A DNA stretch of 64,000 nucleotides. Source: Actinokineospora xionganensis (GTDB lineage: Bacteria; Actinomycetota; Actinomycetes; Mycobacteriales; Pseudonocardiaceae). The notes beneath the pieces were generated by a model that was not told the origin of the DNA, made no database searches, and worked only from the letters and a program-made list of their open reading frames with translations. Shown here piece by piece: positions 1-64,000 of this stretch (positions are counted from its first letter, which is position 1; every line of letters begins with the position of its first letter). The DNA lies in NCBI RefSeq assembly GCF_014323725.1, contig NZ_JABVED010000001.1, forward strand, positions 602,505 to 666,504, read 5' to 3'. Both the position numbers and the translations under genes were made by a program.

Positions 1-259
1 TCGATCGTCTGCGGTCGAACCGGTCCACCAGCACGCCCGCGGGGATGCCGAAGACCACGTAGGGCAGGGTGAGCGCCATGGTGACCCCGGCGATCAGCCG
101 GGCGTCGTCGGTGAGCTTGCTGGCCATCAGTGGTGCGGCGGCGAGCGAGATGCCGTCACCCGCCCCCGACAGGCCCGCGGCCAGCCAGAACCGGTTGAAC
201 CCAGAGCCCAACCTTGGCTTGCCCGCCACCGCGGTGCTCTCCGCGCCCCCGCCGCTCAT
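1..259 (-). CDS. MFS transporter, N-terminal part (runs off window)
   Basis: Only the first 86 or so codons lie in the window. After a short Gly-rich start the translation shows a hydrophobic helix (FNRFWLAAGLSGAGDGISL), a second segment near residues 55-75, and a DRFDRRR-type loop. That loop matches the conserved cytoplasmic loop between helices 2 and 3 of major facilitator superfamily exporters. The ATG shares 4 bp (ATGA) with the stop of the upstream nitroreductase gene, so it is the seventh cistron of the minus-strand operon. In that context export of the operon's product is the natural inference. The substrate cannot be read from the sequence. Confidence 0.75.
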   Translation of the reverse strand, partial: MSGGGAESTAVAGKPRLGSGFNRFWLAAGLSGAGDGISLAAAPLMASKLTDDARLIAGVTMALTLPYVVFGIPAGVLVDRFDRRRS

Positions 260-837
260 CGCGCGGTCACCAGGTTCGTCCTGACCGCGGGCAGGACGCT
301 CAGGTGCGCCCGCGCGTCGCCGACCGGGCGCTCGGGCTTGGGCGCGTGCGGGTCCGGCCTGCCGATGTACAGCCAGCCGAGCAGCTTCTCCTGCGGTGCC
401 GCCGCCATGACCGCCCGAACCTGCGCGGCATCGACCAGTGGGCCGGTCCGCCAGATCGATGACCAGCCCGCCTCGTGCAGCAGCAGGCCGAGGTGGGTGA
501 CCACCGCGGTCGCCGCGGCGAGCTGCTCCCATTCGGGAACCTTGGGGTGTGGCTTCGGGACGAGGACCACGCCGAGCAGCAGCGGCGCGCGCAGCGCCTT
601 GGCCGCCGCCCGTTCCCGTTCCGCACCGGTCGCGCCCTGGGCGTCGGCCAGCGCGTCGCCCAGCCGCTGCCGGGCCGGGCCGCGCAGCACCACCATCCGC
701 CACGGCCGCAGGGCGGCGTGGTCGGGGGCGTTCATGGCCAGCGCGAGCAGATCGGTGATCTCGTCGTCGCTGGGAGCGTCGTCGAGGATGCGACCGCCGC
801 TGCGGCGGGTGCGCAGTAGGTCCGCGACTCCGGTCAC
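256..837 (-). CDS. nitroreductase family protein (YdjA/RutE-like)
   Basis: A 193-residue protein of the FMN-dependent nitroreductase fold, about the normal size for the compact YdjA-like branch. The N-terminus carries the typical RRS...R pattern (LLRTRRSGGRIL, residues 8-19) followed by APDHAALRPWRMVVL, the segment that contacts FMN phosphate and sets up the dimer interface. The LLHEAGWSSIWRTG segment near residue 125 is the usual second FMN-binding stretch. Such proteins reduce nitro groups, quinones or activated double bonds with NAD(P)H. Start and stop overlap the neighbouring genes by 4 bp on both sides. Here it is probably a tailoring reductase or dehydrogenase; the substrate is unknown. 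Confidence 0.8.
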   Translation of the reverse strand: MTGVADLLRTRRSGGRILDDAPSDDEITDLLALAMNAPDHAALRPWRMVVLRGPARQRLGDALADAQGATGAERERAAAKALRAPLLLGVVLVPKPHPKVPEWEQLAAATAVVTHLGLLLHEAGWSSIWRTGPLVDAAQVRAVMAAAPQEKLLGWLYIGRPDPHAPKPERPVGDARAHLSVLPAVRTNLVTAR

Positions 838-1511
838 GAGGGCTTCCCCGCCGCGATTCGCCGGGCGACGTCGTTGTACCCGTGCTCGGCGCGGGCCACC
901 CGCAGCGGCTTGCCCGCCCGGACGTCGGCCAGCACCAGCTGCTCCATCGCCGCCACCCGCGACACGGTGTCCACCACATCGTCGACGAGGTTCGCGGGTA
1001 CGACGACGACACCGCTGCCGTCGGCGGCGACCAGGTCACCCGGCCGTACGGTGATCTGGTCGCCGTCGGCACCGACGGTCACCGGCTGCTGCGTGGCGAC
1101 CATTCGCACCCGGTTCTTGCCCGAGCGCATGAACGTCCCACGCGTCCACATCGAGTACCCGATGTCGCGGATCCCGTCGATGTCGCGGCAGTAGCCGTCG
1201 ATCACGGTCCCCGCGACGCCCTTGGCGACGGCGACCTCGGCGAGGATGTCACCCCACACCGTGCAGTGCCTGCCCTCGTTGGCGATGACGATGACCGCGC
1301 CCGACGGCACGTCGTCGATGAAGTCCGCGGCGGGCGCGGGCACGCCGTCGGCGACCGGCTCGAACCGGACGGTGAACGCGGGGCCGACGACCATGCCGGA
1401 GCCGGAGAGCCGTCGCACACCCCAGAGCGTGCTGGACACGCCGGCGAGGTCGAGGGCGTCGCTGACCGCCGCGGTGCCGTGGTGGGCCAGGGGGTGGCCG
1501 GTGTCGCTCAT
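834..1511 (-). CDS. RraA-like aldolase/decarboxylase family protein
   Basis: A 225-residue protein of the RraA / 4-hydroxy-4-methyl-2-oxoglutarate aldolase fold. The signature is clear: WGDILAEVAVAKGVAG (residues 86-101) followed by VIDGYCRD, with Arg109-Asp110 as the conserved RD pair that binds pyruvate carboxylate and the divalent metal in the aldolase branch. The family includes HMG/CHA aldolases, oxaloacetate decarboxylases and the RNase E inhibitor RraA. Location inside a biosynthetic operon argues for a metabolic rather than an RNase-inhibitor role, plausibly a C-C bond formation, cleavage or decarboxylation. Overlaps of 4 bp with both neighbours indicate translational coupling. Confidence 0.75.
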   Translation of the reverse strand: MSDTGHPLAHHGTAAVSDALDLAGVSSTLWGVRRLSGSGMVVGPAFTVRFEPVADGVPAPAADFIDDVPSGAVIVIANEGRHCTVWGDILAEVAVAKGVAGTVIDGYCRDIDGIRDIGYSMWTRGTFMRSGKNRVRMVATQQPVTVGADGDQITVRPGDLVAADGSGVVVVPANLVDDVVDTVSRVAAMEQLVLADVRAGKPLRVARAEHGYNDVARRIAAGKPS

Positions 1512-2866
1512 CGGTCACCACCGGCGATGACGTGGACAGCCAACTTCTGGCCTCCTTGGAATATGTTGATCTTCGAGTTTCGGCTGGCCTTCGAGCCGAA
1601 GCCCGCGATCCGCCCGCCGAACAGGTAGGTGTCGAGGCTGATCGGCATGGCGTGCACCTGGTCGGTGCCCGCTTCGACGACCGGGTACGTGGTGGGGGCG
1701 ACCTTGCGCTGCACCACGTGCCCCTCGCGCAGCGCGTGGGCCACCATGGCCCGCCAGTGATCGGGCGGGCAGTCGAAACCGATGGTGACGCCGTCGCCGC
1801 GGATGTCGTAGTGCTGCTTGAGCACGAAGCCGCGGGGGTCTTCGAGCAGGCGCTCGGCCAGTGGTGTGCCGTCGTCGTCGACGGCGTCGGAGGTCAGCTT
1901 GCGCGCCCAGGGCAGCAGCGCGGTCACGAGTGCCCGCTCCTGGGCGGTGAACAAGTGGGCGAACGCGGGCTCCTGAACGAACGCGAGCGTCAACTTGTTC
2001 TCGGCCACGTACCGCGACCCGAAGGGGTTCACGTGCACCAGGGCCGTGTCGCGGACCGCGCGCTCCCACAGCCCGACGAACCCGCTGTCGGCGCAGTAGG
2101 CGCGCCACGAGTCAGTGTTGACCTTGTTCCAGGCCAGGTCCACGCGTTTGCCGTCGAACCGGACGCCCGCGCCGTCGACTTCGATCGCCCGCGGGTCCGC
2201 GAGGAACGCGTCGATCCCGACTGCCCGCATCCGCGCGACCAGCTCCACGCTCTCGACGTTGGGCGAGCCCGCGGGCTGCAGGACGGCGATGTGCTCCGGA
2301 TTGTCGCAGCGACCCGACTCGCGTGCCGCCTGGCGCAGCGCGTCGGTGAAGCGGTCCTCACCGGTGTAGGTGAGGTCCGTGGGTGCGGGCGCGTCGGACA
2401 ACGTGCGCCCGATCGCGGCGACGGTCTCGTTGACCCGGGCGGTGAACAGCGTGCCCGCGGGCGAGTCCGCGTTGTTCTCCAACACTTTCAGCCGCTCGGT
2501 ACCCGCCTCCAGGTACCCGTCGAGTCGGCACACCCATGGGGCGTCCCCGAGCGCGCGGTCGGCGTCGATGAGCCGGTCGGCAGCCGCGCCCAGCCCGTAG
2601 AACGCGCGGACCTCCGCGTGCTCGCGGTACCGGGCGACCACGGTGCCGAGCAGCTCGACGTAACGGGCCAGCGGCTCGGCCAGCAGTTCCGCGCGGTCGT
2701 GCCGGACGAACACCGGGACCGGCGAGAGCGGGAACGCCTTGTTCCGGAACACCGGTGCGTCGGTCAGCGCCGCGGCGACAACCGTGCCGGTCCGCTCCGG
2801 GTGCGCCACGGCCGCGTGGGTGGCCAGCAGCGCCGCGGGCCAGTCGAGCAGTCCGGCCACGGTCAT
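1508..2866 (-). CDS. circularly permuted ATP-grasp (glutathionylspermidine synthase-like) protein
   Basis: A 452-residue protein starting at the ATG that overlaps the aminotransferase stop (ATGA). An upstream in-frame start at 2977 would lie wholly inside that gene and is disfavoured. The segment KVLENNADSPAGTLF (about residues 131-145) is the E-x-N-x-D-x-P-x-G motif of circularly permuted ATP-grasp ligases. Later blocks include AENKLTLAF, FVLKQHYDIRGDGV (nucleotide-binding Lys) and a C-terminal glycine-rich stretch, SRNSKINIFQGGQKLA. Family members join a carboxylate to an amine through an acyl phosphate. The protein therefore probably forms an amide or peptide bond within the pathway. Substrates are unknown. 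Confidence 0.65.
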   Translation of the reverse strand: MTVAGLLDWPAALLATHAAVAHPERTGTVVAAALTDAPVFRNKAFPLSPVPVFVRHDRAELLAEPLARYVELLGTVVARYREHAEVRAFYGLGAAADRLIDADRALGDAPWVCRLDGYLEAGTERLKVLENNADSPAGTLFTARVNETVAAIGRTLSDAPAPTDLTYTGEDRFTDALRQAARESGRCDNPEHIAVLQPAGSPNVESVELVARMRAVGIDAFLADPRAIEVDGAGVRFDGKRVDLAWNKVNTDSWRAYCADSGFVGLWERAVRDTALVHVNPFGSRYVAENKLTLAFVQEPAFAHLFTAQERALVTALLPWARKLTSDAVDDDGTPLAERLLEDPRGFVLKQHYDIRGDGVTIGFDCPPDHWRAMVAHALREGHVVQRKVAPTTYPVVEAGTDQVHAMPISLDTYLFGGRIAGFGSKASRNSKINIFQGGQKLAVHVIAGGDR

Positions 2867-3819
2867 CTCGGGCCGCCCGCGGGCAACGCGAGCTCGATGG
2901 GGGTCGGCGCGCAGCGGCCGCGGGCTTGGTCGAAGTAGGCGTCGATGAGCGCGGTGGTCACCGGGCACACGGGCCACCTGGACACCGGCACGCCCGCCAC
3001 CTCGCGCACCGGGCCGAACTCCAGTCCGGTCCCACAGAGCACGACCTCGTCGGCGGCGCGCAGCCGCTCCTCGGTGACCGCGTCCTCGACCGCGCTGAAA
3101 CCCAGTGCGCGCGCCGCGGCCAGCACCCAGGCCCGGGTCACCCCGGGCAGCACGTTGTCGGACAGCCGCGGTGTGACGACCCGGTTTCCGTCCTCGACAA
3201 GGAACAGCGTCGCCGTGGGGGCTTCGCTGATCAGACCGTCGGCCGTGCGCAGCACGCAGGAGTCGAACCCCGCCCGCTTCGCCTCGGTGAGGGCGAGCCT
3301 CGGGCCGGCGTAGGCGGAGATGTTCTTGGCCGCGCTGGGGAACACCGCGTCCGACGGCCGTTGCCAGTCGCTGACCGCGAGCCGGACGCCCTCGCCCTTG
3401 GCGAGCCAGCGCTTGCGGCCGGACGGGGTGATCGTCACCGTGAGCGCGGACTCCGCCGCTTCATCGATACCGCCTGCGTTCACCGCGCTGACCGCGACGC
3501 GGACGTACCCGTCCTCGGCGACGCCCTGGGTGGCGATGAGCTCGTCGATGATCGCGGGCACCTCGTCGCACAGGGACTCGTCGAGCTCCATGGTCCGGCA
3601 GGAGTGACGCAACCGGTCGAGATGCGGCCCCAGCGCCCACACCGCGACGCCGCCCGAGTCCTGCTGGTAGACGCGGATTCCCTCGAACACCGACACGCCG
3701 TACCGCAGCGCGATGCTGGCCACAGGCAGCGTCGCCTGCTCGCGCGGCACCAACTCGCCGCGGTGGTGGGCCAGCGGCCAGACGGGGGTCTTCGTCTGGC
3801 CGCCGACGGCGAAGGTCAC
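2863..3819 (-). CDS. class IV (branched-chain/D-amino-acid type) aminotransferase
   Basis: A 318-residue PLP enzyme of fold type IV, the normal size for IlvE-like or D-alanine transaminase proteins. Landmarks are [15 protein letters not shown] (residues 37-51), the catalytic lysine in SAAKNISAY (Lys165), and [12 protein letters not shown], whose Glu199 contacts the PLP pyridine nitrogen. NVLPGVTR follows as the phosphate-binding loop. It should exchange amino and keto groups between a 2-oxo acid and an amino acid. In this operon a 2-oxo acid made by the aldolase at 4561-5565 would be a logical acceptor, but that is inference. It overlaps its neighbours by 4 bp at both ends. Confidence 0.85.
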
Positions 3820-4568
3820 TGACCGTAGCGGAAGATGGGCTCCGCCGGGTCGTACGAGGTCGACAGGATCATGTCGAAGTGGCGGTGCCGCAGCTCGAGC
3901 GCGTTGGCCAGCGCGGCGATCGCGTTCTCCTTGAGCTGCGGGGTGTCGCAGTAGCGGTGAAGCAGTTCGCGGGCCGCGGCGGCGTGCTCGTCCTCCAGCT
4001 CGCTGACCGCGTCCTCACCCTCGTCGGCCGAGGCGTGGTGCACGAAGAACTCGTAGCCCTTCTCCGGCAGGCCGTAGACGTCGCGCATCACCGAGAGCAT
4101 GCTTTTGCCGTCGCCGCCGACGATCGGCGGCTGGCCCTCCATGAGCAGCAGCACCGAGGCCACGCCCTCGGTGAAGTGGGTGCCGCCGTTGCAGACCCGC
4201 ACGTTGTGCTCGATGACCGCGGCGGTCTCGGGCGCGACCGGCGGGTTCTCCAGGTCCGAGGCGGTCAGGCCGACCGCGGCGCCGAAATCGGCGAACGTGT
4301 CGAGGTGGCGCCCGGAGTTCGACAGCGCACCGGTCTCCTCCTCGTAGATGTTCTCCACCAACAGCACGCGCAGGCGGTAGTCCTCGATCCGGGAGGCGAT
4401 GCCCAGGATGTTGCGGGTCCAGAAGCTCTTGATCGGCCAGCGGTGCAGCACGAAGTTCTGCAGCAGCCGCTCGGTGGCCTTGCCACCGAGGATCGTCTGG
4501 TACAGCTCGCTGGTCATCTTCTTGCGCTCGCCGATCATGCGGTCGAGCTCGGCGACGAAGTCAGTCAT
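3816..4568 (-). CDS. haem-oxygenase-like diiron oxygenase (HDO/CADD-like), TenA/PqqC fold
   Basis: A 250-residue all-helical protein. The segment [20 protein letters not shown] (residues 71-90) fits the E...H iron-ligand pattern of haem-oxygenase-like diiron enzymes (CADD, BesC, SznF central domain, UndA). LLMEGQPP supplies a second helix carboxylate (Glu144), and [10 protein letters not shown] supplies the later ligand helix (His178, Asp182). At the place where the family usually has a last histidine (H-x3-D-x2-H) this protein has Glu185. Known relatives perform N-oxygenation, C-C cleavage or oxidative decarboxylation of amino acids and fatty acids. It is translationally coupled to the aldolase (8-bp overlap) and the aminotransferase (4-bp overlap). 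Confidence 0.75.
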
Positions 4569-5565
4569 GGATCTGGGTGTTCCTTTCGAGGTGGTTCTCA
4601 GCCCCGCACGCGGTTGCCGCCGATATCGCGGTCGTGCGCGTCCGTTCGGTGAGCGCTTGGACGGCCGCGTCGTAGCCCTGGGTGGCGACCAGGTCGTAGA
4701 AGTGGTCCGCTCCGTCGAGATTGACGTCGAGCATGCCGGTGAGCACCGATTTCGAGGTGTCGTCGGCGAGCATCCGCAATTGGGTGGCCAGGGTGGTTCG
4801 GTCGGCCGCGATCGGGTCGAAACGCAGTTTCGCCCCGTGTCGCACGATCAGGTGCGCGACGATGACCTCCAGCCGCAGGTTGCCGCCGCCCTTGCCGACG
4901 CCCCCGATCGAGGCGTCGACCGCTGTCGCCCCCGCGGTCAGCGCGGCCTTGGCGTTGCCGTAGGCCAGGCCCAGATTGTCGTGCGCGTGGAAGCCGACCG
5001 GCACCTCGCTCGCCCCGACCGCGGCGGCCACCAGGGTGGACACCCTCTCCGAGTCGAGGCTGCCGTTCGAGTCGGCGAGGTAGACGACATGGGCGCCCGC
5101 GGCGGCGCAGGCGGCGGTGGCCGCGGCGACCTCGTCCGGGGAGCGCTCACTGACCCTGGTGAGGTTCATGGCCACATCCAGGCCCGCCGCGCGCGCGGCG
5201 GCCACGTAGGGCTCGGCCCTCGTGATCGAACCGCCCGCGACGAGCACGCGCGCCATCGACACGCCCTGGTGCGGCAGTTCGGCGATCCGGTCGAGCGACA
5301 CTTCGCCGGGCCGCACCATCACCGCGAGCGCGGGCCGCTCGGCCACGGCTGCCAATGCGGCCAGGTAGGCGGGCGGGCAACTCGCCGAAGGCCTGCGGGC
5401 GTCGTGTTGGTCGCGCAGATAGCCGACCTCGGCGCAGTTGACACCGACCAGGCCGACGGTGCGCACGATGGACTCGGCCTCGCCGAGAGTCCAACCGTGC
5501 CCGTTGACATAACCGCCGTCACGCAATGTGACATCAAGAAGAATTGACACCGGACTCGCGATCAT
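4561..5565 (-). CDS. HMGL-like aldolase (4-hydroxy-2-oxovalerate aldolase-type)
   Basis: About 334 residues. The N-terminal [14 protein letters not shown] motif (Asp11, Arg15, Asp16) is the metal/pyruvate-binding signature of the DRE-TIM/HMGL family, of the DmpG-like type with a second Gly. [11 protein letters not shown] (His193, His195, Asp196) completes the divalent-metal site, and the [13 protein letters not shown] stretch is the usual catalytic-loop region. The enzyme should condense or cleave a pyruvate-derived unit with an aldehyde or acyl partner. No acylating aldehyde dehydrogenase is present, so it is not a normal meta-cleavage pathway gene. I chose ATG 5565; a GTG at 5583 is an alternative. 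It is the first gene of the operon. Confidence 0.8.
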
Positions 5566-5693
5566 TGTGTCGAATAGCCGCACTCGAAAAAGTGCAGGCG
5601 GAAAAATACGAATTCACCCCGAGCCCCCGAAGCCCGGGATGATGATAGTCACGGTCAGGGTGCCACACAAGCGTGTCCCCCATCACCCACCAT

Positions 5694-5733
5694 AATAGTC
5701 CGATCGGCCGCCGCAAATAGTCCGAGTGGCCGC
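5694..5733. repeat. paired direct repeat, possible regulator half-sites
   Basis: Two 18-bp copies of AATAGTCCGANNGGCCGC begin at 5694 and 5716, with two mismatches and a 22-bp period (about two helical turns). They lie some 130 bp upstream of the first operon gene. This is the arrangement expected for a regulator binding one face of DNA. It is a candidate only. Confidence 0.4.
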
Positions 5734-5874
5734 GAATTTCGGGTGACGGTCGGCCGTCAAATTCATTCACATCAGTCCCGATGGGAATTGTCGACTCTTG
5801 CGCGGCGGGTGAACAGTGGCTCCTTTGTCGCGGGTTGCCTCGCCACGCGGAGCGCATGGACACCGAGCACAGAG

Positions 5875-5903
5875 CGTGATCGACTTCGGTTCGGTCGATC
5901 ACG
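5875..5903. promoter_or_regulatory. perfect 10-bp inverted repeat (hairpin or operator)
   Basis: CGTGATCGAC at 5875-5884 pairs exactly with GTCGATCACG at 5894-5903 across a 9-nt spacer. No T-run follows on either strand, so an operator or mRNA-leader structure is more likely than a terminator. Confidence 0.4.
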
Positions 5904-5964
5904 CAACCAGTCCCAGATCCAGCGTCACGCGTCGACGACAAGCCTGACCTGGGATCGCGGCAAA

Positions 5965-5982
5965 AGGCAATCACGATTGCCT
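5965..5982. promoter_or_regulatory. perfect 18-bp dyad, operator candidate
   Basis: AGGCAATC-AC-GATTGCCT is an exact inverted repeat with a 2-bp centre. This is the size and symmetry of TetR- or GntR-family operators. No regulator gene lies nearby in the window, so the binding protein is unknown. Confidence 0.45.
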
Positions 5983-6112
5983 GGTCGTAGTCACGGATCG
6001 TGAGCCCCGGCGCCCTCATCAGCTCATTCCGCCCAGCGTGACCATGCCTCTCGGGCTGGCGTGCCATCGTTTCAGGTCGAAATTCCGCCATTTGGCCCGC
6101 GCACCGCCACAC

Positions 6113-6144
6113 CCATCGCAGCCCGGGCCCATCGCAGCCCGGGC
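6113..6144. repeat. tandem 16-bp duplication
   Basis: The 16-mer CCATCGCAGCCCGGGC occurs twice head to tail with no mismatch. It probably arose by slippage; no function is evident. Confidence 0.5.
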
Positions 6145-6220
6145 CTATCCGCCGCCGACGCGTTCGTTGTCGACCGCCGGCTTTATGGGCATTCACGCCT
6201 CGTGGTTGTGACCGCGGCAC

Positions 6221-6239
6221 CGCCCGGGTCGACCGGGCG
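6221..6239 (-). terminator. hairpin just after rox
   Basis: CGCCCGG and CCGGGCG form a 7-bp GC stem with a 5-nt loop, 4 bp beyond the rox stop codon. No U-tract follows, which is common for actinobacterial terminators. Confidence 0.45.
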
Positions 6240-6242
6240 CGC

Positions 6243-7742
<1,500 letters not shown>

Positions 7743-7757
7743 CTATACGTTGGAGGT

Positions 7758-7783
7758 GGCAAGGAGTGGGTGAACTCCTTGCC
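7758..7783 (-). terminator. strong hairpin between the oxidoreductase operon and rox
   Basis: GGCAAGGAGT and ACTCCTTGCC form a perfect 10-bp stem with a 6-nt loop, starting 5 bp after the stop at 7788. It should end the 9274-7788 transcript and insulate rox. Confidence 0.6.
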
Positions 7784-7787
7784 TTTG

Positions 7788-8198
7788 TCATGTCCGGCGT
7801 CGCCGGTACCCGGCCACGAGTCCGGCGGCGACCACGGCCGCCCACACCAGGCACAACGCGATCATCAGGCCGAGCGGATAGTCGCGGTCGTGCAGGCCCG
7901 GGTTCTCCGGGACGCCGAGCGGGTGCCACAGCAGCGGCACCGCCAGCAGGACCAGCACCCCCGTGGCCGCCGCGCCGGTGGCGACCGGGGTACGCCAGTG
8001 CGTGGGCAGGCGGGTGGCGATCACCAGGCCGGCGGCTCCGACGACGGGTGCGATCACCGCGTCGTGGGCGATGGGGCCGCCGAGAAACCACAGCCCCGCA
8101 TGCCAGGCGTCGCGGGTGGAGGCGAGGGCGAACTCCGCGAGCAGGTAGCCGCCCCAGGCGAGGGCGGCGAGTCCGGCGACGGCGAGCACTGTCCTCAT
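7788..8198 (-). CDS. small integral membrane protein, four helices
   Basis: A 136-residue protein whose ATG overlaps the stop of the molybdopterin oxidoreductase by 4 bp. An upstream start at 8267 would extend it deep into that gene. Hydropathy by eye gives about four transmembrane helices: residues 3-22, 38-62, 73-92 and 110-130. A conserved-looking WHAGLWFLGGPIAHD lies between helices 1 and 2. No cofactor motif is obvious. The family is not recognised. Coupling to the cytochrome-b-like/molybdopterin protein suggests a membrane partner for that enzyme, possibly in electron transfer or anchoring. Confidence 0.7.
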   Translation of the reverse strand: MRTVLAVAGLAALAWGGYLLAEFALASTRDAWHAGLWFLGGPIAHDAVIAPVVGAAGLVIATRLPTHWRTPVATGAAATGVLVLLAVPLLWHPLGVPENPGLHDRDYPLGLMIALCLVWAAVVAAGLVAGYRRRRT

Positions 8199-9274
8199 CG
8201 GACCTCCAGGCGGGACACCCATTTGGTCTGCAGCACGCCCGGGCGGTTGGGTGCGATGATCCGGCACGGATAGCCGTGGTCGGGGGCGAGGTCCTCACCG
8301 TTGATCCGCAGCGCGAGCAGCGTGTCGGGGTCGGCGGTGTGCGGGCCGGGCAGGGTGCTCGCCCGGTACAGCCCGGTCGGCTCCAGCGACTCGACCCGCA
8401 CCGCCGCCCCCGGTGCGACGCCGACGAGCCGCAGCAGGTCGGCGACGGGGACGCCGGTCCAGTCGGCGGTGGCGCTCCAGCCTTCGACACAGGCGATCGG
8501 CAGGCGCGCGGTGGTCTGTGGCAGCGCGGCCAACTCGGCCCGGGTGAACCTGCGGATGCCTGAGGGCGCCCACACTTCCAGCCGCCAGTCCTCGGGCACG
8601 ACGATCCCGGCGGCCCGCGCTGTCCGGTTCACCGCAACACCCTGCGGGCCGCGGTCCGAGCGGGTCGACAGTGGGGACACCGGGCGCAGGAACGCGACCG
8701 TGCCGCCGGCGGTGGCGAGGACCGCGACGCCCGACGCCAGCCATGTCGTGCGCAGGAACCGGCGTCTCGACCCGTCGACCGGCCGCGCCAGCCCGCGCCG
8801 GACCACGGGCAACTTCACCGCGACATGCACCAGGATCGACCCGACCGCCACCCACGCGACGGCGTAGTGCGCGGTCGGGAAGTAGAACCCCCACAGGTAG
8901 TTCTGCGCGACGTTGAAGACCCCGGTGACCGTCTCGAAGAACACCGCGCCGGACAGCACGAGGATCGACCCGCGCTCCAGGGCGTGCGGGACCGAGCGGA
9001 CCAGGGGGCGTTCGAACAGCTTCGGGTAGACGCTCCACAGCTTCGCCAGCAGCAGCGGGATGGCCGCGACTCCGGAGGTGACGTGCAGGCCTTGGGTGAG
9101 GTGGTACAGATGGACCGGTCGGCTTGGCCACCAGAACCAGGAGTGCTGGATGCCGTGGCTGATCAGCCCGGTGACGAAGCAGACCCCGAACGCCACGGCG
9201 AGCCAGATACCGATTCGTGAGCTGACCCGTTCATCGTGGGCTGGGGATTGGAACCGGATCACCGGCTTCGACAT
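8195..9274 (-). CDS. molybdopterin-dependent oxidoreductase fused to N-terminal membrane cytochrome-b-like domain
   Basis: 359 residues from the ATG at 9274, preceded by AAAGGAA. Residues 1-150 contain about four hydrophobic helices and several histidines (HGIQHSWFWW, HLYHLTQGLHVTSG, HYAVAW, HVAVKLP), as in cytochrome b561-type anchors. After a further helix near residues 175-195, a sulfite-oxidase-type molybdopterin domain follows. Its core LPIACVEGWSATADWTGVPVADLL carries the molybdenum-ligand cysteine, and RINGEDLAPDHGYPCRIIAPN is the usual later motif. The catalytic domain is probably extracytoplasmic. It is the first gene of a two-gene operon 172 bp downstream of the methyltransferase gene, and its substrate is unknown. 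Confidence 0.8.
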   Translation of the reverse strand: MSKPVIRFQSPAHDERVSSRIGIWLAVAFGVCFVTGLISHGIQHSWFWWPSRPVHLYHLTQGLHVTSGVAAIPLLLAKLWSVYPKLFERPLVRSVPHALERGSILVLSGAVFFETVTGVFNVAQNYLWGFYFPTAHYAVAWVAVGSILVHVAVKLPVVRRGLARPVDGSRRRFLRTTWLASGVAVLATAGGTVAFLRPVSPLSTRSDRGPQGVAVNRTARAAGIVVPEDWRLEVWAPSGIRRFTRAELAALPQTTARLPIACVEGWSATADWTGVPVADLLRLVGVAPGAAVRVESLEPTGLYRASTLPGPHTADPDTLLALRINGEDLAPDHGYPCRIIAPNRPGVLQTKWVSRLEVR

Positions 9275-9446
9275 GGCGTTTCCTTTGCGGCGAGCCGCAT
9301 CTGGCTGACCGTGTTCGGCCGGCTCTGACCGTTGGTGCCCGCGGTCTTGAAGGCCTGCGGGCGTGGGGCATCGGGGTGCCTGTTTTGGGTGGGCCCTTGC
9401 GTTTGGGGCGGGGCAGGTGGGCGGGCTACGCCCGAGCCCACTCCCG

Positions 9447-10088
9447 TCACCGCCGAACCAGTTCGGCAAACCACCGGTCCTCCCGGTGTCCAAGCCAGCC
9501 CACGTCGAAGCCCGCGCCGCGTGCGGTGGCCGGGACGGCGTCGGCGCCGAGGAATGCCCAGTCGAACCAGGGGCCGGTTTGGGTGAGGCGGGCCCTGGCG
9601 GGCCGCAGGCCGATGCCGGGACGGTGGGTTTCGATCAGTGCGGTGCCGCCCGGGGTGAGCAGTTCCCGCAGCCGGCGCAGCAGTCGTACGGGGTCGCCGC
9701 CGATGCCGATGTTGCCGTCGGCGAGCAGGATGTGGTTCCAGTGGCCTTCCCCGGGAAGCGGGCCGTAGACGTCGCGGCGCAGGGCGGTTCCGCCGCGGGC
9801 TCGGGTCATGGCGACGGCGATGGGTGAGACGTCCACGCCGAGGGCGGGCACGCCTCGGCGGGTGAGGGCGACGGTGAGTCTGCCCGGGCCGCAGCCCACG
9901 TCGAGGGTGGGGCCGGCGCACCGGTCGAGCATGGTCTCGTCGGCTGGGCAGGCGGTGGCGCGCCAGCGGTCGCTGGACAGTTCGATGCGTTCGCCGGTGG
10001 CCAGCTCCAGCCAACACCCGGTGTCGCGCAGGGTGGGGCCGAAGATATCGACCCCGTGGGTGGCTTCCAGGTCAGCGGCCTGACTCAT
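9447..10088 (-). CDS. class I SAM-dependent methyltransferase
   Basis: A 213-residue methyltransferase with motif I TLDVGCGPGRLTVAL at residues 62-76, an acidic end of beta-2 (LGVDVSPIAV) and motif IV LLADGNIGIGGDP. It lacks an added domain. Its ATG overlaps the DUF2064 gene by 4 bp, so it is the last gene of the GT2-DUF2064-methyltransferase operon. With a glycosyltransferase and a nucleotidyl-transferase-like protein upstream, modification of a sugar or lipid-linked glycan is plausible. The substrate is not readable. Confidence 0.8.
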   Translation of the reverse strand: MSQAADLEATHGVDIFGPTLRDTGCWLELATGERIELSSDRWRATACPADETMLDRCAGPTLDVGCGPGRLTVALTRRGVPALGVDVSPIAVAMTRARGGTALRRDVYGPLPGEGHWNHILLADGNIGIGGDPVRLLRRLRELLTPGGTALIETHRPGIGLRPARARLTQTGPWFDWAFLGADAVPATARGAGFDVGWLGHREDRWFAELVRR

Positions 10089-10747
10089 ACGGTCGCCCCG
10101 ACCTGGGCGAGTGCGGCGGCGAAGCGGGTCTCGGGGATGCCCGCGGCGACCATGGTGGCGTCGGCCATGGTGTCCACATCAGACAACACCGGCAGGTCGC
10201 GCACGGTCAGGCCGTTGCTCCGCAAAGCGTGCAGGGTTCGGGTGCCGGTGTCCGCCTGGGAGGTGGGGATGTGCCGTAGGACGTCGGCGTGGACTGGGTC
10301 GCGCAGGGCCAGGGCCCACCAGCCGCCGTCGGCGGCCGGGCCCAGGGCGGCGTCGGCGGTGTCGAGGTGGTGGGCGGCCTCGGCGAGCAGCGCGGGAGTG
10401 ACCTGCGGGGTGTCCATGCCGATCTGGACGACTCGGCGCCCGGGGTAGCGGGTGGCGGTGTCGGCGTGGGCGGCGGCGAGCCGGGCTGGGAAGTGGGTGC
10501 CGCGCTGCGGGATCACGGTGCACCGGCGCAGCAGTTCGGCCAGTTCCCAAGCTCGGCTCGCGTCGAGCAGGGAGCCGGTGAGGGCGACCACGGGGATCGT
10601 TCCGGGAGTGGCCAGGACGGCGTCGAGGGTGTCGAGCAGGGCGGCCGCGGCGAGGTCGGCGGCCTGTCGCGGGGTGGCCGCGGGGCTCAGCCGGGTCTTC
10701 GCCTGCCCGGCGACGGGTGCTTTGGCGAGCACGAGCAGACAGGTCAT
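10085..10747 (-). CDS. DUF2064 / TIGR04282 glycosyltransferase-A-fold protein
   Basis: 220 residues. It starts MTCLLVLAKAPVAGQAKTRLSP, the typical GT-A nucleotide-binding start of the DUF2064 family (A-K-x-P-x-x-G-x-x-K-T-R-L). The segments VVQIGMDTPQVTP (residues 108-120) and ALGPAADGGWWALALR complete the family pattern, and DVDTMAD near 183 is the usual C-terminal acidic motif. The family resembles MobA/CofC-type nucleotidyltransferases, but its biochemical role is unsettled. The ATG overlaps the GT2 stop by 4 bp. The gene commonly occurs beside a GT2 gene, as here. Confidence 0.8.
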   Translation of the reverse strand: MTCLLVLAKAPVAGQAKTRLSPAATPRQAADLAAAALLDTLDAVLATPGTIPVVALTGSLLDASRAWELAELLRRCTVIPQRGTHFPARLAAAHADTATRYPGRRVVQIGMDTPQVTPALLAEAAHHLDTADAALGPAADGGWWALALRDPVHADVLRHIPTSQADTGTRTLHALRSNGLTVRDLPVLSDVDTMADATMVAAGIPETRFAAALAQVGATV

Positions 10748-11391
10748 CGCAGCACCACCGCCATGTCGCGGATCGCGCGGGCGGTGCCACGCACGGACCC
10801 GGACACCTTCGACTTCGTGCCCGCCGTGCGCGGGCGGTAAGCGACGTCGAGTTCGGTGACGGTCCAGTTGGCTCGGGCGGCGAGCAGCAGCAGTTCCAGC
10901 GGGTAGCCGAAGGCGCGGTCGCGCACACCGAGTTCGAGCAGGTCGGTGCGCCGCACGGCGCGGGCGGGGGCGATGTCGGAGACCGCGAGTCCGCGTCGGC
11001 GCAGCAAGGCGGCGAGGACGGCGTTGCCCGCGCGGGCGTGCCATGGCCAGGCGCCGGGGCCGGTGGGGACACGTCTGCCGACGGCGAGCCGGGTCCGGTC
11101 GAGTGCGGCGACCAGGGCGGGCAGTTCACCGGGGTCGAGGGACCCGTCGGCGTCGAGGAAGCACACGACGTCGGTCTCCGCGTGTTCCAGGCCGGTGTGC
11201 ACGGCCGCTCCGTAACCTTTGCGGGGTTCGTGCACGACGGTCGCGCCACAGCGGGCGGCCACCTCCGGTGAGCCGTCGACCGATCCGTTGTCGACCACGA
11301 TCGCCCGGTAGCCAGGGGGCAGCGCGGCGAGCACGCCGGGCAGGGCGGCGGCTTCGTCCAGACACGGGAACACAACATCGACTGGGTCCAT
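10744..11391 (-). CDS. family 2 glycosyltransferase (DPM1/DPG synthase-like)
   Basis: 215 residues from the ATG at 11391; an in-frame start at 11445 is possible. It begins MDPVDVVFPCLDEAAALP with VVDNGSVDGS at residues 32-41 and VCFLDADGSLDPGEL (the DxD-like DAD metal motif) near 75-89, as in GT2 enzymes that transfer a sugar from a nucleotide donor to a polyprenyl phosphate. There is no C-terminal membrane segment. It heads the minus-strand operon and is divergent from the membrane protein gene at 11522. Donor and acceptor are unknown. Confidence 0.85.
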   Translation of the reverse strand: MDPVDVVFPCLDEAAALPGVLAALPPGYRAIVVDNGSVDGSPEVAARCGATVVHEPRKGYGAAVHTGLEHAETDVVCFLDADGSLDPGELPALVAALDRTRLAVGRRVPTGPGAWPWHARAGNAVLAALLRRRGLAVSDIAPARAVRRTDLLELGVRDRAFGYPLELLLLAARANWTVTELDVAYRPRTAGTKSKVSGSVRGTARAIRDMAVVLR

Positions 11392-11521
11392 GATCCAACG
11401 GTAAGTCCGCCGTGGACGGTCGGGAACCGTTGCGGTGCTTACCAAATCATGACGTCGGCGCAGATCTTACGAAGTGCTGACGAACCCGCTCGGCGTCAAG
11501 CGGGCACCCCCTCGCCTGGCT

Positions 11522-12859
11522 ATGGTCGGGCCGGTGTCCGCCCCCGCGCCACCGCGCTCCAGCCTGTCCGCGCACCGCTCCGATCTGCTCGCCGCGGCGG
11601 GAGCGCTGCTGTTGGTCGCCGTCGCAGCCGGGGTGGGGTGGGTGTTGGGCATCCGGCTCTCCGGTGACCGGCATTTCCCGGGTGCGCCCCCGACGTTCGG
11701 CGAGTGGCCGGTGCTGGGCGAGTGGCTCCCCCATGTCGGGCCCGGCACCCCGGCGGCGGTCGTGCTGGCGGTCGGGGCGGTGGTATGGGGTCCGGCGCTG
11801 GTCGCGCGCCTGAGCCCGCGTGCCGCGTTGGCCCTCGGGTACGGGTTCGCGGTGGCGTGGACGTTCGCCCTGGCCATGGTCGACGGATGGGACCGGGGTT
11901 TCGCCACGCAGCTGACCTCGCAGGACGAGTACCTGGCAGCGGTCCCCGGGATCACCGACGTCGGCGTGATGCTGCGGACGTTCACCGGCCGCATCCTCGA
12001 TTTCCAACCGGACTCCTGGATCACCCACGTCGCCGGGCACCCGCCGGGCGCGACACTGGTATTCGTCGGCCTGGACAGGGTCGGGCTCGGCGGCGGCGCG
12101 TGGGCGGCGGTGGCGTGTGTGCTCGTGGGCGCGCTGGTCGCCGTGGCGGTCCCGATGACGCTGGCGGCGGTCGGCGAACCCGAGCTAGCGCGCTCGGCGG
12201 TGCCGTTCGTGGCGCTGTTCCCCGGCGCGGTGTGGATGGGCGTCTCGGCGGACGCCCTGTTCGCCGGGGTGACCGCGTGCGGGGTGGCGCTGCTGGCGGT
12301 GGGCGCGCGCAGGCCGGTGGCGGCGGTGGCGGGCGGGGTGCTGCTCGGGTTCGGGCTGTTCCTGTCCTACGGGCTGGTGCTGATCGGGTTCGTCGCGCTG
12401 GCGGTCGTCATCGGCGGCCGGGACTGGCGGGGGCTGGGGTTGGCGGCGGTCGGCGCGGTCACTGTGGTGGCGGCGTTCGCGGTGGCCGGGTTCTGGTGGT
12501 TCGACGGGTATGACCTGGTGGTCGAGCGGTACTACCAGGGGATCGCGAACGACCGTCCGTACGCCTACTGGGTGTGGGCGAACCTGGCGTGTCTGGTGCT
12601 CGCGGTCGGCCCGGCGGCGGTGGCGGGGCTGCGGCGGGGGCGGGCGGTGCCGATGGTGGTCTGGGCGGCGGTGGGCGCGGTGGCGCTGGCGACGTTGTCC
12701 GGGCTGTCGAAATCGGAGGTGGAGCGGATCTGGCTGCCGTTCGCGGTGTGGGTGGTGGCCGCGGCGGCGGTGCTGCCCGCCCGGTCGCACCGCTGGTGGT
12801 TGGCCGCCCAGGCGGTCACCGCGCTGGTGGTGAACCACGTGCTGCTCACCAACTGGTGA
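11522..12859 (+). CDS. polytopic membrane protein, GT-C glycosyltransferase-like
   Basis: About 445 residues from the ATG at 11522; a GTG at 11474 is an alternative. It has ten to twelve hydrophobic segments and a large first loop after helix 2 carrying MVDGWDRGFATQLTSQDEYL and WITHVAGHPPGATL. The arrangement resembles GT-C fold enzymes that use lipid-linked sugar donors, where acidic residues in the first loop are catalytic. SKSEVERIWLPFAVW lies near the C-terminus. Divergence from a GT2/DUF2064 operon and the downstream SDR epimerase support a role in envelope glycan synthesis. No specific family was recognised. Confidence 0.65.
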   Translation: MVGPVSAPAPPRSSLSAHRSDLLAAAGALLLVAVAAGVGWVLGIRLSGDRHFPGAPPTFGEWPVLGEWLPHVGPGTPAAVVLAVGAVVWGPALVARLSPRAALALGYGFAVAWTFALAMVDGWDRGFATQLTSQDEYLAAVPGITDVGVMLRTFTGRILDFQPDSWITHVAGHPPGATLVFVGLDRVGLGGGAWAAVACVLVGALVAVAVPMTLAAVGEPELARSAVPFVALFPGAVWMGVSADALFAGVTACGVALLAVGARRPVAAVAGGVLLGFGLFLSYGLVLIGFVALAVVIGGRDWRGLGLAAVGAVTVVAAFAVAGFWWFDGYDLVVERYYQGIANDRPYAYWVWANLACLVLAVGPAAVAGLRRGRAVPMVVWAAVGAVALATLSGLSKSEVERIWLPFAVWVVAAAAVLPARSHRWWLAAQAVTALVVNHVLLTNW

Positions 12860-12930
12860 GTTCTGACGGTTGTCTTACGCGGCGCCCGGATGCGGGGCGA
12901 GGCGCGGTGGGTGGTCGTAGCGTCGACGGC

Positions 12931-13983
12931 ATGCGAGTGTTGATCACCGGTGGTGCCGGTTTCGTCGGGTCCCATGTCGCCGACCTGCTGGTCGGGCGCG
13001 GCCACGACGTCGTCCTGCTCGACAACCTGCTCCCCCAGGCCCACGGGTCCGGCCAGGTCCCGGAGTGGACCCGGGAGCTTGTCCGCGGCGATGTCCGCGA
13101 CGCCGAGGTGCTGTCGCGGGTGCTGCGCGGGGTGGACGTCGTGTGCCATCAGGCGGCGGTCGTCGGGCACGGTGTCGACCCGTCCGACGCGCCGGAGTAC
13201 GCCTCCCACAATGACTTCGGCACCGCGGTCCTGTTGGCGGCGATGCACCGCGCCGCGGTGCGCCGGCTTGTTTTGGCGTCGTCGATGGTCGTGTACGGGG
13301 AGGGCCGCTACGAGTGCGCCGAGCACGGTGTGGTGCGGCCGGCCGCACGCCGCCAGGCCGACATCGACGCGGGCCGGTTCGAGCCGGGGTGCCCGCGGTG
13401 CTCGTCGCCGCTGGTGTCGCGGCTGGTCCCGGAGGACGCGCCGTTCGATCCGCGCAGCACCTACGCGGCGACGAAGGCGGCGCAGGAGTACCTGGCCTCG
13501 GCGTGGGCGCGGCAGACCGGCGGGCAGGTGTGGGCGTTGCGGTACCACAACATCTACGGTCCCCGGATGCCGCGCGACACCCCGTACGCGGGGGTCGCGT
13601 CGCTGTTCAGGTCCTGTTTGGAGCGTGGGGAGGCGCCGACAGTGCTGGAGGACGGGGCGCAGCGGCGCGACTTCGTCCATGTCACCGATGTGGCCGTGGC
13701 GAACGCGCTGGCGGTGCAGACCGCGGCCGAGCCGGGGGCACTGGTGCCGGTCAACGTCTGCTCCGGCACCCCGCACACGGTCGGGGACATGGCGACCGAG
13801 TTGTCGAGGGCGTGCGCCGGTCCCCCGCCGCGGGTGATCGGCGGCGCCCGCCCGACCGACGTCCGGCACATCGTGGCCGACCCGAGCGCCGCGCGGGCAC
13901 TGCTCGGGTTCACCGCGCGGGTGCCGTTCAGCGTCGGGGTACGTGAGTTCGCCACGGCGCCGCTGCGCCTGCCCGTGGCGTGA
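12931..13983 (+). CDS. NAD-dependent epimerase/dehydratase with zinc-ribbon-like insert
   Basis: A 350-residue extended SDR. GGAGFVGS (residues 7-14) binds NAD. LASSMVVYGEG provides the catalytic Ser, and YAATKAAQE carries the Tyr and Lys of the YxxxK motif. Between them lies an insertion with YECAEHG and, about 27 residues later, GCPRCSS. This C/H cluster resembles the zinc-ribbon insert of TDP-rhamnose 4-epimerase-like proteins. RYHNIYGPRMPRDTPYAG and GAQRRDFVHVTDV are typical substrate-binding parts of UDP-galactose or TDP-sugar epimerases. The product is probably a nucleotide sugar for the neighbouring glycosyltransferases. Confidence 0.85.
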   Translation: MRVLITGGAGFVGSHVADLLVGRGHDVVLLDNLLPQAHGSGQVPEWTRELVRGDVRDAEVLSRVLRGVDVVCHQAAVVGHGVDPSDAPEYASHNDFGTAVLLAAMHRAAVRRLVLASSMVVYGEGRYECAEHGVVRPAARRQADIDAGRFEPGCPRCSSPLVSRLVPEDAPFDPRSTYAATKAAQEYLASAWARQTGGQVWALRYHNIYGPRMPRDTPYAGVASLFRSCLERGEAPTVLEDGAQRRDFVHVTDVAVANALAVQTAAEPGALVPVNVCSGTPHTVGDMATELSRACAGPPPRVIGGARPTDVRHIVADPSAARALLGFTARVPFSVGVREFATAPLRLPVA

Positions 13984-14174
13984 CCACCAGGATTTGTCAC
14001 CTGGCCGCAAATCACCTGCTCGTCATTCGTGGCCCTGCCCTGTTCTTGTGGCGAGCCTTGACCTAGGCCGTTCGGACCCACAACACTGCGCGCCACCCAA
14101 GCCTGACCTTGTGCCCTCGGCCCTCGGACGGTGCTCGGTCACACGGCACGCGAGAGCGCACATCGGAGTGGTAC

Positions 14175-15062
14175 ATGACTGAGGCGGAACCGAATCGCCG
14201 GGCATTTCTCACTCGGATGGGGTTGTTCGGCGTGTTGGCGGGCGCCGCGGTCGCCGTGCCTGTCGCCGCGCACGCGGGGTCATCCGGCGGCACAGTGCCG
14301 AGCCTGGTTCTCGATCTGGTTCGCCCGGCCTTGAACACCGTGTCCCGGCAGACCTACAACGCGCTGACAGTGTTCGCTGTGCCCGGGCAGGACGAGTACT
14401 CGACGCGGCAGGGCACCCCGCGCTCCGAGCCCGGTGCCATCGAGGCCCGGGCGACCGACTTCATGCTCCACGCGCTCGACAATTTCGTGCCGTTCCCCGA
14501 CGAGTTGGCCCGGCCGATCGCGGGCACCCTCGCCGCCGGTCTCGGCGGGGTGCCGATCACCCTGTCCGGCGGGCTGCTCGGACTCGACCTGTCCGCTGTG
14601 GACTCGCTGGGCGGCGCGGTGGACGCGCTGTTGGCCAACGACGAGGTGTTGCCGCTGTCCATGGTGGTCGCGTTGTTGTTGAACTCCCTCGCCCTTCGGG
14701 TGAATCCGCTGTCCGCGACCGGGGTGCTGCAGTCCCCCTTCGCCCGGCTGACCTATGCGGAGAAGGCCAAGGCGTTCAGCCTCCTGGAGGGTGGGGACTC
14801 GACGTTGGTCGGCGCGGCCGACAGCGACGTGCCGGAGCCGCTGCGCGAGACGGTGTCCGGGCTGAGCGGTTACGTCGGCGGCTCGCTGCTCACCTTCAGC
14901 GCCTTCAGCACCTACTCCGAGTGGGCGGTGTTCTCGACCGGCACCCGCTCGGTGACCGGCGTCCCGGTCGGCTGGCGGATCAGCGACCACGACCCCGGCG
15001 TGCTCGACGGCTGGGACGATCTGCGCGGCTACTACCAGAACCGCAAGGCGGTGGCGGCCTGA
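14175..15062 (+). CDS. Tat-exported protein, probable small subunit of the adjacent GMC dehydrogenase
   Basis: 295 residues starting MTEAEPNRRAFLTRMGLFGVL. The RRAFLTR motif, the following hydrophobic helix and an A-x-A site at about residue 35 form a clear twin-arginine signal. The mature part is helical, with LTYAEKAKAFSLLEGG similar to the gluconate-2-dehydrogenase subunit 3 family. Its stop overlaps the start of the GMC oxidoreductase (TGATG). That enzyme has no signal of its own, so this protein is probably both partner subunit and export vehicle. Family assignment is by context and partial motif. Confidence 0.65.
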   Translation: MTEAEPNRRAFLTRMGLFGVLAGAAVAVPVAAHAGSSGGTVPSLVLDLVRPALNTVSRQTYNALTVFAVPGQDEYSTRQGTPRSEPGAIEARATDFMLHALDNFVPFPDELARPIAGTLAAGLGGVPITLSGGLLGLDLSAVDSLGGAVDALLANDEVLPLSMVVALLLNSLALRVNPLSATGVLQSPFARLTYAEKAKAFSLLEGGDSTLVGAADSDVPEPLRETVSGLSGYVGGSLLTFSAFSTYSEWAVFSTGTRSVTGVPVGWRISDHDPGVLDGWDDLRGYYQNRKAVAA

Positions 15063-16837
15063 TGCGCGACGTCATCGTGATCGGCGCGGGAGGCTGCGGG
15101 CCGGTCGTCGCGAAGGAACTGGCCGCGCACGGGCTCGACGTGCTGCTGCTCGAAGGCGGTCCGCGGCACGCGAACCCGCGCCAGGAATGGAGCCTGCTGG
15201 AGAACGACGCGAGTCACCTCCTCAACGGGTATCTCCGTGCCGGACCGCAGGACCGATCGAAGCCCGCCTGGTACCGCGAGTTGCCGCAGAATTCCTTTCT
15301 CTGGCAGGTCGCCGGGGTCGGCGGCACGACCCAGCACTACTTCGGGAACTGTCCTCGGGCGTATCCCGGTGTGTTCAGCGGATACGCCGGGGCCGATCGA
15401 GGGAACTACGACGTCGGGCATCTCTTCCCGTTCGGTTACAGCGACCTGGTGCCGTACTACGAGTGGGTCGAGGCGACGCTGCCGGTGTCGACCGCGCCGA
15501 TGGGCACCAAGGAGACCGTGTACTTCCGGGGCTGCGAGACCCTGGGCATCCCGGTGCAGACGACGAAGACCACGAAGGGACCGTCCTACCGGCCGCAGGA
15601 GAACGCGATCCTGCCGCCGGGTGGCCACGCCGGGCTGACCACCGACCGGTCCAAGCTGGTGTTTCCGCTGTCCACCGGGTGCACGTTCTGCGGGCACTGC
15701 ATCCAGGGCTGCATGCAGCCGATCAGTGTGCCGCGCAACCTGACCGCCCGGCGTTCCACCGACAACAGCTACGTGCCGATGGGCCTGACCGCGAACGCGT
15801 GGTCGCCCCAGGGCAAGGCGGTCACGCTGGTCACCGACTCCATGGTCACGAAGATCCACACCGGTCTGGTGGACGGGCGGCTCTCGGCCACCGGCGTCAC
15901 CTGGCGGGACAACGGGACCGGGGAACAGCACCGTGAGGACGCCCGCGTGGTGGTCCTGGCCGGGGGCGCTGTGGAAAGCCCGCGGCTGTGGCTCAACAGC
16001 GGGCTGCCCAATCCCAACGACTGGGTCGGGCGCGGATTCACCGACCACTACCTCGACCTGGTGTGCGGGGTGTTCGACGACGAGGTCGGCAACTCCAAGG
16101 GCCCGCACTCCTCGGCGCGCTGCGACTTCCCGGGATACGGCGCACTGCAGAACGTCGGTATCGGCCCGGCCATCCAGGCACTCGCGATGACGTCCAGTGA
16201 CAGCGGCATCCGCGGTCAGTACACCAACGGGCGCGGGTTGACCGGCAACTGGGACGGGGCGACCGGCAGGCTGGCCGCGACCGAACTCAAGGACGTCCTG
16301 CTGCACGGTGTGGACCGGATTCTGAATGTCGTGACGCTCACCGACGACGACGTGCGGCCGGACAATCGGATCACCCTCTCGGCGATGCCCGCCGATGAGA
16401 ACGGTCCGGTGCCGAAGGTGCGGATGGACCAACGCGGCCGGTCGACGCGCAGTGTGCGCAACCGGGAGTTCCTCGCCCGCAAGGCGGTCGACCTGCTGCG
16501 CGGCGCGGGTGCGAAGAAGGTGTACCGGATGGATCTGGCGCCGCTGATGATGCATGTGCACTCGACCATGCGCATGGGCGTCTCCGAGACGAACTCGGTG
16601 TTGGACGCGAACGCGGAGTCCCGTGCGGTGAAACGGTTGTTCGTCGCGGACAACTCGGCCCTGCCGAACAGCATCGGCGGGCCCAACCCGACACTGACCA
16701 GCCAGGCACTGGCGACGCGCACGGCCGAGAAGATCTTCCGGAATTACTTCGGCGGAGATCCCTGGGTGACGACCGGTGCGCCGGTCGTGTCGACCGATCA
16801 GCGGATCACCCGCCGGATGGCCGAGCTGGGTCTCTGA
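15062..16837 (+). CDS. GMC-family FAD oxidoreductase (membrane/periplasmic dehydrogenase type)
   Basis: 591 residues. The FAD-binding Rossmann motif VIVIGAGGCGPVVAKEL sits at the N-terminus, followed by LLLEGG. VAGVGGTTQHYFGNCPR matches the GMC signature 1 region, and VVLAGGAVESPRLWLNSG matches GMC signature 2. The C-terminal SALPNSIGGPNPTLTSQALATRTAEKI is the conserved closing segment, with HVHSTMRMG carrying the catalytic-region His. A CTFCGHCIQGC cysteine cluster near residue 213 is seen in FAD-GMC dehydrogenases that pass electrons onward. No signal peptide is present. The sugar or sterol substrate is unknown. Confidence 0.85.
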   Translation: MRDVIVIGAGGCGPVVAKELAAHGLDVLLLEGGPRHANPRQEWSLLENDASHLLNGYLRAGPQDRSKPAWYRELPQNSFLWQVAGVGGTTQHYFGNCPRAYPGVFSGYAGADRGNYDVGHLFPFGYSDLVPYYEWVEATLPVSTAPMGTKETVYFRGCETLGIPVQTTKTTKGPSYRPQENAILPPGGHAGLTTDRSKLVFPLSTGCTFCGHCIQGCMQPISVPRNLTARRSTDNSYVPMGLTANAWSPQGKAVTLVTDSMVTKIHTGLVDGRLSATGVTWRDNGTGEQHREDARVVVLAGGAVESPRLWLNSGLPNPNDWVGRGFTDHYLDLVCGVFDDEVGNSKGPHSSARCDFPGYGALQNVGIGPAIQALAMTSSDSGIRGQYTNGRGLTGNWDGATGRLAATELKDVLLHGVDRILNVVTLTDDDVRPDNRITLSAMPADENGPVPKVRMDQRGRSTRSVRNREFLARKAVDLLRGAGAKKVYRMDLAPLMMHVHSTMRMGVSETNSVLDANAESRAVKRLFVADNSALPNSIGGPNPTLTSQALATRTAEKIFRNYFGGDPWVTTGAPVVSTDQRITRRMAELGL

Positions 16838-16851
16838 GTCACCGCGACGCA

Positions 16852-17156
16852 CTACCGGCCGAAGCATTCCTGATCATGCCGCGCGCCGCCCGGGGCGAGC
16901 GGCGCTGACGGGACCTCGCGGGTGCGTTGGACGACCAGGGTGTCGCCGACCTTCATGCTCACCGTGCCGGTTTCCCGACATGCAGCACGAGTTGCTCGCC
17001 TTGGGGCAGCCGGTGTCCGTGGGTCTGCGGCTCCTCCGACGGGGAGGTCGTGGTGGGCGTTGGGCGCTGGCTGGCCGGAAGCGGTTCGACTGTTGGTGAG
17101 CCACAACCGGTCAGGGTGAGCAGGGCGCCGGTCAGGCGGGTCCGAGGACGACCCAT
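16852..17156 (-). pseudogene. frameshifted small lipoprotein gene
   Basis: From ATG 17156 the frame reads MGRPRTRLTGALLTLTGC, a lipoprotein signal with an LTGC lipobox, then a Ser/Thr/Pro-rich linker and QGEQLVLHVG before meeting a stop at about 16958. A one-base shift at a GGGAAA run (about 16978) continues sensibly as ETGTVSMKVGDTLVVQRTREVPSAPL and on to a stop at 16852. The simplest reading is a lost base in a formerly intact lipoprotein of about 100 residues; a sequencing error is the alternative. Function unknown. Confidence 0.45.
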
Positions 17157-17254
17157 GGCCGCTTCCCCTCCTCGGTCAGCACCGCGGAGATCAGCACGTC
17201 CTGTTCCCCGATCCGAATCGGGACGCCGTCGCCGTCGGCGACCACTCGCCACCC
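17132..17254 (-). pseudogene. fragment of a small protein gene
   Basis: The last 40 codons before the stop at 17132 read GWRVVADGDGVPIRIGEQD and then LISAVLTEEGKRPWVVLGPA, which looks like real protein. The same frame upstream is poor. The adjoining frame upstream reads ESETQVFDSG, suggesting another frame disruption near 17255. It overlaps the start of the lipoprotein remnant. I do not recognise the family. Confidence 0.3.
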
Positions 17255-17533
17255 CCGAGTCGAAGACCTGTGTTTCGCTCTCCGACGCACGTCCGGGCCG
17301 TTTCGTTCCGGTCGCGCGCGGCTGATCACAGGCAGCCACTGGCCTGGCCCGCCGAGGGAGTAAGTGGTCAAATGGTGTGCTGCGATGACGACCGAGGACG
17401 GGGCACCCTGGCGCTGTGCGCCGCAATCTGACGCCTTATCGGGTGCGAGCACACTCGAAGGAGGTCCGACGATGAGCAAGACCAGCTCACCGAGCACGTG
17501 CCGCCCCCCGATGGATTCGAGGAGGCGGCAACC

Positions 17534-18640
17534 ATGACCGCGACCGCTCCCACGGGCTCGGGCACCGAGCGCCGCGACGCACTCGCCGAGGCGATATTCC
17601 AGGCCACCATCGGCGCACAGGAACTACTGCACATCTACCTCGGCGACCGGCTCGGGCTCTACGCGGCACTCTCCGAGCTCGACACGGCGACCCCAGCCGA
17701 ACTGGCGGGAGCGGCCGACATCGCGCCGCGGTATGCCCGCGAATGGCTGGAGCAGCAGGCGGTCGCGGGGGTGCTGGACCTCGCGCAGGACAGCACCGAT
17801 CCGAACGCCCGCCGCTTCCGGCTCCCGGCCGCGGCGGCCGAGGTGCTGTGCGACCCGGACAGTCCGTATTTCATGGTGCCGCTCGCGCAGCTCTCGGTGA
17901 GCATCGCCCAGGCACTGCCCCGGGTCATGGCGGCCTTCCTGAACGGCGGCGGGGTGGCGTTCGAGGCCTACGGCGCCGACGCCCGCGAGGGCATCGAGCG
18001 GGTCAACCGGCCGATGTTCGGCAATCAGCTGGCGCAGGAGTGGATTCCGGCCATGCCCGACATCCATGACCGGCTCCGCGGAGCCGAACCGCCCGCCAGG
18101 GTGGCCGACCTCGGCTGTGGCAGCGGCTGGTCGACGGTCGCCATCGCGAACGGATATCCGCGGGCCTGGGTGGACGGGATCGACATCGATGAGGCGTCGA
18201 TCGACTCAGCGCGCCGCGTCGCCGCCGACGCGGGTCTGGCCGATCGGGTCACCTTCTTCCAACGCGACGCCGCCCATCCCGCGTTGGCCGGACGCTACGA
18301 CCTGGTGACGCTATTCGAGACCCTGCACGACATGGCACACCCCGTCGAGGTGCTGACCGCCGCGCGGGGCATGCTCGCCCACGGCGGCGCGGTCCTGGTC
18401 GGCGACGAGCGGGTCGCCGAGGAGTTCACCGCACCCGGCGACGATATCGAACGGTTCCACTACGGCTGGAGCGCCGTGCACTGCCTGGCGGTCGCCATGG
18501 TCGAACCGGACGCGGTGGGGACCGGCACGGCCATCCGCCCCGACACGGTGCGCCGCTACGCGCGGGAGGCGGGTTTCAGTGCCGTGACGGTGCTCCCGAT
18601 CGAACACGACTTCTGGCGCTTCTACCGACTTGATCCCTGA
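17534..18640 (+). CDS. SAM-dependent methyltransferase with winged-helix N-terminal domain
   Basis: 368 residues from the ATG preceded by GAGGAGG. The N-terminal 90 residues (LLHIYLGDRLGLYAALSE...TPAELAGAADIAPRYAREWLEQQAVAGVL) form the winged-helix dimerisation part found in O-methyltransferase-like and Rv2258c-type proteins. Motif I is VADLGCGSGWSTVAIA near residue 190, with the acidic GIDIDEASID next. TLFETLHDMAHP is motif IV. It is monocistronic, between the decayed region and the allantoin regulator. The substrate is unknown. Confidence 0.8.
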   Translation: MTATAPTGSGTERRDALAEAIFQATIGAQELLHIYLGDRLGLYAALSELDTATPAELAGAADIAPRYAREWLEQQAVAGVLDLAQDSTDPNARRFRLPAAAAEVLCDPDSPYFMVPLAQLSVSIAQALPRVMAAFLNGGGVAFEAYGADAREGIERVNRPMFGNQLAQEWIPAMPDIHDRLRGAEPPARVADLGCGSGWSTVAIANGYPRAWVDGIDIDEASIDSARRVAADAGLADRVTFFQRDAAHPALAGRYDLVTLFETLHDMAHPVEVLTAARGMLAHGGAVLVGDERVAEEFTAPGDDIERFHYGWSAVHCLAVAMVEPDAVGTGTAIRPDTVRRYAREAGFSAVTVLPIEHDFWRFYRLDP

Positions 18641-18678
18641 TCGGCGGGTCGGGACAAGCGGGTCGCATCGCGGTCAGG

Positions 18679-19440
18679 TCAGCCCAGTGCGGCGGACAGC
18701 TCCGCGGCGATTCCCTTCAGCGCGGGGACCACTTCGCCGTAGCGGTCCTCGCTGACGCGGGCGGCCGGGCCGGAGATGGAGATCGCGGTCATCGTGGGCG
18801 CACCGGGGACCGCGACGGCGATGCAGCGCACGCCCAGTTCCTGTTCTCCGTCGTCGACGGCGTAGCCCTGCTCGCGGATCGCGGCGAGTTGCTCGACGAA
18901 CGCGGCCGGGGTGGTGATCGTGTGCTCGGTGTGCGCGGGCATCCCGGTGCGCCGCAGCAGCTCGGTGACCTGACGCTCCGGCAGCTGCGCGAGCAGGACC
19001 TTGCCCACGGCGGTGGAGTGCGGCAGGACCCGCCTGCCGACCTCGGTGAACATCCGCATCGAGTGCTTCGACGGGATCTGGGCGACGTAGACGATCTCGT
19101 CGCCGTCGAGCATCGCCATGTTCGCGGTCTCGCCGATCTCGTCGACCAGCCGCGACAGGTGCGGCCGCGCCCACGCGCCGACCAGCTTGCCCGCGGTCTC
19201 GCCGAGGCGGATCAGCCGCGGCCCGAGTGCGTACTGCCGCGACTGCTCCTGCCGCACGTACCCGCGGTTGACCATGGTCCGCACGAGCCGATAGATCGTC
19301 GGCATCGGCAGGCCCGACAGTTTCGCGAGCTCGCTGAGCGGCACTTCACGGCCCGCGTCCGCCATGTGTTCTAGCAGGTCGAAGGCACGTTCGAGGGACT
19401 GGACGCCGCCCGACGGCTTCTCGGTGTCTGTGGATGCCAC
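18679..19440 (-). CDS. allR: IclR-family regulator of allantoin/glyoxylate genes (AllR-like)
   Basis: A 253-residue IclR protein starting at GTG 19440. The N-terminal winged helix (QSLERAFDLLEHMADAG...LSGLPMPTIYRLVRTMVNRGYV) precedes the effector domain with LPHSTAVGKVLLAQLP and a conserved Cys in ELGVRCIAVAVPG. It is divergent from malate synthase and the allantoin-glyoxylate genes. This is the arrangement known for Streptomyces coelicolor AllR, which represses these genes and is released by allantoin-pathway intermediates. Three related 15-bp sites lie in the intergenic space and a fourth upstream of hyi, which fits repression of both plus-strand units. Confidence 0.8.
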   Translation of the reverse strand: MASTDTEKPSGGVQSLERAFDLLEHMADAGREVPLSELAKLSGLPMPTIYRLVRTMVNRGYVRQEQSRQYALGPRLIRLGETAGKLVGAWARPHLSRLVDEIGETANMAMLDGDEIVYVAQIPSKHSMRMFTEVGRRVLPHSTAVGKVLLAQLPERQVTELLRRTGMPAHTEHTITTPAAFVEQLAAIREQGYAVDDGEQELGVRCIAVAVPGAPTMTAISISGPAARVSEDRYGEVVPALKGIAAELSAALG

Positions 19441-19450
19441 GGAAGCATCA

Positions 19451-19512
19451 TTCCATGATGCGAAAAGTTCTGGCGATTTCGTATGGCGAAAGTTATTGTT
19501 CGAGATACGAAA
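19451..19512. promoter_or_regulatory. cluster of three AllR-type operator candidates
   Basis: Three copies of TTYCRNNATRCGAAA-like sequence occur between allR and aceB: TTCCATGATGCGAAA at 19451-19465, TTTCGTATGGCGAAA at 19477-19491 (reverse orientation) and GTTCGAGATACGAAA at 19498-19512. The best copy is a dyad TTTCG-N5-CGAAA. Confidence 0.6.
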
Positions 19513-19532
19513 CGCCGACTCGAAGGACTGAC

Positions 19533-21131
<1,599 letters not shown>

Positions 21132-21133
21132 CC

Positions 21134-22321
21134 ATGGACGAGCTGCTGAGCGAACTGGACGCACTGCTCGCCCCGGTCGACGCGGAACTGCTGCGGCGGT
21201 ATCCCGGCGACACCCACACCCGACAGCCGGTGCACACGGTGTACGTGCCCGCCGACCGCTTCCACGCGGACCTGTGTGCCGAGTGGGGCGCGGAGGCGAC
21301 GCGGGCGCTGGCCGAGCACCCACTCGACCTCGACGACGAAGTACGCGCCCGGGTCATCGACAAGCTCGATCGCGAGCCGATCGAGGACCTGCGCGTCGAC
21401 TTCGAGGACGGTTACGGCAACCGACCCGATGCCGATGAGGACGCCGTGGCCCGCACCGCGGCGGCCGTCATGGCGCAGGGCCATATGCCCCCGTTCGTCG
21501 GGATCCGGTTCAAAAGCCTGGAGGCCGCGACCCGGCGGAGAGGCGTCCGAACCCTCGACCTGTTCCTGGGCGCTCTATTGGACGCCGGTCCCCTACCCGA
21601 CGGGTTCGTGGTGACGCTGCCGAAGGTCACCGCGGTCGAGCAGGTCGCGGCGATGACCGTCGTGTGCGAACGGCTCGAGGTGGCGCACGGGTTGCCACCG
21701 GGGCGGTTGCGGTTCGAGATCCAGGTGGAGACACCGCAGGCGATCCTCGGTCCCGACGGCACGGCTGCGGTCGCCCGGATGATCGACGCCGCGGCCGGGC
21801 GCTGCACCGGCCTGCACTACGGCACCTACGACTACAGCGCCGCACTCGGCGTCTCCGCCGCCCACCAGAGCATGGAGCACCCCGCGGCCGACCACGCCAA
21901 GGCGGTCATGCAGCTCGCCGCCGCGGGCACCGGGGTCCGGGTATCCGACGGATCCACCAACGTCGCGCCCGTCGGCGACAGCACGCCCGACGCGTGGCGG
22001 CTGCACGCCCGGCTGGTGCGCCGGTCGCTGGAGCGCGGCTTCTACCAGGGCTGGGACCTGCATCCCGCGCAGCTGGTGACCCGGTACGCCGCCACCTACG
22101 CCTTCTTCCGAGAGGGTCTTCCCGCAGCCGCCGAACGGCTGCGGGACTACGTGGGACAGACCGGCGGCGAGGTGCTCGACGAGCCCGCCACCGCCCAGGC
22201 GCTCGCCGCCTTCGTCGTGCGCGGCCTGAACTGCGGCGCCACCGACGACGCCGAGGTCGCCGAGCTCACCGGGCTCGACCGCGCCACGCTCGACAGCTTC
22301 GCCTGCCGCCGAGTCGGCTGA
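21134..22321 (+). CDS. DUF6986 family HpcH/HpaI aldolase/citrate-lyase-like protein
   Basis: A 395-residue TIM-barrel protein related to the HpcH/HpaI and citrate-lyase beta superfamily. The segments DLRVDFEDGYGNRPDADED (metal-ligand acidic cluster), FEIQVETPQAILGPDG (Glu at the active-site edge) and GLHYGTYDYSAALG fit that fold. The gene starts 2 bp after aceB and is probably co-translated. The family recurs beside malate synthase in actinomycetes but has no agreed activity that I know of. A lyase or condensing role on a glyoxylate- or ureidoglycolate-derived C2-C4 compound is possible, and is speculation. Confidence 0.7.
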   Translation: MDELLSELDALLAPVDAELLRRYPGDTHTRQPVHTVYVPADRFHADLCAEWGAEATRALAEHPLDLDDEVRARVIDKLDREPIEDLRVDFEDGYGNRPDADEDAVARTAAAVMAQGHMPPFVGIRFKSLEAATRRRGVRTLDLFLGALLDAGPLPDGFVVTLPKVTAVEQVAAMTVVCERLEVAHGLPPGRLRFEIQVETPQAILGPDGTAAVARMIDAAAGRCTGLHYGTYDYSAALGVSAAHQSMEHPAADHAKAVMQLAAAGTGVRVSDGSTNVAPVGDSTPDAWRLHARLVRRSLERGFYQGWDLHPAQLVTRYAATYAFFREGLPAAAERLRDYVGQTGGEVLDEPATAQALAAFVVRGLNCGATDDAEVAELTGLDRATLDSFACRRVG

Positions 22322-22392
22322 TCCCAGCACCGCGGGGCCTTGATTCTCGACGCCCCGACTCGTACTGTCGTTTTCACACAGCAAAACATTTA

Positions 22393-22407
22393 TTCCACAA
22401 TACGAAA
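22393..22407. promoter_or_regulatory. AllR-type operator candidate upstream of hyi
   Basis: TTCCACAATACGAAA matches the aceB-side site TTCCATGATGCGAAA at 12 of 15 positions and ends 15 bp before the hyi start codon. It would place hyi-glxR-gcl-glxK-allB-alc under the same repressor. Confidence 0.6.
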
Positions 22408-22422
22408 TTCCGGAGGTTCGTG

Positions 22423-23256
22423 GTGGGTCACTCGCTCCGCTTCGAGGTGAACTGCTCGATCCTGTTCACCGACCTGCCCCTGCTGGAGCGGCCGCGGGCG
22501 GCCAAGGACGCCGGTTTCGACGCCGTCGAGTTCTGGTGGCCGTTCCCCGAGGCGGTCCCCGCTCAGGCCGAGGTCGACGCGTTCGTCTCCGCGCTGCAAG
22601 ACGCGGACGTGCGGCTGGTCGGGCTGAACTTCTTCGCCGGCGACATGCCCGGCGGCGACCGTGGACTCGTGTCCTGGGTTGGCCGCGAGCAGGAGTTCCG
22701 CGACAACGTCGCCCTGGTCACCGAGATCGGTGTCCGCACCGGCTGCCGGGCGTTCAACGCCCTGTACGGCAACCGGATCGACGGTGTCGACCCCGGCGCC
22801 CAGGACGACCTGGGCGCGGCGAACCTGGCGCACGCCGCCGAGTCCGTCGCCCGCATCGGCGGCACCGTCCTGGTCGAGGCCGTCAGCGGCCCGCAGCCCT
22901 ACCCGCTGCGCACCGCGGCCGACGCGTTCGCCGTGATCGACCGGGTCGGCGCGCCGAACGTGCGGTTCCTCGCCGACCTGTTCCACCTTGCCATGAATAG
23001 CACTGTGAACGGCCGCATTGATGGGAATGGCCTGGACAAGGTCATCGACGAGTACGCCGACCGCACCGCGCACGTCCAGATCGCCGACGCCCCCGGCAGG
23101 CACGAGCCCGGCAGCGGCGACCTCGCTGTCGACGCCGCCTTGGCACGGTTGGAACGGGTGGGCTACCGCGGCTGGGTCGGCCTGGAATACGTCCCGAGCA
23201 CCACGACCGTCGAGAGCTTCGCGTGGCTGCCACGCGAGCGCCGGTCCGGCAAGTAG
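22423..23256 (+). CDS. hyi: hydroxypyruvate isomerase
   Basis: 277 residues. I chose the GTG at 22423 because it sits 6 nt after GGAGG; the adjacent GTG at 22420 is too close. It is a xylose-isomerase-like TIM barrel with RAAKDAGFDAVEFWWPF, LVEAVSGPQPYPLRT (metal-ligand Glu), RFLADLFHLAMN (Asp/His ligands) and GLEYVPSTTTVES at the end. It interconverts tartronate semialdehyde and hydroxypyruvate in the glycerate branch of glyoxylate use. First gene of a six-gene operon. Confidence 0.9.
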   Translation: MGHSLRFEVNCSILFTDLPLLERPRAAKDAGFDAVEFWWPFPEAVPAQAEVDAFVSALQDADVRLVGLNFFAGDMPGGDRGLVSWVGREQEFRDNVALVTEIGVRTGCRAFNALYGNRIDGVDPGAQDDLGAANLAHAAESVARIGGTVLVEAVSGPQPYPLRTAADAFAVIDRVGAPNVRFLADLFHLAMNSTVNGRIDGNGLDKVIDEYADRTAHVQIADAPGRHEPGSGDLAVDAALARLERVGYRGWVGLEYVPSTTTVESFAWLPRERRSGK

Positions 23257-23268
23257 AGGAGAACGAAC

Positions 23269-24144
23269 ATGACCACGATCGGATTCATCGGACTCGGGAT
23301 CATGGGTGGCCCGATGGCGGCCAACCTGGTGAAAGCCGGCTACGACGTCGTCGGCTGCAACCTGACCCAGCCCCCGGTCGAGCGGCTCGTCGCCGCGGGC
23401 GGGCGCGCGGCGAGCGGGATCGCCGAGGCCACCCGCGACGCCGACATCGTGATCACGATGGTCCCCGACTCCCCCGACGTCGAGGACGCGGTCCTGGGCG
23501 ACGACGGTGTGCTGGCCAACGCCAAGCCGGGTCTGCTGCTCATCGACTGCAGCTCGATCCGCCCGGCCACCAGCCGCGCGGTCGCCGAAGCCGCTGTCGC
23601 GCAAGGGGTCCGGGTGCTCGACGCCCCGGTCTCCGGCGGCGAGCAGGGCGCGATCGACGCCAGCTTGTCGATCATGGTCGGCGGTGAGGCCGCCGACTTC
23701 GAGACCGCCAAGCCCGTCCTGGACGCGGTCGGCAAGACCGTCGTGCACGTCGGACCGCACGGCGCGGGGCAGACGGTGAAAGCGGCCAACCAACTCATCG
23801 TGGCCGGCACTATCGAGCTTGTCGCCGAGGCGATCGTGTTCCTGGAGGCGCACGGCGTCGACATGGACGCGGCGATCAAGGTCCTCGCCGGCGGGCTCGC
23901 GGGCAACGCGATCCTCGACCGCAAGGCCGCGAACATGCTCAAGCGCGACTTCACCCCCGGTTTCCGGCTTTCCCTGCACCACAAGGACCTGGGCATCGTG
24001 CAGGCCGCGGCCCGCGACGCCGGTGTGGCGATCCCCCTGGGCGCGGTGGTGTCTCAGCTCGTCGCGTCGATGGTGGCGCGTGGTGACGGCTCCCTGGACC
24101 ACTCCGGGTTGCTCAAGCTCGTCCAAGAACTGTCCGGCCGCTGA
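23269..24144 (+). CDS. glxR: 2-hydroxy-3-oxopropionate (tartronate semialdehyde) reductase
   Basis: A 291-residue beta-hydroxyacid dehydrogenase. FIGLGIMGGPMAANLVKAGY is the NAD(P)-binding start, DAPVSGGEQGAIDASLSIMVGG is the substrate-binding signature, GAGQTVKAANQLIV contains the catalytic lysine, and HHKDLGIVQAAARD is the C-terminal motif. It reduces tartronate semialdehyde made by Gcl to glycerate. The gene lies 12 bp after hyi and 13 bp before gcl. Confidence 0.93.
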   Translation: MTTIGFIGLGIMGGPMAANLVKAGYDVVGCNLTQPPVERLVAAGGRAASGIAEATRDADIVITMVPDSPDVEDAVLGDDGVLANAKPGLLLIDCSSIRPATSRAVAEAAVAQGVRVLDAPVSGGEQGAIDASLSIMVGGEAADFETAKPVLDAVGKTVVHVGPHGAGQTVKAANQLIVAGTIELVAEAIVFLEAHGVDMDAAIKVLAGGLAGNAILDRKAANMLKRDFTPGFRLSLHHKDLGIVQAAARDAGVAIPLGAVVSQLVASMVARGDGSLDHSGLLKLVQELSGR

Positions 24145-24157
24145 GTAGGGAAGACAC

Positions 24158-25921
24158 ATGCCACGAATGACCGCCGCGCGCGCCGCGGTCGAGATCCTCA
24201 AGCGCGAGGGCGTCACGCACGCCTTCGGGCTGCCCGGCGCCGCCATCAACCCGTTCTACGCCGCGCTGCGCGACAGCGGCGGTATCGATCATGTCCTGGC
24301 CCGCCATGTCGAGGGCGCCTCGCACATGGCCGAGGGCTACACCCGGGCCAAACCGGGCAACATCGGTGTGTGTGTCGGGACTTCGGGGCCCGCGGGCACC
24401 GACATGATCACTGGCCTGTACTCCGCGGCCGCCGACTCGATCCCCATCCTGTGCATCACCGGGCAGGCCCCGGTGGCCCGGCTGCACAAGGAGGACTTCC
24501 AGGCCGTCGACATCACCTCGATCGTCAAACCGGTCACCAAGATGGCGATGACCGTGCTGGAGGCCGCGCAGGTTCCGGGCGCGTTCCAACAGGCGTTCCA
24601 CGTGATGCGTTCGGGCCGTCCCGGCCCGGTGTTGCTGGACCTGCCGATCGACGTGCAGCTCACCGAGATCGACTTCGACCCCGACACCTACGAGCCGCTG
24701 CCGGTCTACAAGCCTGCCGCGACCCGCGCGCAGATCGCCAAGGCGCTGGACATGCTCGCCGAGGCCGAGCGCCCGCTGATCGTCGCCGGTGGCGGCATCA
24801 TCAACGCCGACGCCGCCGACCTGCTCGTCGAGTTCGCCGAGCTGACCGGTGTCCCCGTCGTGCCGACGCTGATGGGCTGGGGCGCGATCGCCGACGACCA
24901 CCCGCTGATGGCGGGCATGGTCGGCCTGCAGACCGCCCACCGCTACGGCAACGCCACCATGCTGGAGTCGGACTTCGTCCTGGGCATCGGCAACCGCTGG
25001 GCCAACCGGCACACCGGTGGTCTCGACACCTACCGGCAGGGCCGCACGTTCGTCCACGTCGACATCGAGCCCACCCAGATCGGGCGCGTGTTCGCCCCCG
25101 ACTACGGGATCGCGTCCGACGCGAAGGCGGCTCTGGAGCTGTTCGTCGAGATCGCCCGCGAACGCAGCCTCCCGGACCGAACCGAATGGGCGGGGTCGTG
25201 CCAGGCGCGGAAGCGGACGCTGCAGCGGCGTACGGACTTCGACAACACCCCGATCAAGCCGCAGCGGGTGTACCAGGAGATGAACCGCGCGTTCGGCCCG
25301 GACACCCGCTATGTCACCACGATCGGGCTCTCGCAGATCGCGGCGGCACAGTTTCTGCACGTCTACCGGCCCCGGCACTGGATCAACTGCGGCCAGGCCG
25401 GTCCCCTGGGCTGGACGCTGCCGGCGGCGATCGGCACCGCGGTCGCGGACCCGGACACCCCGGTGGTCGCCCTGTCGGGGGACTACGACTTCCAGTTCAT
25501 GATCGAAGAGCTGGCGGTCGGCGCTCAGTTCTCCATCCCGTACATCCACGTGGTCGTGAACAACGCCTACCTGGGGTTGATCCGGCAGGCGCAGCGCGGG
25601 TTCGACATGGACTTCTGCGTGCAGCTGTCCTTCGAGAACATCAACTCCCCGGAGCTGGGCGCCTACGGCGTCGATCATCTGAAGGTCGCCGAGGGGCTGG
25701 GCTGCAAGGCGATCCGGGTGACCGACCCGGACGACCTGCTCTCGGCGTTCGAGAAGGCCAAGTCGATGATGGCCGAGTTCCGGGTGCCCGTGGTCGTCGA
25801 GGTCATCCTGGAGCGGGTCACCAACATCTCGATGGGCACGGAGATCGACAACGTGGTCGAGTTCGAGGAACTCGCCACCCGACCGGAGCACGCGCCGACC
25901 GCCGTCCGCACGCTCGATTGA
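24158..25921 (+). CDS. gcl: glyoxylate carboligase
   Basis: A 587-residue ThDP enzyme. In the N-terminal PYR domain the motif reads [18 protein letters not shown]: a valine follows the histidine where most ThDP enzymes have the catalytic glutamate. That substitution is the hallmark of glyoxylate carboligase. The C-terminal PP domain has [30 protein letters not shown], the GD...NN ThDP/magnesium motif. It joins two glyoxylates with CO2 loss to form tartronate semialdehyde. Normal length, with FAD-domain features retained. Confidence 0.96.
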
Positions 25922-25935
25922 GCGAGGATCAGGGT

Positions 25936-27048
25936 ATGGATGTCGTGGTCGCACCGGACAAGTTCAAGGGCTCGCTGACCGCCCGCGAGGTCGCCGCGCA
26001 CATCGCCGCCGGGTTGCGGTCGGTGTTGCCGGGTCTCGCGGTGCGGGAGGTGCCCGTGGCCGACGGCGGCGATGGCACCCTCGACGCGGTGGTCGCCGGT
26101 GGGTTCCGGCTGGTCCAGGTCCGGGCGTCGGGCCCGACCGGGGAGCCGGTCGACACCGGGTACGCGTTGCGCGACGGTGTCGCGGTGGTCGAGTTGGCCG
26201 ACGTGTCCGGGCTCGGGCGGCTGCCGGGTGGCGTCCTGGAGCCGGTGCGGGCGTCGTCGTACGGGACCGGGGAGGTGGTGCGCGCGGCGCTCGACGCGGG
26301 TGCGCGCACCGTCGTCCTCGGTCTCGGCGGCTCCGCCTGCACCGACGGCGGGACCGGGATGCTCCGGGCGCTCGGTGCCCGCCTCCTCGACGGGGGCGGC
26401 GCCGAGGTGAGCGCCTGGGCGTCGGTGGAGCGTCTCGATCTCGCCGGGCTGCACCCTCGGGTGCGGTCCGCCGAGATCGTGGTCGCCTCCGATGTGGACA
26501 ACCCGCTGCTCGGCGACCACGGCGCGGCGGCGGTGTACGGGCCGCAGAAGGGGGCGAGCCCCGCGCAGGTGCGGCTGCTCGACACCGCGCTGGCCCGGTG
26601 GGCGGCGGTCGTGCGCCGGGAGACCGGGGTGGACGCCGCTGACCTGCCGGGTGCGGGTGCTGCCGGTGGTGTCGGATTTGCCGCGCTCGCCCTCGGCGCC
26701 ACCCTGCGACCGGGTATCGCCTACCTGCTCGACGTCCTCGGGTTCGGCAAGCACCTGACCGAGGCCCGGCTGGTCGTCACCGGTGAGGGTTCGCTCGATG
26801 AGCAGACCCTGCGCGGCAAGGCCCCGGCCGGAGTGGGCGCGGCTGCCCGAGCGGCCGGGGTTCCCGTGGTCGCGGTCGCGGGTCGGATCCAGCTGGCCCG
26901 TGCGGACCTGGCCGCGGCGGGGTTTGCTGGGGCGTACGCCCTGACCGACCTGGAACCCGACCCGGCCCGCTGCATGGCCGAAGCGGGCCCCCTGCTCGAA
27001 CGGCTCGCCGCGCAGCGGGTCGCCGCCCACTTGGAGGTTTCTCCATGA
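25936..27048 (+). CDS. glxK: glycerate kinase (GarK/GlxK family)
   Basis: 370 residues beginning [20 protein letters not shown], the diagnostic start of the class II glycerate kinase family. [29 protein letters not shown] and [17 protein letters not shown] complete the conserved set. It phosphorylates D-glycerate, usually at position 2, feeding 2-phosphoglycerate to lower glycolysis. It is the last step of the glyoxylate-to-glycerate branch here. Its stop overlaps the allantoinase start by 4 bp (ATGA). Confidence 0.93.
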
Positions 27049-28379
27049 CCGACTTCGACCTGGTGTTGCGGTCCCGGCGGGTCATCACCGCGTCCGGCGA
27101 GCAGGCAGGCTGGGTGGGTGTCCGCAGCGGGCGCATCGCCGCCGTCGAACCCTTCGACACCCCGGTGCGGGCCGGTCAGATCATCGACCTGGCCGACGAC
27201 GAGGTGCTGCTGCCCGGGCTGGTCGACACCCATGTGCACGTCAACGAACCCGGCCGCACCGAGTGGGAGGGCTTCGCCAGCGCCACCCGGGCCGCCGCCG
27301 CGGGCGGGGTGACGACCATCGTCGACATGCCGCTCAACAGCATTCCCCCCACTGTCGACGTCGACGCGCTGCGGGTGAAACGCAAGACGGCCGACGGTCA
27401 GGTGTGGGTGGACACGGGTTTCTGGGGCGGCGCTGTGCCTGGCAACGTTTCTGCGCTGCGACCGCTGCATGACGCCGGGGTGTTCGGGTTCAAGTGCTTT
27501 CTGCTGCACTCCGGTGTCGACGAGTTCCCCCACCTGACCGCCGCCGAACTCGACGAGGCCATGCGCGAGGTGGCCGCGTTCGACGGCCTGCTGATCGTGC
27601 ACGCCGAGGACGCGGACACCATCGACCACGCCCCACATGAACCCGGTGCCGCCTACGCGGACTTCCTGCGCTCACGGCCCCGCGTGGCCGAGGACGTGGC
27701 CATCGCCCAGGTCATCGAACTGGCCCGGCGCACCGGGTGCCGCGCGCACATCCTGCACCTGTCCAGCGCCGACGCCCTGCCGATGATCGCCGCCGCACGC
27801 GGCGAGGGTGTGCGGCTCACGGTGGAAACGTGCCCGCACTACCTGAGCTTCACCGCCGAGGAGATCGGCGAGGGCGCCACCCAGTTCAAGTGCTGCCCAC
27901 CGATCCGGGAGGCCGACAACCGCGAACAGCTGTGGCAGGCCCTGGCCGACGGCGTCATCGACTGCGTCGTGTCCGACCACTCCCCCTGCACCCCCGAACT
28001 GAAACGCCTCGACCGTGGTGACTTCGCCGTCGCGTGGGGCGGGATCGCCTCGATCCAGCTGGGTCTGCCCGCCATCTGGTCCGGCGCCCGCGACCGCGGC
28101 CACACCCTGGCCGACGTCGTCGCGTGGATGGCCGAGCGGCCCGCGGAGTTGGCCGGGTTGAGCAGCAAGGGCCGCATCGCGGTGGGCGCCGACGCCGACT
28201 TCTGCGTCTTCGCCCCCGACGCGCAGTTCGTGGTCGACCCAGCCGTCCTGCACCACAAGAACCCCATCACCCCGTACGCGGGCCGCACGCTGACCGGTGT
28301 CGTCCGCGACACCTGGCTGCGCGGCACGCGCATCGCCGAACGGCCGCACGGACGGCTGATATCCCGAGGAGAGTCATGA
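27045..28379 (+). CDS. allB: allantoinase
   Basis: A 444-residue cyclic amidohydrolase. [21 protein letters not shown] carries the first metal histidines, and [11 protein letters not shown] carries the lysine expected to be carboxylated. [14 protein letters not shown] and [15 protein letters not shown] give further metal ligands, and [14 protein letters not shown] gives the catalytic Asp. This combination separates allantoinase from dihydropyrimidinase and dihydroorotase. It hydrolyses allantoin to allantoate and is coupled to glxK and alc by 4-bp overlaps. Confidence 0.95.
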
Positions 28380-29356
28380 CCGGCTTCACCGACCTGCCAG
28401 ATCTGGCCGTGCGCACCCTGGGCGGCGGCGTGGTCGCCGCCAACGACGAGCTGTTCGCCGAGCGGGAAAACCTCATCCGCCCCACCGCGGCCGTCTACCA
28501 ACCCCACACCTTCGGCCACAAGGGCCAAATCTACGACGGCTGGGAAACCCGTCGCAGGCGCTCACCGGGGCATGACTGGGCCATCGTCCGCCTGGGCGTC
28601 GCCGGCATCATCCACGGTGTCGTGGTGGACACGGCATGGTTCGTCGGGAACTACCCGGAGCACTGCGCGGTCGAGGGCGCCGCGGTCACCGGCTACCCGA
28701 GCCCCGAAGAACTGGCCGACGCAGACTGGGTGGAGCTGGTCCCGAAGTCGGCCCTCAAAGGCGACACCCGCAACCTCTTCGCCGTCGACTCGACCATGCG
28801 CTTCACCCACGTCCGCCTCAACATCTTCCCCGACGGCGGCGTCGCCCGACTGCGCGTGCACGGGGAGGTCGTCCCCGACCCGGCACTGTTCGACGGCGTG
28901 CCCCTGGATTTGGCCGCGATGGAGAACGGCGGCGTGATCACTGGCTGCTCCAACATGTTCTTCGGCGGCCCGGCGAACCTCCTGCTGCCCGGCAAGGCCC
29001 GAACCATGGGCGAAGGTTGGGAAACCGCCCGGCGCCGCGACGACGGCAACGAGTGGGTGGAGGTGCGACTGGCCGAGGAAGGTGTGGTGCGGCAGGTCGA
29101 GATCGACACCACCCACTTCGTCGGCAACGCCCCCGGCTGGTTCCGGCTCAGCGGCGGCGAGGTGGAACTGATCCCCCGCACCCGCCTACAGCCCGACACC
29201 CGCCACCTGTTCAAGGTCGACCTGCCCGCCCCTGTCCAACACATCCGGGTCGACACGTACCCGGACGGCGGATTCGGGCGACTGCGCGTCTATGGCTCCC
29301 TGACCAGCGCCGGCCTCGCTCGAATGACTCAGCGCTACACCGATTCCCGGACTTGA
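28376..29356 (+). CDS. alc: allantoicase
   Basis: 326 residues. It has two allantoicase repeats, each a jelly-roll: the first with [14 protein letters not shown] and [18 protein letters not shown], the second with [22 protein letters not shown] and [17 protein letters not shown]. The two-domain order and length are normal. It cleaves allantoate to ureidoglycolate and urea. The ATG overlaps the allantoinase stop and has GAGGAGAG upstream. The next pathway enzyme, ureidoglycolate lyase, is not encoded in the window. Confidence 0.95.
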
Positions 29357-29377
29357 TCGGTCAGCGAGGTCGGTTCA

Positions 29378-29397
29378 CGGCCGCGAGAACGCGGTCG
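29378..29397 (+). terminator. weak hairpin after alc
   Basis: CGGCCGCG and CGCGGTCG pair with one mismatch around a 4-nt loop, 22 bp after the alc stop. It is the only hairpin candidate seen near the end of the hyi-alc operon. Confidence 0.3.
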
Positions 29398-29528
29398 GAG
29401 TTGATCCAGTCGACGCCTTTAAGGTCGAGTCCGGTGATCCTACCGAGGTAGGTGTAGGCGCGCGCTCTCATGATTTCCGGCTTGGGTGTGTCGCCCCAAA
29501 TGCAGGCTGGGCGTTTGGTCGCGCGGTT

Positions 29529-29843
29529 GTGGCGAAAGAGCATGAAGGTGCCTGTAGCAGCGCGTTCACCACGCGGCCGGAACGCTCACAGCGTCTTGCC
29601 GATCTCACGGTTGCCGTCGGCGCAGACGAATACGTCTGCGGCACTGGTGGTGCGAAATACCTGGACGAAAGCCCGTTCACCGCCAAAGGCGTGGCCGTGC
29701 GTCATACACGGGTACCCGCCATAGCCGCGCTACGCGAACGGCGGCAGACCAGCGCCTTGTGGTGGCTCGCGGCCGTCGACTGGGAAGGACTGCACGGGTT
29801 GCTGTGGGGCGAAGGCAATCGGACGGCGCCTATCGCGAGCTAG
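29529..29843 (+). pseudogene. decayed WbqC-like gene fragment
   Basis: The translated segment FTTRPERSQRLADLTVAVGADEY, continuing CGTGGAKYLDESPFTAKGVAVRH, resembles the middle of WbqC-family proteins (R-L-x-x-L-x-x-x-L-G-A-x-x-Y-x-x-G-x-G-x-x-Y-L...F...G). The N-terminal part and the C-terminal third of the family are missing, and the ends of the frame do not read as protein. It is a remnant between alc and pucR. An unrelated minus-strand frame at 29361-29543 is also open but unconvincing. Confidence 0.4.
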
Positions 29844-31399
29844 TGGCTCGTCCAGGAGCGGATCCGAAGCGCCAGGAACAGGTCCACTCGGTCCTCCAAA
29901 GACGACAGCGACCGCCCGGTCAGTTCCTCCACCCGCTGCATCCGGTACCGCAGCGTGTTGACATGCACGTGCAGCAACTCCGCAGTGCGCTGCCAGGAAC
30001 CCGAACAATCAAGAAAGACCTGCAACGTCGACACAAGCTCCGAGTTGTGCGACGAGTCGTAGCGAAGAACCGGCCCCAGCACCCGCGTGCGGAAAGTCTC
30101 CCGCACGTCGTCGGGTACCGACGCGATCAGCAGCATGTGCGAGTCGACCTCGTCGGCCGTCGCCACCGCTACCCGCGGCGGCCGCAGCTCGGCGAGCCCC
30201 CGCACGTGCCGGGCCTCGTCGATCGCCCCTCGCAGGGCGACTGAGCCCTGAGCGGGTCCGCTGACCCCGATCACCAGCCGCCGCCTGCCCATCGCTCGTT
30301 CCAGCCGTTCGCCCGCCTCCCGCAGCAGACGGGCCACTGAAGGGGCGTGTGCGGCCGATCCCACCGGGATGAGCGCGACCGTCTCCGACCCCATCCGGGC
30401 CACCATCAGCGACGGGAACACCGGCCCGAGCTGCTCATCGATAAGCGCACGCGGCACGTCGACCGGGCCCGTCATCCCGTGCGCCGACACCACCACCGCG
30501 ACGAACGCCGCTTCGGGTTCCAGGTCCGCGGCCCGCAGCCGGGCCGCGAGTTCCGCCGGGTTGCGCACCGCCGAGGTGACCAGCGGGATGATCTGGTCAC
30601 CGAACCGGTGCCGGGCCCGGGACCCTTCCTCGGTCCGCGACCGCTCCACCCCGGCCAGGCTCGCCAGTTCCATCACCGATTCCCGCGCCTCGCGTGGCCA
30701 CTGGTCATGTGTTCCCTCACCGGCCAGGAACCACCCGACCAGGCCGCGGGCGCCGACCGGGAACACACTCATCCGCCGGTCTCCGGCCAGGCGTACCACC
30801 GCCGGAACCTGTTGCGCGGTAAGGAACGCACGAACCAGAGTGTCCACATCAGACTCTTCGAGGGTGGCCGCTGAGGCGATCTGCCGCCCGGAGGTGGACA
30901 GCAGTGCGCACGGGATGTCGTTGTCGTGCGACCACACCCGCACGAGGCCGTCGAGGCCGTCGCCCTCGGCGATGGCGTTGACCAGCCGTCGCCGCTTGCT
31001 CAGGACCCCGGCGATGCCGCTGCCGCTCTCCTCGGCGAGCCGGCGGCTCACGTCCTCGGTGACGGTCGCGAACGAGATGTCGATGGGGACCTCGATCAGC
31101 GTGACCCCATGCCTGCGGCACGCCTCGATCAGGTCCAGTGGGATCTCGCCGTAGACGGCGTCGCCTGCGGCGACCGCGGCCACATCCGCGGCGGCGACGG
31201 CCGCGGCGAAAGTCTCCGAATCCTCCGGGCCACGCCGCCAGATCAGGCCGGTGAGCACCAGTTCACCGCCGCTGAGGTACCGGCCAGGGTCGAGCAGGTC
31301 GGTCGTGTAGACCCAGCGGATGGGTCGGTCCAGCGACTCCTCGCCCGCCAGCACGGTGAGCGCCAACTCAGGTTTGTCGACCAGATCGCGGACCCGCAT
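29840..31399 (-). CDS. pucR: PucR-family transcriptional regulator of purine catabolism
   Basis: 519 residues. The N-terminal PucR domain covers about residues 1-125 (VRDLVDKPELALTVLAGEESLDRPIRWVYTTDLLDP; GGELVLTGL). A middle GAF/GGDEF-like region follows. The C-terminal HTH reads TLQVFLDCSGSWQRTAELLHVHVNTLRYRMQRVEELTGRSL, the PucR/CdaR C-terminal helix-turn-helix. It is divergent from uraD and the uricase-xanthine dehydrogenase operon, with a perfect 16-bp palindrome between them. It probably senses a purine intermediate and controls that operon. Confidence 0.88.
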   Translation of the reverse strand: MRVRDLVDKPELALTVLAGEESLDRPIRWVYTTDLLDPGRYLSGGELVLTGLIWRRGPEDSETFAAAVAAADVAAVAAGDAVYGEIPLDLIEACRRHGVTLIEVPIDISFATVTEDVSRRLAEESGSGIAGVLSKRRRLVNAIAEGDGLDGLVRVWSHDNDIPCALLSTSGRQIASAATLEESDVDTLVRAFLTAQQVPAVVRLAGDRRMSVFPVGARGLVGWFLAGEGTHDQWPREARESVMELASLAGVERSRTEEGSRARHRFGDQIIPLVTSAVRNPAELAARLRAADLEPEAAFVAVVVSAHGMTGPVDVPRALIDEQLGPVFPSLMVARMGSETVALIPVGSAAHAPSVARLLREAGERLERAMGRRRLVIGVSGPAQGSVALRGAIDEARHVRGLAELRPPRVAVATADEVDSHMLLIASVPDDVRETFRTRVLGPVLRYDSSHNSELVSTLQVFLDCSGSWQRTAELLHVHVNTLRYRMQRVEELTGRSLSSLEDRVDLFLALRIRSWTSH

Positions 31400-31412
31400 C
31401 CACCAAGCCTAG

Positions 31413-31428
31413 TTGGAGGATCCTCCAA
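31413..31428. promoter_or_regulatory. perfect palindrome in the pucR-uraD divergon
   Basis: TTGGAGGATCCTCCAA is an exact 16-bp palindrome 14 bp upstream of the pucR start and 110 bp upstream of uraD. On the pucR side it is followed by TAGGCT, a -10-like hexamer. It is the obvious candidate operator for PucR autoregulation and operon control. Confidence 0.55.
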
Positions 31429-31538
31429 ATGGGGCGCTCCACATCGGACATGTTTCGTGGTCGCCGCCCCTAGGCCCCCACCCCCTCGGACTGGTGTGCT
31501 TCTGCTCACAGCGACACGAGATCGAGGAGAGCACCGCG

Positions 31539-32051
31539 ATGACCGCAACACCCGGCCTGACCTGGCTCAACGGCCTGGCACCGGAGGACGCCGAGCGGGA
31601 GTTGCGCACGTGCTGCGCGTCCCGCGCGTGGGCGGGGAAGGTCGCGGCCGGGCGGCCGTACGACACCCTCTCCGCGGCGGCGCACGCGGCGGACACCGCG
31701 CTCGACGACCTCGGCTGGGCCGACCTCGAGGAGGCGCTCGCCGCGCACCCCCGCATCGGCGACCGGGCCGGGGGCACTGACCGGGAGGCCGCCTGGTCTC
31801 GTGGCGAGCAGTCCGCCGCGAGCCGGGCGGCCAGTCAGACCCTCAAGGACGTCGCCGAGGGCAACCGGGCCTACGAGGACCGCTTCGGGCACGTGTTCCT
31901 GATCTGCGCGACCGGGCTGGCCGCCGAGGAGATCCTGGCGAACCTGCGGGCCCGGCTGGGCAACGACGAGGCCACCGAGCGCGGTGTGGTGCACGCCGAG
32001 CTCCGCAAGATCACCCACCTGCGGTTGCGGAAGCTGGTGACGATCCCGTGA
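31539..32051 (+). CDS. uraD: OHCU decarboxylase
   Basis: 170 residues from ATG 31539 (AGGAGA upstream). Family marks are AAHPRIGDRAGG with the catalytic His, WSRGEQSAA with the catalytic Glu-Gln pair, and YEDRFGHVFLICATG near residue 120. It decarboxylates 2-oxo-4-hydroxy-4-carboxy-5-ureidoimidazoline to S-allantoin, the last step of urate breakdown to allantoin. It opens the operon that runs to about 41933. A second, fused copy of the domain occurs at 38383-40299. Confidence 0.93.
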   Translation: MTATPGLTWLNGLAPEDAERELRTCCASRAWAGKVAAGRPYDTLSAAAHAADTALDDLGWADLEEALAAHPRIGDRAGGTDREAAWSRGEQSAASRAASQTLKDVAEGNRAYEDRFGHVFLICATGLAAEEILANLRARLGNDEATERGVVHAELRKITHLRLRKLVTIP

Positions 32052-32094
32052 GCGCGTCGACGCGGTGCCCTCGCCGGACTCGGGGGGCGGGCGC

Positions 32095-32406
32095 ATGAGC
32101 CTCTCCACCCATGTCCTGGACAGCACCCGCGGGCGACCGGCCGCGGCGATGACCGTGCGCCTGGAGTCCCCGCAGGGCACCACCACCGCGGTCACCGACG
32201 ACGACGGCCGGGTCCGTGACTTCGGCCCGCTGACCGCGGGGACGCACCGCCTGGTGTTCGACACCGGCGCCTACTTCACCGGCCTCGGGGTGCCCGCGTT
32301 CTACCCCGAGGTCGTCATCACCCACAGCATCGACGACCCCGAGCAGCACTACCACGTTGCGCTGCTGCTCTCCCCATTCGCCTACTCGACCTACCGAGGG
32401 AGCTGA
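32095..32406 (+). CDS. uraH: 5-hydroxyisourate hydrolase (transthyretin-like)
   Basis: A 103-residue protein with the N-terminal STHVLD active-site His motif, GRVRDFG in the middle and the C-terminal YRGS tetrapeptide that defines HIU hydrolases within the transthyretin family. It hydrolyses 5-hydroxyisourate, the uricase product, to OHCU for UraD. It lies 43 bp after uraD and 4 bp before uricase. Confidence 0.95.
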   Translation: MSLSTHVLDSTRGRPAAAMTVRLESPQGTTTAVTDDDGRVRDFGPLTAGTHRLVFDTGAYFTGLGVPAFYPEVVITHSIDDPEQHYHVALLLSPFAYSTYRGS

Positions 32407-32410
32407 TCCC

Positions 32411-33289
32411 ATGGCCATCATCTTGGGCCCCAACCAGTACGGCAAGGCCGAGACCCGCGTGGTGCGCGTGACCCGCACCGGCTCCGTGCACGAGATCAAG
32501 GATCTCAACGTCAGCGTCGCCCTCGGCGGCGACATGACCGACACGCACATCACCGGCGACAACTCCAAGGTCCTGCCGACCGACACGCAGAAGAACACGG
32601 TGTTCGCCTTCGCCAAGGAGCACGGCGTCGGCGAGATCGAGGAGTTCGGTCTGCGGCTGGCGAGGCATTTCGTCGACACGCAGCCCACGATCCACTCCGC
32701 GCGGGTGGCGATCGAGGAGTTCACCTGGGAGCGGCTGTCGGTGGGCGGCGCGCCCGCCCCGCATTCGTTCCAGCGCTCCGGCGTGGAGACCCGCACCGCC
32801 ACCGTCACCTATGACGGCACGAAGGCGTGGGTGGTCTCCGGGCTCAAGGACCTGGTGGTGCTGAACTCGACGGCGTCGGAGTTCTGGGGATATATCCGCG
32901 ATCCGTACACCACGCTGCGCGAGACCGCCGACCGTGTGCTGGCCACGGCGGTGACCGCGCGCTGGCGGCACGCTGGAGACGACAGCGACTGGGGCAAGTC
33001 CTATGCCGAGACGCGGCAGCACCTGGTGGAGGCGTTCGCGCAGACGCACAGCCTCTCGCTGCAGCAGACCCTCTACGCGATGGGCCAGGGGGTGCTGGAG
33101 AACTGCCCGGAGGTCGCCGAGGTGCGGCTGACGCTGCCCAACAAGCACCACTTCGTCGTGGACCTCTCGGCGTTCGACCTGGACAACGACAACGAGGTGT
33201 TCTTCGCCGCCGACCGCCCCTACGGGCTGATCGAAGGCACCGTGCTCCGCGACGACTCGCCGGAGCCGGGACTGGCCTGGAGCGAATGA
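32411..33289 (+). CDS. uox: urate oxidase (uricase)
   Basis: 292 residues, cofactor-free T-fold oxidase. NQYGKAETRVVRV contains the catalytic Lys region, LPTDTQKNTVFAFAKEHGV is the first uricase signature with the catalytic Thr, and LRETADRVLATAVTARWRH is present. LPNKHHFVVDLSAFDLDNDNEVF is the second signature with the active-site His. It oxidises urate to 5-hydroxyisourate. The stop overlaps the start of the xanthine dehydrogenase FAD subunit. Confidence 0.95.
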   Translation: MAIILGPNQYGKAETRVVRVTRTGSVHEIKDLNVSVALGGDMTDTHITGDNSKVLPTDTQKNTVFAFAKEHGVGEIEEFGLRLARHFVDTQPTIHSARVAIEEFTWERLSVGGAPAPHSFQRSGVETRTATVTYDGTKAWVVSGLKDLVVLNSTASEFWGYIRDPYTTLRETADRVLATAVTARWRHAGDDSDWGKSYAETRQHLVEAFAQTHSLSLQQTLYAMGQGVLENCPEVAEVRLTLPNKHHFVVDLSAFDLDNDNEVFFAADRPYGLIEGTVLRDDSPEPGLAWSE

Positions 33290-34143
33290 TGGAGTTCTTC
33301 AAACCCGCCACCTGGTCCGAGGCGCTGGCCATCAAGGCCGAGCACCCGGACGCCACCCCGATCGCGGGCGGCACCGACATCATGGTCGAGCTGAACTTCG
33401 ACGTGCGCCGCCCGGGCGCGCTGCTGGATCTGACCGAGATCGCCGAGCTGCGGGAGTGGTCCGCGGTGGGCGACGGGTTCCGGGTCGGTTCCGGGGTCAG
33501 CTACGCCCGGATCATCGAGGAGCTGGGCGCGTCGCTGCCTGGCCTGGCGATGGCCGCGCGCACCGTGGGATCCCCGCAGATCCGCAACCGAGGGACCGTC
33601 GGCGGCAACCTCGGGGCGGCCTCACCGGCCGGGGACTCGCACCCGCCGCTGCTGGCCGGGGCCGCCGACATCGAGGTCGCCTCGGTGCGCGGCACCCGCC
33701 GCATCCCGGCCGCGGAGTTCTACAAGGGCGTCAAGCGCAACGCGATGGAACCCGACGAGCTGATCGCCGCGTTCCACATCGCCGCCGCCGACGGCCCGCA
33801 GCAGTTCGCGAAGATCGGCACCCGCAACGCCATGGTGATCGCGGTCTGCTCGTTCGGGCTCGCGCTGCACCCGTCGACCCGCACGGTCGGCACCGGTGTC
33901 GGCTCCGCGGCCCCGACCCCGCGTCGGGCGTCGGACGCGGAGACGTTCCTCGCCGGCGAGTTGGAGTGGGATTCGCCGGGTCCGCTGCGCGACAGCGTCC
34001 TTGTCCGCTTCGGCGAGCTGGTCGCCCAGGCCGCCTCACCGATCGACGACGTCCGCGGCACCGCGGACTACCGCCGCCACGCCCTGTCCGTCATGGCCCG
34101 CCGCACCCTCGGCTGGGCCTGGGACTCCTACCGGAGGAACTGA
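33286..34143 (+). CDS. xdhB: xanthine dehydrogenase FAD-binding subunit
   Basis: 285 residues. PIAGGTDIMVELNFD and SPQIRNRGTVGGNLGAASPAGDSHPPLLA are the two FAD-binding signatures of the CoxM/XdhB family, followed by KRNAMEPDELIAAFHI. The start is the ATG pair at 33286/33289, overlapping the uricase stop. It transfers electrons from the iron-sulfur subunit to NAD+. The stop overlaps the next gene's start (TGATG). Confidence 0.92.
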   Translation: MMEFFKPATWSEALAIKAEHPDATPIAGGTDIMVELNFDVRRPGALLDLTEIAELREWSAVGDGFRVGSGVSYARIIEELGASLPGLAMAARTVGSPQIRNRGTVGGNLGAASPAGDSHPPLLAGAADIEVASVRGTRRIPAAEFYKGVKRNAMEPDELIAAFHIAAADGPQQFAKIGTRNAMVIAVCSFGLALHPSTRTVGTGVGSAAPTPRRASDAETFLAGELEWDSPGPLRDSVLVRFGELVAQAASPIDDVRGTADYRRHALSVMARRTLGWAWDSYRRN

Positions 34144-34613
34144 TGCGACTTCGCTGCAAAGTCAACGGCGAGGCCCTCGAAGCAGACGACGTGTGGCCCG
34201 GGGAGTCCCTGCTGTACGTGCTGCGTGAGCGGATGGGTCTGCCCGGCTCGAAGAACGCCTGCGAGCAGGGCGAATGCGGGTCCTGCACGGTGTATCTCGA
34301 CGGGGTGCCGGTGTGTTCGTGTCTGGTGGCCGCGGGCCAGGTCGAGGGCCACGAGGTCACGACCGTGGAAGGTCTGGCCGAAGGGGAGCGGCTCGACCCG
34401 GTGCAGCAGGCGTTCGTGGAGAAGGGCGCGGTGCAGTGCGGTTTCTGCACGCCAGGCCTGATCGTCGCCACGCACGACCTGCTGGAGCGCCGCTGTCAGC
34501 CCAGCGACCCGGAGATCCGGGAGGCGCTGGCCGGGAACCTGTGCCGCTGCACCGGGTACGAGAAGATCCTCGACGCCGTGCGCCTGGCCGCCGACCGCAA
34601 GGCCGCCTCATGA
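34143..34613 (+). CDS. xdhC: xanthine dehydrogenase 2Fe-2S subunit
   Basis: 156 residues with the two [2Fe-2S] motifs of the CoxS/XdhC family: CEQGECGSC with a later VCSC for the plant-type cluster, and CGFCTPG with CRCTGYEKI for the second cluster. It carries electrons from the molybdenum site to the FAD subunit. Overlaps of 3-4 bp with both neighbours point to coupled translation. Confidence 0.94.
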   Translation: MRLRCKVNGEALEADDVWPGESLLYVLRERMGLPGSKNACEQGECGSCTVYLDGVPVCSCLVAAGQVEGHEVTTVEGLAEGERLDPVQQAFVEKGAVQCGFCTPGLIVATHDLLERRCQPSDPEIREALAGNLCRCTGYEKILDAVRLAADRKAAS

Positions 34614-35965
34614 CCACTTTGGTGATCGAGGACTGCGCCGTGGCGACCGTCGACACGGCGGGCGCCGAGTACGCGTCCGGGCACGTCGTGGTCGAGGGGC
34701 ACCGCATCGTCGCGGTCGGCCCCGGCTCCGCGCCGCCCGTGCGCGGCGGGGACGTGCGGCGCATCGACGGAAGCGGCTGCGTGATCACCCCCGGCCTGGT
34801 CAACACCCACCACCACCTCTATCAGTGGGCGACCCGGGGGCTGGCGCAGGACGCGACCCTGTTCGGCTGGCTCAGCGAGCTGTACCCGGTGTGGTCGCGC
34901 ATCGACACCGGCGTCCTGGCCGGGGCCGCCGAGGCCGCCCTCGGGTGGCTTGCGAAGTCCGGGTGCACCACCACGACCGACCACCACTACGTGTTCCCGC
35001 GTGACGGCGGCGACCTGTTCGCAGAGGAGATCGCCGCCGCGGGCCGTATCGGGGTCCGGTTCCACCCGGCGCGCGGGTCGATGGACCTGGGCCAGTCCCA
35101 GGGCGGGCTGCCGCCGGACGCGGTCGTCGAGGACCGCGACGAGGCGCTGGCCGCGACCGAGGCCGCCATCGACCGCTGGCACGACCCGTCCCCCGGGGCG
35201 ATGGTCCGGGTCGCGGTCGCGCCGTGCTCACCGTTCTCGGTGACCTCGGAGCTGATGCGCGACGCCGCCGAGTTGGCCCGCCGCAAGGGGGTCCGCCTGC
35301 ACACCCACCTCGCGGAAACCCTCGACGAGGAGGAGTTCTGCCTGCAGCGCTTCGGCTGCACCCCGACGGAGTACCTGGACCGGCTCGGCTGGCTGGGCGA
35401 GGACGTGTGGCTCGCGCACTGCGTGCACCTGTCCGACGTGGCGATCAAGCGGTTCGGCCAGACCGGCACCGGGGTGGCGCACTGCCCCACCTCCAACGCC
35501 CGCCTCGGCGCGGGCATCGCCCCCGTGCGCGCCCTGCTGGACGCCGGTGTCCCGGTCGGCCTCGGTGTCGACGGCGCCGCGTCCAACGAGCAAAGCTCCC
35601 TGATCGACGACGTCCGCGAAGCGCTGCTCGTGGCCCGCCTGCGCGGCGGCCCCGCGGCGCTGACCGCCCGGGAGGCGCTGCGCCTGGGCACCATCGGCGG
35701 CGCCGCCTGCCTCGGAAGGGCTGACGAGATCGGGTCGATCGAACCCGGCAAGCTCGCCGACCTCGCCCTGTGGCGCGTCGACGGCCTCGGCCACGCCGGC
35801 ATCGAGGACCCGGTCGCCGCCGTCGTCCTGGGCCCACGCCCACCACTGGACCTGCTCCTCGTCGGCGGCAAGCCCGTCGTCGAGGACGACCACCTCCGCA
35901 TGGCCGACGAGCGGCGACTCGCCGCCGCCGCCCGCGCCGCCCACCGCACGCTTCTGTCGAGGTGA
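34610..35965 (+). CDS. 8-oxoguanine deaminase (amidohydrolase)
   Basis: A 451-residue amidohydrolase of the ATZ/TRZ/8-oxoguanine deaminase branch. Markers are NTHHHLYQWATRGLAQDATLF, HTHLAETLDEEEFC, AHCVHLS with the following TGVAHCPTSNARLGAGIAP, and GLGVDGAASNEQSS (catalytic Asp). The HHHLYQ variant and length fit 8-oxoguanine deaminase better than atrazine hydrolase. The product, urate, feeds the same operon's uricase. It sits between the 2Fe-2S and molybdenum subunit genes of xanthine dehydrogenase. Confidence 0.85.
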   Translation: MTTLVIEDCAVATVDTAGAEYASGHVVVEGHRIVAVGPGSAPPVRGGDVRRIDGSGCVITPGLVNTHHHLYQWATRGLAQDATLFGWLSELYPVWSRIDTGVLAGAAEAALGWLAKSGCTTTTDHHYVFPRDGGDLFAEEIAAAGRIGVRFHPARGSMDLGQSQGGLPPDAVVEDRDEALAATEAAIDRWHDPSPGAMVRVAVAPCSPFSVTSELMRDAAELARRKGVRLHTHLAETLDEEEFCLQRFGCTPTEYLDRLGWLGEDVWLAHCVHLSDVAIKRFGQTGTGVAHCPTSNARLGAGIAPVRALLDAGVPVGLGVDGAASNEQSSLIDDVREALLVARLRGGPAALTAREALRLGTIGGAACLGRADEIGSIEPGKLADLALWRVDGLGHAGIEDPVAAVVLGPRPPLDLLLVGGKPVVEDDHLRMADERRLAAAARAAHRTLLSR

Positions 35966-36044
35966 CCCACATGAACGAGCCCGCGAGTGAATCAATGTCA
36001 CAGTGTCTTCGCCAGCGGAGTCACCGAAGCTGTGAGGTGACCGC

Positions 36045-38351
36045 ATGAGTCGACCCACGTCTGCCCCCGACCGCATCACCACGCCCATCAGCGGCGGCGT
36101 GGGGGCCAGCCCGCCGCGCCCCGACGGCACGCTGAAGGTCAAGGGCGAGTTCGCCTACTCCTCCGACATGTGGATCGACGACATGCTGTGGGGCGCCACG
36201 CTGCGCTCCCCGCACCCGTACGCCCGCATCAACTCCGTCGACCTGACCGAGGCCCTCAAAGTGCCCGGCGTGCACGCCGTGCTCACCCACGACGACGTGC
36301 CCGGGCAAATGCTGTTCGGTCTCGAGCACACCGATCAGCCCGTTCTCGCCGTCGACATCGTGCGCTACCAAGGGGAAGCGATCGCGGTCGTCGCGGCCGA
36401 CCACCCGGAGACCGCGCGCCGCGCCATCGCGAAGATCGTCGTCGACTACGACGTCCTCGAACCGCTCACCGACATGGAAGAGGCCGTCCACTCCACCGAC
36501 GCGCCGACCCTGCACCCGGGCGGGAACGTGGTGCGGCACCTGCCGATCCGCCGCGGCGACCAGGAGGTCACCGCCCCCGTGGTGATCCGCGGGGAGTACG
36601 AGGTCGGCATGCAAGACCAGGCGTTCCTCGGACCGGAGTCCGGGCTCGCCGTCCCGGCCGAGGACGGCGGGATCGACCTCTACATCGCCACCCAGTGGCT
36701 GCACGTCGACCAGAAGCAGGTCGCCGCGTGCCTGGGGCTGCCCCCGGAGAAGGTGCGGTTGACCCTGGCCGGGGTCGGCGGCGCGTTCGGTGCGCGGGAG
36801 GACCTGTCGATGCAGGTCCACGCGTCGATGCTGGCGCTGCGGACCGGTCGCCCGGTGAAGATGGTCTACTCCCGTGAGGAGTCGTTCTTCGGCCACGTGC
36901 ACCGCCACCCGGCGAAGATGTACTACGAGCACGGCGCCACCCGCGACGGCAAGCTCGTCTACGTCAAGGCCCGGATGTTCCTCGACGGCGGCGCGTACGC
37001 GTCGAGCACCGGCGCCGTGGTCGCGAACGCGGCGACCCTGGGTGTCGGCCCGTACGAGGTGCCGAACGTGTCGATCGACTGCTGGGGCACCTACACCAAC
37101 AACCCGCCGTGCGGTGCGATGCGCGGGTTCGGCGCGGTGCAGGCCGCGTTCGCCTACGAGTCCCAGATGGACAAACTCGCCGCTGAACTCGGGCTCGACC
37201 CCGTGGACGTGCGGGTGCTCAACGCCATGTCGGAGGGCACGGCGATGCCGACCGGTCAGATCATCGACAGCCCCGCCCCCGTGGCGGAGCTGCTGCGCCG
37301 GGTCGAAGCCATGCCGCTGCCCGACGCCGCGCCCACCGACAGCTACGACCTGCGGCAACTTCCCGGCGGGGTGTCGAACACGACCCACGGAGAAGGTGTC
37401 GTGCGCGGTATCGGGTACGGCATCGGCATCAAGAACGTGTGCTTCTCCGAGGGTTTCGACGACTTCTCCACCGCCCGGGTGCGGCTGGAGATCATCGCCG
37501 GGGAGCCCACCGCCATGGTCCACACCGCGGCCGCCGAGGTCGGGCAGGGCCTGGTCACCGTGCAGGCGCAGATCGCCCGCACGGAACTGGGGGTCGAGCG
37601 GGTCACCATCCACCCCGCGGACACCCAGGTCGGCAGCGGCGGCTCCACCTCCGCATCCCGGCAGACCTACGTGACCGGCGGCGCGGTGAAGGCCGCCTGC
37701 GAGAAAGTCCGCGGCATGGTCCTCGACCTGGCCCGGGAACGGCTCGACATCGACGGCGAGCTGCGCATGGAGGGCGGCAAGATCGTCTCCGACCGGCTCG
37801 GGGTGCTCGCCGCCGTCGCCGACGTGCTCGGGGACGACGCGATCGACGAGACCGTCGAGTGGCGCCACCGCCCCACCGAGGCGCTCGACCCCACCACCGG
37901 GCAGGGCTTCGCGCACGTGCAGTACGCCTTCGCCGTGCACCGCGCCGTCGTCGACGTCGACGTCGACCTCGGTCTGGTGCGCGTGGTCGCCCTGGACTGC
38001 GCGCAGGACGTCGGCAAGGCGATCAACCCCGACGCCGTGGTCGGGCAGATCCACGGCGGCTCCGCCCAGGGCCTCGGCCTGGCCGTCATGGAGGAAATCC
38101 AGGTCAAGGGCGGCAAGATCCGCAACCCGTCCTTCACCGACTACCTGATCCCCACGATCCTCGACATGCCCCCCATGAAGGTGGACGTGCTCGAACTGGC
38201 CGACCCGCACGCGCCCTACGGGCTGCGTGGTGTCGGTGAACCGCCGACGATCTCGTCCACCCCCGCGATCGTCGCCGCCATCCGCGCCGCGACCGGGCTC
38301 GCCATCGCGCGGGTCCCTGTCCGACCGGAAGACATCACCGGTACCGCATAA
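36045..38351 (+). CDS. xdhA: xanthine dehydrogenase molybdopterin-binding subunit
   Basis: 768 residues. KVKGEFAYSSDM opens the a/b-hammerhead domain. GVGGAFGAREDLSMQVHASMLAL and CGAMRGFGAVQAAFAYESQMD are molybdopterin-binding segments, GQGLVTVQAQIA is a further one, and YGLRGVGEPPTISS near the end carries the GVGE catalytic glutamate. It oxidises hypoxanthine or xanthine to urate. It is separated from the other subunits by the deaminase gene and a 79-bp gap, with GAGGTGA before the ATG. Confidence 0.93.
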   Translation: MSRPTSAPDRITTPISGGVGASPPRPDGTLKVKGEFAYSSDMWIDDMLWGATLRSPHPYARINSVDLTEALKVPGVHAVLTHDDVPGQMLFGLEHTDQPVLAVDIVRYQGEAIAVVAADHPETARRAIAKIVVDYDVLEPLTDMEEAVHSTDAPTLHPGGNVVRHLPIRRGDQEVTAPVVIRGEYEVGMQDQAFLGPESGLAVPAEDGGIDLYIATQWLHVDQKQVAACLGLPPEKVRLTLAGVGGAFGAREDLSMQVHASMLALRTGRPVKMVYSREESFFGHVHRHPAKMYYEHGATRDGKLVYVKARMFLDGGAYASSTGAVVANAATLGVGPYEVPNVSIDCWGTYTNNPPCGAMRGFGAVQAAFAYESQMDKLAAELGLDPVDVRVLNAMSEGTAMPTGQIIDSPAPVAELLRRVEAMPLPDAAPTDSYDLRQLPGGVSNTTHGEGVVRGIGYGIGIKNVCFSEGFDDFSTARVRLEIIAGEPTAMVHTAAAEVGQGLVTVQAQIARTELGVERVTIHPADTQVGSGGSTSASRQTYVTGGAVKAACEKVRGMVLDLARERLDIDGELRMEGGKIVSDRLGVLAAVADVLGDDAIDETVEWRHRPTEALDPTTGQGFAHVQYAFAVHRAVVDVDVDLGLVRVVALDCAQDVGKAINPDAVVGQIHGGSAQGLGLAVMEEIQVKGGKIRNPSFTDYLIPTILDMPPMKVDVLELADPHAPYGLRGVGEPPTISSTPAIVAAIRAATGLAIARVPVRPEDITGTA

Positions 38352-38382
38352 GACATGTGCCCCCTTAGAGGAGTTGGCCGCA

Positions 38383-40299
38383 ATGTCCCCAAAAACCCGT
38401 GAAACGCCCGCACACCAACATCCCGTGGACGAAGTGCTCCCCGCGGGCAAGCTCGCCCTGTACGGCTTCCAGCACGTCCTCGCCTTCTACGCGGGCGCCG
38501 TCATCGTCCCGATCCTGCTCGCCAACGCGATCGGGCTGACCGACGAGCAGCTCATCCACCTCATCAACGCCGACCTGTTCACCTGCGGCATCGCCTCGAT
38601 CATCCAGTCCATCGGGTTCTGGAAGGTCGGGGTGCGGCTGCCGCTGCTCCAAGGCGTCACGTTCACCGCCGTATCCCCGATGATCGCCATCGGCATGGCC
38701 GCCGGGGGCGGCACCGAAGGCCTGGTGACGATCTACGGCTCGGTCATCGTCGCGGGCCTGTTCACCTTCTTCATCGCCCCGTACTTCAGCAAGCTCGTCC
38801 GGTTCTTCCCACCGGTCGTCACCGGCACCGTCATCTCGGTCATCGGCATCGCGCTGCTGCCCGTGGCCGCCAACGACGCCGCCGGCGGCAACAGCAGCGC
38901 CGCGGACTACGCGAGCCTGACGAACCTCGCCTACGCCGGCGGCACCCTGGCCATCATCCTGGTGATCTACCGGCTCTCCCGCGGGTTCTTCAGCACCGTG
39001 GCCGTCCTCATCGGACTCGTCTGCGGCACCCTGCTCGCCACCATTCTGGGCCACGCCCACTTCGACGCCGTCGCCGGCTCTGACTGGTTTGGCGTGACCA
39101 CCCCGTTCCACTTCGGGTGGCCCAAGTTCAGCATCACCGCGATCATCTCCATGATCGTCGTCATGCTGATCACCGCCGTGGAGACCACCGGCGACGTGTT
39201 CGCCACCGGTGAGATCGTCAAGAAGCGCATCACCCGCGACGACATCTCCCGCGCGCTGCGCGCCGACGGCCTGGCCACCACCCTCGGCGGTGTCCTGAAC
39301 TCGTTCCCGTACACCTGTTTCGCCGAGAACGTCGGCCTGGTCCGGCTGACCCGCATCAAGAGCCGCTACGTGATCGCCTCCGCCGGTGTGTTCATGATCC
39401 TGATCGGGCTCATCCCCAAGGCGGGCGCGATCGTGGCGGGCATCCCGCACCCGGTGCTCGGCGGCGCGGGCCTGGCCATGTTCGGCACGGTCGCCGTCGT
39501 CGGCTTCCAAACCCTCGGGCGCGTCGACTTCCACGACCAGCGCAACGTCATGGTCGTCGCGGTCAGCGTCGGGCTCGCCCTGATCCCGGTGGGTGTGCCG
39601 AAGTTCTTCAGCAACGTGCCCGACAGCCTGCAGATCATCGTGGGCAGCGGCATCACCCTCGGCAGCCTCTCGGCGATCTTCCTCAACCTGCTGTTCAACG
39701 TGTGGGGCGGCAAGAAGAAGACCGACGTGGTGTACCCGACGCCGGAGCCGGAGAAAGTCACTCTCGATGAGGTGAACCGGATGTCGCGCGAAGAGTTCAC
39801 CCGCCGGTTCTCGGTGCTGTTCCAGAACGGCCCGTGGATCGCCGAGGAAGCCTGGACCGGCCGCCCGTTCGACGGTGTCTACGCCATGCGCCACGCCTTC
39901 CACAGCGCCCTGTTCACCGCACCCGAGCCGGTCGCGCTGGAGCTGATCAAGTCCTACCCGGACCTCGCGGGCAAGGCGCTCATCGAACGGGTCCTGGGCC
40001 CGGAGTCACTGCGCGACCAGTGCGCGGCGGGCCTGGACCGGCTCACCTTCGAGGAATACGACCGTTTCCACGACCTCACCGAGGCCTACCACGAGAAGTT
40101 CGGGTTCCCGCTGGTCGTGTGCGTCCGCGAGAACACCAAGAAGACGATCTTCGCCGCCGCCGAGGCCCGGATGCAGAACTCGATCGGCCAGGAACGCGCC
40201 ACGGCGCTGGTGGAGATCGCCAAGATCGCCAACCTGCGGCTGCGCGACCTCGTCGAGCAACCCCAGCCCGCCGATTCGCTCGCCATCTCAGAGAAGTAG
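38383..40299 (+). CDS. NCS2 purine permease fused to C-terminal OHCU-decarboxylase-like domain
   Basis: 638 residues. Residues 1-455 form a 12-14-helix NCS2 (nucleobase-ascorbate) transporter with LYGFQHVLAFYAGAVIVPILL, QGVTFTAVSPMIAIG, TAVETTGDVFATGEIV and GGVLNSFPYTCFAENVGLV, matching urate/xanthine permeases. Residues 475-630 are an OHCU-decarboxylase fold (SREEFTRRFSVLFQNGPWIA; EAYHEKFGFPLVVCV). In that domain the catalytic His of H-P-D-L is Tyr (SYPDLAGK) and the catalytic Glu of E-Q is Asp (SLRDQCAAGL). The transporter probably imports urate or xanthine, and the tail may be inactive, altered or regulatory. RBS GAGGAG. Confidence 0.9.
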   Translation: MSPKTRETPAHQHPVDEVLPAGKLALYGFQHVLAFYAGAVIVPILLANAIGLTDEQLIHLINADLFTCGIASIIQSIGFWKVGVRLPLLQGVTFTAVSPMIAIGMAAGGGTEGLVTIYGSVIVAGLFTFFIAPYFSKLVRFFPPVVTGTVISVIGIALLPVAANDAAGGNSSAADYASLTNLAYAGGTLAIILVIYRLSRGFFSTVAVLIGLVCGTLLATILGHAHFDAVAGSDWFGVTTPFHFGWPKFSITAIISMIVVMLITAVETTGDVFATGEIVKKRITRDDISRALRADGLATTLGGVLNSFPYTCFAENVGLVRLTRIKSRYVIASAGVFMILIGLIPKAGAIVAGIPHPVLGGAGLAMFGTVAVVGFQTLGRVDFHDQRNVMVVAVSVGLALIPVGVPKFFSNVPDSLQIIVGSGITLGSLSAIFLNLLFNVWGGKKKTDVVYPTPEPEKVTLDEVNRMSREEFTRRFSVLFQNGPWIAEEAWTGRPFDGVYAMRHAFHSALFTAPEPVALELIKSYPDLAGKALIERVLGPESLRDQCAAGLDRLTFEEYDRFHDLTEAYHEKFGFPLVVCVRENTKKTIFAAAEARMQNSIGQERATALVEIAKIANLRLRDLVEQPQPADSLAISEK

Positions 40300-40309
40300 G
40301 GAAACTTTG

Positions 40310-40792
40310 ATGTCCGTGCAGCCCGACCTGAAGCCCTGGCTCGACCGGGCGGTCGCCCTCGCGACCGAGAACGTCGCCGACGGCGGCGGCCCGTTCGGCG
40401 CGGTGATCGTCCGCGACGGCAGCGAACTGATCTCCGTCGGCGTCAACCGGGTCACCCGCGATTTCGACCCCACCGCCCACGCGGAGGTGGTGGCGATCCG
40501 GGAGGCGTGCCGCAAGCTGTCGAGCTTCACCCTCGACGGCTGCGTCCTGGTGACCTCGTGCGAGCCGTGCCCGCTGTGCCTGGCCGCGGCCCTGTGGTCC
40601 CGCGTCGACCAGGTCGTCTACGCCGCCGACCGCTACGACGCCGCCGCGGCCGGGTTCGACGACCTGGCGTTCTACAAGCTGTTCGAGTCCCCCAGGGACA
40701 CGTGGACCGTGCCGGTCGCCCACCTGTCGGTCGAGGCGCACAACGCCCCGTTCGACGCCTGGACCAACAACCCCGCGCGAGTGGAGTACTGA
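40310..40792 (+). CDS. guaD: guanine deaminase (cytidine-deaminase fold)
   Basis: A 160-residue zinc deaminase. TAHAEVVAIREACRKL carries the zinc His and catalytic Glu, and TSCEPCPLCLAAALW carries the two zinc cysteines. The long C-terminal part (AAAGFDDLAFYKLFE...PVAHLSVEAHNAPFDAW) is typical of Bacillus-type guanine deaminase. It converts guanine to xanthine, feeding xanthine dehydrogenase. The gene starts 10 bp after the permease and ends just before the XdhC-like factor. Confidence 0.88.
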   Translation: MSVQPDLKPWLDRAVALATENVADGGGPFGAVIVRDGSELISVGVNRVTRDFDPTAHAEVVAIREACRKLSSFTLDGCVLVTSCEPCPLCLAAALWSRVDQVVYAADRYDAAAAGFDDLAFYKLFESPRDTWTVPVAHLSVEAHNAPFDAWTNNPARVEY

Positions 40793-40793
40793 C

Positions 40794-41933
40794 GTGCGCG
40801 ACGTCCTCGACCACCTCGGCCCCTGGTACCGCGAAGGTCAGCGGTTCGCGGTGGCCACCGTGATCGACACGTTCCGGTCCGCGCCCCGCCTGCCAGGGGC
40901 CGCCATGGCGGTCTCGGCGGGCGGGGAGGCGGTCGGCAGCGTGTCCGGCGGGTGCGTCGAGGGCGCCGTGTACGAGTTGGCCCGAGAGGTCATCGAGACG
41001 GGGAAGCCCGCGGTGGTCCGGTACGGGGTGGCCGACGACGACGTGTTCGCCGTCGGCCTGACCTGCGGCGGGATCATCGACATCCTGGTGCAGCCGGTCG
41101 ACGCCACCACGTTCGCCGAGTTCGAGGACGTGGCGGCGTCGATCGACACCAACCCGGTGGCGATCGCGACCGTCGTCAGCGCCGGATCGGACTTGGGCAA
41201 CCGGATCATCATCTGGCCGGACCGAGTCTCCGGTGGTCTCGGTGACGCGTCCTTGGACGCGGCGGTCATCGAGGACGCGGTGGCGATGCTGCAACAGGGC
41301 AGCACCTCCGTGCGCCACTACGGGCCGCGGGGCGAGCGGATGCGGGAGGACATCTCGGTGTTCGTGCAGTCGTTCGCCCCACCGGCCCGGATGGTGGTCT
41401 TCGGCGCCATCGACTTCGCCGCCGCGGTCGCCCGAATCGGCAAGTTCCTCGGCTATCACGTGACGGTGTGCGACGCCCGCCCGGTGTTCGCCACCCGGAA
41501 GCGGTTCCCCGACGCCGACGAGGTCGTGGTCGATTGGCCGCACCGGTACCTCGCGGACGCGATCTCCCGCGGGTTGATCGACGGGCGCACCGCCCTGTGC
41601 GTGCTCACCCACGATCCGAAATTCGATGTGCCACTGTTGGAACTCGCGCTGCGCACCGACGCCGGATACATCGGCGCCATGGGCTCGCGGCGAACCCACG
41701 CCGACCGAATGGCGCGCCTGACCGAGTTGGGTCTCACCCCGGCCGAGTTGGGCCGGTTGTCATCGCCGATCGGGTTGGATCTCGGCGCCCGCACCCCCGA
41801 GGAGACCGCGGTGTCGATCGCCGCGGAGATCATCGCCGCCCGGTGGGGTGCGGGCGGGCGGCCGCTGTCGAGAACCACCGGCCGCATCCACGGGGAATCG
41901 CTGGACCACCTGCGTGAGCTGACAGCCCGGTGA
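40794..41933 (+). CDS. XdhC/CoxF-family molybdoenzyme maturation factor
   Basis: 379 residues from GTG. The N-terminal XdhC_CoxI domain has GSVSGGCVEGAVYELA and LTCGGIIDILVQP. The C-terminal Rossmann domain has FGAIDFAAAVARIGKFLGYHVTVCDARPVFATRKRFPDADEVV and LTHDPKFDVPLLELAL with GAMGSRRTHADR. Such proteins insert the sulfurated molybdenum cofactor into xanthine dehydrogenase. It ends the purine operon. Confidence 0.9.
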   Translation: MRDVLDHLGPWYREGQRFAVATVIDTFRSAPRLPGAAMAVSAGGEAVGSVSGGCVEGAVYELAREVIETGKPAVVRYGVADDDVFAVGLTCGGIIDILVQPVDATTFAEFEDVAASIDTNPVAIATVVSAGSDLGNRIIIWPDRVSGGLGDASLDAAVIEDAVAMLQQGSTSVRHYGPRGERMREDISVFVQSFAPPARMVVFGAIDFAAAVARIGKFLGYHVTVCDARPVFATRKRFPDADEVVVDWPHRYLADAISRGLIDGRTALCVLTHDPKFDVPLLELALRTDAGYIGAMGSRRTHADRMARLTELGLTPAELGRLSSPIGLDLGARTPEETAVSIAAEIIAARWGAGGRPLSRTTGRIHGESLDHLRELTAR

Positions 41934-41939
41934 GCCCCT

Positions 41940-41958
41940 CTGCCGGCGGGCTCGGCAG
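41940..41958 (+). terminator. small hairpin after the purine operon
   Basis: CTGCCG and CGGCAG form a 6-bp stem with a 7-nt loop, 7 bp after the last stop of the operon. No U-tract follows. Confidence 0.3.
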
Positions 41959-42112
41959 GTGCGGCGGGGCCGTCGATCGCGGCGGAGTTCAGTTGACTGC
42001 ACCAAACGCCGTTGATCAGGACAGCGGGAGTTCACAAAACACCGATCCCCGGCCGCACCGACGATGGTAGATATAGGTACTGGTTTCGAGCGTGCGGAGG
42101 GGCGGTCGCGAC

Positions 42113-42490
42113 GTGGGGGTCGATGTGACGGTGGTGCCGGGAACGAGCAGGTTCGACCCGGATGACCCCGGCTGGCGAGATCAGGTCGCGACGCTGTACA
42201 CCGCGCTTCGCGAGGAGGTCACGACACCGTCGGTGCGCCACGAGGTGATGCCGAACGCCAAGGGCACACTGGACACCGTGGTCATCGCGCTGGGCTCGTC
42301 CGGGGCGCTGACCGCGGCCGTGGCGTGCTTCCGGTCCTGGCTGGCCAGGGACAAGACCAGGACCGTCACCATCACCTGGACCGACGACTCCGGCAAGGAG
42401 CAGCGCATCACGCTGACCGGCGAGAACATCGACCGGGCGTCGCTGCAAGCACTCGCCAACGCCGTGAGCGGCCGGTTCGGGAGCAGGTGA
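42113..42490 (+). CDS. effector-associated constant component EACC1-like protein
   Basis: 125 residues from GTG 42113, which is 7 nt after GGAGGGGCGG; GTG 42092 is an alternative. The pattern VATLYTALREEVTTPSV...GTLDTVVIALGSSGALTAAVACFRSWLA, continuing RTVTITWTDDSG and a C-terminal NIDRASLQALANAV, matches the EACC1 family. It has one short hydrophobic helix (TVVIALGSSGALTAAVACF) and a compact beta tail. EACC1 proteins are predicted constant partners of variable effectors in actinobacterial conflict systems. Its stop overlaps the caspase-like gene's start (TGATG), so the two are co-expressed. Confidence 0.75.
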   Translation: MGVDVTVVPGTSRFDPDDPGWRDQVATLYTALREEVTTPSVRHEVMPNAKGTLDTVVIALGSSGALTAAVACFRSWLARDKTRTVTITWTDDSGKEQRITLTGENIDRASLQALANAVSGRFGSR

Positions 42491-44556
42491 TGCCGCGTTA
42501 CCGAGCACTGCTGATCGGCAACGCGGACTTCCCCGAAGACCCCCACGAACTCCGCACCCTGAACGGTCCGCTGACCGACATCAGGACACTCGCCGAGGTG
42601 CTGACCGACGACGAGATAGGCCTGTTCGACAGGGACGACGTCCAGAAACTCGCCAACCGTGAGGTCCAGCCGCTGCGGGAGCAACTCGACGAGTTCCTCA
42701 CCACCGCGCACCGCGACGACGTGCTGCTGCTCTATTACAGCGGCCACGGCAGGCTCGACCTCGACAACCGGCTCCACCTGTGCGCGAAGGACACCAGGAC
42801 TGCCAAACTGCACTCGACGGCGCTCCCGGCCGACGACGTCAACAAGCTGATCACCAGGTGTGCGGCAACGAGCGTCATCGTCGTGCTGGACTGCTGCAAC
42901 AGCGGTGCGTTCAAGGGCGCGGACATCTTCCGGACCATCACCACGAAACAGCACCCGAGGGCGGCCCGCCGCCTCGTCGAGGCGATCGACGTCCTCAGGG
43001 GCACGCCGAACAGAGCAGGCACGAGTGGCCGGGGCAGGTATGTGCTCGCCAGCAGCAGATCCACCCAGCTCGCGCTGGACACCACCAGGAAGGGCGAGCT
43101 CAGCCCGTTCACCGCGCAACTCGTGCGTGGCCTGCGCGAGGCCGACGCCGACGGGTACGTGACCGTGACCGACCTCTACCGGCAGGTGCACCGGTGGCTC
43201 ACCGAGGCCAGCGGACCGACCCCGCAGCTGCGGTTCTCCGGTGAGGGCGATGTGATCATCGCTCGCGGGGCGAGCCTGCCACGTCCCGAGCCACCACCGC
43301 CGACTCCGCGGCAGACGGAGCCGGTGCCGAGCACGACCTGGGTGGCGCACCGGGCACGCACCGGCGGCGTCGACCGCATCCTGGAGGTCACCGACGGCAC
43401 CCGGCGACATACCATCGAATACCGGTCCCTCCCAGCGCAGCGGGCCGAAGTACTGGTCGACGGGCGTTCGATCCACAAGGGCTCCAACCAGTTCGAGCTG
43501 ACCTGCCTGCTCGGCGACACCGAAGCGTGCCTCGGGGTCACCGAATCCGACTTCCGGCTGACCATCGACGACCGGCGGATCTACGCCCAGCGCAGCGCGG
43601 CCCACGGCTCACCCGACCGGCGGGAGGAACTGGCCGCCGCGATCCGCGCGACGCTGCTCGCCGACGACGTCGAGTGGAAAGGGATCCGGCTCGGCGTCGT
43701 GCCGGATATCAAGGTGCGGGACTTCAACTCGGTGCGGCCGGTGACCAGCCGGTCGAGTCGCGTGCTCTCCTGCGGCCCGGTCATCGCGGTCGCCACGGTC
43801 AAGAGCACCCAGGATCGGGTCTGGTTCACCGACCGCGCCGTGCACCTGCGCGGCAAGTCATACGTGGTCGTGCCCTACGAGGAGCTCGCGGAGGCAACGG
43901 TCTCCAGCCGCGGAGACTCATTGGAAGTCGGGGACAAGAAGGTCGACTTCTCCTACTTGACCAACTTGGACGCGATAGCCGGGCTGGTCAACGAAGTCAA
44001 GAAAACGGTGGTGTACCAGGACACCGGTTTCGGCGAGCCGCCCCCGGTCAACAGGCACAGCGGCTTCTCCGAAGACCACGAAGGCGACTGGTACAGCTCT
44101 GTCGCCATGGTGATATCGGGCTTCGTCGCATTTCAGGGCCTTCATGGTCTTGGCAAGGAAGACTTCGAAGGGGGGATATTGCGCCTCGGCCTCGGCTTGA
44201 TCGGGCTCGTCATCATGTTTCCGTTCTTCGCGGTCGGTCCACTCGCGACGGCCTGCGGGATCAGGCCGGGCCTCGGCCGGGCCATGATCCTCACCGCCGT
44301 CTACACGTTGGGCTTCAGTGCCTGCCAAACCTGGATTCCCGTCTTCTCCCAGACCGCGGAGGACGACCCGTTGCCCTTGACCGGGTGGACCGTCCGGATC
44401 GGTGACTCGCTGGCACTCGCCATCGGCGGCGTGGACACCGGGCCACTCGGGCAGCAACCACGGGTATGGGGCGCGCTGCTCCTCGCCGCAGTAGCCTACG
44501 TCGCGGTCGTCCCAGCTGCACTGATCCGGCACCGACAGCGGTATCAACCGGTCTAA
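42490..44556 (+). CDS. caspase-like (C14) protease with PH-like region and C-terminal membrane helices
   Basis: 688 residues. The peptidase domain (1-260) has LLYYSGHGRLD with catalytic His86 and VVLDCCNSGAF with catalytic Cys136, plus the usual RYVLASSRSTQLA block. A proline-rich linker (265-282) follows. Two beta-rich regions come next: about 285-400, and 425-505 (IAVATVKSTQDRVWFTDRAVHL... LDAIAGLVNEVKK), the latter resembling a bacterial PH-like domain. Residues 536-554, 564-587, 596-616 and 659-678 are probable membrane helices. With EACC1 upstream this is a predicted conflict or regulated-cell-death module acting at the membrane. Substrate and trigger are unknown. Confidence 0.8.
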   Translation: MPRYRALLIGNADFPEDPHELRTLNGPLTDIRTLAEVLTDDEIGLFDRDDVQKLANREVQPLREQLDEFLTTAHRDDVLLLYYSGHGRLDLDNRLHLCAKDTRTAKLHSTALPADDVNKLITRCAATSVIVVLDCCNSGAFKGADIFRTITTKQHPRAARRLVEAIDVLRGTPNRAGTSGRGRYVLASSRSTQLALDTTRKGELSPFTAQLVRGLREADADGYVTVTDLYRQVHRWLTEASGPTPQLRFSGEGDVIIARGASLPRPEPPPPTPRQTEPVPSTTWVAHRARTGGVDRILEVTDGTRRHTIEYRSLPAQRAEVLVDGRSIHKGSNQFELTCLLGDTEACLGVTESDFRLTIDDRRIYAQRSAAHGSPDRREELAAAIRATLLADDVEWKGIRLGVVPDIKVRDFNSVRPVTSRSSRVLSCGPVIAVATVKSTQDRVWFTDRAVHLRGKSYVVVPYEELAEATVSSRGDSLEVGDKKVDFSYLTNLDAIAGLVNEVKKTVVYQDTGFGEPPPVNRHSGFSEDHEGDWYSSVAMVISGFVAFQGLHGLGKEDFEGGILRLGLGLIGLVIMFPFFAVGPLATACGIRPGLGRAMILTAVYTLGFSACQTWIPVFSQTAEDDPLPLTGWTVRIGDSLALAIGGVDTGPLGQQPRVWGALLLAAVAYVAVVPAALIRHRQRYQPV

Positions 44557-44574
44557 CAGGCCGGTGACCAGCGG

Positions 44575-45138
44575 TTACGGTCGCCGCCCGAACCCCGCCA
44601 GCAGCAGCGTCTGCTGATCGGCGTCGGCGGGGACCTCCGGCCGCGCCCCCACCGCACCCGCCTCCCGGTAGCCGTCCTCGTTCTTCGCGAACCACTGCGC
44701 GCAGGCCGCGACCAGGTCGGGGTCGAGGCGGTCGTCGGCGCCGATCGCCCGGGCCAGGTCCCAGCCGTGGATGAGGTGGTCGGCGAACAGTTGCCACGCG
44801 TACTCCTCGCCCGGCACGTCCCCGAACGACAAGTGCACGGTCCGGCCCAACGCGCCGTCCGCGCTGACGGCGTCGACAGCTGATTCTGCGGCGTCGGTGT
44901 AGGCCGCGACCGGGTCGGAGCCGAGCACGTCACCGTCGAACCGGTCGCCGACCTCCCCGATCGTGGCGCCCGCCATCAGCGGGCCGGTCCACAGATCCTC
45001 ACCGGTGACGTGGTTGACCAGCCCACGCACATCCCAGTCCGCGCACGGGGTCGGGGCGGTCCACTGGTCGTGGCGGACCGCGCGCAGGTGCTCACCGAAG
45101 CGTTCGCAGGAACGACGGTGCAGTTCAGCGAGGTTCAT
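44575..45138 (-). CDS. mycothiol-dependent maleylpyruvate isomerase-family (DinB-like) protein
   Basis: 187 residues. The pattern WTAPTPCADWDVRGLVNHVTGED (first metal His), then QLFADHLIHGWDLARAIG (further metal His), and the C-terminal WFAKNEDGYR fit the TIGR03086-type DinB/MDMPI family. These proteins are predicted to be mycothiol-dependent metal enzymes. The gene is 12 bp downstream of the PNPOx-like gene, probably co-transcribed, and converges on the caspase-like gene. Exact reaction unknown. Confidence 0.8.
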   Translation of the reverse strand: MNLAELHRRSCERFGEHLRAVRHDQWTAPTPCADWDVRGLVNHVTGEDLWTGPLMAGATIGEVGDRFDGDVLGSDPVAAYTDAAESAVDAVSADGALGRTVHLSFGDVPGEEYAWQLFADHLIHGWDLARAIGADDRLDPDLVAACAQWFAKNEDGYREAGAVGARPEVPADADQQTLLLAGFGRRP

Positions 45139-45150
45139 GGTGTTCTCCGC

Positions 45151-45789
45151 TCAGCGCCAGCGCACGGGCCGGTCGCCCGGGTCGTTGGCCGGGTCGTGCG
45201 CCGGCAGCGCGTCGCACGCCCAGTCGGCGCGCTTCCACGACGGCACCGGGGGCACCTGCCGGTGCCGGGGCACGAACGTGGACCGCTCGACGAGGGCGTA
45301 GTGATGGACATAGCGGCCGCAGTTGGGGAACACCCGGGTGACCTGGATCCGCATGACCAGCAGCGCGCCGGGCCACGTCCCGAGCAGCGGGTCGTCCGCC
45401 GCGACGGTGGCCGTGCCCTCGACCCGCGTGCGACCGCCGTCCTCGAAGTCGATGAAGAGCAGCCCGACCGGCGAGCCCGCGGCCACGTTGCCGAGCGAGA
45501 GGAACATGCCGTTGCCGTCGTAGCACGGCATCGCGAGGGTGCACTCGTCCACGACCCGGACGAAACCGGGGTCACCACCCTTGTACGAGCACGTCGGCTG
45601 CCCGTCGGGGCCCACGGTGGCGAGGAAAACCATGTCCCGCGCATCGATGAACGCCATGTCATCGGCGGTGAGCGCGTGGTGGACGAGGCGTTCGCTGATC
45701 CGGTCGGCTATGCGGCGGGTGTCGAACCGGTCCTGCAGCTCCCGCTGCCCGGGGTGGTAGTCGATCCCGGTAGTCGCGTCGGCTCCCAT
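45151..45789 (-). CDS. pyridoxamine 5'-phosphate oxidase-family flavoprotein
   Basis: A 212-residue split-barrel protein. MVFLATVGPDGQPTCSYKGGDPGFVRVV is the usual FMN-binding start, then MFLSLGNVAAGSPVGLLFIDFEDGGRTRVEGTA, and FPNCGRYVHHY near residue 160. These motifs place it among PNPOx-like reductases rather than true PdxH. ATG 45789 has AAGGGAG upstream. Flavin or F420 use and substrate cannot be decided from the sequence. Confidence 0.75.
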   Translation of the reverse strand: MGADATTGIDYHPGQRELQDRFDTRRIADRISERLVHHALTADDMAFIDARDMVFLATVGPDGQPTCSYKGGDPGFVRVVDECTLAMPCYDGNGMFLSLGNVAAGSPVGLLFIDFEDGGRTRVEGTATVAADDPLLGTWPGALLVMRIQVTRVFPNCGRYVHHYALVERSTFVPRHRQVPPVPSWKRADWACDALPAHDPANDPGDRPVRWR

Positions 45790-45873
45790 GGGCCCGCTCC
45801 CTTATCGCGTCCCCCTGCCAGGGCGGACACTACGCGCCTGACAGGGCGCCGGACAGGGCCGACACAACACCTG

Positions 45874-47487
45874 TCAGTCGGTGCTGGCGACCAACGGCTC
45901 CAACTGGATCTCCGGGTTGAGCCTACGCATGACGCCCATGGCCGTGGCGTCGATGAACAACGCCAGATCCACCCCGTCGGTGCGGGTCAGCACCTCGCTG
46001 CGGGTGCCGCCGTCCACAATCGACCGCTGCTTCGGATCCGCCAACCGCCGCACCACGCTGTAAGGCAACGGCTCAAGCCGAACCGGCGACTTGAACTCGG
46101 CGTCCATCCGGTGGGTGGCGACCTCGAACTGCATCGGCCCCACCGCGGCGAACACCGGCGCCCCGTCACCGCGCCGCAGCGACCGCAGGATCTGGATCAC
46201 GCCCTCGGACTCCAGCTGGTCCACACCCTTGCGGAACTGCTTCGCCCGACTCAGATCCGCCGGCCGCGCCACAGCGAAGTGCGCCGGGGCGAAGCTCGGC
46301 AGACCGGGGTATCGAACGGCGGGCTTGTCCGCGTACAGGGTGTCCCCCACCCGCAGCGAAGTCGCGTTGACAAGGCCGATCACATCGCCCGGGAACGCGC
46401 TGTCCAAAGTGGTGCGCTCGCGACCGAACACCTGCTGCACGTACTTCGTGGCGAACGGCTTGCCGGTCGTGGCATTGGTGACGACCATCCCCCGCTCGAA
46501 CATCCCCGAACACACCCGCGCGAACGCGACCTGGTCGCGGTGCGACGGGTCCATGCCGGTCTGCACCTTGAACACGAACGCCGAGAACGGCGCGTCGAGT
46601 GGCCGGGGCCGGTCTTTCACGTCAAGTCGAGGGGTGGGCCGGGGCGCGAGTTCGACCAGCAGGTCCAGCAGGTGCCGCACCCCGAAGTTCAGCACCGCGG
46701 ACCCGAACAGCACCGGCGTCGCCGAGGCCTCAAGGAACCGGTCGAGGTCGAACTCGCCGCCGGTCTCGGCCAGCAGGTCGGCCTCCTCGACCGCGCGAGT
46801 CCACTCCCCGCCTTCGGCCTCCTCGGCGGCGGCCGGATCGAGACGCTCCTCCCCCGCCGCGGTCGCCCCACCCGCGGTGCGGGCGTAGCGGATGAAGTTG
46901 CCGTCGCGGCGGTCCACGACACCGCGAAAGTGCCCAGCGTCGCCGACGGGCCAGGTCAGCGGCATCGGCTGCAACCCGATCCGCTCCACCAACTCGTCGC
47001 ACAGGCGCAGGGCATCCATGCCGGGGCGGTCCCACTTGTTGATGAACGTGATGACCGGGATGCCCCGGTGGCGACACACGTCGAACAGCTTGAGCGTCTG
47101 CGGCTCCAGGCCCTTCGCGGCGTCGAGCAGCATGACCGCGCAGTCCACGGCGGACAGCACCCGGTAGGTGTCCTCGGAGAAGTCCGCGTGACCGGGGGTG
47201 TCGAGCAGGTTGATGACCGCGTCGCCATAAGAGAACTGCAGGGCCGCCGACGTGATGGAGATCCCTCGGGACCGTTCCATCTCCATCCAGTCCGACACCA
47301 CACCGCGCCGACCGGACTTGCCGTGGACCGCGCCCGCCTCCGAAATGACCTTGGCGTGCAGCGCCAGGGCCTCGGTCAGCGTCGACTTGCCCGCGTCGGG
47401 GTGGCTGATCACCGCGAACGTGCGGCGGCGGCCCGCTTCCCACACCACATCCGAGGTCGAGGCGGTCACCGGACTGGCGGCGGTCAT
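45874..47487 (-). CDS. prfC: peptide chain release factor 3
   Basis: 537 residues from ATG 47487 (GGGGA upstream). It is a translational GTPase with G1 SHPDAGKST, G2 RGISIT, G3 DTPGHADF and G4 NKWD, then the RF3-specific WPVGDAGHFRGVVDRRDGNF and the C-terminal RF3 domain ending in MGVMRRLNPEIQLEPL. It recycles RF1/RF2 from the ribosome after termination. Normal length; a housekeeping gene. Confidence 0.96.
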   Translation of the reverse strand: MTAASPVTASTSDVVWEAGRRRTFAVISHPDAGKSTLTEALALHAKVISEAGAVHGKSGRRGVVSDWMEMERSRGISITSAALQFSYGDAVINLLDTPGHADFSEDTYRVLSAVDCAVMLLDAAKGLEPQTLKLFDVCRHRGIPVITFINKWDRPGMDALRLCDELVERIGLQPMPLTWPVGDAGHFRGVVDRRDGNFIRYARTAGGATAAGEERLDPAAAEEAEGGEWTRAVEEADLLAETGGEFDLDRFLEASATPVLFGSAVLNFGVRHLLDLLVELAPRPTPRLDVKDRPRPLDAPFSAFVFKVQTGMDPSHRDQVAFARVCSGMFERGMVVTNATTGKPFATKYVQQVFGRERTTLDSAFPGDVIGLVNATSLRVGDTLYADKPAVRYPGLPSFAPAHFAVARPADLSRAKQFRKGVDQLESEGVIQILRSLRRGDGAPVFAAVGPMQFEVATHRMDAEFKSPVRLEPLPYSVVRRLADPKQRSIVDGGTRSEVLTRTDGVDLALFIDATAMGVMRRLNPEIQLEPLVASTD

Positions 47488-47612
47488 GCGAGTTCCCCAC
47501 GTTCTGGTCGGATTCGGAGACAATCCTACGTGGCCGGACCCGCGGCCCTGTCGCCGCGCATGATCAGCACGGCCGATTTTCCTTCCGAAACCCCCGCACG
47601 TAGCGTGAAGGG

Positions 47613-49298
<1,686 letters not shown>

Positions 49299-49302
49299 CG
49301 GG

Positions 49303-49641
49303 TCACACCAGGACCAGCGAGCCCGCCGCCGGGGCCAGGTACAGCAGCGGGAACGGGACGTGGGCGTACCGGCGCGCCCGGACCACGGTGATCACCGCCC
49401 CGGCGAAGTACAGCACCAACCCGGCGGCCGCGAGCACCCCGACGACCGGCACGAACAGGCCCACCGCCAAGCCCACCGCACCCGCGGCCTTCGCCACCCC
49501 AAGCCACGGCCACCACGACCGCGGCACCCCGTAGGCAACCAAAGACGCCACCGCGAACCCGAGGTTCAGGAAACTCGCGACCGCGGAAAACGCCGCCATG
49601 GCGGCGGCGACCAGGGTGACGACAACGTACGGGGTGGACAT
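49303..49641 (-). CDS. DoxX-like small membrane protein
   Basis: A 112-residue protein of four hydrophobic helices: 5-27, 45-68, 72-92 and a short C-terminal one. LGVAKAAGAVGLAVGLFVPVVGVLAAAGLVLYF is the DoxX-like signature region. Function in this family is mostly unknown. It converges on rnj with 4 bp between stops. Confidence 0.75.
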   Translation of the reverse strand: MSTPYVVVTLVAAAMAAFSAVASFLNLGFAVASLVAYGVPRSWWPWLGVAKAAGAVGLAVGLFVPVVGVLAAAGLVLYFAGAVITVVRARRYAHVPFPLLYLAPAAGSLVLV

Positions 49642-49724
49642 GGGGCTCCTGTCGGTCGCGGATGCCGGGCATCGATCCGTCACTGGACAGACGACACCCG
49701 GCCCCGCCGATGTGACAGAAACCG

Positions 49725-50408
49725 TCACCACTTCTGCAGGATCAACAGGTGGCGCATCGCGTCCTCGCCGAAGCTGCCGCGGCAGTTCACCCCCTGGGTC
49801 TGGAACTCCCCGGCGTTGGGCAGCGCGCCATAGGTCTTCCCGTCGAAGTGGTAGACGACGCTGAAGAACACCTGCGACGCCGAGTCCAGCAACGAACCGT
49901 CCAGCTTGCCCCGGAACGCCGCGGTCCCATCAGCACCGGCCACGAACGACGACGCGTCGGGCGCCTGAGCAGGGTCCACGCTGGGCAGAGCCAGCGTGCG
50001 CTCCACCCCCGGGGCACAACGGGTTCTCCGAGTCGGGCGTCAGCGTGCCCCAGAACACCGAGTACACCCCGCCCGGGACCAGGCCCGTGAAGCCGAGCCG
50101 CACATCGGTGCGCGGCGACCGCCCACCGGAGCTACGCACCACCGACGACGCCGTCGCGGCGGACCACTGGCCCCAGGTCCGCTCCAGCTACACACCGGAG
50201 TTGCTGAACAGCCGGGCCGACGGGTCGGTCTCCGCGGTGGGATTGCGCAGCGTGGAACCGACGATCTCGAACACGTCCCCGCTGAACACCTCCACACCGT
50301 CGGCCGTGTCGGGTCCGGCCGCGCTCGCCGGAGCGACGAACGCAACCGACGCGACAGCCGCCACCAGGACCGCCGCGCCGCGCCACGCCACAAGACGGAT
50401 CTGCTCAT
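49725..50408 (-). pseudogene. multiply disrupted secreted-protein gene
   Basis: The ATG at 50408 has a good site (GAGGAG) and reads MSRSVLWRGAA. A shift within a GGCGCGGCGCGG run is needed to continue as VLVAAVASVAFVAPASA, a clear signal peptide; a GTG start in the second frame is an alternative. That frame runs to LFSNSGV, hits TAG at 50188, and resumes in the same frame as LERTWGQWSAATASSV to ENPLCPG. A further shift at a GGGGG run near 50008 leads to ERTLALPSV through to FGEDAMRHLLILQKW and the stop at 49725. So there is at least one nonsense codon and one frameshift. Family not recognised. Confidence 0.6.
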
Positions 50409-50548
50409 CGTCGTTCTCCTCACGGGGGTCCTGACTGGGGGGCCGAAACCGAACGTCCGACCTCGCGTCCAAGCGAACGCCGCGAGCCCCGCACAAGCCA
50501 TTGCCAGGCGCTTATGGATCGGTTACCGAACCCTTAAGCAGGCAAAAT

Positions 50549-50577
50549 GGGGCCGGCGACACCACGTCGCCGGCCCC
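50549..50577 (-). terminator. rho-independent terminator of the GH101 gene
   Basis: GGGGCCGGCGAC and GTCGCCGGCCCC form a perfect 12-bp stem with a 5-nt loop, 16 bp past the GH101 stop. On the minus strand it is followed by ATTTTG, giving a U-rich tail. Confidence 0.85.
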
Positions 50578-50593
50578 CACCAGTCAAGGAAAC

Positions 50594-53500
50594 TCAGCCG
50601 CAGAGGAACCGGGCGGAACCCCAGTCGGCGTGGTCGTTGCCCACACCGTCACCACCGTCGGACACCACCAACCGGACCTCCTGCGCCCCGCCGATGTCCG
50701 CCGCCAGCGAGAACGTCGCCGTGTCCGGCCGCATCACCGGCGACTGAGCCACCTGCCTGCCGTCCGCCAACACCGTGAACTGCACCGACCCGCGGCTCGC
50801 CTGCCTGTCATCCACACCGACCTGCGCGGTGAACGACGCGCAGTTGCCGCCCAGGTAGTAGACGACGGTGCTCGGCGCGTGCGTGCCCAACCCCTTCTCG
50901 TGCACGACCCCGTTCAACGTGATCGGACCACCGTCACCGGCACCCGACTCCCCGTTGGACCGGTCCCGCTCGACCGGGCCCCACCCGTTGCTCGCCGAGA
51001 GCCACCCATGGTCGCCGGCCCACACGTCCACCGTCGGCGGCGCGGGCACCGTCTCGATCCGCAGCACGTTCGTCACCGCCCGCGGACCGTCCTTCACCTC
51101 GTAGGCGGTGTTCGCGACCACGTCGTACACCGCGGTCGCCGCGTCAGCGGGCGGTGTGACCGCCCACTGCGTACTCACCGACGCACCCGACGCCACCGAC
51201 TCGAACACCGCCGGACCCGTCGCCGCGACCTGCCAACCCTGCGGCACCGTCAACGCCATCGACACCCCGGTCGCCGCGCCCGACTCACCGTTGCGGAACG
51301 TCGTCGTCACCGTGTTCGCCTTGCCCGGCAGCAACTTCTGCGTCGCCGAGGCGACATCCACGCTGCCGCACGCGTCCGCACTGTCCGCCTTCCCGAGGTC
51401 CTCCACCGCGAAGTCGTCCAACGCGAACTCGACCTGGTCACCGTTGGGACCCAGCCGCTTGAGGCCCACCCAGTAGTCACCGCACGCGCCCGCCACAAAC
51501 TCCTGCACATGCCGGGCCGCGGTCGTCTGCTTCCCGAACGGGGTCGTCCCGACCTCCTTGGTGCCCGCGGGACCGTCCACACCGAGCGTCCACCCGTACG
51601 CGCCCGCCATGGCGTTCTCGTAGTCGAAGCTCACCCGGTACCGGTGACCCGGCAGGAACCGCACCGTCGCAGGGGTGGTCCGGTAGCTGATCCCATGGTC
51701 GTACTCATACGACTTCAGGCTCCACTTCCCCGAGATCACATCGTCGATCACCTTCCCGTTCCACCCGCGCTGCGTGAACGGCGCGTGCAGCTCCGACAGG
51801 TGCGTGTTCGCATCCCCGATCGGCAGCACACCCCGGTAGAACGGACCCCAACCCGCGTCGACGTCCTCGAAGTCCCACGACGTCACCCGACCCGGCGCCG
51901 CGGGCCGCTTCATCGCCACGACCCGCGCGTTGTCGAACCTCACCACACCCTGCCCGGGCGCCACCCGCAGCGACAACGTCACCGCGCCACCGACCCGCAC
52001 GTCGAAGAACACGCGCACCCGCTGGAACCGCGTCTGGAGCTTCTCATCCGACGCCGTGGTGTTCACCAACGTGGAACGGTCCACAAACGTCGACTCCGGG
52101 GCACCCGACCGCGGATTCACCCCGACGAACACCGGGCGGGTCCGCCCCTGCTCCACCTCGACATCGACCGACGCCGCATAGCTGCCCGGCGCGAGACCCG
52201 CGAGGTCCTGGCTGATCACCGTGTTGCCGTGCCCGGACACGACAGCCTCGTACTGCCCGCGCGCGTTGCGCTCCACCTTCGCCGCACCCGGGTCGCCCGC
52301 GACCTGCCACGCCCGGAAGTCGCCGTAGTTGAACCCGGGGTCGCGCAGCGGGCCACCCTCGCCGTACCGCACATCAGGGACAGCCACCGCTGAACCCGAC
52401 TCCAGCACATACGCCGTGTTCGGCTCCGCGGTCAGCCTCACCTGACCACCCTCCACCGCCACCGTGCCCGCCGAGACCCGACCCGTGTCCGTCAGCTTCG
52501 ACACCGTCAGCGAAGCGGCACCAGTGAACGGCGCCGGGACCTGCCACGTGCTCTGACCACCCTTGGCGTTGTAGTGGTACAGCTTGTCCGGCGCCGCCGG
52601 GTTCCACGGCAACAGGTACGCGTCACCATCGGCGACCTTCGCCGAACCCGCGAAGATCTTCCGGTCCGCCGCCGACGTGCCCGTCACCCGCACACCCTTG
52701 TCCAGCACGATCTCCTCGGCACCCCACCGCTGGATCGGGAAGTGCTGCAGGAACTTCACCGGCAGGTTGTTGCCGAACACGTTGCGGGAGAACGCGCCGT
52801 AGTCCACCTCGCCGGTCCAGCCCTCGAACTCCACGATCTGCGCGCTGCCCAGCAGCGGGTTCGAGATGTACACATCACGGCGGTGGTTATCGACGAACCG
52901 CATGATCTGCGAGTTGACGCCCTTGAAATCGGCGCCGCCGTAGTCGATGTCGGCCGACCAGTGCGTCCACAGGGAATCCCGCACGAACCGGTGCGACCAC
53001 TCCGTGCCGGTCTCCCAGCCCAGGGCCCGAACCTCCCGGGCGAGCCGGTCCGCCGTCCAGCCCGACTCCCGGAACACGTCCCAGTACAGGAAGTCCAGCT
53101 TCCCGCCGGTCTCCTCGGCCAACTGCCTGAGCCGCTTCTGGATGTCGCCGCTGATCAGGTCCCGACGCTGATCGATCCGGTAGGACTGGTCCATCCAGGC
53201 CCACTGCTCGTTGTTCTTGTCGACCAGCGTCTCGGAGAACGACCGCGCCTCCGGGTACGACTCCGTCGCGTTGACGTGCACCCCGAAGTCCGCGTTGTAC
53301 ACCGAGCCCTTGTCCAGCAACGTCTTCAGGTCGGCCAGACCACCGGCTCGGGTGTTGTAGTTGCCGCCGTAGTCCGGGTGCGCCGCGTCATGGCCCTCCG
53401 ACTGGTAGCCCTTGAGAATCGCCAGCTGACCGAGCCCATCGGTGGCCAGGCTGATCCGCTTCGTCTCGTCGAGGGTCTTCGCGAACGGGTTGGTCGCCAT

Positions 53501-54439
53501 CGACGCGATGTTGAACGGGATCCGCTGCACCACCCGATCGGCGACCTTCTCACCACCCTTGGGCGCGTAGGCGATCTCGCGCAGCGACAACGCCGCGTCC
53601 TGCCAGTCCACCACGTTGTCACCATTGCGTTCCGGGGTGACCGCGATCTTCACCTCCGGCAGCGGCTCGGTGTCCGCCGCCGCCGCACCCGCGGCCCGGT
53701 ACGTCCACTGCCCACTCCACACCCCGACCACCGTGTCGGCGCCGGACTTGCGGGCCTGCCGCCAGAAATGCGCGTTGTCGTTCACCGTCGGCCCAGCGGG
53801 CTTGTCATAGACCGAGTTGGTCTCCAACGCCGCGGCCAGCTTTCCCGTGGACACCAACGTGAAGTACGAGCCGATCGGCGCCGCGTCCGCGGGCGTGGCC
53901 GGGGTGACACCGTAGATCGTGTCCCCGCGCCGGTTGATCGACAGGTCGACCTTCGCCGCCGCGACCTGCGCACCCGGGTCCGTGCCGCGCACCGACACCA
54001 AGTCGTGGTCGGGAATCTCGATCGTGTGGACCCGCGACGCCTCGGTGTCGCGCACCGCGTCGATCCGGAACGTCGTCACCCGGCGGTCAACCGACAGGCT
54101 CGCGTCCAGCCGAACACCGGGCAGCTGCGGGAACGTCAACCGATAGGACACCTTGCGACCATCGGAGACCGGGACGCCGTCCAGCTTCGGCTGCTGGGCC
54201 TTCCCGTCGATCACCACACTGGTCACCGCCTCGGCACGCCCGGACAGGGTCGCGCCCGAAGCGTTGTCGGCATAGGAGATCACCCGCGGGAAATCGGCCG
54301 CGACGGTGACCGTGAGCTCAGCGGAACGAACAGTGAGCGACGCGGGCTGGGCGCCCGCGACGGGAACTGCGATCAGACCCGCGCCTAACGCGAGAACTGC
54401 CGCGGCGGCGACGCGCGCCTGCCGGTGGGGAAGGGGCAC
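50594..54439 (-). CDS. secreted endo-alpha-N-acetylgalactosaminidase (GH101)
   Basis: 1281 residues from GTG 54439 (GTAGGAG upstream) with a Sec signal (ARVAAAAVLALGAGLIAVPVAGA). The GH101 TIM barrel spans about 300-650. KLDFLYWDVFRESGW carries the nucleophile-position Asp454, and GWETGTEWSHRF carries the acid/base-position Glu480, by analogy with Streptococcus GH101. Beta-sandwich carbohydrate-binding parts follow (about 700-1000), then a NEW3-like domain (LPGKANTVTTTFRNGES) and a C-terminal NPCBM-type domain. It would release core-1 Gal-GalNAc disaccharide from mucin-type O-glycoproteins. It is divergent from a ROK regulator. Confidence 0.88.
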   Translation of the reverse strand: MPLPHRQARVAAAAVLALGAGLIAVPVAGAQPASLTVRSAELTVTVAADFPRVISYADNASGATLSGRAEAVTSVVIDGKAQQPKLDGVPVSDGRKVSYRLTFPQLPGVRLDASLSVDRRVTTFRIDAVRDTEASRVHTIEIPDHDLVSVRGTDPGAQVAAAKVDLSINRRGDTIYGVTPATPADAAPIGSYFTLVSTGKLAAALETNSVYDKPAGPTVNDNAHFWRQARKSGADTVVGVWSGQWTYRAAGAAAADTEPLPEVKIAVTPERNGDNVVDWQDAALSLREIAYAPKGGEKVADRVVQRIPFNIASMATNPFAKTLDETKRISLATDGLGQLAILKGYQSEGHDAAHPDYGGNYNTRAGGLADLKTLLDKGSVYNADFGVHVNATESYPEARSFSETLVDKNNEQWAWMDQSYRIDQRRDLISGDIQKRLRQLAEETGGKLDFLYWDVFRESGWTADRLAREVRALGWETGTEWSHRFVRDSLWTHWSADIDYGGADFKGVNSQIMRFVDNHRRDVYISNPLLGSAQIVEFEGWTGEVDYGAFSRNVFGNNLPVKFLQHFPIQRWGAEEIVLDKGVRVTGTSAADRKIFAGSAKVADGDAYLLPWNPAAPDKLYHYNAKGGQSTWQVPAPFTGAASLTVSKLTDTGRVSAGTVAVEGGQVRLTAEPNTAYVLESGSAVAVPDVRYGEGGPLRDPGFNYGDFRAWQVAGDPGAAKVERNARGQYEAVVSGHGNTVISQDLAGLAPGSYAASVDVEVEQGRTRPVFVGVNPRSGAPESTFVDRSTLVNTTASDEKLQTRFQRVRVFFDVRVGGAVTLSLRVAPGQGVVRFDNARVVAMKRPAAPGRVTSWDFEDVDAGWGPFYRGVLPIGDANTHLSELHAPFTQRGWNGKVIDDVISGKWSLKSYEYDHGISYRTTPATVRFLPGHRYRVSFDYENAMAGAYGWTLGVDGPAGTKEVGTTPFGKQTTAARHVQEFVAGACGDYWVGLKRLGPNGDQVEFALDDFAVEDLGKADSADACGSVDVASATQKLLPGKANTVTTTFRNGESGAATGVSMALTVPQGWQVAATGPAVFESVASGASVSTQWAVTPPADAATAVYDVVANTAYEVKDGPRAVTNVLRIETVPAPPTVDVWAGDHGWLSASNGWGPVERDRSNGESGAGDGGPITLNGVVHEKGLGTHAPSTVVYYLGGNCASFTAQVGVDDRQASRGSVQFTVLADGRQVAQSPVMRPDTATFSLAADIGGAQEVRLVVSDGGDGVGNDHADWGSARFLCG

Positions 54440-54475
54440 TGGCTACTCCTACAAGAGTGAGAGCTGTGGGCCCAC

Positions 54476-54504
54476 TTTTTAGCGCGCAAACCAACATGAG
54501 TCAA
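54476..54504 (-). promoter_or_regulatory. promoter of the GH101 gene
   Basis: On the minus strand TTGACT (54499-54504) and TAAAAA (54476-54481) are separated by 17 bp, close to the vegetative consensus. The start codon is 36 bp further on. Confidence 0.65.
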
Positions 54505-54529
54505 CACTCAAGCGTTCTACCAGCGCTGA

Positions 54530-54535
54530 TATAGT
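54530..54535 (+). promoter_or_regulatory. -10 element of the ROK regulator gene
   Basis: TATAGT lies 72 bp upstream of the ROK start; the -35 at correct spacing is poor. The two divergent promoters are about 30 bp apart, so one bound regulator could control both. Confidence 0.4.
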
Positions 54536-54606
54536 TAACGCACAATCCTAAAGCCGCCACGATCATGGGCCGTAAACTCGGCGGCGCCCACCGCGGAGGG
54601 AGTCCG

Positions 54607-55839
54607 ATGCTGGAACACCCGGCGACGCCCGCCGAGAAGTCGGCCGACCAGTCCGACATGCGCAGGCACAACCTCTCCCTCGTGCTGCGCTCCCTGCGCG
54701 ACGGCGGACCCAACACCCGTGCCAGGATCGCCGACGAGACCGGCCTCACCAAAGCCGCCATGTCCAGCCTCGTCGCCGACCTCGTCGACCGCGGCCTCGT
54801 CCGCGAAGGCCAGTACCAGCAGACCGGCTACACCGGCCGACCCGGCCGCGCGTACCAAGTGGACGGACACGTCTACGGGATCGGCGTCGAGATCAACGTC
54901 GACTACGTCAGCACCGTCGCCCTCGACCTCGCGGGCGAGGTCCGCGACAGCCGCCGAGTCTCCTTGGACGCCAAGGCGACCACCCCCGACGACGTCCTCG
55001 ACACCGTCGCCGGACTGCTCCGCCACACGCTGCGCGCCACCGCCCTGCGCGGCTGCCGACCGGTCGGCATCACCGTCGCCGCACCCGGCGTCGTCCACCA
55101 CGCCCAAGGCGTCGTCCAGTACGCCTCAAACCTCGGCTGGCACGACGTCCCCGTCACCGCCGGACTGACCAAACGGCTGCGCGGGCACCGCATCCCCATC
55201 CACGTCGACAACGACGTCAAACTCTCCGCCGTCGCCGAATGGGCCAGCGGCGTCGCCGCGGGCACCCCCGACCTCGCCTACCTCTCCGGCGAGACCGGCG
55301 TCGGCGCCGGCTTCCTCTCCGAGGGCCGGATCGTGCGCGGGACCCGAGGCTTCTCCGGCGAGATTGGGCACCTCCCCCTCGACCCCGACCTACGCGAATG
55401 CACCTGCGGGCGCCGCGGCTGCTGGGAAACCATCGTCAGCCTCACCCATCTCCTGAGCCTCGCCGCCGACCCCGGCGACGAAGTCCACGACCCCCACCGC
55501 GACATCGACGAGCGCCTCACCGAACTACGCCGCCGCGCCGAACACGGCGACCGCCGCACCCTCGACGCCCTCGACACCATCGCCGCCAACCTCGGCCTTG
55601 GCGCCTCCGTCCTGATCAACATGGTCAACCCGGCGGTGCTCGTCCTCGGCGGCTACTTCGCCGCACTCGGCGACTTCCTCCTCGACGGCGTCACCCGCGA
55701 AGTCGGCGCCCGCGTCGTCGCCCCCGAACTCGGCGGCTGCCGCATCGAACTGTCCACCCTCGGCTTCGCCGCCGCCTGCCGCGGCGGCGCCCACGTCGCC
55801 CTCGAACGCGTCCTCACCGATCCCACCCTGGTGGGCTGA
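54607..55839 (+). CDS. ROK-family (NagC/XylR-type) transcriptional repressor
   Basis: 410 residues from ATG 54607 (GGAGGG upstream), preferred over an in-frame ATG at 54565. The N-terminal winged helix (DMRRHNLSLVLRSLRDGGPNTRARIADETGLTKAAMSSLVADLVDRGLV) precedes a ROK sugar-binding domain with DNDVKLSAVAEW and GTRGFSGEIGHLPL. A zinc motif follows: CTCGRRGCWE. It is divergent from GH101, so it probably represses that gene and is relieved by an amino sugar or Gal-GalNAc-derived ligand. Confidence 0.88.
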   Translation: MLEHPATPAEKSADQSDMRRHNLSLVLRSLRDGGPNTRARIADETGLTKAAMSSLVADLVDRGLVREGQYQQTGYTGRPGRAYQVDGHVYGIGVEINVDYVSTVALDLAGEVRDSRRVSLDAKATTPDDVLDTVAGLLRHTLRATALRGCRPVGITVAAPGVVHHAQGVVQYASNLGWHDVPVTAGLTKRLRGHRIPIHVDNDVKLSAVAEWASGVAAGTPDLAYLSGETGVGAGFLSEGRIVRGTRGFSGEIGHLPLDPDLRECTCGRRGCWETIVSLTHLLSLAADPGDEVHDPHRDIDERLTELRRRAEHGDRRTLDALDTIAANLGLGASVLINMVNPAVLVLGGYFAALGDFLLDGVTREVGARVVAPELGGCRIELSTLGFAAACRGGAHVALERVLTDPTLVG

Positions 55840-55883
55840 TCCCCGCGATACGGTTGCCGCCGGACAACTGGGGAGGACCTCCG

Positions 55884-56708
55884 ATGCGCGTCGACGCGAC
55901 CAACACCGAGCAGTTGACCGCCTGGGACGGCGACCAAGGCGCGTTCTGGGCCAAGTGGGCCGACCGATTCGACGACGGCGTCGCCGCCTACCGCGATCAC
56001 CTCTTCACCGCCGCCGCGATCAAGCCCACCGACACCGTCCTCGACCTCGGCTGCGGCACCGGCCAAACCACCCGCGACGCCGCCCGGCTCGCCACCGAGG
56101 GATCGGCGCTGGGCGTCGATCTCTCCTCCCCCATGCTCGACCTCGCCCGCACCCGGGCCGAACACCTCGCGAACGCGACGTTCCAGCAGACCGACGCCCA
56201 GATCCACCCGTTCCCACCGGAGTCCTTCGACCTCGCCCTGAGCCGCCATGGCGCCATGTTCTTCGGCGACCCACCCGCCGCGTTCGCCAACCTCGCCCGA
56301 GCCCTGCGCCCCACCGGCCGACTGGTGCTCCTGACCTGGCAGCCCGCCGACCGCAACGAGTGGATCAGCACGTTCCGCGCCCTCTTCACCGGCCCCGACC
56401 AGCCCGCGCCGAAGTCACCACCCCCGTTCTCACTGAGCGACCCGGACCACGTGCGAACCCTGCTCACCGCGGCCGGATTCGCCGACGTGGGACTGCAGGG
56501 CCTTGAGGAACCCATGTACTTCGGCCGCGACGTCGACGACGCCTGCGAATTCCTCAGCGCCCAGTTCAGCTGGGCCCTGCGCCCCCTCGACGCCGACACC
56601 CGCACCCGCGTCCTCGACACCCTCCGCGCGAACCTGGCCGAACACCTGACACCGCACGGCATCCAGTACCGCTCCGCCGCCTGGCTCATCACCGCCCAGC
56701 GCGCCTGA
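55884..56708 (+). CDS. class I SAM-dependent methyltransferase
   Basis: A 274-residue UbiE/Methyltransf_11-type protein. FWAKWADRFDD near the start is the usual lead-in, VLDLGCGTGQTTRDAA is motif I, ALGVDLSSPMLDLAR is motif II, and FDLALSRHGAMFFGDPPAAFANLARALRPTGRLVLL covers the later motifs. ATG has GGGAGGACCTCC upstream. It follows the ROK gene by 44 bp, but no functional link is evident. Confidence 0.82.
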   Translation: MRVDATNTEQLTAWDGDQGAFWAKWADRFDDGVAAYRDHLFTAAAIKPTDTVLDLGCGTGQTTRDAARLATEGSALGVDLSSPMLDLARTRAEHLANATFQQTDAQIHPFPPESFDLALSRHGAMFFGDPPAAFANLARALRPTGRLVLLTWQPADRNEWISTFRALFTGPDQPAPKSPPPFSLSDPDHVRTLLTAAGFADVGLQGLEEPMYFGRDVDDACEFLSAQFSWALRPLDADTRTRVLDTLRANLAEHLTPHGIQYRSAAWLITAQRA

Positions 56709-56959
56709 GGCTCCACACCGCAACCGTTCCCCTGCGGGCACCAGCAAGAATCGCCCCTCGTCATAAGGGCGCCCCGCTTGTCAGGAGGGCCGCGCCGCTC
56801 GACCAGAAGGCCCCCCACGTCTTGGCGCTTTTGTCTTTGACATGAGACCGGACTCCGCCTTCTGGCGGCTCCATCGGATATCTTGATAGTTGATAATGGA
56901 TAGTAAGGTTGGCGATTCGGATGATGTTGAGCAGGGGAGAGGCGAGGCGGAGGCCATGG
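56709..56959. other. intergenic stretch, AT-rich near its end
   Basis: About 250 bp with no gene. The segment 56876-56910 is unusually AT-rich for this genome, with TTGATA, GATAAT and GATAGT repeats. It probably contains the promoter of the small protein gene downstream, but I could not assign a consistent -35/-10 pair. Confidence 0.4.
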
Positions 56960-57331
56960 ATGGGGACCGCGGTGTTCGGGCCCGGCGGTGAGCGGGTGGT
57001 GGCGATGACCCTGGTCTCATACCCCGGCCAGGGGCGCGGTGACTCCGACCTCGATGGCGAAGCGGTGGTGTGCGGCCCGGCGGGCACGATGCGGTACCGG
57101 GTCTACGGCTACGCGGCCGACCGTTCCGGCAGCAGGCTGACTCTTGACCTGGACGAGGAGACGCAGAGTGAAGGCATCTACCTCGGCACGGCGAAGGGTC
57201 GTTGGGACGGCGCGGACCTGCGCCTGTTCGGGCCGGGCGGCGTCTCCGATTCGGCCGTGCCCGACCCGCCACCGGTCACGGTGACACTGCGCCGGACGGT
57301 CGACGAGGCGGTGGCGGGAGCCTGCGGGTAG
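56960..57331 (+). CDS. small hypothetical protein
   Basis: 123 residues from ATG 56960, preceded by GGCGGAGG; an ATG at 56921 is possible. The sequence is soluble and beta-rich (VVAMTLVSYPGQG...GTMRYRVYGYAADRSGSRLTLDLDEE...GIYLGTAKGRWDGADLRLFG), without signal peptide, cysteines pattern or recognised motif. Codon usage and third-position GC look like a real gene. Family not recognised. Confidence 0.5.
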   Translation: MGTAVFGPGGERVVAMTLVSYPGQGRGDSDLDGEAVVCGPAGTMRYRVYGYAADRSGSRLTLDLDEETQSEGIYLGTAKGRWDGADLRLFGPGGVSDSAVPDPPPVTVTLRRTVDEAVAGACG

Positions 57332-57338
57332 GCGATGG

Positions 57339-57713
57339 TCAGTTGTTGGGCGCGGAGGTGGAGAGGAGGTCTTCGCGGTAGTCGGCGGGCAGGCGGGCGG
57401 CCAGGTCGTCGAAGTCGCCCTCGCTCACACCCGACTTCAACGCGGCGATGACCGCGCGGGCGTGTTCACGCGCGGGTCCTTGCGCGGAAGTCTCCCCCTC
57501 CGCCTCGGCCACTCGGCGGTAGAACTCCTCCAGGCCGAACTCCTCGCCCTGGGTCACGCTCGGAAGCGCCTCGGCGATGCCCGCGGGCACGTCGCCGCCC
57601 TTGAGCCGGCACGCGAGCACCTCCAGGGTGGCGTGCGTGGCGACGTCGGCCTGGTCGGACTCGGCAAGGTCTCCCCCGGCGCGGACCGCGGCCAGGATCT
57701 CGTGCTCCTTCAT
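57339..57713 (-). CDS. DUF2267-like protein
   Basis: A 124-residue helical protein. The pattern ATHATLEVLACRLKGGDVPAGIAEALPSVTQGE, then GLEEFYRRVAE, and EHARAVIAALKSGVSEGDFDDLAARLPADYREDL is that of the DUF2267 family, a two-repeat helical domain of unknown function, often stress-associated in actinobacteria. Convergent with the small protein at 56960-57331, with 7 bp between stops. Confidence 0.75.
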   Translation of the reverse strand: MKEHEILAAVRAGGDLAESDQADVATHATLEVLACRLKGGDVPAGIAEALPSVTQGEEFGLEEFYRRVAEAEGETSAQGPAREHARAVIAALKSGVSEGDFDDLAARLPADYREDLLSTSAPNN

Positions 57714-57791
57714 GGCACCTCCAACTGTCGTCGACTCCCCCTCCCCCGGCCTACCCGCACGGCCCGGGTCCTACACCGGCAGGATGGGACA

Positions 57792-58541
57792 GTGGACCTA
57801 TCGGATGGATGCGGGCACTGCAACGCCCCGGAAGACCTGGTGACCCTCGCGGGCGACCCGGCCGCTGTGCCTGACGACCTGGTCACCAGGTTCGCGTGCG
57901 ACACAGTCGACCATTGGTCCAGCGAGCAGTGGCGTTACCTGACGCGGCGGTTCGCACCTCGTATCGCCGCGCTGGTGCGGGCACAAAAGGTCGATCCTGG
58001 GCTGGCCTTGCGGACCTTGGGCCAGTGGTACGGCGATTTGTCGAGCTGGCCCTCTGACGAGCGCGAAGCCACCGAGGACGCCCTGGCCGCGGTGCTGGAG
58101 CACGCCCTGGAGCGCTGGGATCCATGGCAGCTCGTGAAGCTGCTCGGCGGCTTGGCCAGCGTGTACGACGACCTCCGGCCCTGGCTGGCCCGCCTCGACG
58201 CCGCCGCCGGACCGGGCGCGGAGGGCGGCGTCATCCGGCTCGCGTGCCACTGGGCGACGGACCTGCTGTGGGGCGACAGCGACTGGTTCGGCTGGTGGTA
58301 CACCGACGACCCGGTGACACCGGTCCGCGAGTGGACCCTCGCGGCGAGGAGCAGAGTCGCCCGGTTCGCCGAAGCCCACCCTGAGTGCAAGACCGCCCGC
58401 GACGCCCTGATCGCCTACGACTGCCTGGACCGCGACGAACGCAGCCCCTGGGTGTACCCCAGAAAGGGCTGGGATCGATGGACGCAGTGGGGGCACCCCG
58501 GCGGCTTCGGTTGGCTCACGCCCAGCGACAGGGCCGCCTGA
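57792..58541 (+). CDS. hypothetical soluble protein
   Basis: 249 residues from GTG 57792 with AGGATGGGA upstream. It begins VDLSDGCGHCNAPEDLVTLAGDP, where the C-G-H-C pair could bind a metal, and continues as a helical protein rich in Trp (HWSSEQWRYLTRRFAPRIAALV; DWFGWWYTDD; GWDRWTQWGHPGGFGW). No known domain was recognised. Third-position GC supports coding. It is divergent from the DUF2267 gene. Confidence 0.6.
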   Translation: MDLSDGCGHCNAPEDLVTLAGDPAAVPDDLVTRFACDTVDHWSSEQWRYLTRRFAPRIAALVRAQKVDPGLALRTLGQWYGDLSSWPSDEREATEDALAAVLEHALERWDPWQLVKLLGGLASVYDDLRPWLARLDAAAGPGAEGGVIRLACHWATDLLWGDSDWFGWWYTDDPVTPVREWTLAARSRVARFAEAHPECKTARDALIAYDCLDRDERSPWVYPRKGWDRWTQWGHPGGFGWLTPSDRAA

Positions 58542-58598
58542 CCGAAGCGGATCCGCGCCTTCCGTCCACAGTGCCGCTGAGGGCGCCACGCACGACAG

Positions 58599-58634
58599 CG
58601 GTGGCGGATGGGCCAGACCCCATCCGCCACCGCG
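58599..58634. terminator. long perfect hairpin between convergent genes
   Basis: GCGGTGGCGGATGGG and CCCATCCGCCACCGC form a perfect 15-bp stem with a 6-nt loop. It lies between the stops of the hypothetical protein (58541, plus) and the subtilase (58656, minus), so it probably terminates both. Confidence 0.75.
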
Positions 58635-58655
58635 TGCCTACTGACGCTGATCAGG

Positions 58656-60722
58656 TCAGAGCGTCAGAGTCCAGGTGTCGATCGTGCCCACGTCGTAGCG
58701 TGCGACGTCCTGGACCTTGAGCTTCCAGGCCCCGGCGCGTGCCTCTCCGGAGAGGTTCACCGTGTAGACGACGTCGACGTTGTCGGCGCTGTCGAACGAG
58801 CTCGATGCCTTCAGGCGGTAGCTGGTGCCGTCCGGCGCGACCAGGTCGATGACGAGGTCGCCGCGCCACGTGTGCTTGATGTGGACCTCGGCCTTGCTGG
58901 TGGCCGAGGCGTTGCCCGAGCAGGAGACGGTGATCGTGCTCGTCACCGCCGCACCCAGGTCCGGGATGGCCACGTCGGTGCCGTTGGTCTGCGCCGGGCA
59001 ACCCGCCACAGTGGTGACCGTCCAGGTGAACGACGTCGAACCGGTGGCGCCGCCCGCGTCCTTCGCGGTAGCGGTCACAGTCGACGTGCCCGCCGTCGTC
59101 GGGGTGCCGGAGATGGCGCCCGTCGAGGCGTTCACCGACAGGCCCGCGGGCAGGCCGGTTGCGGTCCAGGTGTACGGCGCGGCGCCGCCCGAGGCCGAGA
59201 GCTGCACGGGCGTGATCGCGGTGCCCGCGGTGGAGGTCTTGTCGCCGGGGTTGGCGACCGAGACGGTGGTCGAGCCGCCGCCGCCGACCGCGTTCACGGT
59301 CTTGGTGGCGTCGACCAGGCCGCTGCCGCAGCCGCCGGAGCAGGTGCCCGGAAGCGGCCGCGTGTTGGCCTTGAGCAGGGTCTCCACTTCGGCCGGGGTC
59401 AGGTTGGACTTCTTCGCCACCATCAGCGCGGCGACACCGGCGACGTGCGGGGCCGCCATGCTGGTGCCCATGTAGGGCTCGTAGTTCTCACCGGTCGGGG
59501 TGGTGTCACCGGCATTGAGGGTGGACCAGATGCCGTTCTCCGGCGTGGTGATGCTGCCCGGCGGGTCGGACTCCAGGCGCACCTCGCCACCGGGGGCGGT
59601 GACGTCGATCTTGGCGCCGAAGTTCGAGTAGAACGCCCGGTCGCCCACGCGGTCGCTCGACGCGACAGCCACGACACCGTTGCAGTTCGCCGGGGTGAAG
59701 CCGGAGACGTCCTGGTTCGAGTTGCCCGCGGCGATGACCACGGTGCTGCCGCGCTGCACGGCGCCGTTGATGGCGTTCTGGTAGGTGGTCGCGCAGGACG
59801 CCGCGCCGCCAAGGCTCAGGTTCAGCACCTTCGCGGGCGTCTGGTTGGCGGGCACACCCGCGACCGTTCCGCCCGAGGCCCAGGTGATGGCGTCGGCGAT
59901 GTCCGACGTGGACCCGCCGCAGCGGCCGAGCACGCGGATCGGCTGGATCTTGGCGTTGTAGGCGATGCCGGCGATGCCCTTGGTGTTGTTGGTCTGCGCC
60001 GCGATGGTGCCCGCGACGTGCGTGCCGTGCCAGGAGGAGGTGGGCTTCGCGGGCTGGAACAGGCAGACGCCCGCCGCCCGGAAGTCACCGGGGTCCGAGG
60101 GGTCGGCGTCGCGGCCGTCGCCGTCGTTGGCGTTGTTGGTGTCGGAGATGAAGTCGTAGCCGGGCACGATCTGCGCGGCGAGGTCGGAGTGCGCGACGTA
60201 GCCGGTGTCGATCACCGCGACCGTCACCCCGGAACCGGTCGACTGCGACCACGCGCCGGGGACGTTCATGCCGGCTGTGGGCTCGAACAGGTCCCACTGC
60301 TTGGCGTACTCGGTGTCGTTCGGGGTGACCTGCTGAGCGTGGACCATCAGGTCCGGCTCGACGTAGGCGACCGCGGGGTCCTTCAGGTAGGAGCGCATGG
60401 CGGCCTGGACCGCGCCGCGGTCAGCCGTGCCGACGTCGACGAGCGCCGCGCCGGTCGACAGCCTGCGCAGCAGCTTGCCCCGGTTGGTGGTCTTGCCGGT
60501 GACGTCCTGGGCCGCGGCCACATCGGACTGCGCCGCGCCCGCGGAAGCCTTGTAGCCGACGATGAGTCGTGGCGTCGACCCGTCCACTTGGGCCACCGCG
60601 GCGTCGACCGCGGCGGCGTCGGCGGCCGTGGCCGATCCGGTCGACAGCGCGATCACCACCCCGGTCGAAGCGGTGATGCTCGCGACCGCGGCCGCGAGTA
60701 ACCTCTTGGTCTTCTTTTGCAC
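58656..60722 (-). CDS. secreted subtilisin-like serine protease with P-domain
   Basis: 688 residues from GTG 60722 (AAAGGA upstream). Signal peptide residues 1-33 ([18 protein letters not shown]...ATA); an inhibitor-I9-like propeptide to about 130. The S8 domain has Asp172 in AVIDTGY, His232 in WHGTHVAGT and Ser421 in [11 protein letters not shown]. The family is of the thermitase/aqualysin type. A putative immunoglobulin-like repeat follows (about 490-570, [21 protein letters not shown]...[11 protein letters not shown]), then a C-terminal proprotein-convertase P-domain ([23 protein letters not shown]...). An exported general protease. Confidence 0.93.
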
Positions 60723-60944
60723 AGGGAGTCCTTTCCATTGCCCTCGTGCGCGGGCACGGTAATTCGGCGACGGGAACGATCACAGTGCCGAACCGGACAA
60801 TGCGCGGATCCGGACATCACCAGATTTCCTCAGTCAAAGCCGAGGTAATGGGAACGCGGGACCGGTGTCCGGTCCCGCCGGTTGTCGGGTTCGACACTGG
60901 ACCGGTCGCGCCCTCGGTGAATAGCGTCCGCCAGGCAGGGCCGT

Positions 60945-60995
60945 ACCGCGCGGACTCTGGGGCACGGTTCCCCCGCCATGCCGAGTCCGCGCGGT
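60945..60995 (-). terminator. hairpin after the TrmB/LuxR regulator gene
   Basis: ACCGCGCGGACTC and GAGTCCGCGCGGT form a perfect 13-bp stem, 19 bp past the stop at 61015. The 25-nt loop contains a smaller GGGG/CCCC pairing. The rest of 60723-61014 holds only the presumed subtilase promoter. Confidence 0.6.
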
Positions 60996-61014
60996 GGTTG
61001 TGAGGTGGGACTCC

Positions 61015-61974
61015 TTACAACCAGCCGCGACGGGCGGCGAGCACACCGGCTTGGAACCGCGTCTCCGCCCCGAGGACACGCATCAGCTCGGTGACTCGCC
61101 GCCCGATCGTCCGGTCGGTGACGCCGATCGTCCTGGCGATGGTGACGTCCTTCATTCCCGCCGCGAGCAGGGCCATCATTTCCTTGTCCCGCGCGGTGAC
61201 GCCGTCCTCGTCCGGGATGTCGAGCGAGATCGACCCGGCGCGCTCCCACAGCGCCTCGAAGTGCGAGCAGAGCGCCGCGAGCATCGACTCGGACCGGACC
61301 ACCAGCCTGCGCACCGCGTCGGAGGGGTCGAACGACACCGGCAGCACCGCCACCGACCGGTCGGCGATCACCAGCTTCGGCCGCGCGCCCGCCAGGATCC
61401 GTGCCTGCTCGCCGCCGCGCACGCAGGCGTGCATCTGCTCGACCTGGGTCGGGGTGGCGAGGGACTCCGTGGAGTAGACGACTCGGAAGGCGACGCCCTC
61501 GGCCATCCGGTCCAGCTGGATCGCGTTGGGACCCGCCTGGCCGCCGAGATAGGGCGGGGAGTCGATGATCAGCACTTCCTCGGTGGCTTCGAGCTGCAAC
61601 TTCGCCAGCACGGCGACCACCGCGTCCTCACCCTCGACCAGCTCGACCGGGTTGCGCGTACCGGGGCCTGCCGCGCGCCGCCGCGCCGCGAGCTCTTCGA
61701 CGCGCACCTGCAGTTGGGCCAGTTCGCCTCGGCGGCGGTCGACCAGCGCGGCCACCGCGACCTCGGGCGCGACCGGGGTGAACTGGCACGGCTCGAAGCC
61801 GAGTTGGAACGCCAGTCCCGCGACCACCAGCCGACGCAGGCACGCGCCGGTCTCCTCAGCCGGGCGGCCGACGCGGACGCCGACTTCCTCCTCGGTGGCG
61901 CGCCCCAGTTCGAGCAGGGCGAGGTACGCGTCGCTCTCGAGTCGGCCCAAGCCGACGGGTTCCAACAGGAACAT
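61015..61974 (-). CDS. TrmB-like/LuxR-type HTH regulator
   Basis: 319 residues from ATG 61974 with GGGTGAGG upstream; longer starts at 62022 and 62076 are possible. The N-terminal TrmB-like helix-turn-helix (GLGRLESDAYLALLELGRATEEEVGVRVGRPAEETGACLRRLVVAGL) is followed by a short coiled region. A PLD-like/TrmB effector domain comes next (EEVLIIDSPPYLGG...FRVVYSTESLA). A C-terminal LuxR helix-turn-helix (VTARDKEMMALLAAGMKDVTIARTIGVTDRTIGRRVTELMRVLGAETRFQAG) closes the protein. This two-HTH layout is common in actinomycetes near secreted-product genes. Target unknown; the adjacent subtilase is possible. Confidence 0.8.
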   Translation of the reverse strand: MFLLEPVGLGRLESDAYLALLELGRATEEEVGVRVGRPAEETGACLRRLVVAGLAFQLGFEPCQFTPVAPEVAVAALVDRRRGELAQLQVRVEELAARRRAAGPGTRNPVELVEGEDAVVAVLAKLQLEATEEVLIIDSPPYLGGQAGPNAIQLDRMAEGVAFRVVYSTESLATPTQVEQMHACVRGGEQARILAGARPKLVIADRSVAVLPVSFDPSDAVRRLVVRSESMLAALCSHFEALWERAGSISLDIPDEDGVTARDKEMMALLAAGMKDVTIARTIGVTDRTIGRRVTELMRVLGAETRFQAGVLAARRGWL

Positions 61975-62125
61975 GCGCACCTCACCCGCGGTCAACGGAA
62001 CCGCCCGGTCGGGGCGGGACATCCGTAGTCGGGGAAGATACAGACCTTGGCGCGGGCCTGACTTCGTCGAGCGCAACCGGTGAGTAGCACACCTTCGGCG
62101 TCCACCACGCGCAGCAGGCTCCGGC

Positions 62126-63490
62126 TCAGAGGTAGGCGAACAGCGGCGGGAAGACCAGGACCACGATCCACGCCCACAGCGCGTAAACCGGCAGGTACGT
62201 GGTCTGCCAACGTTCGAGTGCGGCGAACGGTGTGCGCCCGCGCACCAGGCGCAGCATCAGCCACGCCGACCACGCGAGGTTGGCCAGCAGGATGATGTTC
62301 TCCCCGAGCGCCGCAGCCTTGTTCGGGGTGGTGCCGAACTCGGTGATGCGACCGGTGATCTCCATCAGCACCAGCACATCGATGGCCAGGGCGCTCACCA
62401 CGAGGGCGAGTTGCAGCTTGTCGAACACCCCTGCCGGGGCCAGCGGGTCGCGGGCGGAGATCGAGTAGAGCAGCAGGGCGAGGACCACCACCAGCAGCAG
62501 GTCGAACAGGATCAGCGCCTCCCGCTCGACGTCGATGCCCCCGCTGGTGACGGCGAAGGCGACGAGGAAAGCGAGCAGTGCCAAGGTGAACAGCGGAGTG
62601 AACAGTCGCGTGAGGACTGGGGCGATGTTCTCCACGACGCTCTGCTTGGCCTCGACCAGCCAGCCCGCCACCACGACCGCCGCCGCTGCCCCGCAGGGTG
62701 CGACCCACTGCGCGATGAAGCCCTCCGGGGAGATCCCGATGGCCTCGAAGGTGCCGAACAGAAAGGCGATCAGCACACCGCCGCCCAGTCCGATGAGGAC
62801 GTAGTAGACGAACCACTCGCCGGTGAAGCGGATGAAGTCCATGCGCCTACGCGGCGCGCGCAGGTCGTCGGCGATGTAGGCGAGGCCGACCACGAACCAC
62901 AGGGCGATGGGAAGGTGGATGCCGGTCAGGACCACCGACTGGGACTCGTCGCCGAGCGGGTAGACGTTGGCGGCCACCGCGCCGAGTGCGAACAGTGCAG
63001 CCAGGACGCCGATCACCGCCTTGCCCGCCTGCCTGCGCCACGCCAGGAACGCCGCGAGCCAGGGCAGCACGAACAGCGCGAGGTTGGGCGCGTAGAAGGC
63101 GCCATCCTGTTCCAGGCTCAGGCCGAACAGCTCCGGCGCCTTGATCGACGCCGCCGCGCCCGCCGCGCAGACGATCATGGCGAGCAGGTCACGCCGGGAG
63201 CGGGCGCCCGCCGGACTGTCGATGTCGCCGGTCAGGACCAGCTGCTTCCACAGGCGTTCGGAGTGCTCCCGGGCGAACTCGCGGGACAGCTCGTCGAGAC
63301 TGCCCATGCGTTTGACCGCGACCAGGAACGCCTCGTCTGCGCGCAGCCCCACGCCGACGAGTTCGTCGACGCAACCGCGGAGGTGGTCTTCGAGTTCGTC
63401 GGCGTCGGCGCTCGTCAGCTCCCGGCGGCGCTGCACGTAGTGCCGCCACTGCGCGAACTGGGCCTGCAGTTCAGCTTGGCCGTCGGTCAT
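62126..63490 (-). CDS. permease-prefix-domain membrane protein, PadR partner
   Basis: 454 residues from ATG 63490, which overlaps the PadR stop by 4 bp. Residues 1-85 form the permease prefix domain seen after PadR genes (RHYVQRRRELTSADADELEDHLRGCVDELVGVGLRADEAFLVAVKRMGSLDELSREFAREH). Then come about ten to eleven transmembrane helices with no transport signature recognised. Such proteins are typically controlled by the co-transcribed PadR repressor. Function unknown. Confidence 0.8.
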   Translation of the reverse strand: MTDGQAELQAQFAQWRHYVQRRRELTSADADELEDHLRGCVDELVGVGLRADEAFLVAVKRMGSLDELSREFAREHSERLWKQLVLTGDIDSPAGARSRRDLLAMIVCAAGAAASIKAPELFGLSLEQDGAFYAPNLALFVLPWLAAFLAWRRQAGKAVIGVLAALFALGAVAANVYPLGDESQSVVLTGIHLPIALWFVVGLAYIADDLRAPRRRMDFIRFTGEWFVYYVLIGLGGGVLIAFLFGTFEAIGISPEGFIAQWVAPCGAAAAVVVAGWLVEAKQSVVENIAPVLTRLFTPLFTLALLAFLVAFAVTSGGIDVEREALILFDLLLVVVLALLLYSISARDPLAPAGVFDKLQLALVVSALAIDVLVLMEITGRITEFGTTPNKAAALGENIILLANLAWSAWLMLRLVRGRTPFAALERWQTTYLPVYALWAWIVVLVFPPLFAYL

Positions 63491-63861
63491 GCGTGGCCCC
63501 CCAGCGGGATCGCGATCAGCGGCCGGGAATCGCCCCGGCCGAGCCAGATCTCCTTGAGCGTGTCGACGACCGTGTCCCACTGGCGGCGCTGCTCCGCGAG
63601 TTCGGCCAGGCCGCTGTCGGTGATCCGGTAGTACTTGCGCCGCCGCTCCCCCGCGACCGACCGCCAGTCGGACTCGACATGCCCGAGGCGTTCGAGGCGG
63701 TGCAGCAGCGGGTAGAGCAGTCCCTCGGTCCAGTCCAGCTCGCCGCCGGACAGTTCGCTGATCCGCCGCAGGATCGCGTAGCCGTAGCTGTCGGCCTCGG
63801 CCAGGATGCCCAGCACCATCGGCGTCGCCGAGGCGGCCACGAGATCTTTGGTGACTTTCAC
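63487..63861 (-). CDS. PadR-family transcriptional regulator
   Basis: 124 residues from GTG 63861. SATPMVLGILAEADSYGYAILRRISELSGGELDWTEGLLYPLLHRLERLGHVESDW is the PadR winged helix, with GERRRKYYRITDSGLAELAEQRRQW as wing and dimer helix. The partner membrane protein follows with a 4-bp overlap. It probably represses its own operon and responds to a drug or membrane stress. Confidence 0.9.
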   Translation of the reverse strand: MKVTKDLVAASATPMVLGILAEADSYGYAILRRISELSGGELDWTEGLLYPLLHRLERLGHVESDWRSVAGERRRKYYRITDSGLAELAEQRRQWDTVVDTLKEIWLGRGDSRPLIAIPLGGHA

Positions 63862-63880
63862 ACGACCTCCGACCAACTTG

Positions 63881-63915
63881 TACCCTAGATCTCCGATGCA
63901 TAGTAGTTCTAGGTA
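63881..63915. promoter_or_regulatory. imperfect dyad upstream of padR, operator candidate
   Basis: TACCCTAGA (63881-63889) and TCTAGGTA (63908-63915) form inverted arms with one bulged base in an AT-rich stretch just upstream of the padR start. They are suitable for autoregulation. Nothing else recognisable is seen to the end of the window. Confidence 0.4.
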
Positions 63916-64000
63916 TCGTCTGTCGCAAGGCGATCACACGATCGCGGTCACCGGCGATGTAAGGGTCGACCCATCTCCGAACGGCGGGGTGACGCCATGA

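What the first reader, a model, noticed from the sequence alone, without database searches (positions are those of the whole stretch)
1..5583. Seven-gene, fully overlapping operon that looks like an undescribed small-molecule pathway
Gene order is HMGL/DmpG-type aldolase, haem-oxygenase-like diiron enzyme, class IV aminotransferase, circularly permuted ATP-grasp ligase, RraA-like aldolase, nitroreductase, MFS exporter. Every junction overlaps by 4 bp (8 bp at the first), seen directly. The families together can build a 2-oxo acid, aminate it, oxidise it at N or C, ligate it and export it. I know of no described cluster with this combination, and there is no NRPS, PKS or standard marker gene, so a typical genome-mining screen could miss it. 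A non-proteinogenic amino acid or N-oxygenated dipeptide-like product is my guess.
Basis: partly seen in the sequence, partly recalled or inferred. Interest (0 to 1): 0.85.

Follow-up and report, generated by a model that had tools for sequence, protein, structure and literature searches.

The report
Conserved uncharacterised small-peptide pathway operon
A run of overlapping bacterial genes encodes what looks like an uncharacterised route to a small peptide-like compound whose four-gene core recurs in distant bacteria, and in some of them it travels with a second copy of a lysine and cell-wall biosynthesis enzyme, which gives a concrete lead to what the compound does.

Summary
In detail: six complete genes and the start of a seventh lie on the minus strand with 8, 4, 4, 4, 4, 4 bp overlaps. 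The operon continues three genes beyond the window: an M20 hydrolase meeting the DapE equivalog model, a second ligase (D2) and an ATP-grasp ligase distantly related to DdaF.

The aldolase, diiron oxidase, class IV aminotransferase and ligase recur together, in that order, in 19 of 20 loci from Actinomycetota, Pseudomonadota, Nostoc and Chloroflexota; the twentieth is cut by its contig end. RraA, nitroreductase and exporter are variable. So the conserved unit is four to five genes, not seven.

The ligase matches no Pfam or NCBIfam model. Its predicted fold is the homoglutathione-synthetase type, shared with YgiC and the E-64 ligase Cp1B. [quoted passage not shown]

The extra DapE is specific: of 297 sampled family genomes only this one has two copies.

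Best reading: NRPS-independent assembly of a (pseudo)peptide from an aldol-derived amino acid. Product, substrates and bioactivity are not shown. Open-literature searches found no description; a published screen of about 25 HDO plus ATP-grasp clusters may list it.

The parts
4561..5583 (-). Gene A: HMGL/DmpG-type pyruvate aldolase homologue (340 aa from GTG 5583; true start may lie inside)
   Evidence: PF00682 E 9.6e-26; TIGR03217 115 bits, below its cut-off 286; solved relatives 4jn6, 3dxi, 1nvm; H185, H187 and GKGGGN invariant in 15 of 15 rows, TLRDGGY in 10 of 15, the other five being called with later starts
3816..4568 (-). Gene B: haem-oxygenase-like dimetal oxidase (250 aa), the most conserved protein of the cassette
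2863..3819 (-). Gene C: class IV aminotransferase, branched-chain type (318 aa)
   Evidence: PF01063 E 2.1e-44; best NCBIfam branched-chain transaminase 187.8 bits, under cut-off 279; 5ce8 and E. coli IlvE aligned, with the AAK PLP-lysine context and FEGIR motif kept (roles recalled)
1508..2866 (-). Gene D: homoglutathione-synthetase-type (circularly permuted) ATP-grasp ligase (452 aa)
834..1511 (-). Gene E: RraA-like aldolase/decarboxylase (225 aa)
   Evidence: PF03737 E 8.6e-33; nearest solved protein 3k4i, uncharacterised, E 3.1e-47
256..837 (-). Gene F: YdjA-type NAD(P)H nitroreductase (193 aa), variable accessory
   Evidence: PF00881 E 1.5e-15; PRK10828 117.7 bits, below cut-off 183; solved relatives 7tmf, 3bm1
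1..259 (-). Gene G: first 86 codons of a 424-aa MFS-type transporter that continues outside the window; three further operon genes follow there (DapE-type M20 hydrolase, ligase D2, ATP-grasp distantly related to DdaF)

Best explanation
This is a dedicated, NRPS-independent pathway for a small (pseudo)peptide built on an unusual amino acid. Inferred order: A joins pyruvate (or a near analogue) to an aldehyde to give a 4-hydroxy-2-oxo acid, with E assisting as a second pyruvate-enolate aldolase/decarboxylase; C aminates the 2-oxo acid; B, a dimetal oxidase, oxidises the amino acid or the peptide; D joins it to a partner through an acyl phosphate; in this genome D2 and the DdaF-related ligase add further units, F supplies a flavin redox step and G exports the product. 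The DapE-type M20 enzyme is most likely a processing hydrolase acting on an N-acyl or peptide intermediate, with self-protection as the main alternative. Shown: gene order, families, predicted folds, conservation of active-site residues, co-inheritance, and the linkage of the second DapE to the exporter and D2. Inferred: every chemical step, substrate and the product.
For: A-B-C-D in the same order in 19 of 20 loci from several phyla; L046 is cut by its contig end. High-scoring A (343 bits or more), B (334 or more) and D (515 or more) matches occupy the same 5 of 297 family genomes, next best 226, 46 and 218 bits. Distance matrices correlate at r 0.81-0.94, 0 of 2000 permutations for each A-D pair. 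B keeps a full HDO ligand set in 16 of 16 rows. D has the fold of homoglutathione synthetase, YgiC and Cp1B, a pseudodipeptide-forming ATP-grasp enzyme of E-64 biosynthesis; its invariant R114, E130, N132, K350 and D354 fit the ATP/Mg/substrate sites of that family (mapping recalled). The 413-aa ATP-grasp exceeds PRK07206 (333 vs 302) and is distantly related to dapdiamide synthase DdaF (181 vs cut-off 840). Published precedent for an HDO plus two ATP-grasp ligases making a tripeptide antimetabolite: mangotoxin.
Against: No substrate was tested and no product is known. A differs from DmpG at the catalytic His position (Tyr instead), so a Claisen or another lyase reaction is possible. E is absent from L036, L037 and L044 within the fetched flank, and F from 12 of 20 loci, so neither is needed for the core chemistry everywhere. 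Weaker A-like and D-like proteins are common (A profile in 212 of 297 genomes at E 1e-25; D profile in 51 of 297 at E 1e-10), so the co-occurrence rests on the gap in score. The A-like/E-like pair also occurs in four other operons with an Iso_dh-like protein and no match to the D family, so A and E alone do not imply a peptide. Saccharothrix luteola (L035) and G172 (L048) carry the core with E but without the exporter, D2 or DapE next to it.
Confidence: 0.6

Rival explanations
1. The second DapE is a self-protection copy of the target: the product is an antimetabolite of the succinyl-diaminopimelate (lysine and cell-wall) pathway, for instance an N-acyl amino acid that mimics N-succinyl-DAP, and the cluster DapE is insensitive to it.
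For: The cluster M20 passes the DapE equivalog (393 vs cut-off 304). At E 1e-90 the own genome shows two DapE and each other row of the 297-genome family sample shows one. In 7 of 9 genomes with the module a housekeeping-type DapE is found besides the cluster copy; 6 genomes with the core but no module have one copy over the cut-off. Cluster copies form one clade, FastTree support 1.0, and keep the invariant residues shared with housekeeping copies, including the metal and catalytic motifs. Nostoc (L045), without DapE in its cluster, has a DapL above cut-off (619 vs 365).
Against: DapE tracks ligase D2 and the G-type exporter in 9 of 9 loci, which suits a tailoring role equally. The Chloroflexota MAG (G699) has only the cluster copy over the cut-off. 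Tistrella and Pseudomonas carry the core without a cluster DapE, and so do the actinomycete loci L035, L041, L042 and L048-L051, though the six of their genomes that were searched depend on a single DapE. No DapD duplicate was found in the genomes checked.
Confidence: 0.2
2. B is a self-sacrificing enzyme like CADD: it cleaves its own Tyr23 to release an aromatic aldehyde that A condenses with pyruvate.
For: CADD and another 4-aminobenzoate synthase (9pj4) are B's nearest solved relatives by sequence profile, and CADD is nearest by fold. Tyr23 is invariant in 21 of 21 B sequences and aligns with the sacrificed tyrosine; 16 other HDO-like proteins of the family, which keep five of the six ligand columns, do not have Tyr there.
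Against: The lysine that donates the amine (Lys152 in CADD, Lys159 in NePabS, essential) has no conserved counterpart; CADD Tyr43, Tyr141 and Tyr170 align with Phe39, Met143 and Phe174 (positions counted by hand). A single-turnover enzyme is an odd choice for a supply pathway.
Confidence: 0.04
3. The operon is catabolic or part of an unusual primary pathway, not a specialised-metabolite cluster.
For: A- and E-like proteins pair in four other operons with an isocitrate/isopropylmalate dehydrogenase-like protein.
Against: Several ligases and an exporter here, patchy distribution (5 of 297 in the family; 1 of 396 in the phylum sample at E 1e-40), swapped accessory genes and NRPS genes beside the core in L041 and L049 are typical of specialised metabolism.
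Confidence: 0.1
4. The product and pathway are already described under names that the open-access searches did not reach.
For: The mangotoxin paper reports at least 25 unique clusters with an HDO and an ATP-grasp ligase, shown in a supplementary figure that could not be read.
Against: Seven full-text searches with different family terms showed no paper with this combination; for most papers they listed only titles and abstract beginnings were seen.
Confidence: 0.12

Closest known systems
Mangotoxin pathway (MboABCDEF, Pseudomonas syringae; PMC13185094, abstract, introduction, results and discussion read)
   Same: An HDO plus two stand-alone ATP-grasp ligases and no NRPS; product is a short modified peptide antimetabolite.
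   Different: Mbo has an arginine deiminase and an Fe2S2 reductase, and no HMGL aldolase, class IV aminotransferase or RraA is described. Its HDO has ligands Glu86 and His89, three apart (from the paper), while B has E77 and H88, eleven apart.
E-64 pathway, ligase Cp1B (PMC12568646, passages read; PDB 9cjn)
   Different: Cp1 makes its warhead with an Fe/2-oxoglutarate enzyme and uses an amide bond synthetase as second ligase; no aldolase, aminotransferase or HDO in the passages seen.
Self-sacrificing p-aminobenzoate synthases CADD and NePabS (PMC11965152, passages read)
   Same: CADD is B's nearest solved relative by profile and fold; same fold, similar ligand set and a tyrosine at the sacrificed position.
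   Different: The amine-donor lysine and three other CADD tyrosines are not conserved in B; NCBIfam CADD model 59 bits against a cut-off of 200. NePabS itself was not compared by sequence under that name.
Nikkomycin side-chain assembly (NikB aldolase, NikK aminotransferase, NikS ATP-grasp; recalled, one search listed one paper on another topic)
   Same: Logic: DmpG-like aldolase makes a 4-hydroxy-2-oxo acid, which is aminated and ligated by an ATP-grasp enzyme (recalled).
   Different: A nucleoside partner and a different aldehyde source there (recalled). Not compared by sequence.
Dapdiamide pathway (DdaF; NCBIfam NF041595)
   Same: The 413-aa ligase outside the window is a distant relative (181 bits).
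   Different: Far below the equivalog cut-off of 840.

Membership tests
Haem-oxygenase-like dimetal oxidase (HDO) superfamily (gene B) | Haem-oxygenase-like helical fold with three His and three carboxylate metal ligands | tested here: met
Self-sacrificing p-aminobenzoate synthase (CADD type) | Sacrificed Tyr, amine-donor Lys and second essential Tyr all present | tested here: not met
   Tyr23 present in 21 of 21, Lys not conserved, second Tyr (NePabS Tyr41, taken to be CADD Tyr43) is Phe39; TIGR04305 59 bits vs cut-off 200.
MboA-type acetylenase | Glu-x2-His metal-ligand spacing | tested here: not met
   B has E77 and H88. MboA itself was not compared by sequence.
MboA-type acetylenase | Fe2S2/flavin reductase partner (MboB) encoded beside it | tested here: inconclusive
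   None among the representatives scanned for the recurrent families of the 20 loci; genes found in one locus only were mostly not scanned.
4-hydroxy-2-oxovalerate aldolase DmpG (gene A) | Equivalog score and catalytic His after the RDG motif | tested here: not met
   115 bits vs cut-off 286; Tyr in place of the His in the alignment with 1nvm and 4jn6; the role of that His is recalled.
Branched-chain aminotransferase IlvE (gene C) | Equivalog score | tested here: not met
   187.8 vs 279 and 172.2 vs 245.55. Fold-type IV family membership is met (PF01063) with the PLP-lysine context kept.
Eukaryotic-type/homoglutathione-synthetase ATP-grasp ligases (gene D) | Fold over the full length with invariant ATP/Mg-site residues | tested here: met
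Succinyl-diaminopimelate desuccinylase DapE, actinobacterial type (M20 gene outside the window) | NCBIfam equivalog TIGR01900 cut-off and metal/catalytic residues | tested here: met
   393.3 vs 304.2; H86, D112, E142, E143, E171, H346 shared by all 13 housekeeping and 9 cluster copies aligned (roles recalled). Activity on succinyl-DAP is not testable here.
Self-resistance gene (target duplication) | Second copy confined to producers | tested here: inconclusive
   Confined to module-bearing genomes in the samples searched, but it also tracks a biosynthetic ligase, and the Chloroflexota genome has no other copy over the cut-off.
Mangotoxin gene cluster | mboA-F gene content | tested here: not met
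   Gene content differs as listed.

The most novel reading that the evidence does not exclude
The operon makes an antibacterial that blocks the succinylase branch of diaminopimelate/lysine biosynthesis at DapE: a GSH-synthetase-type ligase fuses an oxidised, aldol-derived acid or amino acid into an N-acyl amino-acid mimic of N-succinyl-diaminopimelate, and the producer survives through the cluster's own diverged DapE. It would be a natural inhibitor of this enzyme made by a pathway whose core spans phyla.
Probability: 0.17. Interest if true: 0.9.

Novelty: new variant of a known kind. Interest (0 to 1): 0.68.

Why it matters
Stand-alone ATP-grasp pathways make potent warhead peptides (mangotoxin and E-64), and this copy has no NRPS or PKS gene in the operon. 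A four-gene core kept together from Actinomycetota to Nostoc and Chloroflexota points to one conserved piece of chemistry, performed by an HDO whose nearest solved relatives consume their own residues. The linked second DapE makes a target or processing hypothesis directly testable, in a pathway of long-standing antibacterial interest (recalled). D belongs to a ligase group that none of the Pfam or NCBIfam models recognised, so related pathways may be overlooked.

Tried and rejected
Searches that led nowhere: no plasmid record carries B at E 1e-5; full-text searches with family names returned nothing on this combination; one search listed only the mangotoxin paper and a thioamidated-peptide paper. 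A nikkomycin search gave one paper on another topic, so that comparison rests on recall. A search for DapE with self-resistance listed nine papers; I saw only the listing, and none was evidently on DapE inhibition.

Considered and rejected: B as a CADD-type p-aminobenzoate synthase (lysine lost); B as an MboA-type acetylenase (ligand spacing); a LysW-type amino-carrier pathway, because no carrier-like small ORF stood out in the four loci printed (L043, L044, L045, L047); duplication of DapD as evidence for N-succinylation (one DapD over the cut-off in 6 of 9 genomes, none over it in G693, G697 and G699); DapL and DapC-type checks in the Chloroflexota MAG, nothing over the cut-offs, so its route to diaminopimelate stays open. 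A PhzF-like assignment of the L051 member of family f14 found no Pfam match.

Weak points: the gene caller is a home-made codon-usage script; some starts are wrong (five A rows start late) and C was fused with D in L039, so tblastn matches were used for presence counts. Loci were found with B as probe, so B's presence in all 20 is by construction. Absence of a gene means absence from the fetched flank. L047 has frame breaks in B and E, and L033 keeps only a 22-residue match to F; these were described, not mended. G697 also lacks a DapD match although it has both DapE copies, so a missing dapD is only weak evidence for a gap in the M. rosaria draft.

Full report
What is in the window. Six complete genes and the start of a seventh run on the minus strand from 5583 to 1, with junction overlaps of 8, 4, 4, 4, 4 and 4 bp. 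Pfam confirms HMGL-like (A), Haem_oxygenas_2 (B), Aminotran_4 (C), RraA-like (E) and Nitroreductase (F). D matches nothing in Pfam up to E 10 or in NCBIfam up to E 0.001.

The operon is longer than the window. The same strand continues beyond base 1 with an M20 hydrolase (366 aa, 4-bp overlap with G), a second ligase related to D (D2, 469 aa, 22-bp gap) and a 413-aa ATP-grasp ligase (4-bp overlap). A GNAT/FemAB-like gene follows after 72 bp; it is not among the families recurring in the 20 loci.

Recurrence. A scan of one genome per species with B as probe found 15 loci, from Micromonospora, Saccharothrix, Streptomyces, Microbispora, Actinocrinis, Streptantibioticus, Acrocarpospora, Tistrella, Pseudomonas, Nostoc and uncultured Actinomycetota, Pyrinomonadaceae and Chloroflexi. 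Four more came from the window's own family. With the own locus that makes 20. A, B, C and D are all present in 19 of 20, in the same order; the exception, L046, runs off its contig inside A and has A after B. E is intact in 15 and broken in a sixteenth (L047); it is missing within the fetched flank of L036, L037 and L044 and cannot be judged in L046. F is present in 8 and the G-type exporter in 9. Separate searches of 297 family genomes put the best A, B and D matches in the same five genomes with a wide gap to the next match, although weaker A-like and D-like proteins are common (212 and 51 of 297 at the thresholds used) and weaker B-like ones occur in 28 of 297 in all. A phylum sample gave 1 of 396 at E 1e-40, the own genome. 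The cassette is rare but coherent, and the four core proteins share one history: r = 0.81 to 0.94 between distance matrices of A, B, C and D, less for F.

Accessory modules. The G-type exporter, the M20 enzyme and D2 occur together in 9 of 20 loci and in none of the other 11 within the fetched flank; the 413-aa ligase family is in 7 of those 9. Of the seven actinomycete loci without this module, five (L041, L042, L049, L050, L051) carry an enolase-superfamily protein and an MlrC-like protein, with a Rid-family protein in three, a methyltransferase in three and an aminotransferase in three (names from L041 and L042 members). The enolase-superfamily protein is above the menC/OSBS cut-off in L041 and L047 but not in L037. 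L041 and L049 have NRPS genes upstream of A. Nostoc has a penicillin-amidase homologue and a PhzF homologue; Pseudomonas has a BshB-like deacetylase, a RimK-type ligase and a C45 hydrolase; L050 has a GCS2-type ligase upstream. A conserved core with exchanged hydrolases and ligases is what a warhead with variable peptide dressing would look like; this is inference.

The second DapE. The M20 gene exceeds the actinobacterial DapE equivalog cut-off (393 vs 304). The own genome has a second, higher-scoring DapE (498 bits) next to dapD on another contig. In 297 family genomes the own genome shows two copies at E 1e-90 and each other row shows one. Among nine genomes with the module, seven have both copies; Micromonospora rosaria shows only the cluster copy and no dapD over the cut-off, which may be a gap in the draft; the Chloroflexota MAG shows only the cluster copy. 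Six genomes with the core but no module have one copy over the cut-off, and Tistrella has none. Cluster copies are one clade (FastTree support 1.0), 45% identical on average to housekeeping copies against 60-63% within each group, and keep the shared metal and catalytic motifs. Either it processes an intermediate, perhaps one that D2 makes, or it protects the cell; the data do not decide, and core-bearing genomes that live with a single DapE count against protection unless their product differs.

Chemistry. C aligns with IlvE-type transaminases through the PLP-lysine region, so an aliphatic 2-oxo acid is a fair guess for its substrate. A belongs beside DmpG and the uncharacterised 3dxi but has Tyr where DmpG has His. 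A-like and E-like proteins also pair in four other operons of the family with an Iso_dh-like protein (Pfam run on L140 and L143; L141 and L142 read from sequence starts and blastp), which supports a functional link between A and E. I place the pathway among NRPS-independent ATP-grasp peptide pathways as a new variant, with the product open.

Literature. Read: PMC13185094 (abstract, introduction, results, discussion and two of three parts of its reference list), PMC12568646 (passages) and PMC11965152 (passages). The claim that the combination is undescribed rests only in an open-access library, and the supplement showing HDO/ATP-grasp clusters was not readable.

Noticed in passing
window 42233-44556 (+): An 85-aa EACC1 protein overlapping by 4 bp a 689-aa protein with a caspase (Peptidase_C14) domain: looks like an effector-associated conflict or defence gene pair.
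   Followed up: partly
window about 19500-42000: A long run of apparent purine catabolism genes (uricase, an amidohydrolase and a TPP-dependent enzyme confirmed by Pfam; the others read from sequence starts only), apparently continuing to glyoxylate-using enzymes.
   Followed up: partly
window 50594-54283 (-): A large multidomain GH101 endo-alpha-N-acetylgalactosaminidase with NPCBM and NPCBM_assoc domains.
   Followed up: no
L140, L141, L142, L143: Another recurrent operon pairing A-like HMGL and E-like RraA proteins with an Iso_dh protein; in L140 and L143 this is read as one ORF with a MoCF_biosynth domain, which could be an artefact of the gene caller; DUF6282 in L140.
   Followed up: partly
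L039:7675-8433 (-): A second, 62% identical copy of the oxidase B lies divergently upstream of the cluster in Actinocrinis.
   Followed up: no
L082:8097-12563: A D-like ligase (31% identity to the L050 D protein) near an MFS-like exporter and a protein read by eye as YcaO-like in another genome of the family, suggesting the ligase group also serves other peptide pathways.
   Followed up: no
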